DNA of 64,000 nucleotides from an uncultured Spirochaetia bacterium (GTDB taxonomy: Bacteria; Spirochaetota; Spirochaetia; JABEVK01), in NCBI GenBank assembly GCA_937960645.1, contig CALGPJ010000011.1, forward strand, positions 1 through 64,000, given 5' to 3'. A model generated the notes under the pieces. That model was given only the letters and a program-made list of their open reading frames with translations. It was not told where the DNA came from and did not search any database. Both the position numbers and the translations under genes were made by a program. Position 1 is the first letter of the stretch. Every line of letters starts with the position of its first letter. Below are positions 1 to 64,000 of this stretch, in pieces.

Positions 1-1694
1 AGGGCTGTCAACTCGACAGGACCATAGTGCTCGATGAAGGAATCCTCTTTTGATTCTTCGACCACCTCCAGTTCTTCATACCGATCAAGAGACTTTAATT
101 CATCCACGGGAGTTTCAGGCTCCAGAAACTTCCAGGCCTCGCCCGTCAGGAAATACCCCGGCGATTCGTGTTGATCGAGCTCTTCGACAGGAACGGGAGA
201 GCTGTCTGATTCTACCGATTCTAGCTCCTCCACCGGCTCCGCCTCGGCCACCTCTTCCACCGCCGCGGCCTCCCCGATCTCCTCCAGCTCCTCCACCGGC
301 TCCGCCTCGGCCACCTCTTCCACCGCCGCGGCCTCCCCGATCTCCTCCAGCTCCTCCGCCTCGGCCACGTCTTCCACCGCCGCGGCCTCGGTTACGAGTT
401 TGTCGCTGGAACCTTTTTCACGAGCGGGCATTTTGGTTGCAGACAAGACCTGCATTTGCGAAAGCGAGTCTCGAATCAGACGCTCGAGCCGCTGGGTATC
501 CAGTGCGACAGAACCCGTCACCATCTTGGGCTCCAAAACCTGAAGGATATCTTCCCAGGATTTTTCCACAAGTTCTTCGAATTCTTTCCGTCGCTTTTTC
601 GGAATGTGCCCGAGGGCGGCCTTCAGAGTCCGCTTCCACACCAACCCATTTCTTCGCAGTTCCCCTGCCAACTTCTCGGCCGTGAAATCGTCACCAGACC
701 TCAGGATATCCTGGAGAATCTGAATTTTCAGGGCCTTCAGTCTCAGGCGAAATACGGCCTCAGGATCGGCCCGAACCCCGCTTAGAAGCATGATCAAAAG
801 AAAGACACTGGTTCCAAAGGCCGCCAGGGTGATGATTTGGGCCAAATAGGGCAATCTCAAAAAATCGGCCGAGAGTACGGCGCCACCTCTCCCCTTCTCG
901 TTTTGAAAGGCTACGAGTACCGCTTCCTGATCCTCGGTCGCCAGACTTGTCAGCTCCGGCAAACTCTCCTTTAAGAGCACCTCCTTCACCCTATCGTATA
1001 AAGAACCCAGCGGCAGTGAACTCAGCAGGAGAACGATGCCTTCGGCATCCAAAAACTGTACTGAATCGAATCGGGGTATGAGATTTCTCGAGAACAATAC
1101 CTGCCCAAAATCATCCTGTGAGACTAGAAGATGGATGATTCCCGTCTCGACGTTGGAAAGATCCTGGATTTTGGCGATGTAGCCCAGGGAAGCTCGCGTG
1201 GGATCGAAGTATCTTCCCAAAAAACCAGGATTCAAAACCAACGGATGCAACGGCGGTACGAGATTCCCCGGAGGCCGGTAGGCAATCCTGTTGTTGTCCT
1301 GACTGAGAATGTCCCCGCGCAGGGAACTGTACTGCAAACGGCGCCGCTGTGTATCAAAAACCTGTACCCCGGCGGAACCTCGGTATCCAGTCAAAAACCG
1401 GGCAACTGTTCGTTCCCTGCTTTCGATCGCTGCCCGATCCTGAAAGGGGCGCCAGGACTCGATGATGGTCGACTCTTTGGCAAGGGATTCGAGTTTTTCG
1501 ATATTGATTTTATGGTATTCCGAAAGCGCATTCAGGCTGGCCTCGATGGTACCCAGAGCCAACGTGACTTGCCTTGGGGCATAGAAGGTTTTCTCGAGGT
1601 ACGGGAACAGCCCGGCGTAGGCCAGAAATACCAGCACACCGGTAAAAACGGAGGCAATCAGGAGACTCAAAAACACTCGTAGAACAGACTTCAA
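1..1694 (-). CDS. Putative membrane protein with N-terminal TM segment, second TM near the middle and Glu/Ala-rich repeat region; 3' end runs off the window
   Basis: Checked by eye: no tta/cta/tca in this minus frame from 1694 to 1. Probable TTG start (MKSVLRVFLSLLIASVFTGVLVFLAYAG...) with GAGGA upstream. Not in the supplied ORF list, probably because it lacks ATG and a stop within the window. Confidence 0.75.
   Translation of the reverse strand, partial: MKSVLRVFLSLLIASVFTGVLVFLAYAGLFPYLEKTFYAPRQVTLALGTIEASLNALSEYHKINIEKLESLAKESTIIESWRPFQDRAAIESRERTVARFLTGYRGSAGVQVFDTQRRRLQYSSLRGDILSQDNNRIAYRPPGNLVPPLHPLVLNPGFLGRYFDPTRASLGYIAKIQDLSNVETGIIHLLVSQDDFGQVLFSRNLIPRFDSVQFLDAEGIVLLLSSLPLGSLYDRVKEVLLKESLPELTSLATEDQEAVLVAFQNEKGRGGAVLSADFLRLPYLAQIITLAAFGTSVFLLIMLLSGVRADPEAVFRLRLKALKIQILQDILRSGDDFTAEKLAGELRRNGLVWKRTLKAALGHIPKKRRKEFEELVEKSWEDILQVLEPKMVTGSVALDTQRLERLIRDSLSQMQVLSATKMPAREKGSSDKLVTEAAAVEDVAEAEELEEIGEAAAVEEVAEAEPVEELEEIGEAAAVEEVAEAEPVEELESVESDSSPVPVEELDQHESPGYFLTGEAWKFLEPETPVDELKSLDRYEELEVVEESKEDSFIEHYGPVELTA
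223..389. repeat. 63-bp in-frame tandem repeat, 2 full copies plus a partial third copy (9-bp deletion)
   Basis: agctcctccaccggctccgcctcggccacctcttccaccgccgcggcctccccgatctcctcc at 223 and 286; partial copy from 349. Encodes EELEEIGEAAAVEEVAEAEPV on the minus strand. Confidence 0.9.
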
Positions 1695-1706
1695 CGTAGT
1701 CCTCAA

Positions 1707-1733
1707 ATAAAAAAGGTACCTCTCGGTACCTCT
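1707..1733 (-). terminator. Rho-independent terminator after rplQ
   Basis: Minus strand AGGTACC-GAGA-GGTACCT followed by TTTTTTA; 7-bp stem with GAGA tetraloop. Confidence 0.85.
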
Positions 1734-1770
1734 TTTATCGGCAATTAGTCCCTAGCACTTCATGACAGGA

Positions 1771-2226
1771 TCAAGCCTTGGCTTTGGCTGCCTTTTGCTC
1801 CGTTCGCTTTTCGCTTTTTTTGCCCTGGGCCGCCTGGGCCTTTGTTTTATCTGCAGGTTTGTCTTCGATTTTTCGGTCGACAAATTCCAAAAGAGCCATT
1901 TCACTGGAATCGCCATCACGATAACCAAGCTTGAGGACTCGTGTATAGCCACCCTTTCTTTCCTTGAAACGAGGCCCGATTTCCGTAAAAAGTTTTTTGA
2001 GAACACTTTCTTTGGTGATGACTCGCGCGATGATGCGTCGGTTGTGCACGCTGTCCTCTTTGGCACGGGTCACCATTTTTTCAGCGATCCTTCGAGCCTC
2101 TTTCGCTTTGGCAGTGGTTGTAACTATCCGCTCATATCGGAAGAGACTGGTCACCAGGTTTTTTATCAGAGACTTTCTCTGGGCCGGTCTTCTTCCCAGG
2201 CGGTTAAAACCGTTTTTTGAATTCAT
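1771..2226 (-). CDS. rplQ: Ribosomal protein L17 with Lys/Ala-rich C-terminal tail
   Basis: [34 protein letters not shown]; follows rpoA. Confidence 0.97.
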
Positions 2227-2236
2227 GTTCAGCTCC

Positions 2237-3277
2237 TTATTGTCCGTTCCTGCTGGCTTTGATGGCGCGGATGATTTCCTGGTTTTCGGTCATCCCAAAT
2301 CTCAGCCCCATTTTTGCGAGTTTTTCTTTGATCTCCTCGAGGCTCTTTTTGCCAAAATTTCTGGTTTTGTTGATCTCCTCCTCGGTATGGCGGATCAACT
2401 CGCCCACCTTCGTGATGTTGGCATTTTTAAGACAATTGCTGGAACGCACGGATAGCTCCAATTCGGTGACCTTCATGTTGAGCACCTCTTTCAGGAGCGC
2501 CTCGTCCTCGGAAATATCCAGGGTCATGGTTTGCTCGGATTCGCCGTAGAATATCGAAAAGTGCTCGTTGGCAATCCGGGCGGCCTCTCCAATGGCCACC
2601 TCGGGACTGACGGTTCCATTGGTCCAAACTTCGATATTCAATTTCTCGTAATCGGCGCGATGACCGATGCGCACACTTTCGACGTTGTAGCTGACCTTGG
2701 TCACAGGTGTAAAAATGGAATCGATCGCGATCACGTTTTTAATTTCGATGTCCTTCTCGTGCTCCTCGGCGGGAACATATCCACGACCGAAAGCAAGATT
2801 GAGTTCCAGTTCAATTTTCGCGTCCGGGGTCAGGGTCATGACGTGTCGGTCGACGTTGAACACCTTCACCGGCCCTTGGGAAAAATGTTCCCCGGTAATT
2901 TTTTCATTTTGAGATCCATCGAAGGTATAGTTGAGGGTAATTTTCTGCAGATCGTCCTGATCGACGCTGAAGGCAAGCCCTTTGATGTTGGCAATTAGTT
3001 CGACAGTATCTTCGAGAAGGCAGGGAATCTTCTCAAATTCATTGGTGATCTGGTGCATCTGCCCTGAGGAATTTCTATAGCTCAACATCATGGAAGTCGG
3101 AGCCCAACCCTGGATGGTGGACAGAAGAACCCGGCGAAGGGTGTTTCCTATAGTTGTCCCAAAACCTCTTTCAAAAGGGCTTGCCACAAACTTACCATAG
3201 GTGGGTGATATGATCGATTCTTCAAATGTCTGATTCTTTGGTTTTTTAAAGCCCTTCAAAAGGTTTCTTGTTGCCAT
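2237..3277 (-). CDS. rpoA: DNA-directed RNA polymerase subunit alpha
   Basis: [19 protein letters not shown] motif and alpha-CTD; operon context. Confidence 0.99.
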
Positions 3278-3288
3278 ATTTTCTCCTC

Positions 3289-3669
3289 TTATACTCTTCT
3301 GGCTTTCCGAGGACGACAGCCGTTGTGGGGAATGGGTGTCACGTCATGGATGCTTTTCACCCGGATTCCGAGAAGGCCCAAACTTCGAATAGCGCTCTCG
3401 CGTCCAGCACCCGGACCCTTGATGTAAACATGAACATCACTCAGTCCCATCTCGAGCGCTTTGTTGATGGCAGTCTCGGTGGTCGTTTGGGCGGCGTAGG
3501 GCGTCGATTTCTTGGTACCCTTGAAACCGAGACTACCCGCACTCGACCAAACGATGGTATTGCCCCTCATATCTGTAATCGTCACGATGGTATTGTTGAA
3601 TGTCGAATTGATGTAGACATTCCCCTCGTGGACGACCTTTTTATCCTTTTTCTTGGCAATCTTTCCCAA
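3289..3669 (-). CDS. rpsK: Ribosomal protein S11
   Basis: [31 protein letters not shown]-terminus. Confidence 0.98.
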
Positions 3670-3683
3670 AGCTCAAACCTCCC

Positions 3684-4049
3684 TTATTTCTTCTTCTTGG
3701 CGACCGTCTTCCGCTTCCCTTTACGTGTTCGGGCGTTGGTCTTGGTCCGTTGCCCCCGAACAGGAAGCCCTTTACGATGCCTCAATCCGCGATAGCAGCC
3801 GATATCCTGAAGCCTCTTGATGTTCAACGCGAGCTCACTCCGCAGCCGTCCCTCGACCACGTAGTCGTTCTCGATGACCCGTCGAAGCTCGTTGATCTCC
3901 TCCTGGGTGAGATCGTTGCTCCGCTTTTCGGGATTGATTCTCGTTCGCTCACAAATTTTCTTGGCGGTGCTTCGCCCAATACCGTAGATATAGGTCAACG
4001 CTACATCGAGATGTTTGTTGGGCAGATCGATACCTGCAATACGAGCCAT
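3684..4049 (-). CDS. rpsM: Ribosomal protein S13
   Basis: [50 protein letters not shown]. Confidence 0.98.
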
Positions 4050-4053
4050 TGAA

Positions 4054-4167
4054 TTACCCCTGTTTTTGCTTGTGTTTTGGATTTGTACAAACGATGCGGA
4101 CTATCCCGCCCCTTTTGATGACCTTGCACTTGTCGCAAATCCGTTTGACGCTCACTCGTACTTTCAT
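4054..4167 (-). CDS. rpmJ: Ribosomal protein L36 (zinc-binding type)
   Basis: Translated by hand: [37 protein letters not shown]; below the ORF track cutoff. Confidence 0.96.
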
Positions 4168-4177
4168 AAGTCCTCTC

Positions 4178-5500
4178 CTACAAATTCCTGGACCGTATTC
4201 GGCCAGACTTCACGATACTCTCGTGGCCGTGTGTTCGCAAATGCCCTTCGATCTGGGACATGGTGTCCAGATCGACTCCAACCAAAATCAACAAAGAGGT
4301 GCCGCCCATCAATTGCGCCACCTCGCTGGGAAACCTAAAGAAAATCTGTACCAGGGACGGCGTGAGGGCGATAAAAGCCAAAAAAAGTGAACCAGGAAGG
4401 ATGATGCGGTTCAGAATCCTGGTCAGGTATTCTTCGATCTTTTCGCTGCGGATGCCTGGAATGGAGCCGCCGTTTTCCCGAATCTGTTTCGCGATCATCT
4501 CCGGATTGAGGCTTACCTGTGTATAGAAGTATGCAAAGAACACAATCAAAAGGGTTTGAACGGTCAGGTGAAACGGATGGTTCCAGGCCAGCCACGGCAG
4601 GACCGGAACCAGCCAGGTCCAAGTCGATGCCATACCGTAGAGGAATTGGACAGGAAAGGCCAACAAGCTGCTGGCAAAGATGACAGGGATCACGCCACTG
4701 GGGTTGATTTTGAACGGAATGTAGGTGTTTTGCCCCCCGTAAAGCCGTCTTCCCACCACCCGTTTGGCATAGTTCACGGGAATCTTTCTTTGACCCTGCT
4801 GTTCGACCACAACCAGACCGACAACGACGACGAACAGGATACCCACGATCAAGGCAAAGACCGGGTTGAGGTCCCCACGCTGAATGTTTTGAATGAGACT
4901 GACAATGGCAGCGGGCATCCGGGACACGATACCGACAAAAATGATGAGCGAAACTCCGTTACCGATTCCCCGCTGACTGATCTGTTCGCCCAGCCACATC
5001 AGGAATAAGGTCCCCACGGTCAAGGTGAAGATGGCCAGAATCGCAAACTGAATCTGCGGGAGCTTGACGGCATCAGGGATGCTGTTGGAATATTGCGTGA
5101 TGACAAATCCTTGGACGATACTGACGAGCACCGTCGCGTATCGTGTCCAGCGCTGGACCTTTTTTCGCCCGCCTTCCTCTTCACTGATCTTTTTCAGCTG
5201 AGGAATGATCACCACCAGCAGCTGCATGATAATGCTCATGGTGATGTACGGCATCACCCCCAGCATGAAAATCGAAAAATTGGAAAAGGCTCCGCCGGAG
5301 AAAAAGTCCAGGGTACTGGTTAGACTGTCCAGCCCGCCCTGGCTCTGCCGTGCAAAGTAGAGGGTCAGCGCACTGAGGTTGATGCCAGGAATGGGAATGA
5401 AGGCTCCCAATCGAAACACCACAAGTGCACCCAGAGTGAAAAAAATCCGGTCTCGGAGTTCCTTGATCTTGAAAATATCGAACAGAACGTTTCCCGCCAT
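4178..5500 (-). CDS. secY: Preprotein translocase subunit SecY
   Basis: 440 aa, multi-[21 protein letters not shown]; operon position. Confidence 0.98.
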
Positions 5501-5503
5501 CGA

Positions 5504-5953
5504 TTACTCCGCCAGCTTCAGGACACCGCCCGCCTTTTCCACTGCCAGCGCGGCAGACTTGGACGCGGCATCCACCTCGATGGTGAGCTTCTTTTTCAAC
5601 TCGCCTCGCCCCAGCAACTTGACCGGGGTACTTCCAGACAATCGCAACAGTCCCCGTTCCGCTAGAGAGAAACGATTGACGGTTTCACCGTTTTCGAAAC
5701 GGGCTTCGATATCCTCGAGATTCACCACCTCGTAGCGTAACCGGTGCGGCTCGTTGGAAAAACCTCGCATGGGCAGACGCCGGTAGAGGGGAGTTTGGCC
5801 GCCCTCGAAACCAGGCCGAACCCCACCGCCGGCCCTCGCTTTTTGGCCCTTGTTTCCCTTACCGGACTGTTTACCCAAGCCTGTTCCCCGTCCGCGCCCC
5901 AGACATTTCTTGGCGCGATTGGCCCCCGCGGGCATTGGAATTTCAAAACTCAT
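5504..5953 (-). CDS. rplO: Ribosomal protein L15
   Basis: KKCLGRGRGTGLGKQSGKGNKGQKARAGG. Confidence 0.97.
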   Translation of the reverse strand: MSFEIPMPAGANRAKKCLGRGRGTGLGKQSGKGNKGQKARAGGGVRPGFEGGQTPLYRRLPMRGFSNEPHRLRYEVVNLEDIEARFENGETVNRFSLAERGLLRLSGSTPVKLLGRGELKKKLTIEVDAASKSAALAVEKAGGVLKLAE

Positions 5954-6132
5954 GTTTTTACCTCTTCAACGACGACAAGGTGGGATACAGTCTTGACCAT
6001 GCCCAAAAGCGCCGGGTTGGAATCGATCACGACAGAGTGATGAAGTTTCCGAAGACCCAGGGCCTTGACCGTCGCCCGCTGGTTCGGCAACCGACCTGCA
6101 GGACTCCTGACAAGAGTCACTCGATATTTCAT
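5950..6132 (-). CDS. rpmD: Ribosomal protein L30
   Basis: MKYRVTLVRSPAGRLPNQRATVKALGLRKLHHSVVIDSNPALLGMV; internal start of the listed ORF. Confidence 0.95.
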   Translation of the reverse strand: MKYRVTLVRSPAGRLPNQRATVKALGLRKLHHSVVIDSNPALLGMVKTVSHLVVVEEVKT

Positions 6133-6656
6133 TGTGCACCGCCCCAAATGTCTTTCAACGTTCGGCCACGAGACTTCGCCACCTTCCGCCCATCTAATGA
6201 TTGGCCGAGGGCCTCGAAAAGTCCCTTGATGATGTTCAGCGAGTTACCGCTACCCAACCGTTTTGCCAGGACGTCCTTAACGCCAATGGCTTCCATGACC
6301 GCACGGATATGTCCACCGGCGATGATTCCCGTACCCGGGGCTGCCGGCTTCAAGATCATCTTGCTCGCCTTGTATTTGAAATAAATCGGGTGGATCAGCG
6401 TTCCGTTCTTGACGGGAATCTCGAACATGCTCCGCCTTGCGATGTCGACAGCCTTTCGGATGGCATCGGATGAGTCGTTGGCCTTCCCTAATCCAAAACC
6501 GGCATGGCCGTTTCTATCGCCGACAACAACCAGCACCGAGTAGGAAAAACGCCGGCCACCTTTCTGAACTTTGCTCACGCGGCTAAGCTTGATCATTTGT
6601 TCGAAAAAATCTTTTTCTTTCTGATCGCGGCCTTCCCTTTCCTTTCCGTGTTCCAT
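6129..6656 (-). CDS. rpsE: Ribosomal protein S5
   Basis: KLSRVSKVQKGGRRFSYSVLVVVGDRNGHAGFGLGKA. Confidence 0.97.
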   Translation of the reverse strand: MEHGKEREGRDQKEKDFFEQMIKLSRVSKVQKGGRRFSYSVLVVVGDRNGHAGFGLGKANDSSDAIRKAVDIARRSMFEIPVKNGTLIHPIYFKYKASKMILKPAAPGTGIIAGGHIRAVMEAIGVKDVLAKRLGSGNSLNIIKGLFEALGQSLDGRKVAKSRGRTLKDIWGGAQ

Positions 6657-6665
6657 ACCCACTCC

Positions 6666-7025
6666 TTATATCCTGATCCCAGCTTCGCGTACCGAATCGG
6701 CAAAGCTTTTGACCACACCATGGTATTTGAATCCATTTCGGTCGAACACCACGGCCTCGATTTTCCTGTCCTTTAGGCGGTTGGCCAAAAGCATACCGAG
6801 TTTTTTGACTCCTTCAACGGTTCCCTGGGTATCCCGCAGATCCTTTTCCAGATCGCTGACCGATACCAGGGTATGCCCTTTTCCATCGTCAATCACCTGG
6901 GCATAAACATGCCGGTTGGAACGGAAAATACTCAGGCGGGGCCGCTCAGCGGTCCCAACCACCTTTCCCCGAATTCGCAGCTTTCGTTTTTGCCGCTTTC
7001 GTGCTTTTTCTTCAGTCTTTTTCAT
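6666..7025 (-). CDS. rplR: Ribosomal protein L18
   Basis: RPRLSIFRSNRHVYAQVIDD; operon position. Confidence 0.97.
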   Translation of the reverse strand: MKKTEEKARKRQKRKLRIRGKVVGTAERPRLSIFRSNRHVYAQVIDDGKGHTLVSVSDLEKDLRDTQGTVEGVKKLGMLLANRLKDRKIEAVVFDRNGFKYHGVVKSFADSVREAGIRI

Positions 7026-7037
7026 GATCGCACTACC

Positions 7038-7580
7038 TTATTTCTTTGCAGTCGACTTGCCGACCTTGCGGCGGATCGTCTCGTCATCGTATTTGATCCC
7101 TTTCCCCTTGTAAGGCTCTGGCGGCCGCAGAGATCGGATTTCACAAGCAACCTTTCCGACCAGCTGCTTGTCGATACCGCTCACGGATACCTTGGTGTTC
7201 TGATCCACCTGGATCTGAATCCCCTCAGGAATGATGTATTCGATTTGGGTCGAATAGCCCAAATTGAACAACACGCTCTTTCCTTTAACCTCCGCACGAA
7301 AACCAACGCCAACCAGAGTCAGGTTTTTCTTGAATCCCTCGGATACACCTTTGATCATGTTCGCCGCCAGATTTCGGTACAATCCGTGCAGGCTCCTCGT
7401 TTCCCGGCTCTCATCCTTTCGGTTCACGACAAGGTTATTGTTGTCCAAACTGAAGGTGACAGAAGGCTTGTACGTCTGGGACAACTTTCCCTTGGGACCC
7501 TCGACCTGAATTTGATCGGGAAGGATGTTGACTTTGACATTTTTAGGTACGGGGATGGGTTGTCTCCCGATTCGTGACAT
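7038..7580 (-). CDS. rplF: Ribosomal protein L6
   Basis: MSRIGRQPIPVPKNV; RPPEPYKGKGIKY. Confidence 0.98.
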   Translation of the reverse strand: MSRIGRQPIPVPKNVKVNILPDQIQVEGPKGKLSQTYKPSVTFSLDNNNLVVNRKDESRETRSLHGLYRNLAANMIKGVSEGFKKNLTLVGVGFRAEVKGKSVLFNLGYSTQIEYIIPEGIQIQVDQNTKVSVSGIDKQLVGKVACEIRSLRPPEPYKGKGIKYDDETIRRKVGKSTAKK

Positions 7581-7589
7581 CTTTTCCTC

Positions 7590-7988
7590 CTACCACACCG
7601 AGCAAATGAGCTCACCACCGACTTTTTTCTCGGAGGCCTTGCGGCCCGTGGTGACTCCGCTCGATGTCGAAACAATCAAGGTTCCAAATCCGTTCATGAT
7701 GCGCGGCAAGTTTTTGTAACCCGCATAGACTCGGCGCCCTGGGGTACTGATTCGTTTGATCTCATGAATAACCGGACTTTGCCGCTCATCATACTTGAGA
7801 AAAACCCGAATCACGTTGTCCCCGTCCTGGTTGACTCGCTTGAAGTTCTTGATGAAACCTTCATTTTTAAGAATCTTGACGATCTCGAGCTTCAACTTGG
7901 AGGGAACGATGTCCACCTTGTCGAGGTTGGCAAGGCTGGCATTGCGGATTTTCGTCAACATATCGGCGATAGGATCTGTTTGAGACAT
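7590..7988 (-). CDS. rpsH: Ribosomal protein S8
   Basis: [29 protein letters not shown]. Confidence 0.97.
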
Positions 7989-7999
7989 TTCCTCCCCCC

Positions 8000-8185
8000 T
8001 TACCAGCTAGCCTTGATCACGCCGGGAATCAAACCCTCGCTCGCCATCTTCCGGAAACAAATCCTGCAGATACCGAACTTTCGCAGATATCCCCGAGGAC
8101 GCCCACAGATCTGGCATCGGTTGTAAGCGCGGCTTTTGAACTTCGGTTCCCGGTTAGCCTTGATAATCAAACATTTTTTTGCCAT
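8000..8185 (-). CDS. rpsN: Ribosomal protein S14 (zinc-binding type)
   Basis: 61 aa; [38 protein letters not shown]. Confidence 0.97.
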
Positions 8186-8192
8186 TTCATCC

Positions 8193-8771
8193 TCACTTTC
8201 GGAAAGGCAAGCCCAGGCGTCTCAGCAGGCTCCTTCCTTCGGTATCATTTTTCGCTGTCGTGACGATTGCCACGTTCAAACCTCCAACCTTTTCCACCTT
8301 GTCGATGTCGATTTCCGGAAAGATGATTTGTTCCGTCACCCCCAGGGAATAATTTCCCCGGCCATCGAAGGCATTCGGATTGAGACCTCGAAAGTCCTTC
8401 ACCCGAGGGAGGGCTAGACTGATCAAACGGTCCAGAAACTCCCACATTCTGTATCCGCGAAGGGTGACCATGGCTCCGATCTCGGCACCTTCGCGCAACT
8501 TGAAGTTGGAGATGGCCTTTCTCGATTTGGTCTTGACGGCCTTCTGCCCCGTGATCTGGCCCAACTCCTTGACGGCTGATTCGAGCAATTTTTTGTTGCT
8601 CAGAGCTTCCCCCAAACCCATGCTGACCACGATCTTCTCCAGACGGGGAACTTGCATGACAGATTTATAGTTGAATTCGTCCTTTAGCTCCTGAAAGACC
8701 TTGGTTTTATATTTTTCGAGAAGACGAGGACGGTAATTGGCAGGCCCAGCTGCCTGTTGCGTTTTAGCCAT
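8193..8771 (-). CDS. rplE: Ribosomal protein L5
   Basis: [52 protein letters not shown]. Confidence 0.98.
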
Positions 8772-9084
8772 TGATCACCTCTCCGGTCTGCTTGGCGAAG
8801 CGCACCTTTTTTCCTTTTTCGATCTTCACACCGATGCGTGATGGGGTGGAGTTTTTGCTGAGGTACATCACGTTGCTGACGTGGATGGATCCCTCCACAT
8901 CGATGATACCCCCCTGTTCGTTTTGGGACTTGGCGCGAACGGTTTTCTTTTTCATGTTACAACCTTCGACCCACACGCGTTCCTTTTCGTGGTCGATCTT
9001 GATGATACGCCCTGTGCGCCCGGAATCTTTGCCCTTGAGAACTTTTACCAAATCGTTCTTTTTCAGTTTTTTGACCATCGCCAC
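8764..9084 (-). CDS. rplX: Ribosomal protein L24
   Basis: [23 protein letters not shown]; start could be 9078 (MVKKL). Confidence 0.95.
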
Positions 9085-9087
9085 ACC

Positions 9088-9456
9088 TCACAAAACCTCG
9101 GGGGCCAACGAAACGATCTTCATGAAATCTTTATCACGAAGCTCGCGGGCCACCGGGCCAAAAATTCGTTTACCCTTCGGGTTCATCAATTGATCGATGA
9201 TGACACAGGCGTTGTCGTCAAAGCGGATGTAGGTGCCATCTGGGCGTCGATACTCTTTGTGTACCCTGACGACGACAGCGCGCTGGACATCGCCTTTTTT
9301 GACGGGAGCTCCCGGTATGGCATCCTTGACGGCCACCACGATGATATCGCCGATTTTGGCATAGCGGCGGCGCGTCCCACCTAAAACCTTGATGCACTGG
9401 ACTGTTTTTGCCCCGCTGTTGTCGGCTACATTCAGAAAGGTCTGCATCTGAATCAT
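9088..9456 (-). CDS. rplN: Ribosomal protein L14
   Basis: [27 protein letters not shown]. Confidence 0.98.
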
Positions 9457-9459
9457 GAG

Positions 9460-9735
9460 CTACCTCGCCCTTTCCACGATTTCGAGAAGACGCCAGACCT
9501 TGTCTTTGCTGATGGGGCGGCTTTCGATTACCCGCACCACATCACCGACATGGGCCGCACCCTCTTCGTCGTGCGCCTTGATTTTTTTGGTATAGGTTAC
9601 ATATTTTTGATAAACAGGATGCATTTTCCGCCGAGAAATCATCACGGTGATCGTCTTGGCGCATTTATCGCTAACAACTATCCCTTGTAAAATCTTCTTC
9701 TGCGAATTGGGAACCTTGATCAGTGTCTCACCCAT
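9460..9735 (-). CDS. rpsQ: Ribosomal protein S17
   Basis: KILQGIVVSDKCAKTITV; start set just after the rpmC stop. Confidence 0.94.
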   Translation of the reverse strand: MGETLIKVPNSQKKILQGIVVSDKCAKTITVMISRRKMHPVYQKYVTYTKKIKAHDEEGAAHVGDVVRVIESRPISKDKVWRLLEIVERAR

Positions 9736-9736
9736 T

Positions 9737-9937
9737 TTAATCCTTCCTCCGGCCAAGCTCGTATTCTCTGAGAACGGTTTTGAGCTGAGCGATTTTTCTT
9801 CGTGTTATTCTCCGTTCCAAAGGGTTTTCGACGTGTCCCAGCACCTTGTTGAATCGTTGATCCATGTAAAGTTTGGTCATTTCTTCCAACTTTGCCCTGG
9901 CTTCGGATTGACTCATTTTCTCGGTCTTGTATTTCAT
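9737..9937 (-). CDS. rpmC: Ribosomal protein L29
   Basis: LRFN-like [34 protein letters not shown]. Confidence 0.94.
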
Positions 9938-10356
9938 TGCTCCATCTCCCTTCGCACCACAAACTTGGTCTTGACGGGCAACTTTGCGCCGGCCAGAGCC
10001 ATCGCCTCAGCTGCCAACTCCACGGGAACCCCACTCATTTCGAACATGACGGTTCCATTTTTGACTTCGGCAATCCAGGCTTCCACGTTCCCCTTCCCCT
10101 TACCCATTCGCGTTTCCGCAGGTTTTTTGGTATAGGATTTGTGCGGAAAAATTCGAATCCAAACACGACCCCCGCGCTTGATTTTTCGTGTCATCGCAAC
10201 GCGGGCCGCCTCGATTTGCCGCGCCGTGATCCATTTAAGTTCGAGCGACACCAGGCCAAAATCCCCATAAGCCACACTGTTTGTCTTTTGTGCTGGGCTA
10301 TCCTTGCCAAGACGGCGCATATGTTTCCGATATTTGAGCTTTTTAGGACTGAGCAT
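9934..10356 (-). CDS. rplP: Ribosomal protein L16
   Basis: [47 protein letters not shown]. Confidence 0.98.
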
Positions 10357-10358
10357 GA

Positions 10359-11060
10359 TTAACCCCTTGCCTCAGGCTTTTCCGGCTGGCGCTTGACCAC
10401 CTGACCGGCGTCGTCCATGGGCTTCTTTTCCAGAACCTCTCCCTTGAAGACCCAAACCTTGATACCGATGACGCCGTAGGTGGTAAACGCCTCGGCAAAA
10501 CCGTAATCGATGTCGGCACGGAGCGTATGCAACGGAACCCGTTTTTCCTTCAATTGCATATCACGGCTCAACTCGGCGCCGCCCAAACGGCCGGTAAGCT
10601 TGACCTTGACACCTTCCGCACCGGCTTTGATCGCGTTGGTGATCGCCTGCTTCGCTGCCTTTTTGTAGGGTCCACGTGCTTTGATTTGGCGCGCGATGTT
10701 CATGGCGATCATCTGGGCATCCAGATCGGGTTTTTTGATTTCCTTGATTTTTACAGTGACTTTCTTGTTGACCATCTTACTCAAGGTATCCTGCAACTTT
10801 TCGATGTTGGCGCCCTTAGAACCGATGAGGTAACCCGGCCGGTTGGTGCTCAACAGGATGGAAACTCGCTGGGAATACCGGGTGATTTCCACCTCGCTGA
10901 TTTCGGCATTTTTGCTCTCAGGAAGATTCTTGATCAACTGCCGAATTTTGTGATCTTCGATGAGGTTCTCGACGTATTCCTTACCCGCACTGAACCAACG
11001 ACTCTTCCAGGTCTTGTTGATTCCTAACCTTAATCCGATAGGATTGACTTTCTGCCCCAT
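10359..11060 (-). CDS. rpsC: Ribosomal protein S3
   Basis: [23 protein letters not shown]. Confidence 0.98.
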
Positions 11061-11062
11061 GA

Positions 11063-11446
11063 TTACTTCTCCGATTTTACGACCCCGGCTTCCCTGGTTC
11101 CCAGGGTCACCGAAATATGGCAGCTGCGTTTGATCAACCGATCAGCCCGTCCCCGAGCCCTCGGCCAAACCCGATACTCTTGCCGCCCCTCGTCGACGAG
11201 CAACTCACGCACAATCAGCGATTCCTCGTCCAATTGCTTGTTCTTATAGAGTGCGTTGGCGGCGGCGCTTTTGATGACCTTTTCTAAAAGCCTCGCCCCC
11301 TTGTGCGGCATATTTTCCAAAATACTGACGACATCGACGTAGGATCTTTTTCGCAAATGGTCTGCAATAGGACGAACCTTCTTGGCCGACATCGGCAGGC
11401 CGCGAGCGATCGCCCGAAAACCTTCTTTACCGGGAGCCTTGTCCAT
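11063..11446 (-). CDS. rplV: Ribosomal protein L22
   Basis: ARGLPMSAKKVRPIADHLRKRS; RVWPRARGRADRLIKRSCHISV. Confidence 0.97.
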   Translation of the reverse strand: MDKAPGKEGFRAIARGLPMSAKKVRPIADHLRKRSYVDVVSILENMPHKGARLLEKVIKSAAANALYKNKQLDEESLIVRELLVDEGRQEYRVWPRARGRADRLIKRSCHISVTLGTREAGVVKSEK

Positions 11447-11725
11447 TTATTTACCCGCCTTTTTATCCGATCCGGAATGTCCACGAAAGGTTCGCGTGGG
11501 TGCGAACTCCCCAAGCTTATGACCTACCAGGTCTTCGGTAATGTAGACCGGGATCCATGACTTACCGTTATGTACCGAAATGGTCAAGCCGACCATTTCC
11601 GGGATGATCATGCTGGTCCGCGAATAAGTCTTCAGCATTTTTCGGTCTTTTGCCTTGGACATTTCAACGACCCGCTTGTACAGACTCTTCTCGACGAAAG
11701 GCCCCTTCTTCAACGACCTCGACAT
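11447..11725 (-). CDS. rpsS: Ribosomal protein S19
   Basis: [28 protein letters not shown]. Confidence 0.98.
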
Positions 11726-11735
11726 AACTTCGCTC

Positions 11736-12551
11736 CTACTTCCTTCTGGTCACGATGAATCGGTTAGATTTCTTGTTCTTGGCCCTGGTTTTGTAACCCC
11801 GAGTAGGCTTGCCCCAGGGACTGACCGGATGCCGACCACCACTCGATTTTCCTTCACCACCGCCCAACGGGTGATCGACGGGGTTCATCGCTACACCCCG
11901 GACCTTGGGCCTGTTGCCTAACCAACGATTTCTTCCAGCCTTCCCCATCTGCTCATTCAAATGATCCTCATTGCCGATTTCACCGATGGTCGCCATGCAC
12001 TTTTTGAACACCATCCGTACCTCGCCGGAAGGCAGCTTCAGGACCGCATAGTCTCCCTCGATGGCGGCAAGGTTGGCAAAAGTGCCAGCAGATCGGGCCA
12101 ATTGCCCACCCTTCCCCTTGACCAATTCGACATTGTGAACGTTGCGTCCTACCGGGATGTTCTCCAGAGGTAGGGCATTACCCACACGAATTTCCGCATT
12201 GGGACCACTGACCACCTTGTCCCCAACCTTCAAACCCTTCGGGGCCAGAATGTAGCGCTTTTCACCATCTTTGTAGAAAATCAGGGCGAGATGCGCCGTC
12301 CTGTTGGGATCGTATTCGATGGCCTTGACGATTCCTTCCACTCCAAACTTATCCCGAAGAAAATCCACCGTGCGCAGGAGTTTTTTATGTCCGGCGCCTC
12401 GACGCCGTACCGTAATCCGACCATTGCCACGGCCCGCCTTTTCGGTCTTACCGGCAACCAGCCCCTTGACCGGGCGATCCTTGGAGAGATGATCACGTTC
12501 AATCGCGATGTAATGCCGTAAACCGGGGGTAACAGGCTTAAAGTTTTTCAT
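11736..12551 (-). CDS. rplB: Ribosomal protein L2
   Basis: [40 protein letters not shown]. Confidence 0.99.
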
Positions 12552-12553
12552 CG

Positions 12554-12856
12554 TCAGACCCCTTCGAATTTGTCGATCTTTTTGCCTTCCGGCAGTTTGA
12601 TATAAGCCTTCTTGAAACGGGAGGTTTGACCAAATCCCTTACCACCCCGACCCAGATACCGTTTTGGCTTACCCTTGTTGACGACGACACGCGTCGACAG
12701 AGGTTTGACCCCGAAGAGCTTGAAAACCGCCTCTTCGATCATGACCTTGTTGGCACGCATGTCTACGCGAAACACGTACACCTTTTCTTTTTGTTCTCGG
12801 AGGAGGTTAGTCTTTTCTGTCAGAATCGGTGCCAGTAGAACATTAAACGCTTCCAT
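12554..12856 (-). CDS. rplW: Ribosomal protein L23
   Basis: [37 protein letters not shown]; internal start, overlaps the rplD end. Confidence 0.95.
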
Positions 12857-13493
12857 GGCTTTCCACCTCCTGATCACCATATACACGACCAATTTCCAGC
12901 GCCGCTTTTTCCATCAAAATTAGCTGATGCGAGTAAAACAAATCATGCGCATTGAGCTGGTTCCAAGCCAGAAGGGTCAGATTGGGAATGTTGCGCCCCG
13001 CTCGCTTGAGCATGGCGTCGTGGGCGGACGTCACCACCACCACACGCCCCTCGCCGGTTACCGCCTTGAGGACGCTTGCCATGTCCCTGGTCTTGCCGGA
13101 AGCGATGGTAAAATCTTCTACCACCTTAAAATTTCCAGAGGAAGCTTTCAGACTTAAAATACTCTTAAAGGCCAGCCGCTTCACCTTTTTGGGAATGACG
13201 TAGGAATAGTCTCGGGGTTTCGGTCCAAAAACAATACCACCGCCGACGTAATGAGGGGCCTTGACTCTACCCTGCCGCGCGCGACCGGTACCCTTTTGAG
13301 CATAAGGCTTCTTGGTCGTGGCATCGACCTCACGACGCGTTAGGGTTGAATGGGTACCCTGACGGCGGTTCGCTAATTCGACCTTGATGGCCTCGTAGAT
13401 CGAGCCCATCGAAACCTCACGGGCAAAAACCGTATCTTCGAGTTCGATCGAGCGGAGTTCTTTTCCCGCAATACTGTAAACACTCGTTTTCAT
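12843..13493 (-). CDS. rplD: Ribosomal protein L4
   Basis: NRRQGTHSTLTRREVDATTKKPYAQKGTGRARQGRVKAPHYVGGGIVFGPKPRDYSY. Confidence 0.98.
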   Translation of the reverse strand: MKTSVYSIAGKELRSIELEDTVFAREVSMGSIYEAIKVELANRRQGTHSTLTRREVDATTKKPYAQKGTGRARQGRVKAPHYVGGGIVFGPKPRDYSYVIPKKVKRLAFKSILSLKASSGNFKVVEDFTIASGKTRDMASVLKAVTGEGRVVVVTSAHDAMLKRAGRNIPNLTLLAWNQLNAHDLFYSHQLILMEKAALEIGRVYGDQEVESHGSV

Positions 13494-13500
13494 AGACTAC

Positions 13501-14124
13501 CTACTTCTTCTTTTTCGCGTCTCTGACGACGACAAAACTGTTTTTTCCGCCGGGAACAGCCCCCTGGACCAAAAGTATCTTTTTCTCCTGGTCGATCGAG
13601 ACAACACGCAGGTTCTGGACGGTCACCCGTTCGCCCCCCATTCGTCCTGGCATCTTGACGTTTTTAAAGGTCCGGCCAGGCGTTGTCCGGTTACCGGTAG
13701 ACGCTCCGACTCGATGAAACTTGGAACCGTGAGAGGCAGGACCGCCGCCAAAATTGTGACGCTTCATGACACCCTGGAAGCCCTTTCCCTTACTGATGCC
13801 ATAAACATCCACATATCGCAGACCTTCCAGGATCTCGAGACCGAAAGACTCCCCGACCTTGGGGCTCTTGGAAAAGTCCCGAAACTCGACCATCACTCGA
13901 AGCGGATCGACACCCTTTGGAAACTGTCCTAAAACAGGTTTCGAGAGAATTTTAGGACGAACGACCTCGGCACCGATAACGAGGGCGTTATACCCCTCTT
14001 TTTCCGGCGTTCGTTGTGCGACGACGACGTTCGGCTCACACAGGATAACCGTCACCGGGGTAAGCTTTCCCTGATCGTCAAAAACCTGGGTCATTCCAAT
14101 CTTCTTGCCTATGAGACCGACCAT
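13501..14124 (-). CDS. rplC: Ribosomal protein L3
   Basis: GLIGKKIGMTQVFDDQGKLTPVTVI; KGKGFQGVMKRHNFGGGPASHGSKFHRVGAS. Confidence 0.98.
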   Translation of the reverse strand: MVGLIGKKIGMTQVFDDQGKLTPVTVILCEPNVVVAQRTPEKEGYNALVIGAEVVRPKILSKPVLGQFPKGVDPLRVMVEFRDFSKSPKVGESFGLEILEGLRYVDVYGISKGKGFQGVMKRHNFGGGPASHGSKFHRVGASTGNRTTPGRTFKNVKMPGRMGGERVTVQNLRVVSIDQEKKILLVQGAVPGGKNSFVVVRDAKKKK

Positions 14125-14133
14125 GATTCCACC

Positions 14134-14445
14134 TCAAATCTGCTTAATATAAACGTCGACGCCAGCAGGAAGCTCCAGCTTCATGAGAGCATCGATCACC
14201 GTGGGGGTCGGCTCAAAAATATCGATCAACCTTTTATAGGTCCGCATCTCGAACTGTTCGCGAGATTTCTTATCGATATGAGGCGACCGCAAAACCGTAA
14301 AACGGTTGATACGTGTCGGCAAAGGAACAGGACCGGAAAACTTCACTCCGGCTTTTTGCACAGCCTGTACGATATTCCGAGCGCTTTGATCCACCTGTTC
14401 AACATCAAAACCGCGCAGCCGTACACGAATTTTCTCAGCAGACAT
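14134..14445 (-). CDS. rpsJ: Ribosomal protein S10
   Basis: [27 protein letters not shown] start with GGAG upstream. Confidence 0.96.
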
Positions 14446-14453
14446 ATAATCTC

Positions 14454-14487
14454 CAAAAAGGCGCAGGGCCAAAAAGCCCTGCGCTTT
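14454..14487 (-). terminator. Hairpin/terminator or attenuator between tuf and rpsJ
   Basis: Minus strand GCGCAGGGC-TTTTTG-GCCCTGCGC then CTTTTTGG; perfect 9-bp stem. Confidence 0.75.
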
Positions 14488-14492
14488 GATTA

Positions 14493-15680
14493 TTAGGCGA
14501 TGACTTCGATTACCTGACCAGAAGCGACGGTTCGACCACCCTCGCGGATGGCGAAACGAACACCCTTATCCAACGCGATGGGGGAAATCAGCTCGACGCT
14601 GATCTCGGTATTGTCTCCGGGGAGGATCACGTCCTTGCCCGGCGGAATCTCGATGACACCCGTGACGTCAGTGGTTCGGAAATAGAACTGTGGACGATAC
14701 CCGGTCTTGAAAGCGGTATGACGTCCACCCTCTTCCTTCGAAAGAACGTAAACCGCGCCCTTGAACTTGGTGTGAGGCTTGATGGTACCGGGCTTGGCCA
14801 AAACCTGACCGCGCTCGACGTCATCCTTTTCAATACCACGCAGAAGAGCACCGAGATTGTCCCCCGCCTGGCCCTCGTCCAGGGTCTTGTTGAACATTTC
14901 CACACCGGTCACCACAGTGCTCTTGGTCGGACGGATACCGACGATTTCCACGGTATCACCGACCTTAACCTTCCCTGTCTCAACACGACCCGTCACCACG
15001 GTACCACGACCCGAAATGGAGAACACGTCTTCGATCGGCATCAGGAAGGGTTTGTCGATATCGCGCTCTGGCAAGGGGAAATACTCGTCCATGACATCCA
15101 GAAGCTCCTGAAGGCACTTGGTGGCCTCGGGGTCGTCCGGCTTGGTCATGGCATTGAACGCCGAACCGCGAATGAAGGGGGTCTTGTCACCATCGAAACC
15201 GTACTTGGTCAAAAGCTCTCGAACCTCGACCTCCACCAGTTCAACCAGCTCCGGATCGGCCAGATCCATTTTGTTCAGGAACACCACAATACGCGGCACA
15301 CCGACCTGTTTGGCAAGCAGGATGTGCTCACGGGTCTGAGGCTCGGGACCGGAATCGGCAGCCACGAGAAGGATGGCTCCATCCATCTGAGCCGCACCGG
15401 TGATCATGTTTTTGACGTAGTCGGCGTGTCCGGGGCAGTCAACGTGCGCGTAGTGCCTCTTGGCGCTTTCGTATTCGACGTGCCGGGTATTGATGGTGAT
15501 ACCGCGCGCCTTTTCCTCGGGCGCGTTGTCGATGTCCTCGTAGGACATCTTCTTACCACCGTACTTGGCAGCTCCATAAGCAGTGATGGCAGCCGTCAAG
15601 GTCGTTTTTCCATGGTCAACGTGTCCAATCGTCCCCACGTTAATGTGAGGCTTTGTACGCTGAAAGACTTCCTTAGCCAT
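14493..15680 (-). CDS. tuf: Elongation factor Tu
   Basis: [53 protein letters not shown] upstream. Confidence 0.99.
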
Positions 15681-15905
15681 TCGAATCCTCCTTGGCCTAA
15701 TTTGAGTCTGTATAATTTTCCGCCCTTACGCCTCACAGACGATCAAGGCAGTTTTTTCCTGTATGAGACCCCGAATCGGGGACAACCGCGGATTTAGCCA
15801 GAGGAAATCCACCTACTTCCACAGGGAAGCGGTTTGGATTTAAACCGCCAAATCCAAAGAACACATCGCGCAGAGGTAGGGACGAGCGTCGCTACATGCG
15901 CATTG
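15681..15905 (-). promoter_or_regulatory. Long structured 5' leader of tuf with competing hairpins
   Basis: Minus strand TTTGGATTT-GGCGGTTT-AAATCCAAA (9-bp stem) overlaps GCGGTTT-AAATCC-AAACCGC (7-bp stem); further CTTCC-CTGT-GGAAG and GGATTT-N9-AAATCC stems. Confidence 0.6.
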
Positions 15906-15911
15906 CCAGGT

Positions 15912-15940
15912 ATCCTAAAAGATACTCCGAATTGTGTCAA
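15912..15940 (-). promoter_or_regulatory. Sigma70-like promoter for tuf
   Basis: TTGACA-N17-TAGGAT on the minus strand. Confidence 0.65.
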
Positions 15941-15951
15941 TACCCCTGTCT

Positions 15952-16422
15952 TTACCAGCGGTAATGACTGAAGGCCTTGTTGGCCTCGGCCATCTTGTGC
16001 GTATCCTCTTTCTTTTTGTAAGCAGTACCGGTGCTGTTGAAAGCATCGATGAGTTCCGCACTCAGCTTTTCGCTGTAAGATTTTCCGCTGCGGTTACGCG
16101 CCGCATTGATGATCCACCGCATCGCCAACGCCTCTCGGCGAGACTCCCGGATCTCCACCGGAACCTGATAGGTAGCCCCACCGACCCGGCGACTCTTGAC
16201 CTCGACCGCCGGCTTGACGTTTTCCAGGGCCTTGAGGAAGACCTCGATGGGCTGTTGGCCGGTTTTCTTGCCGATGATATCCAGAGCCCCATAAACCAGC
16301 TTGAGACACACCGAAAATTTTCCTTCCCACATACTGCGCTTCACGAACTTGGAAAGCACCGATGAATGATAAATGGGATCGGGGGCGGGAGGCTTGGGAG
16401 TGGGAATGTTCCTTCTGGGCAT
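15952..16422 (-). CDS. rpsG: Ribosomal protein S7
   Basis: MPRRNIP...; VKSRRVGGATYQVPVEIRESRREALAMRWI; start corrected from the listed 259-aa ORF. Confidence 0.97.
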   Translation of the reverse strand: MPRRNIPTPKPPAPDPIYHSSVLSKFVKRSMWEGKFSVCLKLVYGALDIIGKKTGQQPIEVFLKALENVKPAVEVKSRRVGGATYQVPVEIRESRREALAMRWIINAARNRSGKSYSEKLSAELIDAFNSTGTAYKKKEDTHKMAEANKAFSHYRW

Positions 16423-16433
16423 GACTTTACCTC

Positions 16434-16808
16434 CTAAACTTTGGGCCGCTTGGCCCCATATTTGGATCGACCCTGCATCCTCTTGGCCACACCGAGGGTA
16501 TCCTTGGTACCGCGGATGATATGATAACGGACACCGGGCAGGTCCTTGACCCTGCCCCCGCGAATCAGGACGACACTGTGCTCCTGTAGGTTGTGCCCGA
16601 TTCCGGGAATGTAGGCAGTGACTTCCTGGCCGTAGCTCAGGCGGACACGGGCCACCTTTCTCAAGGCAGAGTTCGGCTTCTTCGGGGTGACAATCATCAC
16701 ACGGGTACAAACGCCCCTCTTTTGAGGACAAGACTTCAGGGCCGGGGACTTGGTTCGATAGACCGAAGGCTTGCGCCCCTGTCTAATCAACTGATTGATC
16801 GTTGGCAT
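16434..16808 (-). CDS. rpsL: Ribosomal protein S12
   Basis: [30 protein letters not shown]. Confidence 0.99.
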
Positions 16809-16883
16809 ACAAAAACCTGCTCCTTGGTTACACCATCAAAATTGCTTGGCAGAATAGCATGTTCTCGTTCGATGTTCAAGGCC

Positions 16884-21155
<4,272 letters not shown>

Positions 21156-21167
21156 CTAAAAGCCTCC

Positions 21168-24100
21168 CTAAAATTGACTTCCCTTTTTGCTGATCAGCTC
21201 TTCGTCTTTTTCGGTCAAGGCGATCTGCTGTCCCTTGGCATTGTAGATGCTGAGGTCCAGGGCCAGACCACGGAGCTCCTGCACCAAAACGTTGAAGCTC
21301 TCCGGTATGCCGACGGCATTCCCGGCATTTCCCTTGACGATGTCTTCGTAAATTTTGCTGCGTCCGTTCATGTCGTCGCTCTTGATCGTCAACAATTCCT
21401 GCAAGGTATTGGCCGCACCGTAGGCTTCGAGGGCCCATACTTCCATCTCACCCAAACGCTGACCACCGAATTGGGCTTTACCACCCAACGGCTGCTGAGT
21501 CACCAGGGAGTAGGGACCGGTGGACCGGGCGTGCATCTTGTCGTCGACGAGGTGGTGAAGCTTCATAACGTACATGACACCGACCATCACCGGATTTTCA
21601 AAGGGCCTTCCCGTGCGCCCATCGAACACCTTCATCTTGCAGGTTTTGGGGAGGTTGGCCGACTCGAGCATCTTTTCGATATCCTCGGGTGTCGTGCTTT
21701 GGAACACGGGGCAGGTGTAATGCTCTTTCAGCATGTAGCCCGCCAGCCCTAACTGGGCCTCCAATAGCTGACCGATGTTCATCCGGCTGGGCACACCGAG
21801 GGGATTGAGGCAGATATCCAGGGGGGTCCCATCCTCCAGGAAGGGCATGTCCTCGACGGGGAGGATCTTGGCAACCACCCCCTTGTTCCCGTGGCGCCCC
21901 GCCATCTTGTCGCCTTCCCGAAGTTTGCGCTTCTTGGCAACCAGCACCTTGATCTGTTCTTCCACTCCGGGGCTGAGATCGTCTCCCTGGCTTCGTTTCA
22001 ACCGTTGGACGTCGATGACCACACCCTCGACGCCGTGGGGTAGGCGGAGGCTCGTGTCCTTAACGTCCTTGGCCTTTTCCCCGAAGATGGCCATCAGGAG
22101 CTTGAACTCCGGATTGGTTTCGGTCTCACTCTTCGGTGTCAGCTTGCCGACCAGGATCGAACCGCTTTTGACCCGAGCTCCGATGCGGACAATACCTTCC
22201 TCATCGAGATCTTCTAGGGCTTTTTCGGCCACGTTGGGAATATCCCGGCTGATCTTTTCCGGACCGAGTTTGGTTTCCCGTACCTCGACGGTGAATTCCT
22301 TGATGTGAATGGAGGTAAACACATCCTCCCGAACCACCCTTTCGCTGATTAGGATGGCATCCTCGTAGTTGTAACCATTCCACGGCACGAAACCCAACAA
22401 TAAATTGCGCCCCAGGGCGAGCTCCCCGTTGTAGGTCGCCGGTCCGTCGGCAATCACCTCGCCCTTCTGGACCCTGGCCCCGCGCATCACGGTGGGCCGT
22501 TGATGAAAACAGGTATCCTGGTTTGTCCGGAGAAACTTGGACAGCTCGTAGATATCCAGCTTCTTAGGCTCATCGTCCGGCCTGATTTTGATGAACTCGG
22601 CGGAAACGTACTCCACCACGCCCGATCGCTTTGCCTTGATCAGGGCGCCGGAATCGTAGGCAGCCTTGGCCTCCATGCCAGTCCCCACGATGGGTGGTTC
22701 GGGGAAGAGCAGGGGGACGGCCTGCCGCTGCATGTTGCTGCCCATCAAGGCGCGGTTGGCGTCGTCATGCTCCAGAAAAGGAATCAGGGCGGCACTGACA
22801 GATACGACCTGCATGGGCGCAACATCCATGTACTGCACGTATCGGGGCTCCCGAGCCGAAAAATCCCCGGCGCGACGAACGCTAACCAGATTATCCCGAA
22901 ACCTGCCCTGGTCATCGAGGTCGGTGTTGGCCTGAGCGATGTAGAACTTTTCCTCGTCGATGGCCGAAAGGTATTCCACCTCGTTGGTCACCGTACCGTT
23001 GACCACCCTTCGGTAGGGAGTCTCCAAAAAGCCGTACTCGTTGACCCGGCTGTAAGCGGCAAGGCTTACGATCAGACCGATGTTGGGACCTTCGGGCGTC
23101 TCGATGGGACACATACGCCCATAATGGGAGTAGTGGACGTCACGCACCTCGAAACCCGCCCTGTCCCGGGAAAGACCGCCGGGGCCCAGGGCATTGATCC
23201 GCCGTTTGTGCGTCAGTTCAGCCAGCGGATTGACCTGATCCATGAATTGGCTCAGCTGACTGGATCCGAAGAACTCCTTGATGGAGGTCACGATCGGCTT
23301 GATACTGATCAGATCCTGGGGACGATACGTCTCCACTTCTTTTTGATTCATCCGCTCCTTGCAGGTCTTTTCCATTTTCTGCAGTGCGACCTTCATCACA
23401 TTCGTCAAAAGCTCGCCCACGCTGCGGATCCTTCGGTTGGCCAGGTGGTCGATATCGTCCATCTTGGCGTCTTCATGGTAGACCTTGATGAGGTAGAGCA
23501 TGGTGGTGATGATGTCCTCTCGGGTCAGCACCGTCTCTTCGATTTCGTAACCGAACTTCTTGTTGAGCTTGTAGCGGCCAACCGGTCCCAGATCATAACG
23601 TTTGGGATTGCTGAACATGTCGTGGATGTCATGTTCGGCAGCCTCGATGGTGATCGGATCACCGGGGGACATGACCGCATAGACTTCCCTCAGGGCATCC
23701 TGCCGGGTCGGTTCGCTGGCCAGGGACGCCTCGCGGGACATTTTGCTGGTTTCCTTGTCCAAACAATTCAGGATGATGTTGCTCTCCAGGTAGTTGTACC
23801 CTTCCTCCCGGTTTTTGGCCTTGGTGGTGTCGATGATGGTGATTTCCTTGATGTTTTCGTGGATGAGCTCGTCGATCTCGGACACATGAAGCCGGGTTCC
23901 CGCGCGGAACAGTTTCTTGGTCTCGCCGTTGTTGGTCGTGTACACCGCCTTCGCCAAGACGGCATTGTTCAAGGTAGCATTGATATCGGAAAGTTTATCA
24001 AGTTTGAGGGTCTTGGTTTCGTAAAAGTATTCGATGATTTCGTCCGCGGTTTCCAAACCCAAAGCGCGGAGGAACAAGGTTGCCAGGATGCGCTTCTTTC

Positions 24101-24677
24101 GATCGATTCGCACGGACAGAATTTCTTTTTTGCTGTCGAGCTCGAATTCCAGCCAGCTCCCGCGATGGGGGATGATACGGCTCGTAAACTGGTTTTTGTC
24201 CTTGGCAAAAATAACACCGGGACTTCGGTAAATCTGACTGACAACGACGCGTTCGGCCCCGTTGATGATAAAGGTCCCGCGGTCGGTCATCAGGGGAATA
24301 TCCCCCATATAAATGTCTTTTTGACGAATTTCCCCGCTCTGCGCAAAGCAAAGGTTGATTCTCGCCTTGAGTCTGATGGCGTAGGTCATCCCCTTTTTTT
24401 TGCATTCCGATTCGGAGAATCCGGGCCCCAAATCTTCGAGGGTGTAGCCCGCGTACTCCAGGGTAACATCACCATTGGCATTGGATATCGGAAAGGTTTC
24501 ACGAAAAGCCGCCTCCAAACCCATGTTTTTTAACGGAAGCCCCTTTTCCACCGCCTCACGTTGAAGAAATCGCTCATATGATGTCAGCTGAATTTCAACC
24601 AGGTTGGGAAGCGGGTACACATACCTGACGTGTCTGCCCACATCCTTTCGATTGATTGCCTGGAATCGCGCTCCCAT
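21168..24677 (-). CDS. rpoB: DNA-directed RNA polymerase subunit beta
   Basis: [39 protein letters not shown]; 1169 aa. Confidence 0.99.
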
Positions 24678-24688
24678 TCTTACCCCCT

Positions 24689-24721
24689 AAAAAAGACCAC
24701 CGACACAATGGGTATCGGTGG
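24689..24721 (-). terminator. Intercistronic terminator/attenuator between rplL and rpoB
   Basis: Minus strand CCACCGA-N11-TCGGTGG then TCTTTTTT. Confidence 0.75.
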
Positions 24722-24759
24722 TGTTATGATTTGATCGAACAAGCGTTTCAGCGGGATGC

Positions 24760-25158
24760 TTACTTGATTTCGACATCTGCTCCGACTTCTTTGAGCTTCT
24801 TCGCAATGGTCTCGGCTTCGGCCTTGGACACGCCTTCCTTGACGGGCTTGTTTCCGGCTTCGACCAGATCCTTGGCCTCCTTGAGACCCAGGTTGGTGAT
24901 TTCTCGAACCACCTTGATCACGTCGATCTTCTTGTCGCCGAAGCTCTTGAGGATGACGTCGAATTCGGTCTTTTCCTCGGCTGCCGGAGCGGCTGCGGCC
25001 CCACCGCCAACAGCACCACCGGCGACCGCGGCAACAGCTACCGGAGCTGCGGCGGTGACACCGAACTTTTCTTCCATGGCCTTCACAAGTTCACTGACTT
25101 GCAAAACGGTCATGTTACTGATCGCATCGAGGATTTCCTCGGTGGTTAATGCTGCCAT
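24760..25158 (-). CDS. rplL: Ribosomal protein L7/L12
   Basis: [39 protein letters not shown]. Confidence 0.98.
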
Positions 25159-25226
25159 ATTATCTTCCTCCTTCTCATTTTTTTTCCAGGGATAGCAGGT
25201 CAGCGATGAAGACTAACCCTGGTTTG

Positions 25227-25760
25227 TTACCCATTGGCTTTCTTGTCGGCCACCGCCTGAAGGGTTCGGGCCAACTTGGCGATCACGCCGTTCAGACCGC
25301 TTGCCAGGTTCTGGATGGGAGCCTTCATGGTCCCCATCAACATCGCCAGAAGCTGCTGCTTGGACGGCAGGTTCGAGTAAGCCTCGACCTGTTTGGCATT
25401 GAAAACCCCTCCCTCGATGATTCCTGCCTTGACTTCCAGGGCCGGAATCTCTTTGGCAAAGTCCAGCAGAGCCTTGGCGACCGGACCGCTCTCGGTCTTA
25501 CAAATCGCTACAGCGGTTGGACCCGCCAGATAGGTATCCACCTCCGGCAGCTTCATATCCCGAATGACCAACCGCGCAAAGGTGTTCTTCACGACCTTGA
25601 AGTCGGCGCCCAGGGGCCGCAGCCGGGACCGCAGATCGGTGATTTGCTCTACCGTCAACCCACGATAGTTGGTAAACACCAGATCCTTGCCACTCGAAAA
25701 GCGGTCCTTCAATGCGTTGATTTGCTTGACCTTGGCAGGTTGGATTTTTTTTGCACCCAT
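25227..25760 (-). CDS. rplJ: Ribosomal protein L10
   Basis: VFTNYRGLTVEQITDLRSRLR; gene order. Confidence 0.96.
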   Translation of the reverse strand: MGAKKIQPAKVKQINALKDRFSSGKDLVFTNYRGLTVEQITDLRSRLRPLGADFKVVKNTFARLVIRDMKLPEVDTYLAGPTAVAICKTESGPVAKALLDFAKEIPALEVKAGIIEGGVFNAKQVEAYSNLPSKQQLLAMLMGTMKAPIQNLASGLNGVIAKLARTLQAVADKKANG

Positions 25761-26452
25761 TACCTGGCCTCCTTGGTATTTTGCTTGAACATGATTTTGA
25801 TACCGGGCCCCATGGTGCTCGAGAGCGAAATGGACTTGATGAAATCGCCCTTGAGGTCGCTGGGACGGCGGCGCTCCAGTTCACTGACGAAGGTGGTGAT
25901 GTTTTCGGTGATTTTTTCCTTGTCCATGCTTACCTTCCCCACCGCCAGGTGAACCACACCGGTCTTGTCCGCGCGGAACTCGGTACGGCCCTGCTTCAGC
26001 TGGGCCAGGGCGCCCGCCAGATCGTCCGTAACGGTTTGGGTCTTGGGGTTGGGCATCAAACCCCGGCGTCCGAGAATCGGACCCAGGCGGCCCACGTCTT
26101 TCATCATGTCAGGCGTAGCCACACAGATGTCGAAGTCCAACCAGCCCCCCTTGATCTTTTCGATGAGGTCGGCGTCCCCAACGTAGGTAGCGCCGGCCGC
26201 GCGCGCCTCCTCGGCCCGATCGGCCCGGGCGAACACCAGGATTTTCTTTTCAGCCTGGAAACGGTGTGGCAAAACCACGGTGTCGCGGACGGTATGGCTC
26301 TTTTTCAGGTTGAGCTTGACCGATATTTCCACGGTTTCGTCGAACTTGGCAAAGGCCAGGGATTTGACCAGCTCTACCGCCTCGGCATAGTTGTAGAACT
26401 TCAGGTGGTCGAACTTTTTCATGGCCTCGAGATATTTTTTACCCCGTTTCAT
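25760..26452 (-). CDS. rplA: Ribosomal protein L1
   Basis: [22 protein letters not shown]. Confidence 0.98.
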
Positions 26453-26880
26453 GACTCCACCTCCACGCCCATGGATCGCGCGGTGCCGGCAATGATGCGC
26501 ATGGCGGCGTCGACGTCATTAGCCGAAACGTCGGGCATCTTCAGGGTGGCGATCTCCCGAAGCTTTGCCTGGCTGATCTTGCCCACCTTGGTCTTGTTCG
26601 GGGTGGCCGAACCTTTTTCGATGCCGACCGCCCTCTTGATCAGGACGGCCGCCGGGGGCGTCTTGAGGATGAAGGAGAACGTCTTGTCGGCATATATGGT
26701 GATCACGCAGGGAATGATGAGCCCTGGTTCCATGTTTTTGGTCTTGTCGTTGAACTGCTGCACGAACTGGGGCGAGCTGACACCGTGGGGTCCCAGAGCC
26801 GGACCGACCGGGGGAGCCGGGGTCGCCTTGCCTGCGGGCAATTGCAACTTGACGAAGGCCACGATTTTTTTCTTGGCCAT
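26449..26880 (-). CDS. rplK: Ribosomal protein L11
   Basis: [25 protein letters not shown]. Confidence 0.98.
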
Positions 26881-26942
26881 ATGGCACTCCTTGTTGTGGT
26901 TCTAACGTTTTCCCAACGGGAAAACTCCCATCCGAAAGGGTC

Positions 26943-27497
26943 CTAGACCCTTTCTACCTGATTGAAATCCATCTCCACCGGTGTGGACCTGCCGAAGATT
27001 CCCACCATGATGCGCAGTTTTTGCTTCTCGGTGTTGATCTCTTCGATGGTTCCGGTGAACCCCGAAAACGGCCCCTCGGTGATTCGAACGTTTTCTCCCT
27101 GATGGAACAAGGTCTGCATGATCAACGATTTGTCGGCCTTGATTTCTCCGGTCCGCATCAGGATGGCCTTGACTTCCTCGTTGGAAATTGGGTTGGGCTT
27201 GACGTTGGCCGCTACACCAACAAAGCCACTGACCCCATTGATCCGTTTGATATGCCCGACGACGTCTTTCCAGTTGTCCGCATCCAGATCGAGCTCCAAC
27301 AGCACATAACCGGGCCAAATCCGGACTTCCCTCTCCCTCTTCTTGCCATTACGAGTTTCCACAATTTTTTCGGCGGGAACCTTGACCTCGAAGATGTAGT
27401 TTTGCAGCTCAGGGTTTTCCATGAGCATCCGAATGTTTTTTTCGACCTTTTTTTCGAATTGCGAATAGGTCTGCAGGACGTACCAGGATCGGGCCAC
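26943..27497 (-). CDS. nusG: Transcription termination/antitermination protein NusG
   Basis: WYVLQTYSQFEKKVEKNI; KOW region VRITEGPFSGFTGTIEEI. Confidence 0.97.
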   Translation of the reverse strand: MARSWYVLQTYSQFEKKVEKNIRMLMENPELQNYIFEVKVPAEKIVETRNGKKREREVRIWPGYVLLELDLDADNWKDVVGHIKRINGVSGFVGVAANVKPNPISNEEVKAILMRTGEIKADKSLIMQTLFHQGENVRITEGPFSGFTGTIEEINTEKQKLRIMVGIFGRSTPVEMDFNQVERV

Positions 27498-27505
27498 GTG
27501 TTACC

Positions 27506-27685
27506 TCAAAAAAACGATTGAATCAGACGAAGAAAGAGGATGTCCACCAATCCGAAAAACGCAGCCAAAATTACGGTGGATACGATGACGACCCGCGTAT
27601 TGTCCATGACCTTGTCCCGCGAGGGCCAGACCACCTTCTTCATTTCCGCGATCACATCGTCCAAAAAGGCCTTCAGTTTTTTCAC
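27506..27685 (-). CDS. secE: Preprotein translocase subunit SecE (GTG start)
   Basis: Translated by hand: VKKLKAFLDDVIAEMKKVVWPSRDKVMDNTRVVIVSTVILAAFFGLVDILFLRLIQSFF*; GAGGAG upstream; between tRNA-Trp and nusG. Confidence 0.94.
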   Translation of the reverse strand: MKKLKAFLDDVIAEMKKVVWPSRDKVMDNTRVVIVSTVILAAFFGLVDILFLRLIQSFF

Positions 27686-27711
27686 GCATCACTCCTCTTC
27701 TTCAAAAAAAT

Positions 27712-27784
27712 CAGGCCGGTAGGGACTCGAACCCTAGACCTGCGGTTTTGGAGACCGCTGCTCTACCAACTGAGCTACCGACCT
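27712..27784 (-). tRNA. tRNA-Trp (CCA)
   Basis: 73 nt cloverleaf; AGGTCGG/CCGGCCT acceptor; anticodon loop CTCCAAA; GGTTCGAGTCC T arm. Confidence 0.96.
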
Positions 27785-27791
27785 TCGTGAC

Positions 27792-27968
27792 TTACTTGAT
27801 TTTGCCCTCTTTGTGGAGGGTATGACGGCGAAGCTTTGGGCAATACTTCATGAGCTCCAGCTTATCCGGATGATTCTTGCGATTTTTGGTCGTGGTGTAA
27901 TTCCGGAGACCCGTTTCTGTGCACACCAAAGCGATCAGCTCCACCGCGCCTTTGCTCTTTTTACCCAT
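27792..27968 (-). CDS. rpmG: Ribosomal protein L33
   Basis: [54 protein letters not shown]. Confidence 0.95.
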
Positions 27969-28000
27969 AAAAACTCCTCTCGTTCTCCCCCAGGGAGGCC

Positions 28001-28073
28001 AGCCCTCGACCGGACTTGAACCGGTGACCCCCACCTTACCATGGTGATGCTCTACCGACTGAGCTACAAGGGC
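28001..28073 (-). tRNA. tRNA-Thr (GGT)
   Basis: 73 nt; GCCCTTG/CGAGGGC acceptor; anticodon loop ATGGTAA; GGTTCAAGTCC T arm. Confidence 0.95.
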
Positions 28074-28160
28074 GTAAGATTAAAAATTGCTTGAGCATGT
28101 TAACGGAATGAAGTTTGCTTGTCAAGACCTAAAGAGAAAAAACCAGGGAAAAACCTCGAA

Positions 28161-28451
28161 TCAGAGCTGGCTCCACTCGGATTTCGGCGGCAAAAGGGAG
28201 GCGACCTTGGCCCAGTCCAAAGAGATTTCCTCCAACCCCTCGGCCTTGGGGTCCGTCCAGCTGAAACCGGACTTGCTCCTCCACTCGGGATCGCCATGAA
28301 CGGGAGGGATGGCGAACTGGGCATCTTTCGGGAAAAAATGAACGGTCAATACCGTGCCGCAGGCAGTACAAACCAGTCCTGCAGCGTCGGTTTCCGGGCC
28401 GGAACACTTGAAACGGCGGATGGCTTCGAGCGGATGAGGACAACTTCCCAT
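28161..28451 (-). CDS. Small Cys-containing hypothetical protein (possible zinc ribbon)
   Basis: MGSCPHPLEAIRRFKCSGPETDAAGLVCTACG...; promoter TTGGAA-N17-TATTCT ends exactly 6 nt before this ATG. Confidence 0.65.
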   Translation of the reverse strand: MGSCPHPLEAIRRFKCSGPETDAAGLVCTACGTVLTVHFFPKDAQFAIPPVHGDPEWRSKSGFSWTDPKAEGLEEISLDWAKVASLLPPKSEWSQL

Positions 28452-28457
28452 ACCATC

Positions 28458-28486
28458 AGAATAACAGATTTTCAAATATTTTCCAA
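28458..28486 (-). promoter_or_regulatory. Leaderless-type promoter for the 28451 gene
   Basis: TTGGAA-N17-TATTCT-N6-ATG. Confidence 0.6.
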
Positions 28487-28523
28487 CATCCTCTCCCTAA
28501 AATCGCAAATTTTTTCTTTTTCG

Positions 28524-28629
28524 TGTCATCCCGAGCAACGCGAGAAGGTTCCTCACCTGCTTCGCAGGTTCGGAATGACAATGGTGCGCGGGTTCGGAAT
28601 GACAATGGTGAGCGGGTTCGGAAGGACAA
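28524..28629. repeat. Palindromic intergenic repeat (tgtcatcccgag...tcggaatgaca) with tandemly copied right arm
   Basis: 57-bp imperfect palindrome 28524-28580 with central ACCTGC-TTC-GCAGGT hairpin; then 24-bp repeats of ggttcggaatgacaatggtg at 28567 and 28591, decayed copy at 28615. Confidence 0.85.
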
Positions 28630-28645
28630 GAACCGATCATTCTCC

Positions 28646-28674
28646 TTGACTCCACCTGGCACAAGGGCTATGCT
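28646..28674 (+). promoter_or_regulatory. Sigma70-like promoter for ilvC
   Basis: TTGACT-N17-TATGCT. Confidence 0.6.
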
Positions 28675-28701
28675 GGTGGAAAATCTTTTCTCGAGGTCAT
28701 C

Positions 28702-30171
28702 ATGAACTATTTTAATAGCATTCCGTTTCGCGAGCAGCTGCGGCAGCTCGGCACCTGCCGACTGATGGAGCGCTCGGAGTTTGCCGATGGGGTCAATGCC
28801 CTGAAGGGCAAGCTCATCGTCATTATTGGCTGCGGCGCCCAGGGGCTCAACCAGGGGCTCAATCTCCGGGACAGCGGCCTGGACGTGCGTTACGCCCTGC
28901 GACCGGAAGCCATTGCCGAAAAGCGCCAGAGTTACCTCAGCGCCACCCAGAACGGTTTCGAGGTGGGCACCTACGAGGACCTCATACCCAAAGCCGACCT
29001 GGTGGCCAACCTCACCCCGGACAAGCAACATTCCAGGGTGGTGGCCGCCGTCATGCCGCTCATGAAGAAGGGCAGTGCCCTGCTCTACAGCCATGGGTTT
29101 AACATCGTGGAGGAGGGAACGCAGATCCGTAAGGACATCACCGTTCTCATGGTGGCCCCCAAGGCCCCCGGCACCGAGGTCCGGCAGGAGTACCTGCGCG
29201 GTTTTGGCGTGCCCACCCTGATTGCTGTCCATCCGGAAAACGATCCCGAAGGTAAGGGCTGGGACTGGGCCAGGGCCTATTGCTACGGGACCGGCGGCCA
29301 CCGGGCCGGCGTCCTCGAGAGCAGCTTCGTGGCCGAGGTCAAATCCGACCTCATGGGGGAACAGACCATCCTCTGCGGCCTGTTGCAAAGCGGGAGCCTT
29401 CTGTGCTTCGACCGCATGGTGGAAAAGGGCATCGATCGGGCCTGGGCGGCTCAGTTCGTTCAGTACGGTTGGGAGACCATCACCGAGGCCCTCAAGTTTG
29501 GCGGCATCAGCGGCATGATGGACCGTCTCTCCAACCCCGCCAAGCTGCGAGCCAACGACCTGGCGAACCAGCTCAAGGCCATTCTTCGGCCTCTTTTCCA
29601 GAAGCACATGCAGGACATCATCGATGGCACCTTCTCCAGCACCATGATGAAGGACTGGGCCGACAACGACCGCCAGCTTTTGACCTGGAGGGCCGCCACC
29701 GCGGAAACTGCCTTCGAAAAGACCGAATCGGCCAAGGGGACCATCAAGGAACAGGAGTTCTTCGACAAGGGCATCCTGATGGTCGCCTTCGTCAAGGCGG
29801 GGGTGGAGCTTGCGTTTGAAAGCATGGTCGAGGTCGGGATCAAGCCCGAGAGCGCCTACTACGAAAGCCTCCACGAGGTGCCTCTCATCGCCAACCTGAT
29901 CGCCCGCAAAAAACTCTACGAAATGAACAAGGTGATTTCCGACACCGCCGAATACGGCTGCTACCTCTTCGACAACGCGTGCCGACCGATGCTGAAAGAC
30001 TTCATGAGCGGTGTACTGACCGATGTGCTGGGCAAGGGGCTGGAACTCGCCGACACAGGTGTTTCCAACCGCGAGCTGGCCTCCCTCAATGACGCCATGC
30101 GCGAACACGGGGTCGAAGTGATCGGCCGCAAGCTGCGCCGCTACATGACCGAAATGAAGCCCATCCTCTGA
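28702..30171 (+). CDS. ilvC: Ketol-acid reductoisomerase, long class II form
   Basis: 489 aa; [42 protein letters not shown]-like [17 protein letters not shown]. Confidence 0.97.
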
Positions 30172-30199
30172 GGTTCCCGCGGATATTTACACAGGAAGG

Positions 30200-30221
30200 C
30201 CCCGCCCAGGCGGGGTTTTTT
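30200..30221 (+). terminator. Rho-independent terminator after ilvC
   Basis: CCCCGC-CCAG-GCGGGG then TTTTTT. Confidence 0.88.
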
Positions 30222-30225
30222 CCGA

Positions 30226-30495
30226 CTACGCCAGCTCCATCATGTCGTCCAAACCGCCGGCGTTGACCACGTCCTTGTAGCCTTCGGCCTTGAGCAGGTG
30301 GGCGGCGTAGGCGCTTCGGGCCCCAGAGGCACAATAGAGAATGACGGGCTTGTCCTTGGGGATCTCGTTTTTTCGGACAAGGATGCGGTCCACGGGGATG
30401 TTGAGCGCACCCGGGAAATGTTCTTCCTCGTACTCCTCTTCGGTTCGGACGTCCACGACGACGGCCCCATTGTTGATTTTGTCCCTGATGTTCAT
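30226..30495 (-). CDS. Standalone rhodanese-like protein
   Basis: VVDVRTEEEYEEEHFPGALNIPVD; active-site loop CASGARSAYAA; AAAGGAG upstream of ATG. Confidence 0.92.
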   Translation of the reverse strand: MNIRDKINNGAVVVDVRTEEEYEEEHFPGALNIPVDRILVRKNEIPKDKPVILYCASGARSAYAAHLLKAEGYKDVVNAGGLDDMMELA

Positions 30496-30521
30496 TGTTA
30501 CTCCTTTTTCCAGCGTGATTA

Positions 30522-32183
30522 TCACGCCCGGATGATCTCCTGATTTTCCAAAAGCGCTTCGAGGGCGAACCAGCCCCCACCGACGTACCCCCCGTTCGGG
30601 AATCCATGCTGGCGCAGTTGACGGGCAACCACGTGCCCCAGGTAGCCGTCTTTGGAGACGATTACGATGGCACGGTCTCGGGGAAGTTCCTCCATCCGAT
30701 GGCGTAATTCATCGGCCGGGATAAGGATGCTGCCCGCCCAGTAACCGTCCGAGGTCTCCAGGGCGGTGCGCACATCGAGCACCACGGCGGCCCCGGATTC
30801 TTTGAGTTCCCTGGCCTGTTGGGGGGAGAGCTGGACGCTGTACCCGCTGAGGTGATTCAGCCCCGCATAGGCCGCCATGTTGAGGGGATCGTTCCCGCTG
30901 TTGTAGGGCGGAGCGTAGGCAAAGTCGGTTTCGGCTAAATCCTCCAGGGTCAATTTTCCCATCAGGGCCGCGGCGATGGCATCGATCCGCTTGTCCACAC
31001 CGAGCTTCCCCAGGGCCTGGGCCCCCAGGATGCGGTGGCTGGAGCGATCCACCACCAGCTTGACCATCAGGGGCTCACCGCCGGGGTAGTAACTCACCTG
31101 GTTGTCCTTCACGAGGAGTATGCCCACCACATCCTTGCCCATCCCCTGAGCGGCCTTCTCCGAGAGGCCGGTGGAGGCGACCGTGATGTCGAAGATCTTC
31201 ACTACCGACGTCCCCAGGCCGCCGCGGTAGACCTCCTGACCGCCTGCCATGTTCATCGCGGCGATTCGCCCCTGCCGATTGGCCGGCCCTGCCAGCGGGA
31301 TGCGCGTCTTTTCCTGGCCGACGCGGTGCACGATTTCGATCATGTCGCCAGCGGCATAGATGTCGGGGTCGCTGGTGCAAAGGTACTCGTCGACCCACAG
31401 ACCGCCGCGATCCCCCATTTTCAGTCCGGAGTTTTGGGCCAATTCCAGGTTGGGCCGCACCCCAATGCTCAAAATCACGAGGTCCGCGGCCAGCTCGGTG
31501 CCGTCCGAGAGGACCGCCGTTGCCGGCCCCAAGGACTGGAGCGATTTTTCCATGTAGACAGACACGCCGTGCTGGCGGAGTGTCTGCACAATCCTGGCGC
31601 CGAATTCCGAATCCAGGGTGATCATCGGCCAGGGGGCGAGTTCCACCAAGCTCACATCGAGGCCGCGGGCGCGCAGCGCCTCCACCATTTCTAGCCCGAT
31701 GAATCCACCGCCAACCACCACGGCGGACTGGGGTTGCCGTTGTTTGATGTATCGATCGATTTTGTCCATGTCCGGGATGGTCCAGAGGGTGAACACACCT
31801 TCCCGACCGAGACCTGCGATGTTCGGGGGCACCACGGGGCGTCCGCCCTGAGCGAGGAGCAATTTATCGTAATTCAGCCAGCGCTCCCCCTCGCCCGATT
31901 GTACCCGCACCCGCCTTCCCGCACGATCGATTTCCACCGCCTCGGTGTTGAGCAGCACCTGGACCCGGTAGCGGCTCCAGAATCCCTCCGGGGTCTGGAG
32001 CAGGAGCTTGCTGCGGCGCTTGATGTCCCCACCGATGAAGTACGGCAGGCCGCAGTTGGCGAAACTCACGTACGGCCCCTTCTCCACGAGCGTGATCTCG
32101 GCTTCCTCGTCTTGACGGCGCAACCGGGCGGCCGCCGTGGCTCCCGCCGCGACGCCGCCGATGATGACGTACCTATTGTTCAT
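30522..32183 (-). CDS. FAD/NAD(P) pyridine nucleotide-disulfide oxidoreductase (CoA-disulfide reductase-like) with C-terminal rhodanese domain
   Basis: VIIGGVAAGATAAARLRR; SFANCGLPYFIGG redox Cys; C-terminal VVLDVRTALE rhodanese fold. Confidence 0.92.
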   Translation of the reverse strand: MNNRYVIIGGVAAGATAAARLRRQDEEAEITLVEKGPYVSFANCGLPYFIGGDIKRRSKLLLQTPEGFWSRYRVQVLLNTEAVEIDRAGRRVRVQSGEGERWLNYDKLLLAQGGRPVVPPNIAGLGREGVFTLWTIPDMDKIDRYIKQRQPQSAVVVGGGFIGLEMVEALRARGLDVSLVELAPWPMITLDSEFGARIVQTLRQHGVSVYMEKSLQSLGPATAVLSDGTELAADLVILSIGVRPNLELAQNSGLKMGDRGGLWVDEYLCTSDPDIYAAGDMIEIVHRVGQEKTRIPLAGPANRQGRIAAMNMAGGQEVYRGGLGTSVVKIFDITVASTGLSEKAAQGMGKDVVGILLVKDNQVSYYPGGEPLMVKLVVDRSSHRILGAQALGKLGVDKRIDAIAAALMGKLTLEDLAETDFAYAPPYNSGNDPLNMAAYAGLNHLSGYSVQLSPQQARELKESGAAVVLDVRTALETSDGYWAGSILIPADELRHRMEELPRDRAIVIVSKDGYLGHVVARQLRQHGFPNGGYVGGGWFALEALLENQEIIRA

Positions 32184-32189
32184 GTTTTT

Positions 32190-32219
32190 AATATATAGTT
32201 TTATTTATATATATGTCAA
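32190..32219 (-). promoter_or_regulatory. Leaderless-type promoter for the 32183 gene
   Basis: TTGACA-N18-TATATT-N6-ATG (alternatively N16 to TATATA). Confidence 0.6.
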
Positions 32220-32222
32220 GCC

Positions 32223-34808
32223 CTAGGCGTGTTTTTTTACCTCCCAAACCAGCTCGTTGCCGTGGGCATCCAACACCACCCTATCCTCGTCCTCGACCTC
32301 GCCTGCAAGGATTTTGGAAGCAAGCGGGTTCTGGACCAGGTTCTGGATCGTGCGCTTCAGGGGCCGGGCGCCAAAGGCCGGGTCGTAGCCTTTTTCGGCC
32401 AGGAGCTCGCGCGCCCTGGGCAGCACCTCCAGCCGGACCTTGCGCTCCTCCAGCCGCTCCTGGATGCGCCGGATCTGCAGGTCCACGATGGCGTGAATCT
32501 GCTCCTTGCCCAGCTTGCGGAAGAGGATGGTCTCGTCGATCCGGTTGAGGAACTCGGGCCGGAAATAGTTGCGCAGCAGGCCCTGTACCTTGTCCCAGAC
32601 CTTGCGGGGATCATCCGCCTCCAACAGGAGGTCGGATCCGATGTTGCTGGTCATGATGATGATGGCCTGCTTGAAGTCCACCAGCCGCCCCTGGCCGTCG
32701 GTCAGCCGCCCGTCGTCCATCATCTGCAACAGCACGTTGAACACGTCGGGGTGGGCCTTTTCCACCTCATCGAACAGGATCACGCTGTAGGGCCGGCGGC
32801 GGACAGCCTCGGTGAGCTGGCCACCCTCGTCGTAGCCCACGTACCCGGGCGGCGCCCCGATCAGGCGGCTCACCGAGTGCTTCTCCATGTACTCGCTCAT
32901 GTCGATGCGCTTCAGGGCCTTTTCGTCGTTGAACAGGAACTCGGCCAGGGTCTTGGCGAGCTCGGTCTTACCCACACCGGTCGGCCCCAAGAACAAAAAC
33001 ACGCCCTGAGGCCGGTTGGGATCGCCGAGGCCGGCCTTGTTGCGGCGGATGGCCTCGCTGACCGCGCGCAGGGCCTCTTCCTGCCCCACCACCCGCTGCC
33101 GCAGCACGTCTTCCAGCCGCAGCAGTTTTTGTTTCTCGCTGGAGAGCATCTTCGCAACGGGGATGCCCGTCCAAAGGCTCACCACCTGGGCAATGTCCTC
33201 TTCACCGACTTCCTCCCGCAGGAGGCTCTTTTCCTCCTGCATCTTTTTGAGTTCCTGGCTTTTGACTTCGAGTTGCCGCCTCAGGTCGGGGATGACACCG
33301 TGCATGTACTCGGCCACCTTGGAGAGGTTGCCCTGCCGCTCAAAGGCGGCCTGCTGGAGCTTGGCGTCCTCGATGTCGCTTTTGATCTTGCGGATCTCTT
33401 CGATCACCTTTTTCTCGGCCTGCCACTGGGCGGCCATCGCATCGCGTTTTCCTTTGACTTCCTGGATCTCTTTTTCGATATTCGCCAAGCGCTCGCGGCT
33501 GGCTGGATCCTCCTCGCGTGCGAGGGCCTGCTTCTCGATGTTGAGGTGCAGGAGGCGCCGCTCGATTCGGTCCAGCTCGGCGGGTTGACTCTCGATCTCC
33601 ATCTTGAGCCGGCTGGCGGCCTCGTCTACCAGATCGATGGCCTTGTCGGGCAGGAATCGGCTGGTGATGTAGCGGTCCGAAAGGGTGGCCGCGGCGATCA
33701 GTGCCTCGTCCCGGATACGCACCCCATGGTGGATTTCGTAGCGTTCCTTGATGCCGCGCAGGATGGAGATGGTGTCCTCCACGGAGGGTTCACCCACGTA
33801 AACCGGTTGGAAACGCCGTTCGAAGGCCGCGTCCTTCTCGATGTGTTTGCGGTACTCGTCGAGGGTCGTCGCCCCAATGGTCCGAAGCTCGCCGCGGGCC
33901 AGGGCGGGCTTGAGCAGGTTGCTGGCGTCCATGGCGCCCTCGGCCGCCCCGGCACCCATGATGGTGTGCAGCTCGTCGATAAACAGCACGATCTTGCCTT
34001 CGCTGGCGGACACCTCGTTGATTACGGCCTTCAACCGATCTTCAAATTCGCCGCGGTACTTGGTGCCCGCAAGCAGGGCCCCCAGGTCGAGCGCGAGCAC
34101 CCTCTTGTCTCGCAGGCTCTCGGGCACGTCCCCCTTGCCGATACGGATGGCCAGGCCCTCCACGATGGCGGTTTTTCCTACCCCGGGTTCCCCGATCAAT
34201 ACGGGGTTGTTCTTGGTCTTGCGGGACAACACCTGGATCACCCGGCGGATTTCCTCGTCGCGGCCCACCACCGGTTCGAGCTTGTCCTTGGCCGCCAGGG
34301 ACGTCAAATCGCGGCAGTACTTTTCGAGGACCTTGTACTTCCCCTCGGCGGCCGGATCGGTCACCCGCTGGCTGCCGCGGACATTTTTCAGGGCGCTGAG
34401 CAGGCGGTCACGATTCGCCCCCTGAGCCCGCAGAAGATCGCCCACCGGCAGATCGCTTTCCGCCATGGCGATCAGGACGTGCTCCACCGCGGTGAATTCG
34501 TCCTTCATTTTCTCGGCGGCCAGTTCGGCCTTCGCCAGAATCCTGGCCAGGGCGGGATCGAGGCTGAGCTGGGCCCCGCTACCGGTAACACGGGGCAGGC
34601 TGTCGAGCCTGTCCCGGACGCGGCGCGCCAGGGTGTCCACATCGACACCCACCTGCTGGAGCAAGGGGCGGGCCAGGCTGTCCTCCTGCGCGAGCATAGT
34701 GGCCAGGACATGTTCGGGGGCAATGGTTGGATGATCGTACTTCATGGCCAGGGCCTGCGCCCCCTGCAGGGCCTCCTGGACCTTCAAGGTCATTTTGTCG
34801 TAGTTCAT
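32223..34808 (-). CDS. clpB: ATP-dependent chaperone ClpB
   Basis: 861 aa; two AAA modules: [15 protein letters not shown] and [16 protein letters not shown]; middle domain; N-terminal Clp repeats. Confidence 0.98.
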
Positions 34809-34814
34809 GTTTCA

Positions 34815-34843
34815 ATAATAATAAAAATCGTCTAAAGCGTCAA
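34815..34843 (-). promoter_or_regulatory. Leaderless-type promoter for clpB
   Basis: TTGACG-N17-TATTAT-N6-ATG; no Shine-Dalgarno. Confidence 0.65.
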
Positions 34844-34871
34844 ATTGACTCAGTGTATCTTTATGACACTA

Positions 34872-36002
34872 TCAGGGATGGATCCCGCCATGGACACCGA
34901 TCTGGTTGATCACTTCCGCCATGTTATCGAGGGGGACTACCATCTCCAGGTTACCGTGCTCCTCGGCCACACGCGGCATACCGTAAACAACCGAACTCTC
35001 CGCGTCCTGTCCGATGGTAAGCCCGCCGGCGCGCCGGACCTCGCCGATCTCGTCGCTGCCGTCCTTGCCCATGCCGGTCATGATGATGGCGCATAAGTGT
35101 TCGCCCCAGACCTTGAGCGCGCTGTGGTAAAGGACGCCGACGCTCGGGCGGTGGCCATTCACCAGGGGGCTCTGGTGGATGTGCGCGACAACCCCCAATG
35201 GCCGTCGGTCCACCTCCAGGTGGTAATCGCCGGGGGCCAGGAGGATTCTCCCCGGTCGGACCAGGTCCCCGTCCTGCGCCTCCTTAACCTCGAGCGGACA
35301 CACCCGGCTCAGGCTGCGCGCAAACTCGGTGGTGAATCCCGGCGGCATGTGCTGAACCACCAGGATGGGGAGCTTGATGTCGGCCTTCAAACCCGCAAAA
35401 ACCTGACGCAGCGCGTTGGGACCGCCGGTGCTGATGCCGATCACGATGGCCTGCAAGTCGACGTAGGTTTTGATGGGCTTGAGCCGGACCTGGGGCAGGA
35501 CCCTGGCGGGTTCTTGAGGAGCGACCTCGACTGTCGGTATTTCGGTAGTGTAGTGAATGCGTTGTTGTTCAACCCGCCCCAGCTTTTTCAGCTCCTTGTA
35601 GCGCCCCCCGTAGGCAAAAATCAGGCCGCGCAGTTGTTCGGCGATGGCGGTGATGTCCTCGCCGGGTCCGCCGGAGGGTTTGAGGATGAAGTCTGCCGCT
35701 CCCAGGGACAGAGCCTCCATGGTGATGGCCGCCCCCTGGCGGGCGATGGAACTCAGGATGATGACCGGCACCTCGATGTTGAGCTCCCGTCGCTTTTTGA
35801 GGAATTCGATGCCGTTCATCTCCGGCATCTCCAGATCCAGGATGATGACATCGGGATGTGCGGTTTCCAGCTTCTTCAGAGCAAACAGGCCGTTGATCGC
35901 CTTGGTCTCGACGACAAGGTTGGGGGTATCCTCGACAATGCGACCGATCACGTTGCGCATCAGTGCGCTGTCGTCAACAATCATCACGGAAATGGGATCC
36001 AC
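34872..36002 (-). CDS. cheB: Chemotaxis protein-glutamate methylesterase CheB (GTG start)
   Basis: REC domain VMIVDDSALMRN; GISTGGPNALRQV and VVQHMPPGFT methylesterase motifs. Confidence 0.96.
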   Translation of the reverse strand: MDPISVMIVDDSALMRNVIGRIVEDTPNLVVETKAINGLFALKKLETAHPDVIILDLEMPEMNGIEFLKKRRELNIEVPVIILSSIARQGAAITMEALSLGAADFILKPSGGPGEDITAIAEQLRGLIFAYGGRYKELKKLGRVEQQRIHYTTEIPTVEVAPQEPARVLPQVRLKPIKTYVDLQAIVIGISTGGPNALRQVFAGLKADIKLPILVVQHMPPGFTTEFARSLSRVCPLEVKEAQDGDLVRPGRILLAPGDYHLEVDRRPLGVVAHIHQSPLVNGHRPSVGVLYHSALKVWGEHLCAIIMTGMGKDGSDEIGEVRRAGGLTIGQDAESSVVYGMPRVAEEHGNLEMVVPLDNMAEVINQIGVHGGIHP

Positions 36003-36012
36003 GGCTCCTCCT

Positions 36013-36831
36013 TCAGTCCAAAAATTTTGTGTACATCACGGCCGATTCGGTTTTCATAAACTTGAAGCGGGTGTCCAGCCCAAACAGGCTTTCGGAATGT
36101 CCGATAAAAAGATAACTATGATTGCTCATGGAATTCCAAAATCGATCGATCACGTTCTTTTGAGCGGGCGCATCGAAATAGATCAGGACATTTCGGCAGA
36201 AAACCACGTCCACGTCCCTGAGGCCACTGTCGAACTTGAGATTGTGATAGTCGAAGGCGATCTTTGACTTGAGCGTGTCCCTGACCTGGTAGCCGTCCCC
36301 TACCTTGTCGAAAAAGCGCTCGATGTCCTGGGGCGGGACCCCCTCCATCTTCATTTCGGTATAAAAGCCCTGGCTGGCAAACATGAGGCTCTTGAGGCTC
36401 AGGTCCGACGCGGTGATCTTGTATTCAAAGCCCGGCGGCAGGTTCTTTTCCATCACCATGGCCATGGTATAGGGCTCCTCCCCAGTGGAACAGCCCGCAC
36501 TCCAAAGACTGATTTTCGTTTTGCCCTTTTTTCGGTTCCGATCCACCAGATCCGGGATGACCACTTCGGCCAGGGCATCGAATTGCCCCTGATTCCGATA
36601 GAAACGGGTAAGGTTGGTCGTGACGCTGTCCAAAAAATCTTTGAGTTCCTGCGGGCTTTTCCGGAGAAGTTCCAGGTAGTCCTGGGGTTTGTCCAATTTG
36701 ACGAGCCGCAGACGTTCCCGCAGGCGGCTTTCCAGGATGGGCCGGTTGGCCTCGGTGAAATGGATCCCGCTCTGATCGTACACCAGATTACGAAAATCGG
36801 TAAAAAGCTGATCGGTCAGGAGGGTTTCCAT
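36013..36831 (-). CDS. cheR: Chemotaxis protein methyltransferase CheR
   Basis: LWSAGCSTGEEPYTMAM; VVFCRNVLIYFD. Confidence 0.97.
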   Translation of the reverse strand: METLLTDQLFTDFRNLVYDQSGIHFTEANRPILESRLRERLRLVKLDKPQDYLELLRKSPQELKDFLDSVTTNLTRFYRNQGQFDALAEVVIPDLVDRNRKKGKTKISLWSAGCSTGEEPYTMAMVMEKNLPPGFEYKITASDLSLKSLMFASQGFYTEMKMEGVPPQDIERFFDKVGDGYQVRDTLKSKIAFDYHNLKFDSGLRDVDVVFCRNVLIYFDAPAQKNVIDRFWNSMSNHSYLFIGHSESLFGLDTRFKFMKTESAVMYTKFLD

Positions 36832-36933
36832 GTTCCTGACAATAATAAATGATAAATCCTGTTTTTGTCAGCAGCATCCCCGACCTTTTCCAAAATCCCA
36901 CAACAGGGTAATCTGGTTACAAAAGGAGCGCCG

Positions 36934-37740
36934 ATGCACTGGATACAAGCGGCCCTATTAGGCCTGGTCGAAGGCGTGACGGAGTTTCTCCCCATCAGTT
37001 CCACCGGCCACCTCATCGTGGTCTCGCGGTGGTTGGGTCAGGAGTCCGCCTTCACCGACATGTTCAACATCGTGATCCAGTTCGGAGCGATGCTGTCCCT
37101 GCCCTTTCTCTTCGGCAGGCGCCTGCTGACCCTGGACGGACAGGTCAGCCTGAGGGGGCTCTGGGGACTTTGGTCCCGAGTGGCCCTGGCAATCGCCCCT
37201 GCCCTTGTCCTGGGTCTGATCCTGGCCGACCCGATCCAGGCTTATCTTTTCCATCCCTATCCCGTAGCCCTGGCCCTCGCGGCTGGCGGCCTGGGCTTGA
37301 TCCTGCTGGACCGCAGGGAATCCCAGACTGGCTGGGACTGGTCCGGACTGGATTACCGGCGGGCCCTGCTCATCGGGCTTTTCCAGTGCCTGGCCCTGTG
37401 GCCGGGAGTCAGCCGCAGCGCCGCCACTATCCTGGGCGCCCTCCTTCTGGGCGCCCATCGTAAGACAGCCGCCGAGTTTTCGTTTTTCATGGCCTTCCCG
37501 GTTTTGGGCCTGGCCTCCGCCTACAGCCTTTTCAAGTTTCTCCGTCACCCGGAGGCATCCGCCGCCATTGGGGCCGGGGATTGGATCGCCCTGGGCATCG
37601 GTTTTCTCGTCAGCGGATTGGTGGCCTTTGCCGCCTCGAAGTGGTTTTTGGGCTTCATTTCTCAAAGAAACTTCCAGCCCTTCGGTTTCTACCGCCTGGG
37701 GCTGGCGGTACTGGTGGCGGCGCTGACGTTTTTTGGCTAG
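36934..37740 (+). CDS. uppP: Undecaprenyl-diphosphatase
   Basis: GLVEGVTEFLPISSTGHLI; WPGVSRSAATI; AAAGGAGC upstream. Confidence 0.97.
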   Translation: MHWIQAALLGLVEGVTEFLPISSTGHLIVVSRWLGQESAFTDMFNIVIQFGAMLSLPFLFGRRLLTLDGQVSLRGLWGLWSRVALAIAPALVLGLILADPIQAYLFHPYPVALALAAGGLGLILLDRRESQTGWDWSGLDYRRALLIGLFQCLALWPGVSRSAATILGALLLGAHRKTAAEFSFFMAFPVLGLASAYSLFKFLRHPEASAAIGAGDWIALGIGFLVSGLVAFAASKWFLGFISQRNFQPFGFYRLGLAVLVAALTFFG

Positions 37741-38198
37741 GTGGATCGCGGGCGCTCCACCAGCTGGGCTATCGCCGAAACACCGGCTCCCCTGAGTCCA
37801 AGATCCGTGCGCGCTTCCTTCTGGCTGTGGCCCTGCAATACCTTCTTCCCGGCGCTCCCACCGTGTACTACGGTGATGAAGTGGGGATGACGGGGGGCGA
37901 AGACCCCATGAACCGCGGTCCCTTCCCCTGGCCCGATACCGGTGCCAACTGGGGCGACTGGTCCCTGCTTCAGGAGTTCCAGAACCTCGCCCGCATCCGA
38001 CGGGAACGATCTGCCGCGCTGGTGATGGGGTCCGTACACTTTCTGGACACGCCCGGTCTGCTCACCTTTATCCGACGCTCGGAGGATGGGAAACAGGTCA
38101 TCGTCTGTATCAACAATTCAGAGACGGAAAAAGAGCTGCGGATCGCACAACTGTCCCGGCCGGAGCCGATTGCCCCGCTGGCTTACCGACTGTTTTGA
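37741..38198 (+). pseudogene. C-terminal remnant of a GH13 alpha-amylase/neopullulanase-type enzyme
   Basis: ARFLLAVALQYLLPGAPTVYYGDEVGMTGGEDPMNRGPFPW resembles the GH13 C-terminal catalytic-domain end; upstream barrel is absent, replaced by uppP. Confidence 0.8.
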
Positions 38199-38251
38199 TT
38201 TGTTGCATTCCCGTGATTTGAGTATCTTTCTCGTGCAACAATGGAGGAGTA

Positions 38252-39037
38252 ATGCTCACCCGTAACCTTGACAGGGCTCGAGAGGCCTGGAAATCGAAAG
38301 ACAGCCAGCTTTCCGCCCAAGCGCATTTAGGCGGCGGTCCCAAAGAGGGGCACAAAAGTGCCGGTAACTCGATCAAAAGCGCCGTATACGGCGGACTGGA
38401 CGGTATCATTACAACCTTTGCAGTGGTCGCCGGGGTCGCCGGAGCCGAGCTGAGCGCCGGAATTGCCCTGATTCTGGGATTCGCCAACCTTTTAGCGGAT
38501 GGGCTGTCCATGGCCATCGGCGACTTTTTGAGCACCCGCAGCGAAAAAGAGTTTCAGCGCACCGAACGCAGACGGGAAGAGTGGGAGGTCGACAACTGCC
38601 CCGAGGGAGAAAAGCTGGAACTGATCGAGCTTTACGAAGGCAAGGGGCTGTCCCGAGAGGACGCCACCCAGGTCGTGAATATTTTGGCCAAAGACAAGAA
38701 GGTCTGGGTGGACATAATGATGGTCGAGGAGCTGGGCATCCTCGAAGACGACGAACCTCCGCTCAAGAGCGCGCTGGTGACCTTCTTCAGCTTTGTCGCC
38801 TTCGGCCTGGTTCCCCTGCTCAGTTTCGTGGCAGCCGAATTTCTACCCGCGCTGAAGCAGCAGACTTTTCCCATTGCCGTGGGACTCACCGCGGGGACAC
38901 TCTTTTTACTGGGTTCGCTCAAAACCCGTTTTACCGACATCGCTTGGTGGAAAAGCGGCCTGGAGATGCTCCTGGTAGGCGGTCTGGCGGCTGCGGCCTC
39001 GTTTTTTATCGGAATAGCGTTAAAAGGTTTGGCGTAA
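38252..39037 (+). CDS. VIT1/CCC1 family membrane protein
   Basis: AVYGGLDGIITTFAVVAGVAGAELSAGIALILGFANLLADGLSMAIGDFLS; GGAGG upstream. Confidence 0.9.
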   Translation: MLTRNLDRAREAWKSKDSQLSAQAHLGGGPKEGHKSAGNSIKSAVYGGLDGIITTFAVVAGVAGAELSAGIALILGFANLLADGLSMAIGDFLSTRSEKEFQRTERRREEWEVDNCPEGEKLELIELYEGKGLSREDATQVVNILAKDKKVWVDIMMVEELGILEDDEPPLKSALVTFFSFVAFGLVPLLSFVAAEFLPALKQQTFPIAVGLTAGTLFLLGSLKTRFTDIAWWKSGLEMLLVGGLAAAASFFIGIALKGLA

Positions 39038-39236
39038 CCGCTAATTTATTGAAAATACAATCGTTCAAGTCAATCGATCCTCCCACTCGGCGTCATTGGG
39101 CGCTGATCGTGCATTTTATTCAACATCTATACAGAGATTGCCAAAAAATTTTTTCTAAAAATAAAGGCTAGCATCGTATTTATATGTAAAAGGAATCGTT
39201 GATTCCTGGATTCTAAATATTCAAGGAGGTGCCACT

Positions 39237-41360
39237 ATGACAAGATACAATTATCAAAAATGCGACTTGATGTCGCTCATGTTTCTCAAAATGCACTCGG
39301 TCATCAAAGCATTCAAGATCGAGGTCGCACTGACTTTGCTGAAAAAGCCCTGGAAAACTTTCCAATTGTACTACAATTTAGTCTGGAACCTCACACCCGA
39401 CAGGTTACAGAACAGGATTCTCAGCCAGTCCAAGACCGGCAATTTGATGGATGACACGAGCGCATTGAAACTTAAAGGTTTATACCGGCAAAGAAAAGAG
39501 GTTTTTGATCTCCTGAGCGCTGAGAGGGCCAAATTGCCTAACTGGATCGAATACCCTCCTTTGGTCAAACTGAAAGAAATCTATGCTTTGGACAGGTCCG
39601 AGCTTTACATGATCATGGCCTTCCTGGCAGAGAAGCACACCAATGATGAGGAAAGTTCCTTATTCGGTGAACGTAAACCCGGTTTTCTCCATTATTTTAT
39701 CAGGCATTACATGCGCCCCGGGGAGGTGGCGAAGGTTTTGTCTTCTGGAAGCAAGCTCCGGCGATATCAAATTATTACCGACGAAGATTCGGTTTTCAAT
39801 TTGGATCTCGTCGAAAGTGTTTCCGATTATCTGGCGACCAACAGAGAGGAAGATCTCTTCCGAAACATCGGCAACCCATACAACGGACCGGTTTTCGATT
39901 TGCGGACCTTCTCCATACCTGAGGAGGACACGACGATCCTTAAATCCCTCCTCGATTCCAAATCGCCCTGCCAGATCCTGTTTTACGGCGAGCCGGGAAC
40001 AGGAAAGACCAGTCTGGCCGTCTCCCTGGTATCCCATCTCAAGAAAAATGCTTACCTGATGGAGACGGGCAACTATGGCAAAAACAGTAATCGAATGTTC
40101 GCGATGGAACTGGCCGCCCTGAGGCTCAACCCAGAAAGCGATATTCTCATCATCGACGAAGCCGATTCCCTGCTCAACAACGGTCGTGACTCGCTCTTCA
40201 CCAGCCTCGAGGACGCCATCCCGAAATCCTGGCTGACATTGTGGATGGAGCAATGTCCGCTCAAGGTAATCTGGATTGTGAACATCAACCAGAAAATGCT
40301 CCCCTCCATCAAACGGCGTTTCTCGTACAGTCTCAAGTTTTACAACATGAACGAAAATCAGCGTTATGCGATGTGGAACCACATCGTCGAAAAACAACGA
40401 CTTCAAAGGTTCTTCCAGGATGAAAGCATCATCAATCAGCTCGCCAAGGTCTATCCCCTCAATTCAGGGTCGATCGACACCTGCCTCAAAACCTGGAAAT
40501 TCTACTTGAAATCTCCCGAGTCCAAGTACACATCCATGGACCATAAACTAAATTATCTGCACCGAATCATACAAAACCACCTCAAGTTAGTGGCTGGATT
40601 GAACGTCGTCACGAAAAAATCCGAGCTGTGCGACCAATATTCTCCTAAACTCATCGAAACCGATGTGAACCTGGAAGAAGTCAAAAAAACCATCAGGAGC
40701 TATTTCCTTCACCGAGACACTTCGAATACAAGACGAGAAAGTTTTAATATCCTTCTCTCTGGCCCCCCGGGTACGGGCAAAACCGAATGGGTAAAGCACC
40801 TGGCCGAGAGTCTGGGGTACGACCTGGTGGTAAAACGCGCCAGCGACATCCTGGGGATGTACGTCGGTCAAACGGAGCGTCAGATCGCTGCCATGTTCCG
40901 GGAGGCCGAGAAGAAAAATTGTATCCTGTTTATCGACGAGGCCGAAAGTCTATTTTTCAGCCGCTCGATGGCAATGCGAAGCTGGGAGATTTCGCACACC
41001 AACGAATTGCTGGCCCAGATGGAGCGGTTCAACGGTGTTTTGGTCTGTGCCACCAACTACCTCGAGCGCATGGACCACGCGGTTCTCCGAAGATTCGTAT
41101 GGAAAATTTCGTTTAAGCCCTTGACCCCGGAAAAAATGGTGAAGTTGCTCCGGCTTTACTTCTACAACTACAACCTCAGGGAAGAAGATTTTCAACAGGT
41201 GATCGACCGATTGCAAGGCCTGACCCCGGGAGACATCCGGTCAGTCTACACCCGGTTCAAATACCGCGATGATGTTAAGGGCGAGGACATCCTTGCGGCA
41301 CTGGAGCAGGAGGTGGCTTACAAGCAAACTTCCCAGCCAAAAAAGGTGGGCTTTGCGTGA
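39237..41360 (+). CDS. Protein with two AAA+ ATPase modules (start uncertain: 39237 or 39447)
   Basis: Walker A GEPGTGKTS and GPPGTGKTE; Walker B ILIIDEAD and ILFIDEAE; AAGGAGGT just upstream of 39237. Confidence 0.9.
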   Translation: MTRYNYQKCDLMSLMFLKMHSVIKAFKIEVALTLLKKPWKTFQLYYNLVWNLTPDRLQNRILSQSKTGNLMDDTSALKLKGLYRQRKEVFDLLSAERAKLPNWIEYPPLVKLKEIYALDRSELYMIMAFLAEKHTNDEESSLFGERKPGFLHYFIRHYMRPGEVAKVLSSGSKLRRYQIITDEDSVFNLDLVESVSDYLATNREEDLFRNIGNPYNGPVFDLRTFSIPEEDTTILKSLLDSKSPCQILFYGEPGTGKTSLAVSLVSHLKKNAYLMETGNYGKNSNRMFAMELAALRLNPESDILIIDEADSLLNNGRDSLFTSLEDAIPKSWLTLWMEQCPLKVIWIVNINQKMLPSIKRRFSYSLKFYNMNENQRYAMWNHIVEKQRLQRFFQDESIINQLAKVYPLNSGSIDTCLKTWKFYLKSPESKYTSMDHKLNYLHRIIQNHLKLVAGLNVVTKKSELCDQYSPKLIETDVNLEEVKKTIRSYFLHRDTSNTRRESFNILLSGPPGTGKTEWVKHLAESLGYDLVVKRASDILGMYVGQTERQIAAMFREAEKKNCILFIDEAESLFFSRSMAMRSWEISHTNELLAQMERFNGVLVCATNYLERMDHAVLRRFVWKISFKPLTPEKMVKLLRLYFYNYNLREEDFQQVIDRLQGLTPGDIRSVYTRFKYRDDVKGEDILAALEQEVAYKQTSQPKKVGFA
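39260..39454 (+). CDS. Possible small 64-aa ORF overlapping the 5' part of the AAA ORF in another frame
   Basis: MRLDVAHVSQNALGHQSIQDRGRTDFAEKALENFPIVLQFSLEPHTRQVTEQDSQPVQDRQFDG*; stop overlaps in-frame AAA ATG as ATGGATGA. Confidence 0.3.
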   Translation: MRLDVAHVSQNALGHQSIQDRGRTDFAEKALENFPIVLQFSLEPHTRQVTEQDSQPVQDRQFDG

Positions 41361-41386
41361 GCGGCCACGCGGGCAAGCCTGCCCAT

Positions 41387-42391
41387 TTAACTGTGGGCGG
41401 GCACGGGGGCGTTCCGAAACCCCACCAGTTTTTTGGCAGCCTCGTCCCAGAGATGAAGGTGCAGGGCCTTGAAACTCTTGGTGAAGGTCAGGGGATTGGG
41501 CAGCCTGAGCTCGGGGGTGGCATCGTAGCAAGCCTGGAGATTATAGTTGGGAATGCGAGGACGCACATGATGGATATGGTGCAAGCCGATGTTGCCTGTG
41601 AACCACTGCAAGATAGGATGAAGTTTGTAGTGGCTGGAGCCGTCCAGGGCCGCCTCGATGTGGTCCCAGTCCTCGTTTCGTTCCCAATAACCCGGATCGA
41701 ACTGATGTTGCACATAGAAGAGCCAGACCCCGGCGACCGAAGCGAAATAGAACATGGGAAGATGGATCAGCAGGACAGCGTCCCATCCCAGCAAGGTGCC
41801 CATAGCCGTCAGGAAGGCGGCAATCCCCAGATTGTTGATAAGTAAAGACGTCATGACCCGGGGACTTCGGTCCCCCAACGGCAAACGGTGAAGAATCAGA
41901 AACATGACCGGCGGATAAACCAGAAAGAGAAGAAAGGGATTTCGGAACAGCCGGTAAAAAAAACGGACACGAGGCGGCGCCTGCCGATATTCAGCAAGGG
42001 TCATGGTCCAGACATCTCCCACGCCGCGCCTGTCCAGGTTGCCATTGGTGTTGTGATGGATGCCGTGGCTCTGCCGCCAATCGTCGTAGGGGGTGAAGAT
42101 CAAAACGCCCAATACGTGTCCCCAGAAGCCGTTGGCCCGAAGGCTTTTGAAAAATGACGCATGGGCCGTGTCATGGAAAAGAATGAAGGTTCTCACCATG
42201 AGCAGAGATCCCGGAAGAAGAATCAGCACGACAAGCGGATAGGGAAGAGCGGCCTTCAAGGCCAGGTACGCCAGCGTCCAAACGAGGACCAGAGGGAAAA
42301 GGGTGTTAATCAGTTGCCAGACGGCCTTACCAAAATTCGGTTGTTCGAACCGTTTGATTTCCCGCACCCAGGCAGGAGTGGAATGTGACAT
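41387..42391 (-). CDS. Fatty acid desaturase
   Basis: Histidine boxes HDTAH, HGIHHNTNGNLDRRG and HHIHH; multi-TM. Start uncertain. Confidence 0.88.
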   Translation of the reverse strand: MSHSTPAWVREIKRFEQPNFGKAVWQLINTLFPLVLVWTLAYLALKAALPYPLVVLILLPGSLLMVRTFILFHDTAHASFFKSLRANGFWGHVLGVLIFTPYDDWRQSHGIHHNTNGNLDRRGVGDVWTMTLAEYRQAPPRVRFFYRLFRNPFLLFLVYPPVMFLILHRLPLGDRSPRVMTSLLINNLGIAAFLTAMGTLLGWDAVLLIHLPMFYFASVAGVWLFYVQHQFDPGYWERNEDWDHIEAALDGSSHYKLHPILQWFTGNIGLHHIHHVRPRIPNYNLQACYDATPELRLPNPLTFTKSFKALHLHLWDEAAKKLVGFRNAPVPAHS

Positions 42392-42484
42392 AGATAAAGT
42401 TAATACTATTCCGGCCGAAATCCTAGCGATTTCGCACTTTTTTTTCTCATTACCCTGGGACATTTGACGGTGCGGTGACTGTGG

Positions 42485-42513
42485 TTGAATTTCTGCCTTG
42501 CTTTAATTAAGAT
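42485..42513 (+). promoter_or_regulatory. Sigma70-like promoter for the aminotransferase gene
   Basis: TTGAAT-N17-TAAGAT. Confidence 0.5.
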
Positions 42514-42531
42514 TTCCAACCAGGAGATTTT

Positions 42532-43617
42532 ATGGCCTTCGCTCTTAATCTTTACCCCTGGATTTATGTCGCCAAATACGACGGCTCGAAATGGTCCGAG
42601 GAGTTTATCGAACAACCCCACCTTTCTCCCGACGAGGAGACAGCCCTTCCCCATGAGCGCCGTCAAGAGTTGATGACGCAACGCAACCACGTTCCGGGTC
42701 TTCCTTTGGTGAATTACACCACCCAATACGGCCTTGGCTGTTTTGAAGGACTCAAGGCCCTACCCCAAAAAGATGGGAGCCTTAAGGTCTTCCGACCGGA
42801 CAGGAACGCACATCGCATGCATCGATCCATGGAAGGGTTGATGATGCCCGCCTACCCCGAGGACTTGTTCGTCAATGCCGTTTGCGAGCTGACCCGGCGC
42901 AACGCGCGGTTGGGCTTTCGCCCCGATTACGATCCTTCCTGGGAGGCCGAAAACTACCGCGACGGTCACGCCATCTACATTCGCCCCTTCACCTACTCGG
43001 AACCTGCCATCGGTCTGGGCATCAGCAAAAACCCCTGGGTAGTCATCATCCAGACCCCTGTCAGCTCGTATTTTACCTATCCCAACTCCAAGGCCGTGAC
43101 CACCCACCGCTTCCGGGCGACTGTGGGCGGTACGGGTTGGATCAAATGCAACGCGAACTACGTGAGCGCCATCCTCGCCAAAAAGGAGGCCGAGGCCCAG
43201 GGCTACATGGAAGCGGTCTTCCTGGATGCCAAAACCGGAACCTTCGTGGAGGAGGGCAGCTCCTGTAACATTTTCTTCTATCTCCGAAACGGAAAACTGG
43301 TGACCCCGGATTTGGGGGACACCATCCTGCCGGGCATCACCCGGGCCAGCATCATTCAACTGGCGCGGGACATGGGACTCGAGGTCGAAGAACGGCGCAT
43401 CGGCATAGAGGAGGCCCTGGAAGAATCCCAGGAAATCTTCGTGACGGGAACCGCCGCCGGAGTATCTCCCATCGAGAGCCTGACCCATCAGGGGCGTACC
43501 AACGTCCTACCCCACGGCGACAAGGGCGAAGTGGCTCGCAAGCTCCAGTCTACCCTCAAGGGAATCCAATACGGGGCCATCCCGGACAAGTACGGCTGGC
43601 TCTACGATGCCACCTGA
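42532..43617 (+). CDS. ilvE: Branched-chain amino acid aminotransferase (class IV)
   Basis: NYTTQYGLGCFEGLKALPQKDGSLKVFRPDRNAHRM; KCNANYVSAILAKKEA; EEGSSCNIFF. Confidence 0.94.
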   Translation: MAFALNLYPWIYVAKYDGSKWSEEFIEQPHLSPDEETALPHERRQELMTQRNHVPGLPLVNYTTQYGLGCFEGLKALPQKDGSLKVFRPDRNAHRMHRSMEGLMMPAYPEDLFVNAVCELTRRNARLGFRPDYDPSWEAENYRDGHAIYIRPFTYSEPAIGLGISKNPWVVIIQTPVSSYFTYPNSKAVTTHRFRATVGGTGWIKCNANYVSAILAKKEAEAQGYMEAVFLDAKTGTFVEEGSSCNIFFYLRNGKLVTPDLGDTILPGITRASIIQLARDMGLEVEERRIGIEEALEESQEIFVTGTAAGVSPIESLTHQGRTNVLPHGDKGEVARKLQSTLKGIQYGAIPDKYGWLYDAT

Positions 43618-44828
43618 GAGGTTCGCAGCACCGCGCGCCGCATCAGCACAAACATCGCTGCGGAGACCATCTGAGACAGGGCCACAAAGGCCAGGAGCGC
43701 AGGCGCCCCGAATTCGTACAAGAGGCCGGTAATCGATCCGGCCAGAAAAAGAGCCAGCCCGTAGCTCGCGTGGAAAATGCCGTAGCCGGTTCCTCGCTTG
43801 CTCACACTGGTGATATCGGCGATAGCGCTTCGCATCACCGACTCCTGAGCCCCCATCACCACCCCCCACAGAACGGCCGCGGCCAGGGCCATCAACGGCG
43901 AGGGGCCCGCGAAACCGGCCAGGGGGATGGGGAGACTCAACAAGGGAATTATTCCAAGGGTCATCAGGCCGCCGTGCCTCGTTTTTTTGATTTGTTTGAA
44001 CCTGTCGTAAACGACGCCGATCACCAGTGCGGCCACCCCATCGATGGCCATCGCAATCGCATAAAAAAGAGCGATTTGCGAACCGTTCAGGATGCCGGCG
44101 GCCACGTAATGGTAGGACAGCAAGGGCCAACCCACAAAACCCAGCGTCGTGGTAAAACTGAAGAGATTGTACAGCCAGAAAATTCGGCCCAATCGATCCG
44201 GCGCTGGATCCTCGGTAGCCGGAGGTTCCAGGGATTGCGGGTTGGGAAGCCGGTAAAAAACAAAGAGAAGGAAAAGCATCAGGACGACAAAGGGTATCCA
44301 GAACCAGCCGTAGCTCGCCCGATAGGACTCGGCCCCCTCGCCCGTTGCGACTCCCAGCGCGACCGTAATCACCAGGGGACCCAGAAAACCGCCGAATTGA
44401 TCGAGTGCCTCATGGATGCCAAAGCCCAGGCCGGTGCCGATGTGCCTGGCCGCCGAAGACAGGATGGTGTCCTTGGCCGGGGAGCGCAGTGCCTTACCCA
44501 CGCGTTCCAGAATCATCAAAAGGGCCGCCACCTGCCAGACACCGGAGAGGGACAGCAAGGGCACCGAGGCAAGGAGCCCATAGCCGGCGAACACGAAGAA
44601 CCAATACAGCCGGGTGCGGTCCGCCAGAAATCCTGCGGCCAGGCGCAGGAGGTATCCCAGGAACTCGCCCAGTCCGGTGATGATCCCTACCAGGGCGGCA
44701 TTGAGTCCCAGAGTTCTAAGGTAGGCGGCGTTCACCGAACGGGCCCCCTCGTAGATCACATCCCCCAGGAGACTGACCACGGCAAACAGGAGAATGATTT
44801 GAGCAGCCAAACGTGATGCAGACTTCAT
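43602..44828 (-). CDS. MFS transporter
   Basis: About 12 hydrophobic segments; LLGDVIYEGARSVNAAYLRTLG; FLADRTRLYW. Confidence 0.85.
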   Translation of the reverse strand: MKSASRLAAQIILLFAVVSLLGDVIYEGARSVNAAYLRTLGLNAALVGIITGLGEFLGYLLRLAAGFLADRTRLYWFFVFAGYGLLASVPLLSLSGVWQVAALLMILERVGKALRSPAKDTILSSAARHIGTGLGFGIHEALDQFGGFLGPLVITVALGVATGEGAESYRASYGWFWIPFVVLMLFLLFVFYRLPNPQSLEPPATEDPAPDRLGRIFWLYNLFSFTTTLGFVGWPLLSYHYVAAGILNGSQIALFYAIAMAIDGVAALVIGVVYDRFKQIKKTRHGGLMTLGIIPLLSLPIPLAGFAGPSPLMALAAAVLWGVVMGAQESVMRSAIADITSVSKRGTGYGIFHASYGLALFLAGSITGLLYEFGAPALLAFVALSQMVSAAMFVLMRRAVLRTSQVAS

Positions 44829-44834
44829 GGCCCT

Positions 44835-44863
44835 ACAGTACCCAGCCAGACGCCGCGGGACAA
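44835..44863 (-). promoter_or_regulatory. Leaderless-type promoter for the MFS gene
   Basis: TTGTCC-N17-TACTGT-N6-ATG. Confidence 0.5.
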
Positions 44864-44866
44864 GAC

Positions 44867-44895
44867 TTGCCCGCCCCCGCCCGAAAGACTACCCT
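44867..44895 (+). promoter_or_regulatory. Leaderless-type promoter for radA
   Basis: TTGCCC-N17-TACCCT-N6-GTG; -35 lies 3 nt from the divergent MFS -35. Confidence 0.45.
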
Positions 44896-44901
44896 GAATT
44901 C

Positions 44902-46263
44902 GTGAAGAAAAACACCCGGGTTTTTGTTTGCCAATCATGCGGAAAACAGGAATCGCGATGGCTGGGCCGCTGTCCGGCCTGCGGGGCCTGGAACAGCTTT
45001 GTGGAAACTCAGCTGACCGGTTTCGAGGCCGAAGGATCCCAGGAGCGGGAAATCGGAAGAAAGGTCGCCGGACTTACTCCCCTGGCGGACATCGACGTCA
45101 CCGAGGCGCGGAGGCTGGGGACCGGTATGGCCGAGCTGGATCGTTGCCTGGGCGGGGGACTGGTCAAGGGGTCGGTGGTGCTCCTGGGTGGTGAGCCGGG
45201 CATCGGCAAGTCGACCCTCACCCTGCAGCTTTTAGACCGCCTTCAAACCGACCTTCCCCTGGTGCTGGTGGCCGGCGAGGAGTCCAGCGCCCAGGTGAAA
45301 CTTCGTTCCAAACGGCTGGGCATCTCCCGCAGCGACATTCTGGTCATCGAGGAAACGCGGGTGACGTCCATCGAACAGGCGCTCCAGGACATCGAGCCTG
45401 GCTGCGTGGTGGTGGATAGTATCCAGGCGCTGCGATCTCCCGAGGCCGGCGACATTCCCGGAACCATCAACCAGGTCAAGTACGGCGCCTACGAACTGAG
45501 CGAGTGGGCGCGTCTGCGGGGCGTTCCTCTGATCTTCATCGCACACGTCACCAAGGGCGGGCTGATCGCCGGTCCCAAAACCATCGAGCACCTGGTGGAT
45601 ACGGTGTTGCAGTTCGAGGAGGCCGAGGCCGGTCTGCGATTGCTGCGAGCACTCAAGAACCGCTTCGGTTCGGTGGACGAATTAGGTCTGTTCCGAATGG
45701 AAGAGTCGGGCCTGACCGAGGTGCCGAACCCCTCCCAGGTTTTCCTGCAGAACCGTGATGGCCCCATGCCTGCGGGAACGGCGATCGCCTCCGTCATCGA
45801 AGGCAGCCGAGCCCTTCTGGTGGAGGTCCAGGCCCTGACCGTGAGCGCCAAGGCAGGTCTCGGGCGGGTGTCTTCGGACAAGATCGACAGCACTCGGGTC
45901 CAGCGGGTAGCCGCCGTCATCGAAAAGCACCTGGGTCTGAGCTTCACGGATCAGGATATCTACGTCAACGTGGGCGGCGGTCTGCGTTTGTCCGAGCCTG
46001 CCGTGGACCTCCCCCTTGCCCTGGCCCTGATCAGCGCACGAACCCAGCGCCCCCTGCTGCGGGGACTCTGTGCCGCAGGCGAATTGAGTCTGGCTGCCGA
46101 GGTCCGCTCGGTTCCCGCCCTGAAACGACGGCTCAAGGCAGCCGTGGATCTGGGTATGAACCTCCTGTTGTGCCGGGGGGAGGCGGAAGAATTTGTGCAA
46201 CCTGTCAAACGCCTGAACGAAGTGCTCGCCTTTCTGACCGAATCGAGTTCGGGAAGGCCCTAG
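44902..46263 (+). CDS. radA: DNA repair protein RadA (probable GTG start)
   Basis: Zinc finger CQSCGKQESRWLGRCPACGAW; GGEPGIGKSTLTLQ; KNRFG motif. Confidence 0.97.
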   Translation: MKKNTRVFVCQSCGKQESRWLGRCPACGAWNSFVETQLTGFEAEGSQEREIGRKVAGLTPLADIDVTEARRLGTGMAELDRCLGGGLVKGSVVLLGGEPGIGKSTLTLQLLDRLQTDLPLVLVAGEESSAQVKLRSKRLGISRSDILVIEETRVTSIEQALQDIEPGCVVVDSIQALRSPEAGDIPGTINQVKYGAYELSEWARLRGVPLIFIAHVTKGGLIAGPKTIEHLVDTVLQFEEAEAGLRLLRALKNRFGSVDELGLFRMEESGLTEVPNPSQVFLQNRDGPMPAGTAIASVIEGSRALLVEVQALTVSAKAGLGRVSSDKIDSTRVQRVAAVIEKHLGLSFTDQDIYVNVGGGLRLSEPAVDLPLALALISARTQRPLLRGLCAAGELSLAAEVRSVPALKRRLKAAVDLGMNLLLCRGEAEEFVQPVKRLNEVLAFLTESSSGRP

Positions 46264-47441
46264 CGAAAAAAGAAGTTCAGCCAGCTGGTTCCCGTCAAAA
46301 AGGTTCCGGCAATGACGCCCAGAGAGGAAAAAAACATCACCACGAGGATGTGACTGATTCTGTTGGTATAGATCCCCTTTAACGAAGAGACGTCCTCCTG
46401 AAGGCGGCGAAAGTCACCGACACGGGGCTTGCGGACCCAAAGTTCGCAAAGACCGGTGAACATGCCAACGCCCAGCAAGGGGTGAAGAGCGGTCACGGGG
46501 GCGGTGAGGAAACCGACCAGGATGGTCAGCGGATGGGCCAGGGCCAGGAGGGAACCCAGGGCTGCCCCGCCGCCGGTCCAGAGGCTCCAGGTGCCCAAAA
46601 GCTTGAGAAAGCCCTCCCAGCCCTGGCTGTAAAAGCCATAGGCCATCAGACCCACGATCAGGACAGGAAGCGCCCACGCGAGAAGGCGGCCACCCCACCC
46701 CGGCGGCGGAACCTGGAGGAGTTCTTCGCGGTTGGGCAGGGGCTCGCCTCGGGCAAAGGCTTCCAATTTTTGCCGCATTCCCGCCAGATGCCCCGCCCCG
46801 ACCACGCACAGGATTCGGCTTCCGGGTGCCTCCCAGGCGCCGAGGGCGAGCAGGGTGTCGCGCTCGTCAATGAGGACGGTCTTGGTTTTCGGGAGCTCTC
46901 GCGCCAGCTCTTCCATCATTTTGTCGAGACCGCTGCCCCTCTTGAGCTGTTCGATTTCCTCTTTTTTGAGCGGGGTGTTGTCGAAGGCTGAACCCAACAA
47001 AGCGGCCAGGAGTTTTTGCTGCCCCCAAAACCCGGACTTGATCCACGCCCTTCGTAGCGTGATGCCCACCTCGCGATCGATCAGCGAACAGGGCACACCC
47101 TGGACCTCGGCAGTTTCTACCGCCTCGAGCATATCGCGGCCGGCCTGGCTCTGGAGGCTGGCCCCGGCGCGCTTTTGAAAGCCGGCAAGGACCAGGTTGG
47201 CCAGCATCATCAGGCCCTTACCCTGACGGATCACCTGAGCGATGTCGATGGATTCCCACGCGGTCGGGTTGCGCAGGCTGTTCAGCCGCCCCTTGTCCAG
47301 TTCGACACAGACCCGATCCGGCCCCCAGGTCGCGATGGCCTCACGGACCTCCCGGACGCTATCTTCACCGACGTGGGCGGTCCCCACCAGCAGGAATCGT
47401 CTCCCGCCGAGTTCCAGTTCGATCTTGTTTCCCTCGCTCAC
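46260..47441 (-). CDS. TraB/PrgY family protein (GTG start)
   Basis: FLLVGTAHVGEDSVREV; VCVELDKGR; C-terminal TM segments. GTGA overlap with the upstream stop. Confidence 0.88.
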   Translation of the reverse strand: MSEGNKIELELGGRRFLLVGTAHVGEDSVREVREAIATWGPDRVCVELDKGRLNSLRNPTAWESIDIAQVIRQGKGLMMLANLVLAGFQKRAGASLQSQAGRDMLEAVETAEVQGVPCSLIDREVGITLRRAWIKSGFWGQQKLLAALLGSAFDNTPLKKEEIEQLKRGSGLDKMMEELARELPKTKTVLIDERDTLLALGAWEAPGSRILCVVGAGHLAGMRQKLEAFARGEPLPNREELLQVPPPGWGGRLLAWALPVLIVGLMAYGFYSQGWEGFLKLLGTWSLWTGGGAALGSLLALAHPLTILVGFLTAPVTALHPLLGVGMFTGLCELWVRKPRVGDFRRLQEDVSSLKGIYTNRISHILVVMFFSSLGVIAGTFLTGTSWLNFFFR

Positions 47442-48847
47442 GGCCGGGCCGCCATCACCCGCGCCATGGCGATCTCCGGGATGTTTTTCAAACGGGACTC
47501 GCCAACCTGGCGCCACACCGCTCGGGCACTCTGGGCCTGACCGAGGGTCGAATAAAGATACCCCAGATAAAACTGTACCCGGGTTTTGACAATTTCATCC
47601 GTCTCTCGTTCCAGGAGGGTGTTCATGGCGAAGGTGGCCCTGGGATTGTTGATGAACCGGAACAGCTCCTGAACAAGTTCCTGATTTCGGTAATTGGCCA
47701 CTGCCCGATTGAGCACCTGGGTGGCCTCCTGCTGTCGTTGCAACCGGATCAACGAAAGGGCATGAATGACCGGGAAGGCCCATTCCCCGGGATATTGTTT
47801 GAAAGACTCCTCGGCCATCCGGATGGCGGTAGGAAAGTCTCCGAACACGAAGCTAAGAAGGGCAAAACTGGGGTAAATAGGGTCGTATTCGGGTTTGATC
47901 CGATAAGCCGCCTTGTAGTCGCGGTAGCTCTCTTCGAGCTTGCCCTGGCTCTCCAGGATTTCTGCCCGATACACCAGTCCGAAAAAATTTTGAGGGTCGA
48001 TGGCCAAAAGCTGGTTCAAGTCATCCAGGGCTTGTTCGCTTCGATAAAGAGTCCTGTGGCGGAGTCGGGCCCGATCCAGAAGGTGCCAGGGATCCCCGGG
48101 ACTCAACCGAATGGCGTTGCCGATCGCCTCTTCTGCGGCTTGCGGCCTCTCCAGTTTGATCAAAACCCGGTGACGGATCGAATGCCAGGCATCGTTGTCC
48201 GGCTCGAGCTGAATCGCTTCGTCGATGCCGGAGAGGGCTTGCTGATTCTTGTTCTCCTGGAGGTCGATTTGACTCATTCCCGCCAGGGCCTCGGCAGTGC
48301 GGCCGTGCTGCAAACTCCGTTGAAAAAATTGCCGTGCCTCGCCGATTTTGTTCTGTTCCAGGTAGGCCCACCCCAGGGCTGCCAGAGGCCGGGGATCCTG
48401 GGGGTAGGCCGCAGCCCACCGGCGAAGGTAATCGATTTGTTGATTCGTGTTTCCTTCGATTCGGGCAAAGAGCGCCAGCACCCTCAGGGCCTCGGGGTTG
48501 TTGGGTTGGGCCTGCAAGGCCTGGAGATACTGACGCCGGGCATCCTGCTGTCTGCCCTGGCTCAAGAGTACGGCACCGTAGACCACCCTCTCCTCGGGAA
48601 TCAGGCGCTGTTGGGAATCCTCGCGTTCGAACACGTCCAGCGCACGCTTGAAGGCTTCGGGAGTGTCCAGGTTACCGATTTCATCGAGCACACTGGTGCG
48701 CGCCGTCGCCAGCGCGTTGGCGGGCGGAGGCTCCGGGGGTTGAACCGGCGGAGAAGGAAGGGGCTCGCGCGCGGGCGGGGCGCCGGGACAGCCCCACAAA
48801 AAGGCAAGGGCTGCCATAACGACAGACTTCACGTTCGGTGACTTCAT
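47438..48847 (-). CDS. TPR-repeat lipoprotein
   Basis: Signal peptide plus lipobox-like ALAFLWGC; multiple TPR-like helices. Confidence 0.8.
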   Translation of the reverse strand: MKSPNVKSVVMAALAFLWGCPGAPPAREPLPSPPVQPPEPPPANALATARTSVLDEIGNLDTPEAFKRALDVFEREDSQQRLIPEERVVYGAVLLSQGRQQDARRQYLQALQAQPNNPEALRVLALFARIEGNTNQQIDYLRRWAAAYPQDPRPLAALGWAYLEQNKIGEARQFFQRSLQHGRTAEALAGMSQIDLQENKNQQALSGIDEAIQLEPDNDAWHSIRHRVLIKLERPQAAEEAIGNAIRLSPGDPWHLLDRARLRHRTLYRSEQALDDLNQLLAIDPQNFFGLVYRAEILESQGKLEESYRDYKAAYRIKPEYDPIYPSFALLSFVFGDFPTAIRMAEESFKQYPGEWAFPVIHALSLIRLQRQQEATQVLNRAVANYRNQELVQELFRFINNPRATFAMNTLLERETDEIVKTRVQFYLGYLYSTLGQAQSARAVWRQVGESRLKNIPEIAMARVMAARP

Positions 48848-48856
48848 ACCTCTTCC

Positions 48857-48885
48857 ATCATACCGACCGCACAGGGAGGGTTCAA
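48857..48885 (-). promoter_or_regulatory. Promoter for the TPR gene
   Basis: TTGAAC-N17-TATGAT, 9 nt before ATG. Confidence 0.55.
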
Positions 48886-48887
48886 GG

Positions 48888-48916
48888 TTGGCACAAACTC
48901 ATCAAAAAGGTATGAT
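48888..48916 (+). promoter_or_regulatory. Leaderless-type promoter for the 48923 gene
   Basis: TTGGCA-N17-TATGAT-N6-ATG. Confidence 0.6.
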
Positions 48917-48922
48917 AGGCTC

Positions 48923-50716
48923 ATGATCAAGAGCAACCCGCTACGATACCTTCTGTTCCCTTTGACCGGGCTTGCCCTCGTGCTTTCGTTGATATTGATC
49001 CAATTTTCGGGTAAAAGCAGTATTTCGCATCCCTTTGGCCCCTTTACCGTTACGGGAGCGGCCCCCTCGGCCCCGGGATCGGATGGGGTCTCGGATTTCA
49101 ACCTCTCGGGACTGGGTATCAACTTTTCCTTCAAGGGAAACAGCCCGCTGATCCTCCAAACAGCCGACAACACGGACCGCAACCTCCGGGCCAAGAGTTA
49201 CAGCCTGTCGGGAAACACACTGACGGTGGAGTTTCAGTATAACCTGAGGCTCCGCTTCGAAATGTCCGATCAAAAGCGCCTCCAGGTCCACATTTCACTT
49301 CCGCCCGAGCTCGAGGGAAGCCGACTCATCCGCATCCCCTTCAAATCGGCAGATCTCATACCCGACTCCAGCGGGCTCAACCTGCCGGTTGCCGAGCTTC
49401 GCGGCGGCAATCAACGATACTTCCTCATCCTGAACGGAGCTGGAGACGGCATCAACATCGATCGCGGCTACATCGAAATGGTCTCCCTCGGGAATCGCTT
49501 TCCTTCGTTTACCATCCTGCCGGCCCCGCCGCGCTATCTCCACGCCGCCGAATACTGGATGGGAGATCGACCGGAGAATATCGAATCGATCATCGATCAA
49601 GCCCGTAACGTCGCTTATCAGGGGTGGCGTTTCAGTCGGCGCAGGGGCAATGAGGGATGGGTCACCGACTCCGAAGCGCCGCGTATCGATCCATCGATCG
49701 TGAGTACCCTTCTCAGCGAGGCCTCCCATCGAAACCAATTGGAAACCGTATGGGCCGAACTCGGCAACAACGCCAACAACTGGAAAAGCCTGGACAACCT
49801 GGAGACTGCTGCCTACACGGGGGACATCGTCCAGGCCTGGGCTCGACGAAAATCGACCCAGGAGCGAGCTCTCAGCCAGGCTCTGCAGGGTAATTGGACC
49901 CTCTGGACCGAAGACCCCACCCTTTTGCGCGACTTTTATTTCATGTCCGATCCCGATACCTTCCAATCGGTTTGGAATCGGTTCATCAATCGTCAAGCGC
50001 TGACCGCGGAGGAGGCGATCGCTCGTCTGGAGGCAGTTTTCCTCTTATCGGGAGTCCTCGACTCGGAGGTCTGGAATCGTCAGATCCGTGCCCTCGTGCT
50101 GGCCGCGGTTCCCTGGCTAACCCGGGCACCCAACAATCTCATCCTGGTGAAAAACCAACGAGGCTTTTTAGACTACTCGCTAAGCCTGCGGCTGGCGGCC
50201 CTGCTTTATCGGTGGGAGGACACCTCGGACAAACAAATATCCTACAAGGTCCTTGGCGGGGTAATTTTAGGCAAACTTCTCAGCCAGGCCAACGGAGGAT
50301 TTTTGCCGCGTGTCCTGATTCCCGCCGATACCGACTATCGGGTGGAAGGTCGGTTCGGATTGGAGGAGGGGGCGCGCGTCCTGTTTCCGACTTCCAACCG
50401 TCCGCGTTTTCTTCCTCTGCCCAGCCTTCCGGGTGGTCTTGCCTTTGTGCGGCCCTCGGTGTCCATCGTCGTCAGTTCCGCCAGCCTCAGGATTCAATCC
50501 ACCCAGTCTCCGGGCCTGCCTCAATTCATCGTCATCCAGGGTGTGCCGCCCTTCGAATACGTGACCCTTCACGGTATCCGCTGGAGGAGCGACCCCTCCT
50601 TTCAAAGTTACTCCGATGGCTGGCTCTACGATTCCGCCTCCCGCACGTTCATGGCGAAAATCACCAACCGAGCTTCAGTCTCCGAAATCGTGATTCAATT
50701 CGGACCGACAAACTAA
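48923..50716 (+). CDS. Large exported or membrane-anchored protein of unknown function
   Basis: N-terminal hydrophobic segment YLLFPLTGLALVLSLILIQF then a long soluble region; no family recognised. Confidence 0.8.
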   Translation: MIKSNPLRYLLFPLTGLALVLSLILIQFSGKSSISHPFGPFTVTGAAPSAPGSDGVSDFNLSGLGINFSFKGNSPLILQTADNTDRNLRAKSYSLSGNTLTVEFQYNLRLRFEMSDQKRLQVHISLPPELEGSRLIRIPFKSADLIPDSSGLNLPVAELRGGNQRYFLILNGAGDGINIDRGYIEMVSLGNRFPSFTILPAPPRYLHAAEYWMGDRPENIESIIDQARNVAYQGWRFSRRRGNEGWVTDSEAPRIDPSIVSTLLSEASHRNQLETVWAELGNNANNWKSLDNLETAAYTGDIVQAWARRKSTQERALSQALQGNWTLWTEDPTLLRDFYFMSDPDTFQSVWNRFINRQALTAEEAIARLEAVFLLSGVLDSEVWNRQIRALVLAAVPWLTRAPNNLILVKNQRGFLDYSLSLRLAALLYRWEDTSDKQISYKVLGGVILGKLLSQANGGFLPRVLIPADTDYRVEGRFGLEEGARVLFPTSNRPRFLPLPSLPGGLAFVRPSVSIVVSSASLRIQSTQSPGLPQFIVIQGVPPFEYVTLHGIRWRSDPSFQSYSDGWLYDSASRTFMAKITNRASVSEIVIQFGPTN

Positions 50717-51342
50717 TGGACCCCTCCCTCATTCGCAGGATATTGCACGACATCAGGAATGGCCTGGCCACCATCCATGGATACACCCAGATCCTTTTGC
50801 GTGAGGACATATCCAAAGAGGATTCCCGGCGGTTTGCCGAAATCATCCTGGAACGGACCGACGACCTGAATCGCATCATCGTCGGTCTCAACAACATCAC
50901 ACGGGATTTTCAGCCCTACTCCGTCACGCCGCTCCCCTTTTTCAGCCTCTTCCAAAAATGGAAACAAACCTCCTGTTTTGCCCAAGGTACCACTTTCACC
51001 GAAGAGATCGAACCGGAGTTCGCCCTCCCCCTGCCCGCCGATCGGATCAAGTCCCTCCTGAACGAACTGGGATCGAACACCCAAAGGTTTTGTCCCCAAC
51101 CGCAACAGGTTTTTCTCAAGGCTGAAGGAAAATGCCTGATCTGGAAGGACAATGGGCCTGGAGCGCCGCCGGAAAGTCTCCCTCAGATCGGGCAGCCTTT
51201 CAAGAGTTTCCCTAATCGGTGTTGTCTTACACCAGGCTTGGGGATTGGCCTTGCGCATTGCCGGAGGCTCATCGAAGAGGCCGGAGGCAAACTGGGTTTC
51301 GAATCCAGCGACACGGGCTTCCTGGTCCGGGTAGAGTTTTGA
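50716..51342 (+). CDS. Sensor-less histidine kinase, 208 aa
   Basis: H-box LHDIRNGLATIHGY; DNGPGAPPE and PGLGIGLAHCRRLIEEAGG; TAATG overlap with the upstream gene. Confidence 0.88.
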   Translation: MDPSLIRRILHDIRNGLATIHGYTQILLREDISKEDSRRFAEIILERTDDLNRIIVGLNNITRDFQPYSVTPLPFFSLFQKWKQTSCFAQGTTFTEEIEPEFALPLPADRIKSLLNELGSNTQRFCPQPQQVFLKAEGKCLIWKDNGPGAPPESLPQIGQPFKSFPNRCCLTPGLGIGLAHCRRLIEEAGGKLGFESSDTGFLVRVEF

Positions 51343-51353
51343 TGCCGAGCGAT

Positions 51354-51989
51354 TCAGCTGGCGAAAAACACCTCGGCGGCGATGTTCGAATCCCTTACCC
51401 CATGACGTTTCAGGTAATCGGTGAGCTTTCGGGCGAGACTTCCATGCCCGCAGACCGCGTACCGAGCGTTGGGGTCTACCGGAATCCGCTCCGGTGTGAT
51501 CCTTCCCGAATGCCATCCTGGGGCTGTTTCCCCACTGACGAAAAGATGCAGGTTGCAAACGCCCTTCAAATACTCCACCTCGACGGCGTCCTCTCGGTAG
51601 CGCACCCCGTAGTACAGGGCCAGAGGAGGCTGATTGGGCCGATACCTCAAAGCGCTCAAAAACGGACTGATGCCCGTACCGGTTGCAATCCAGATCATGT
51701 CCCCGGGGCGGCCGAGATCGAGTTGCGGTATGGGTGGGGTGGTGCCCAACTCAGTCCCCAATTCGCAACTCGCTAAATAGCTGCTGACGTACCCGCCCGG
51801 CAACAATCGAATCAGAAAGCCCAGATGGGGTCCCTCGGGGGAACTCGAAAGGCTGTACGGACGGGCGGTGACCCGATCCGGAAGGACGATCAGGGTGGAA
51901 TCTCCGCTGTGAAATTCCCAGGTATCCCGTTCCAGAAAGATCTCGAAAACCCTCGGCGAATACCAGCGGCGCTCAAGTAGCCGGGGCAT
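51354..51989 (-). CDS. Ferredoxin-NADP reductase-like FAD/NAD(P)-binding protein
   Basis: RPYSLSSSPEGPHLGFLIRLLPGGYVSSYL; IATGTGISPFLSALR; CGHGSL. Confidence 0.85.
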   Translation of the reverse strand: MPRLLERRWYSPRVFEIFLERDTWEFHSGDSTLIVLPDRVTARPYSLSSSPEGPHLGFLIRLLPGGYVSSYLASCELGTELGTTPPIPQLDLGRPGDMIWIATGTGISPFLSALRYRPNQPPLALYYGVRYREDAVEVEYLKGVCNLHLFVSGETAPGWHSGRITPERIPVDPNARYAVCGHGSLARKLTDYLKRHGVRDSNIAAEVFFAS

Positions 51990-52779
51990 CGTCCAGCCAG
52001 CCGATCTGTTGCAAAACACGAGGAACCTGATCGAGGTGTTCCACCACCGCCACCGGCTGCAAATGGGCGGGGAGGAGTGTTTCCTTGATGTCGAACCAGA
52101 TGGAGGGCAGCTGGGCATTTGCCGCCCCCTGGATGTCGGAAGCCGGACTGTTGCCAATCATCAGAGCAGGTGTGCCCTGAGGAAAAGACGACACGGCGAT
52201 TTGGAAGATTCCGGCCGAGGGCTTACCGATCCCGTGATCGCCGCTGATCGTCAGTGAATCGAACCAGGATTCCAGTCCCGCGGCCCTGATTTTGAAACGC
52301 TGAAGATCGGGTGCGCCATTGGTCAAAAGCCCCAGATAAAACCGGGGCCGCAGCCACGCCAAAAGCTCTTTGGCCCCGTCGACCCAAACCACTCGGGACC
52401 TTCGTTTTTCCGTAAATATCTGCGCATAGGTCTGGGCCTGGGTGGAGGCCAGGGGTCGGGCAAGACGATCCAGGGTCTCCTGCCACACGACCACACGGTA
52501 ATTTGCCGCAAGCCTTGACAAGCTTTTAAGGTTCGCATCACTGCCCTGGAACTCCCCCCACAGGCCCTCCCCCCAGCTGATGCCGATTTTGCGTGTCCAG
52601 GGAAAGGTGGGCAAATCTTCCCAGAGCTGTCGCGCTACGGCACTGAAGGTTTGGACGAACAAGTCGGGATTTTCCGGAAAAACGCCCTCGGCAGCCATGG
52701 CGAAGAGGATGTCGCGGTTGACTCGTTCCTGATAGATCAGGGTATCATCGAGATCCAGGAGAATGAGGCGCCGCACCAT
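51973..52779 (-). CDS. HAD family hydrolase
   Basis: LLDLDDTLIYQ; GLLTNGA; ISGDHGIGKPSAGIFQIA; MIGNSPASDIQGA. Confidence 0.92.
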   Translation of the reverse strand: MVRRLILLDLDDTLIYQERVNRDILFAMAAEGVFPENPDLFVQTFSAVARQLWEDLPTFPWTRKIGISWGEGLWGEFQGSDANLKSLSRLAANYRVVVWQETLDRLARPLASTQAQTYAQIFTEKRRSRVVWVDGAKELLAWLRPRFYLGLLTNGAPDLQRFKIRAAGLESWFDSLTISGDHGIGKPSAGIFQIAVSSFPQGTPALMIGNSPASDIQGAANAQLPSIWFDIKETLLPAHLQPVAVVEHLDQVPRVLQQIGWLDDAPAT

Positions 52780-52785
52780 GGCCCC

Positions 52786-52813
52786 ATCTTAGTGAAGTGT
52801 TGGGGATTGTCAA
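52786..52813 (-). promoter_or_regulatory. Leaderless-type promoter for the HAD gene
   Basis: TTGACA-N16-TAAGAT-N6-ATG. Confidence 0.6.
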
Positions 52814-52824
52814 TCAAAACCCGC

Positions 52825-52853
52825 TTGCTCAAGAGCGCAACTTGGTTTAGGCT
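52825..52853 (+). promoter_or_regulatory. Leaderless-type promoter for the PRPP synthetase gene
   Basis: TTGCTC-N17-TAGGCT-N6-GTG. Confidence 0.55.
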
Positions 52854-52859
52854 CCAGGT

Positions 52860-53804
52860 GTGGACGATATCAAAATCTTTCCCGGGAGCTCCAGCCGCCC
52901 CTTTACCGAAAAAATCGTACAGAACCTCGGCGTGGAAATTGGAAAGTGCGAAACCCTGAACTTTAGCGACGGCAACACCTTTGTGCGGATTCACGAGTCG
53001 GTTCGAGGCAGGGACGTGTTTCTGGTCCAAAGCATCGCCTTGAGGCCCAATGATGAGTTTACCGAAGCCTTGTTCTACCTCGATGCCTTCAAACGAGCCA
53101 GTGCCGCCAGCGTCACCCTGGTCATGCCCTACTTCGGCTACGCCAAAGGGGATAAGAAAGACGAGCCCCGGGTAAGCATCCGCGGCCGGGTCTGTGCCGA
53201 GTGCCTGGAGTTGGCCGGAGCCGACCGGGTGGTGGCCCTGGACCTCCACAGCCCCCAGATTCAGGGCTTTTTCAAGAAGCCCGTGGACCACCTCTATGCA
53301 CTTCCGGTGTTCACGGAATATCTGAGAAAAGTCCCCCTGGAAAACCCGGTTTTGGTCAGCCCGGATACCGGCTTCATCAAGCAGGCGCGCCTCTACTCCG
53401 AGGTGCTGGGTTGGCCCATGGCCATCGGCGACAAGGTGCGGCGCGACCACTCGGAACAGGCCCAGATTATGGACATCATCGGCGATGTGAAAGACAGAGA
53501 CGCCGTGATCGTGGACGACTTTGCGATCAGTGGCGGCACCCTCCTCGAACTGGCACAAGAGCTGAGGCGGCGCGGGGCCCGCCGTATTTTGGGAGTCTTG
53601 AGCCACATCCTCATGAATTCCAGCGGTATCGAACGCTTGAATCACAGTCCCATCGAAACCCTGCTCGTGACGGACTCGGTGGCCAATCCTCACATCGGCC
53701 TCAGCCCCAAAATCGTCACCCTGAGCGTGGCCCCGCTGATGGCACGTGCTATCCGGAGCATCGCGCGGCGAGAGAGCATGGCCCAACTCTTCAAAGAGCT
53801 CTGA
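52860..53804 (+). CDS. prs: Ribose-phosphate pyrophosphokinase (divergent; GTG start)
   Basis: IKIFPGSSSRPFTEKI; VMPYFGYAKGDKKDEPRVSIRGR; ALDLHSPQIQGFF; VIVDDFAISGGTL PRPP loop. Confidence 0.9.
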   Translation: MDDIKIFPGSSSRPFTEKIVQNLGVEIGKCETLNFSDGNTFVRIHESVRGRDVFLVQSIALRPNDEFTEALFYLDAFKRASAASVTLVMPYFGYAKGDKKDEPRVSIRGRVCAECLELAGADRVVALDLHSPQIQGFFKKPVDHLYALPVFTEYLRKVPLENPVLVSPDTGFIKQARLYSEVLGWPMAIGDKVRRDHSEQAQIMDIIGDVKDRDAVIVDDFAISGGTLLELAQELRRRGARRILGVLSHILMNSSGIERLNHSPIETLLVTDSVANPHIGLSPKIVTLSVAPLMARAIRSIARRESMAQLFKEL

Positions 53805-53833
53805 CCGCCCTTGCATTGGCTCAAAAAAATCGA

Positions 53834-55600
53834 CTACATGGCCTCGAGAAAAGGAATGTTTAATAGATTCATGCCGTTGCGCAGGGTTTGTAACACGGCC
53901 CCTGAAAGCCGCAACCGAGCGGCGGTCAAACCGGGCTCCTGACCCAGGATGGCACAATCGTGGTAAAACCGGCTGTAAGCTCGTGCCAGGTTGTAGAGGT
54001 AATTGGCCACCTCCGAGGGGTCGTAGTGGAGGGCGGCAGCCTCCACCACCCCAGGGAAACGCTCGAGTTCCCGAAGCAGGGCCCATTCCTGGTCGGTGTC
54101 CAGAAGATCCCACCGAGGATTCGTTTCCGAGGCCTCTCCTGCTTTTCGTCTCAAGGAGCTGAGCCGTGCGCCCGTATACTGCAAGTAGGGGCCGGTGTTG
54201 CCGTTGAAGTTAAGCGATTCCTCGGGGTTGAAAACCATGTCTTTGGTCGGGCTTACCTGAAGCAGGAAATAATTCAAGGCTCCCAGGGCGATTTTTTCGG
54301 CGGTTTGATCCGGATCGTCGAGCTCGCCTTCCCGGTCTTTCGCGCGAATCTCGGACAGTGCCTCCTGGGCCAGTTCATCGAGCAAATCGTCGGCATCTAC
54401 CACCGTCCCCTCCCGGCTCTTCATCCGGCCCTCGGGTAAATTCACCATGCCGTAGCTCAGATGGTAAAGCTGGTTAGCCCAGGTGTTTCCAAGCTGGCGC
54501 AACACCTCGAACAGCACCTTGAAGTGGTAGTCCTGCTCGTTGGCCACCACGTAGACCAGCCGATCGAAGGGCCAGTCCCGGTATCGCCTCAGGGCGGTGC
54601 CGATGTCCTGTGTGAGGTAGATACTTGTCCCATCGGCACGGAGCAGGACCTTTTCCGCATTTTGGGGGGCCTGCGGATTTTCCTTCCAGGGGAGCCGGGC
54701 GACGATGGCCCCATCCTCCCGCCGATGAAAGATTCCTCGGTTCAACCCCTCGAGGACGTACTGTTTGCCGTCCAGGTAGGTCTCGCTTTCCTTGTAAACC
54801 TTGTCGAAAACGATCCCCGTCCGCCGATAGGTCTCTTCGATACCGGAGATGGCCCAATCGTTCATCAACGACCAAAGTTCGCGGACTTGGGTGTCCCCTG
54901 CCTCCCATCGACGTAAAAGTTCCTGGGCTTCTTGCTCGATCCCGGGGTCCTGCTGTGCCAGCTGGGCATAGCGAACATACCAGTCTCCCACGTAATGGTC
55001 GCTTTTTTTGCCCACACTCCGGGGAGTTTGCCCCCCACCCTCTTTTTGGTAGGCGAGCATGCTTTTGCAGATGTGGACCCCGCGATCGTTGATAAGATTG
55101 ACTTTCAGCACCACGGCCTTGTTGTAAGCCAGGATGCGGCTAATCGATTCTCCCAGGGCGTTGTTGCGTAGATGCCCAAGGTGCAGGGGCTTGTTGGTGT
55201 TGGGACAACTGAATTCGACCATGATCCTTTGCCCCTCCAAAGCCGAGGTGCTGCCGTACGCGTCACCCTCAGATTCGACCTTTTGCAAAATTTGCGGATA
55301 AACCTCCGCCCGCCGTAAGGCCAGGTTGACGTAAGGGCCCTCGGCCCTGATGAATCTCGCCAGACTGGCAAATCGTTCCTGCAGCAGAGTTTCCAATTCC
55401 TTTGCGAGCAGGTTGGGGGCGGCCCGAAACGTTTTGGCTAAGGCAAAAAGCGGAAACGCCAGATCCCCCAACTCCATTTTCGGCGGGACCTCACTCACGA
55501 TGGGCCACCCCCCATCCGGCGGCGCCACCTGCCGCCGGTGGGCAAGTACGTTCAAGCACTCGAGCAGTCGTTCCTTCCAGACGGCTTCGGCAATTTTCAT
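53834..55600 (-). CDS. argS: Arginyl-tRNA synthetase
   Basis: PNTNKPLHLGHLRNNALGESISRI; YLTQDIGTALRR; YLQYTGARLSSL. Confidence 0.97.
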   Translation of the reverse strand: MKIAEAVWKERLLECLNVLAHRRQVAPPDGGWPIVSEVPPKMELGDLAFPLFALAKTFRAAPNLLAKELETLLQERFASLARFIRAEGPYVNLALRRAEVYPQILQKVESEGDAYGSTSALEGQRIMVEFSCPNTNKPLHLGHLRNNALGESISRILAYNKAVVLKVNLINDRGVHICKSMLAYQKEGGGQTPRSVGKKSDHYVGDWYVRYAQLAQQDPGIEQEAQELLRRWEAGDTQVRELWSLMNDWAISGIEETYRRTGIVFDKVYKESETYLDGKQYVLEGLNRGIFHRREDGAIVARLPWKENPQAPQNAEKVLLRADGTSIYLTQDIGTALRRYRDWPFDRLVYVVANEQDYHFKVLFEVLRQLGNTWANQLYHLSYGMVNLPEGRMKSREGTVVDADDLLDELAQEALSEIRAKDREGELDDPDQTAEKIALGALNYFLLQVSPTKDMVFNPEESLNFNGNTGPYLQYTGARLSSLRRKAGEASETNPRWDLLDTDQEWALLRELERFPGVVEAAALHYDPSEVANYLYNLARAYSRFYHDCAILGQEPGLTAARLRLSGAVLQTLRNGMNLLNIPFLEAM

Positions 55601-55606
55601 ACAGAC

Positions 55607-55636
55607 CAGTTACCAGGAAATACTCAAAAAGGTCAA
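55607..55636 (-). promoter_or_regulatory. Leaderless-type promoter for argS
   Basis: TTGACC-N18-TAACTG-N6-ATG. Confidence 0.45.
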
Positions 55637-55665
55637 GCCTATTCGTGCACCGGCTCGAGTTAGCC

Positions 55666-55694
55666 TTGCGAAAACAGCACAACGGGCGTAACAT
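55666..55694 (+). promoter_or_regulatory. Promoter for the 7TM kinase gene
   Basis: TTGCGA-N17-TAACAT, 8 nt before GTG. Confidence 0.4.
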
Positions 55695-55702
55695 GAATTA
55701 AG

Positions 55703-57583
55703 GTGACCCGCATTCAGACCATCACGCAAAAAACAGGTAATTTTATCGGCACCTTGGGGAGTGCCCTACTCATTATCACACCGCCCATCTTCTTTGTCGT
55801 TTTTTCGATTATCCTTGCGTGTCACGCAGAAAACACAGACGTAAAAATCCAGGCGGGTTACCTTGACTTGACGGAGTGGGCGCAAAACCCAACGATTGTG
55901 CGGCTTCGTGGTGAATACGAGTTTTTGGGACCGCAGGGGATAACCTACCGTCAAGTTCCCGACCAGTGGACGGACGAGGAGGCAGGGGCCCAAAATGGTT
56001 TTGGCTACGGCATCTATCGTTTTCGACTACGGCTTCCCACATATCGACGCTGGGGCCTGAAAATTTTGACCGCCGCCACATCCTGGCGGCTCAAGATCTT
56101 CGGAAAGGAAGTTGCCCGTGCCGGCAACCCCCATCCCGACCCGGCCAAGGCGGTACCCGAGTACAAACCCGCCATCGTCCTCTTGCCAGAATCGGAACTT
56201 CTCGATATCGAAATTGAGGTATCCAACTGGGAGTATCGGGTCGGGGGACTCTGGCGCGCACCCGAGGTCGGGCCTTACGGATTACTTCGGCAATCCCAGA
56301 ATACCAAGGACCACCTTTACATTGGTTTGGCCCTAACCTTGTCCAGCCTTGCCATTCTTTGCCTCGTTGGTTTTGGTTATTTCCCGGAATTTTTCTCCCT
56401 GCTGTATTTCTCGATATTGTGTTTGATTTTCGGTTTGCGTGCCCTCGTGACCGGGGATTACCTGATCGTCCAATTCTTTTCGGGTATGAGCTTCGATTTC
56501 ATAATCCGATTGGAATATCTGACGATCTACATTGCAGTCCCAGCCATCATTCTTTTTATCACGGAAATTTTGAAAAATTTGCCCAAACGGCTTTGGTTAC
56601 GCAGAGCAGCCCTACTCTACATTCCCCTTTTGGCCGCTCTTCCCTTCCTGCCCTTGCCCATCCTGACGCGAACTTTAGCTGCGGTGGGCCTCATCAACCT
56701 CATTCTATCGCTCACCATGGTGTTCTATCCCCTGGTACTTCTCTCCCAAAAGAGCTCTTTTACTATTTTGACAATCTTTTCCGGCGGCTTGACCCTTTTT
56801 CTCACCCTGATCAACGACTTCCTGCATAACAATTTCATCATCCAATCCACCAATCTTTTGCCCTGGGGTCAATACGTGTATTGTCTGATGCTCGGATTGG
56901 TGATCCTCCGCGAAACGGCCCAAAAACACCGGGAAAACAGGGTCTTGTCGGATAATCTGAAAAAGACCAACCAGAGCCTGCTCAAGGAAATAGAATACAA
57001 CGAGTCCGCCAAGTTGGAGGTTTATCACCAGGTTCGCAACAGTCTTCAAATCATCAACAGCATTATCAATCTGGATCATGCAAAGTTATCCAACCCCAAA
57101 ACCAACATCCAGGCTTTGAAGTCCCTTCAATTGAGAATTTCGGCCCTCGGCCTTGTCCAGGAGAAAATCCTGGAATCCATCCTTATCGACGAAATCGCGC
57201 TTGTCCCCTATTTTTCTGAGATTCTCAGTCTCATCCGTCGCAATCTTTTTACCAATGACGTCCAGGTGGAATTACGCGACAGCGGACCCCCAATCCTTCT
57301 TCCCAAAAGCCAGTGCCGCGACCTCAGCATGATCCTGATCGAATTCATCATCTACCTGTTCGAGAATCTTTCCGAAATCCAATCCATCGAGGTTCAGGTG
57401 ATCAACACGAACAACGGCCGTTTTGAATGCACGTTTGAATTGAAAGGCAAAATCCACTACGGCGATGAGGGAACCTGCGAAGGGATCAACATCACCATCA
57501 TCGAAAGCTACTGTATCAAAAACAATTTCCGCTACGAATTAAACTGCGGTGAGGAACTCACCTCCCTGAAAGTCATGAACTAA
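55703..57583 (+). CDS. 7TMR-DISM-type sensor with HisKA_2-like dimerisation region and atypical ATPase domain (GTG start)
   Basis: Extracytoplasmic domain, about 7 TM segments, YHQVRNSLQIINSIINLDHAK. Confidence 0.8.
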   Translation: MTRIQTITQKTGNFIGTLGSALLIITPPIFFVVFSIILACHAENTDVKIQAGYLDLTEWAQNPTIVRLRGEYEFLGPQGITYRQVPDQWTDEEAGAQNGFGYGIYRFRLRLPTYRRWGLKILTAATSWRLKIFGKEVARAGNPHPDPAKAVPEYKPAIVLLPESELLDIEIEVSNWEYRVGGLWRAPEVGPYGLLRQSQNTKDHLYIGLALTLSSLAILCLVGFGYFPEFFSLLYFSILCLIFGLRALVTGDYLIVQFFSGMSFDFIIRLEYLTIYIAVPAIILFITEILKNLPKRLWLRRAALLYIPLLAALPFLPLPILTRTLAAVGLINLILSLTMVFYPLVLLSQKSSFTILTIFSGGLTLFLTLINDFLHNNFIIQSTNLLPWGQYVYCLMLGLVILRETAQKHRENRVLSDNLKKTNQSLLKEIEYNESAKLEVYHQVRNSLQIINSIINLDHAKLSNPKTNIQALKSLQLRISALGLVQEKILESILIDEIALVPYFSEILSLIRRNLFTNDVQVELRDSGPPILLPKSQCRDLSMILIEFIIYLFENLSEIQSIEVQVINTNNGRFECTFELKGKIHYGDEGTCEGINITIIESYCIKNNFRYELNCGEELTSLKVMN

Positions 57584-57944
57584 TACCTTGCTCAATCAGT
57601 TGAATCAAGCGATCCATACTCACCGGTTTGTTCAGAAAGGCGATGGGTTTGACCCGATCCGCTCGGGAACGGGTTTCGGGGTTACTGTACGCGGTCAGGA
57701 AGATGATGGGTAACTGCGAAAAGGCGCGGATGCGCATGGCGGCATCGATACCGTCATTGTAACTTTGCAGCTTGATATCCATAATCACCAAATCCGGGTG
57801 AAATTCTTCCACAGCCTTGAAGATTAGGTCAGCAGAAACGACGGGATCGGAAACCGTGTACCCCTGCCGTCTAAGATTTTGTACCAGTTCCAGGCCAATG
57901 AGCGGCTCGTCCTCAACCACCAAAATTCGCTTTTCGGAAGCCAT
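57573..57944 (-). CDS. Single-domain response regulator (alternative GTG start at 57953)
   Basis: ILVVEDEPLIGLEL; DLVIMDIKL; FLTAYSNPE; AFLNKPVSMDRL. Confidence 0.92.
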   Translation of the reverse strand: MASEKRILVVEDEPLIGLELVQNLRRQGYTVSDPVVSADLIFKAVEEFHPDLVIMDIKLQSYNDGIDAAMRIRAFSQLPIIFLTAYSNPETRSRADRVKPIAFLNKPVSMDRLIQLIEQGISS

Positions 57945-57987
57945 GAAGATCACCTCTATCTCTAGAATAATCTATTTCTCGATTTGT

Positions 57988-59046
57988 TCAACGTACCAGC
58001 AGGGCTGCCTGCCGGCGAAAATGATCTTCGAGCACCAAACAAGCCATGGCCTCGACCACGGGTACCAAACGGGGACAGATGCACGGGTCGTGACGGCCGT
58101 GGGTCTCGATGGTCCGCGGCCGCCCGTGAATGTCCGTCGTTTTTTGCGGTTTGGATATACTCGAGGTGGGTTTGACGGCGCACCGAAAAATGATTTCCTG
58201 GCCTGTGCTGATTCCGCCCAGGATGCCGCCGGCGTTGTTGCTGAGCCAGCCATTTTCATCGCGACCGTCGTTGTGTTCGCTCCCACGCATGGCGGCGGCC
58301 CGGAACCCGCTCCCCACCTCGAATCCCTTGACCGCGCCCAGGCTCATGATAGCCTTGGCCAGGTCGGCCTCCAGCTTATCGAAGACCGGATCCCCCAAAC
58401 CGGGAGGCACCCCCTGGATCCGGCACTCCACAATCCCACCGCAACTGTCGCCCTCGGCCGCCAGCCTTTCCACCAGATCCACCATGCGTGCCGCCGCCTC
58501 GAGATCACAGGCCCGCATAGGGTTCTTTTCAATCACTTCGAAATCACAGTTCCGGCATTCGATACCGCCGGCCATCTTGGTGTATGCCACGATGCGCACA
58601 CCGCGGGCCTCGAGGAGCTTGCGGGCCACAGCCCCGGCGGCCACCCTTCCACTGGTTTCTCGGCCTGAGGCACGGCCACTCCCGCGGTAATCCCGAATAC
58701 CGTACTTGGCGAGATAGGTGAAGTCGGCATGGCCAGGACGAAACATTTCCTTGATCTCGTCGTAGGCCTCCGGTTTCTGGTCCTTGTTGTACAAAATCAT
58801 GAGGATTGGGGTGCCGGTGGTTCGACCTTCGAAGACACCCGAAAGGATATGAACCATGTCAGGTTCTTTTCGCGGTGTGGTTACCGAGCTTTGACCGGGC
58901 TTGCGCCGGTCGAGCTGCTTCTGCACATCCTCTTCCGAAAGCTCCACTCCGGGGGTCATCCCATCCAGGACCACCCCGACTGCACCTCCGTGGGACTCCC
59001 CAAAGGTCGTGATACGAAAAAAATGCCCAAAACTGCTACCCGGCAA
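57988..59046 (-). CDS. aroC: Chorismate synthase
   Basis: MPGSSFGHFFRITTFGESHGGAVGVVLDG; GRASGRETSGRVAAGAVARKLL. Confidence 0.98.
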   Translation of the reverse strand: MPGSSFGHFFRITTFGESHGGAVGVVLDGMTPGVELSEEDVQKQLDRRKPGQSSVTTPRKEPDMVHILSGVFEGRTTGTPILMILYNKDQKPEAYDEIKEMFRPGHADFTYLAKYGIRDYRGSGRASGRETSGRVAAGAVARKLLEARGVRIVAYTKMAGGIECRNCDFEVIEKNPMRACDLEAAARMVDLVERLAAEGDSCGGIVECRIQGVPPGLGDPVFDKLEADLAKAIMSLGAVKGFEVGSGFRAAAMRGSEHNDGRDENGWLSNNAGGILGGISTGQEIIFRCAVKPTSSISKPQKTTDIHGRPRTIETHGRHDPCICPRLVPVVEAMACLVLEDHFRRQAALLVR

Positions 59047-59569
59047 AACCCGCCTCCTTCCAATCGATGATTTCTTCGACGCATTCGTCGATCGAGCGCC
59101 CCCCCACCTTCAAGATGCGCGGGGCGTAGGATTCGGCCATCTCTCGGCGACGAGCGGCCATGGTCATGAAACTTTCTCTGGGATTTTGGGGATCGAGAAA
59201 ACTGGGAAGTCCGCCTTGCCGGATTCGTTCGTACAGCACATCCCAATCCTCCTCCAGCCAGATCCAAACTCGGTTCGAACAACCATCCAGAATCTTCATC
59301 GCCGCCGAATTTTCAACAGTCCCTCCGCCGAGCGCCAATACCAGGGGCGGAGGGCAAGCTCCCAACCGGCTGGCGGCCCGCCTCTCGTAATCCTGAAAAA
59401 CGTCCCGACCCGATTCTTTGAAAATGGCGCGGGGGTTTCTCCGATCGGGATCCTCCTCAGAGATCATCTCGTCCAGGTCGTAGAACGGCCAGCCCAGGCG
59501 GCGGGCCAATTCCTGGCCGACGCTGCTTTTTCCGCTATGCTTCAACCCGAACAAAAATAGACGAGTCAC
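59036..59569 (-). CDS. aroK: Shikimate kinase (GTG start)
   Basis: LFLFGLKHSGKSSVGQELARRLGWPFYDLDEMI; LALGGGTV. Confidence 0.93.
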   Translation of the reverse strand: MTRLFLFGLKHSGKSSVGQELARRLGWPFYDLDEMISEEDPDRRNPRAIFKESGRDVFQDYERRAASRLGACPPPLVLALGGGTVENSAAMKILDGCSNRVWIWLEEDWDVLYERIRQGGLPSFLDPQNPRESFMTMAARRREMAESYAPRILKVGGRSIDECVEEIIDWKEAGFAG

Positions 59570-59614
59570 GGCTTAAAAAATTAACCTAACCGAACAATGG
59601 GGTCAATGATGCCC

Positions 59615-59643
59615 TTGCACGCCACTCGGCAAGCTCTTAAACT
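59615..59643 (+). promoter_or_regulatory. Leaderless-type promoter for the 59650 gene
   Basis: TTGCAC-N17-TAAACT-N6-ATG. Confidence 0.6.
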
Positions 59644-59649
59644 GGAAAT

Positions 59650-61614
59650 ATGGCCTCGGAAGATGCACCGCTCGTTTTTGCCAGTGAAACACCACGGCCC
59701 GCCGCCCCTGCCTCCACCTCCAACTGGAAAATCCTCATTGCCGACGATGAACCCAACGTCCACCTCGTGACCCAGCTGGCCCTCGGAGGTTTTCAATTTA
59801 TGGACAGGGGACTCGAACTCCTTAACGCCTACAACGAGGCAGACGTCAAACGGATGTTGGCCGAACATACGGACATCGCCCTCATCCTGCTCGATGTCGT
59901 GATGGACTCCCTTCACAGTGGCTTCGACCTCGTCCGACATATCAGAGAAGACCTGGGCAATAAAAACGTTCGCATCATCCTGAGAACCGGTCAGTCGGGT
60001 CACGCCCCCGAGGATAAGGTCATCATCGATTACGACATCAACGACTTCAAGGACAAAACCGAGCTGACGGTTGCAAAACTCAGGACAGCCATCATTTCCA
60101 GCCTTCGCAGTTACTGGAACCAGGTCCTTCTAGACCAGTCTTTGGAATACCTGCAGCATGTCATCGACCAGACATCGAGCTGCTTTATCACGGTGGACGC
60201 TCGTCTGAATGTAAAACTCTGGAATCAGGCAGCAGAACGGCTCTTTGGAGTTTCTCGACACGATGCCGTAGGAAAATCGCTCTATGATATTCACCCTTTG
60301 TTTCACAGTATCGAATTCCTGATTCAGGATAGTTTCCAATCCGAAACAACCTCGGAACATCGTCGTGTGCCTTTTCAGGAAAAGGGAAATCATTTGATCG
60401 ACCTAACCCTGACACCGATGAAGAACCAATCCGTAAAGGAAATCCTGCTGCGCATCGATGACGTCACAAAAGTCAAACGCAAAGAGGAACAAATCAGCTT
60501 CATCGAAAAGGTTCACGCAATCGGCAACATCAGGCGTATCTGGTCGGACTACCTCTCTGAAAGCAAGACCGAAATGGCAGGTTTGTTGAAATCTCTCGAA
60601 GATTTGCCCATCGATCAGTTAAGGCGAGGTTTGTCGAACATTTATCAGCGTCTTCAGAATACACCTTTCACATCCGTGGAAAAAGCCTCTCAAAAATCCA
60701 CGAAATTCCGGCCTATTCCGTTGGAAACTTTTTTGGACGGTATACTTAAAACATTGGAGCACCCAACAGAGGTCAGCGTCGTCTTCGACAACCGTGAAAC
60801 AAACGCAACAATTTTGGGTGAGCACATTCTCCTGGGTGACGCGCTGCACTCCTTTCTGAAACAGATAATAAATCTCAACGATCCGCCAAAACAGATAGCT
60901 CTGAGCATCGATAAAAAATATTTTTCGGACGATATGGGAAAATTACTTGGCCCTGTACGTGAAAAATCTTATCTCTGCCTCGAAATATCCCTATCACCAC
61001 CAAAAATCCCTGGAATCCAGGATGATAGTTTCGAGATCCTTTCGGAAGACCCGGTACTACAAAACTTTTATTTCAGCTTTGGCAATCTATATCAAATCGT
61101 CTTGGACCATCGGGGCTTTTTGGAAATGGAAAGTGACGAGGGGATGATAACCGCGATCAAAATCTATCTGCCAGAAGAATCCGGTCACCAGGTATCTTCA
61201 CCTGTCGGTAGGTTAGGTTTTGCAAAGGGTAGCGGAACCATCGTCGTCTGCGACGATGATGGGTTAACACGACAGGTCACGGCCAGTATTCTCGGTCAGG
61301 CCGGCTTCGATGTCCTGACGGCCAGGAACGGTAACGACGCACTCGATATCCTCAGGAAAAACAAGGATGTCTGTCGTCTTGTCGTCCTGGATTTGCTCCT
61401 CCCCGGTATCGAGGGCAGCCAGGTTTACGAACAAATCCGGGATTTGGCCCCAAAAATTCCGGTCCTGTTTTCTTCGGGTTTCGGGAAAAACGAAAAAGTT
61501 CAAGAGGCTTTGCGCGGCGAACAGGTCGGCTTTTTGCAAAAGCCCTTCACGATGGAGCAATTGTTGGAAAAAGTCTTCGATATTCTCGGAGAAAATCAGT
61601 CAGGGTATCGCTGA
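59650..61614 (+). CDS. REC-PAS-degenerate kinase core-REC signalling protein
   Basis: N-terminal REC (ILIADDEPNVHLV; LILLDVVMDSLHSGFDLV); PAS (CFITVDARLNVKLWNQAAERLFG); C-terminal REC (IVVCDDDGLTRQV; LVVLDLLLPGIEG). Confidence 0.85.
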   Translation: MASEDAPLVFASETPRPAAPASTSNWKILIADDEPNVHLVTQLALGGFQFMDRGLELLNAYNEADVKRMLAEHTDIALILLDVVMDSLHSGFDLVRHIREDLGNKNVRIILRTGQSGHAPEDKVIIDYDINDFKDKTELTVAKLRTAIISSLRSYWNQVLLDQSLEYLQHVIDQTSSCFITVDARLNVKLWNQAAERLFGVSRHDAVGKSLYDIHPLFHSIEFLIQDSFQSETTSEHRRVPFQEKGNHLIDLTLTPMKNQSVKEILLRIDDVTKVKRKEEQISFIEKVHAIGNIRRIWSDYLSESKTEMAGLLKSLEDLPIDQLRRGLSNIYQRLQNTPFTSVEKASQKSTKFRPIPLETFLDGILKTLEHPTEVSVVFDNRETNATILGEHILLGDALHSFLKQIINLNDPPKQIALSIDKKYFSDDMGKLLGPVREKSYLCLEISLSPPKIPGIQDDSFEILSEDPVLQNFYFSFGNLYQIVLDHRGFLEMESDEGMITAIKIYLPEESGHQVSSPVGRLGFAKGSGTIVVCDDDGLTRQVTASILGQAGFDVLTARNGNDALDILRKNKDVCRLVVLDLLLPGIEGSQVYEQIRDLAPKIPVLFSSGFGKNEKVQEALRGEQVGFLQKPFTMEQLLEKVFDILGENQSGYR

Positions 61615-62819
61615 CTAACCTGTTGTAAGTTCGGCAAAACTTCAAAAAAGATGTCGAGAAACTCGGGGTCGAACTTGGTACCGCGTAACTTTTCCATTTC
61701 TTGCAACACCTCGTTTTCCTCCCAGGCCTCTTTGTACACCCTTCGGCACCTCAGGGCATCGTACACATCCGCCAGGGAAACGATTCGTCCCCATATGGGA
61801 ATCTCCTCGCCCCTCAGCCCGACAGGTTTACCGCTGACATCCGATTCCAGGGGTTCACCGGTAGCGAGGTCTATCTTACCCGGATAACCCGTCCCATCCC
61901 AGTTTTCATGATGAGTGAGAGCAACGAGCCGCGCCATCTCGTCGAACTCGCTTTGTTTATCTGCAAACAACCGGGCACCGACCACGGTGTGCTGCTTCAT
62001 GACCTCGAACTCATCCGGCGTAAAGCGTCCGGGCTTCTTCAAGATGACATCGCTGATACCGACCTTTCCCACGTCGTGGAGCATCGCCGCCATTCGAAAG
62101 GTATCCAAACTTTTCTGAATATCACGGTCAGAATAATTTTTCTTGCGGGCCCAGCGCTCGAAGATTTCAGCGGCATAACCGGCTACTCGGTTGACGTGGG
62201 GACCGGTTTCTTTAGGATCCCGAAGCTCGGCCATTTTAATCATTCGGAGGATGATGGTACGGGTCAGCTTGGCCCTCTGCATGGCGATGGCGGCATTGCT
62301 CGCGAAATGTGCAACCAACAGCTCATCGTCTTCGTTGAAGGCCCGGATCTTGCCGCGTTTATCTTTGGCATTGATGATTTGGATCACCCCCAGAATTTCT
62401 CCGGTGTTGATCTTTAAGGGGATTGTGAGAATCGACTGTGTTCGATAGTTGGTCAACTTGTCGTAATTGGAGTCGAAGCTGTAGGGGCTTCCTTCGGAAA
62501 TTTTGTATGCGTCCGGTATGTTGATCATTTCCCCGCTCAGCGCGCAGGAACCGGAGAGTGTCTTGTTGCTGACCTCGATCGAAAAAATGGAATAAAGCAG
62601 TTTTTCACCGGGCTGCAGTTTTTGTTGAAGAGAATCGTTTTGAGCGTATCGAATATGGAGTTTGCCATCATCCAGCACATAAATCGAGCCGGCGTCGGCG
62701 TTGGTCATTATTCGGCAACCTCGGAGAATTTCCTCAAGGAGAAAATCCAGGTCCTGAATTTTGTTGACCTGGGAATCGAGTTTGACTAAAAGATTGAGCT
62801 TTTCGCTATCCGATATCAT
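61596..62819 (-). CDS. GAF-HD-GYP domain protein (predicted cyclic dinucleotide phosphodiesterase)
   Basis: MAAMLHDVGKVGISDVILKKPG; HHENWDGTGYPGK; GAF-like N-terminus. Confidence 0.92.
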   Translation of the reverse strand: MISDSEKLNLLVKLDSQVNKIQDLDFLLEEILRGCRIMTNADAGSIYVLDDGKLHIRYAQNDSLQQKLQPGEKLLYSIFSIEVSNKTLSGSCALSGEMINIPDAYKISEGSPYSFDSNYDKLTNYRTQSILTIPLKINTGEILGVIQIINAKDKRGKIRAFNEDDELLVAHFASNAAIAMQRAKLTRTIILRMIKMAELRDPKETGPHVNRVAGYAAEIFERWARKKNYSDRDIQKSLDTFRMAAMLHDVGKVGISDVILKKPGRFTPDEFEVMKQHTVVGARLFADKQSEFDEMARLVALTHHENWDGTGYPGKIDLATGEPLESDVSGKPVGLRGEEIPIWGRIVSLADVYDALRCRRVYKEAWEENEVLQEMEKLRGTKFDPEFLDIFFEVLPNLQQVSQRYPD

Positions 62820-62856
62820 GAAAACTCCTCTTTACTTTAACCGCTCTTTGCTTATG

Positions 62857-62885
62857 TTGACAAGTGTCCCGGTAAAAATAACAAT
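62857..62885 (+). promoter_or_regulatory. Leaderless-type promoter for argA; -35 overlaps the divergent HD-GYP -35
   Basis: TTGACA-N17-AACAAT-N6-ATG (or N16 to TAACAA). Confidence 0.45.
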
Positions 62886-62891
62886 GACTTT

Positions 62892-64000
62892 ATGCAAAAA
62901 CTCTCGGAAGAGGTCGAGTTGATCCGCGAGGTTTTCACTTACGCCGCGCAATTCACCAATAAAACCTTCGTCATCAAGATCGATTACCCCCTGACTCGGC
63001 TCGCTCTTTTCCCGCTGTTTCTCAAGGATATTTCTCTTCTTCATCAAAGCGGTATCCGGATTGTTCTCGTACCGGGCGCCCGAGAGCGAATCGACGAGGT
63101 TCTTGCTAACTACGGTTTTCAATCCCAATTCGCCTCCGGTTACAGGATCGCCGGCGAGGAGGAGATGCCGTTCGTGAAGATGGCCTGTTTCGATGTGGTC
63201 AATCATTACATGACCGTACTCAGTGCCTTCAAGGTCCCGGCCGTCGCAGGAAACTGGGTCCGTGCCCGTGCTGTGGGAGTACTCGATGGGGTTGACCATG
63301 GTTATGCGGGTCGGGCGGACAAGATTTTGGTCGACTTGCTGCGCAGCGTCCTCGATGATCACTATATCCCTATCCTGCCCAACATTGGCTGGAGCCTATC
63401 CGGAAAACCCTATCTTCTCAAGGCCAACGAATTGGCCCTCGAAGTGAGCAAGGCGCTCAAAGCGGACAAACTTTTTTTCATCAACAATTTTGAATGTGTC
63501 ACTTCCCCGCCCTTTCAGGTACCCGCCTCGGTCGGGATAGGGATCGACGGACGCGTAGCCCGACTGAGCATCAACCAGGCCGCCGAGTTCATCAAGGTCA
63601 ACAGCAAGCACATCGAGCAAGCCGACCATCCCATCATTCAAGGTCTGTTGCATGCACATCAGGCGTGTCAGAACGGTGTCGAACGGGCCCATTTGATAGA
63701 CGGCCGGATCGATGGATCCTTGCTGATGGAAATATTTTCCAACCTGGGTGTGGGAACCATGATATACAACAACGAGTATGACTGCATCCGCGACCTTCGC
63801 ATTGAAGACATTCCCGTCGTACTCCAAATTATGGCCCCCTTTGTGGAACAGGACATCCTCATTCCACGAAGTTTCGAGGACATCGAATCCCGTTATACCG
63901 ATTACGTGGTGTATTCTGTCGATGAGGTCGTCTATGCTTGCGGCGCCTTGCATGAATTTCCAGAGGATGGACAGGCGGAAATAGCCGCTCTCGCCACCGA
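62892..64000 (+). CDS. argA: ArgA-type N-acetylglutamate synthase (AAK plus GNAT), truncated by the window edge
   Basis: Translated by hand: MQKLSEEVELIREVFTYAAQFTNKTFVIKIDYPL...; GNWVRARAVGVLDGVDHGYAGRADKI; LIDGRIDGSLLMEIFSNLGVGTMIYNNEYDCIRDLR. Confidence 0.88.
   Translation, partial: MQKLSEEVELIREVFTYAAQFTNKTFVIKIDYPLTRLALFPLFLKDISLLHQSGIRIVLVPGARERIDEVLANYGFQSQFASGYRIAGEEEMPFVKMACFDVVNHYMTVLSAFKVPAVAGNWVRARAVGVLDGVDHGYAGRADKILVDLLRSVLDDHYIPILPNIGWSLSGKPYLLKANELALEVSKALKADKLFFINNFECVTSPPFQVPASVGIGIDGRVARLSINQAAEFIKVNSKHIEQADHPIIQGLLHAHQACQNGVERAHLIDGRIDGSLLMEIFSNLGVGTMIYNNEYDCIRDLRIEDIPVVLQIMAPFVEQDILIPRSFEDIESRYTDYVVYSVDEVVYACGALHEFPEDGQAEIAALAT

Follow-up and report, generated by a model that had tools for sequence, protein, structure and literature searches.

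In Escherichia coli, the S10 ribosomal-protein operon begins with a long structured leader that is bound by uL4, a ribosomal protein encoded in the operon, and is thereby subject to feedback (PMC10931766). Small conserved hairpins in the 5′ leaders of translation genes, which the motif described here recalls, are found in ribosomal-protein leaders of other kinds, and one survey lists structured-leader candidates upstream of the L7/L12 and L20 genes in Treponema (PMC8040213). A further comparison is provided by the boxA/NusB-S10 elements of rRNA operons and of the E. coli suhB 5′ UTR (PMC5725501). The leader analyzed in this study lies in a window of 64,000 nucleotides from the genome of an uncultured Spirochaetia bacterium, in whose coordinates positions are given unless another sequence is named, and it resembles the uL4-controlled leader in being long, structured, and placed ahead of S10 ribosomal-protein genes, but differs from it in that the first gene is tuf, which intervenes between leader and rpsJ, in that the window leader contains no intrinsic terminator (0 terminator-like sites), and in that no Rfam family matches it. 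Leaders of the window's family share a boxA-like decamer with the boxA/NusB-S10 elements, whereas the part conserved across the class is a bulged hairpin.

The leader occupies about 225 nt of the minus strand (15905-15681), from the promoter side to the start codon, directly before tuf (EF-Tu; 14493..15680, minus strand), which is a single-copy gene in this genome, with rpsJ, rplC, and the remaining S10-operon genes downstream. Elsewhere in the window (27712-28073), tRNA-Thr, a short rpmG (L33)-like frame, and tRNA-Trp stand in an order usual beside tufB and secE, yet the sole tuf is the one at 14493-15680. A sigma70-type promoter of the tuf operon, TTGACA-N17-TAGGAT (15940-15912, minus strand), agrees with the consensus at 10 of 12 positions, where shuffled sequences yield a mean of 0.3 sites of such quality; an earlier sequence-only reading of this DNA had placed the promoter here, about 225 nt before the tuf start, and transcription of the operon is expected to begin near 15905. 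Promoters of the same form precede comparable leaders in six family relatives, a member of the same genus (L086) and five genomes of two sister genera (L087-L090, L092), and are found upstream of 42 of 127 leaders, against 0.6 expected. The rpsG proteins nearest to that of the window come from Spirochaetales and Treponema, which places the genome in the class Spirochaetia.

Within the transcript, in minus-strand order, a 5′ hairpin GCGCATGTAG...CTACCTCTGCGC (15868..15901), identified by comparison within the family, takes the form GCA-N-GUR...YAC-CUC-UGC in seven family members, with an inner pair that varies among A-U, G-C, and C-G, and is followed by the boxA-like TGTTCTTTGG (15863-15854), a family-level feature. 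The conserved bulged hairpin, UCC-AA-ACC-G-[hairpin]-UA-GGU-GGA, lies at 15838-15808 (core 15837-15809), and its variable apical part is in the window the inserted hairpin CUUCC-CUGU-GGAAG (CTTCC-CTGT-GGAAG in DNA, 15829-15816). The next hairpin, GGATTT-CCTCTGGCT-AAATCC (15810-15790; GGAUUU-CCUCUGGCU-AAAUCC in RNA), contains the element CCUCUGG, which is present 3′ of the motif in 55/127 leaders. An anti-Shine-Dalgarno model acting through CCUCU was rejected, as its strict form showed no enrichment (46 observed, 40 in shuffled sequences). A short hairpin CCCCG-AUU-CGGGG (15769..15781), recognized by sequence reading and folding, a 3′ hairpin CUGCCUU...AAGGGCGG (15720..15751), of which a similar form is readable in the same-genus leader, and the tuf Shine-Dalgarno sequence AAGGAGG (15687..15693) complete the leader, all on the minus strand. 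With small deviations, leaders of the family share the 5′ hairpin with ACCUCU, the boxA-like YGYTCTTT, and CAAAC[C/T]G-hairpin-AGGTGG or AAGTG.

The consensus of the motif is N-CC-(AA)-ACC-G-[variable hairpin]-A-GGU-GG-N (columns N9-C-C-A-A-A-C-C-G ... A-G-G-U-G-G-N62 of the MAFFT alignment, A1), in which two helices flank an AA bulge, a G/A internal loop follows, and the variable hairpin sits on top; the motif has few conserved nucleotides (about 14). Standard pairs fill 98.6% of the pair cells of A1, where partners slid out of register reach at most 72% pairing, and in 19 cells both partners have changed, compared with 5.0 in shuffles; the 97 matches show 98.3% pairing and 36 double changes, against 8.2. 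At the outer pair 9/62, UA, GU, GC, and AU are all seen, at pair 10/61 CG, UA, and GC, and at pair 16/57 CG and UA, and in family leaders that read CAAACUG...AAGUG a change of C to U is matched by one of G to A. The inserted segment varies in both sequence and length, folds with a mean z of -3.1, and closes near its own ends in 119/127 leaders, compared with 40.5 after shuffling. No Rfam family corresponds to the motif: a search of the whole window against Rfam 15 at the gathering threshold returned two tRNAs only, the leader gave no match at E ≤ 5, and nothing was found in the leaders of six relatives or in 14 named loci.

A covariance model of the motif (R1), searched genome-wide at a cut-off of E ≤ 0.1 against 297 genomes of the class Spirochaetia, matched in 134 of them, representing 62 of 112 genera. 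Among 110 matches examined, 89 lie before tuf and on its strand, with a median of 189 nt to the start codon (5-95% range 135-228), and the other 21, inside open frames, are treated as chance hits. Between rpsG and tuf, named Spirochaetales loci usually have a gap of several hundred bases, in which CCAAACC-hairpin-AGGTGG recurs, and in a complete class genome of 1,139,633 bases (L230, G079) the motif likewise stands before tuf. Stretches upstream of rpsJ were sampled from 40 genomes mostly missed by the genome-wide search; tuf lies just upstream of rpsJ in all 40 of these apparently motif-less genomes, and R1 applied to the short loci recovered weak tuf-leader copies in 18. In most loci without the motif, tuf comes right behind the apparent end of fusA, as read from the frames, or after a short gap, as in L251-L254 and similar loci, where it apparently follows fusA directly. 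The motif is absent from a Borrelia-like genome (L091), and a phylum-wide sample of 120 genomes gave three matches outside the class, 0 of them before tuf, so that it looks specific to the class Spirochaetia. In two loci of one family (L053, L048), a near-perfect promoter-like TTGACA-N17-TATAAT lies 3′ of the motif and before tuf, and part of the tuf transcripts would therefore lack the motif there. The proposal made from the sequence alone, that tuf has a structured leader and candidate cis-regulatory RNA, is thereby upheld by a class-wide conserved structure with compensatory changes that occurs almost exclusively before tuf. With this conserved structure, these compensatory changes, and a fixed place before one gene, the motif is predicted to be, in general kind, a cis-regulatory structured leader RNA.

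The same reading had gone further and proposed a switch, in which one strand has three mutually exclusive partners and tuf is controlled by refolding. The hairpins on which it drew are all present where it had placed them, namely a 9-bp hairpin TTTGGATTT-GGCGGTTT-AAATCCAAA (15858-15833, minus strand), a 7-bp hairpin GCGGTTT-AAATCC-AAACCGC (15848-15829, minus strand), and the CTTCC/GGAAG and GGATTT/AAATCC hairpins, and they do compete at near-equal energy: the minimum fold of the 89-nt core, with CTTCC/GGAAG, reaches -30.0 kcal/mol, and folds forced to hold the 9-bp or the 7-bp hairpin reach -27.7 and -27.9 kcal/mol, respectively, a span of 2.3 kcal/mol. The leader as such is more stable than its shuffles (z -2.1 over 225 nt, z -3.2 over 166 nt), and in the same-genus leader (L086) GUUUGAAU can pair with AUUCCAAAC as a rough counterpart of the 9-bp hairpin, a single case read from the sequence. 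However, competing partners for either motif strand pair no better across the 127 leaders than those in shuffled upstream or downstream flanks (mean z -0.07 to 0.11, SE 0.09), and neither the 7-bp hairpin nor the claimed pairing of the AACCGC arm with a downstream GCGGTT has a counterpart even in the same-genus leader. The bulged hairpin is conserved with compensatory changes while the 7-bp arms and AACCGC/GCGGTT are not; the conserved fold, judged comparatively, is one single fold, and control of tuf by refolding, for which the comparison gives no support, is considered most improbable.

The 5′-proximal place of the motif in a long translation operon, its restriction to tuf, and its compensatory changes together point to a cis-regulatory site, most likely a putative protein-binding site for the tuf-S10 operon, and the motif probably controls this long operon of EF-Tu and ribosomal-protein genes. 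Wherever the downstream gene was visible, tuf heads the tuf-S10 operon, and rpsJ closely follows it in every locus long enough to reveal it, so that gene order cannot separate control of EF-Tu from control of the ribosomal proteins. By analogy with known ribosomal-protein leaders (PMC10931766), feedback by an operon protein would be the most likely mechanism: a protein of the translation apparatus, probably a ribosomal protein of the same operon, would bind the bulged stem when in excess over rRNA and lower expression of the operon. An intrinsic attenuator was rejected as a general mechanism, since terminators are absent from the window leader and are not general elsewhere (22/127 leaders, 4/60 shuffled), which makes attenuation at an intrinsic terminator unlikely; in the window leader, which lacks such a terminator, control may instead be exerted on translation or on the stability of the mRNA. 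On balance, with slightly better than even confidence, the window leader is regarded as a copy of a Spirochaetia tuf leader RNA that may serve autogenous control by a translation protein encoded in the operon. A small-molecule riboswitch that sets translation capacity, sensing for example a nucleotide alarmone or GTP, would be compatible with the bulged conserved core and the tight gene association, both of which could suit a small aptamer. That reading is very unlikely in view of the small number of conserved nucleotides, the lack of a conserved expression platform or competing helix, and the fact that intrinsic terminators are not general.

Instead of a site for autogenous feedback, the leader could be a site for antitermination or Nus-factor loading, where the boxA-like TGTTCTTTGG and the bulged hairpin would recruit NusB-S10 (NusE) or a comparable complex to the RNA polymerase that transcribes this very long operon. 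A class relative (G013; L277, around 1645) carries the identical 10-mer in its 16S-23S spacer, the sharing of this element with rRNA operons is judged on that sequence, and boxA-like sequences lie near the rRNA genes of other class members. YGYTCTTT stands 16-18 nt before the motif in family leaders, the gene after tuf encodes S10 (NusE), and the operon is long, with the motif close to its 5′ end. Across the tuf leaders of the class, however, the boxA-like site in its strict pattern is found in only 6/127 (1.15 expected), so that a hairpin conserved class-wide is set against a boxA confined to the family level. Antitermination is an unlikely account of the motif as a whole, and a boxA role as an additional function in the window's family only is plausible from the sequences compared.

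The protein-binding reading could also take the form of molecular mimicry, with uL22 (or uL2) exerting autogenous control through a leader that imitates 23S rRNA helix H49a, which is packed by the tunnel wall beside the uL22 loop. The genes of these two proteins, rplB and rplV, are normally members of the S10 operon. Positions 1606-1623 of E. coli 23S rRNA (CCAAACCGACACAGGUGG) reproduce the leader core, with ACAC as the loop where the leader has its variable hairpin; the strands CCAAACCG...AGGUGG and the ACC/GGU stem are identical, and the 23S rRNA of the window genome itself reads GCAAACCGACACAGGUGG at H49a. This helix lies by the exit tunnel, where extensions of uL2, uL22, and bL34 are reported to stabilize the region (PMC9687910) and A1614 touches the uL22 loop (PMC9687910; PMC6685948). 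In the leaders, however, the apical loop is replaced by the variable hairpin, and the replaced part is the very loop that touches uL22; the outer CC/GG pairs covary in the leaders but are not kept in the 23S sequences of two other spirochaetes. The match has a chance probability of 0.3-1.6% on shuffled rRNA, a figure that applies to a resemblance found post hoc, and R1 assigns a higher score to an unrelated 23S site in G013, where the stretch CCAAACCGUGC...AGAGGUGG (L118, 888-927) fits the leader model, apparently by chance, which is a warning for claims of rRNA mimicry. The resemblance is accordingly a lead and not a result, and autogenous control by uL22 or uL2 through this site is quite unlikely. 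There is a similarly small chance of joint regulation throughout the class, in which a tunnel-wall ribosomal protein (uL22 or uL2) would act on an H49a look-alike heading the tuf-S10 operon and so co-regulate EF-Tu with many ribosomal proteins; if true, EF-Tu and this large set of proteins would be tuned from one site.

Whichever protein might bind it, the bulged hairpin before tuf is a real, class-wide leader RNA motif that has apparently gone undescribed. No tuf-associated candidate is described in the literature searched, which included the main text of PMC8040213, and neither a spirochaete tuf leader nor a tuf-associated RNA motif was found there; an unnamed candidate may stand in the supplements of large motif surveys. 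Beyond a few model bacteria, little is known about how cells control the synthesis of EF-Tu and the ribosomal proteins. The motif and its covariance model provide a compact element before the whole tuf-S10 operon in much of Spirochaetia, including Treponema, and may offer a handle on how translation capacity is set in bacteria that are hard to grow.
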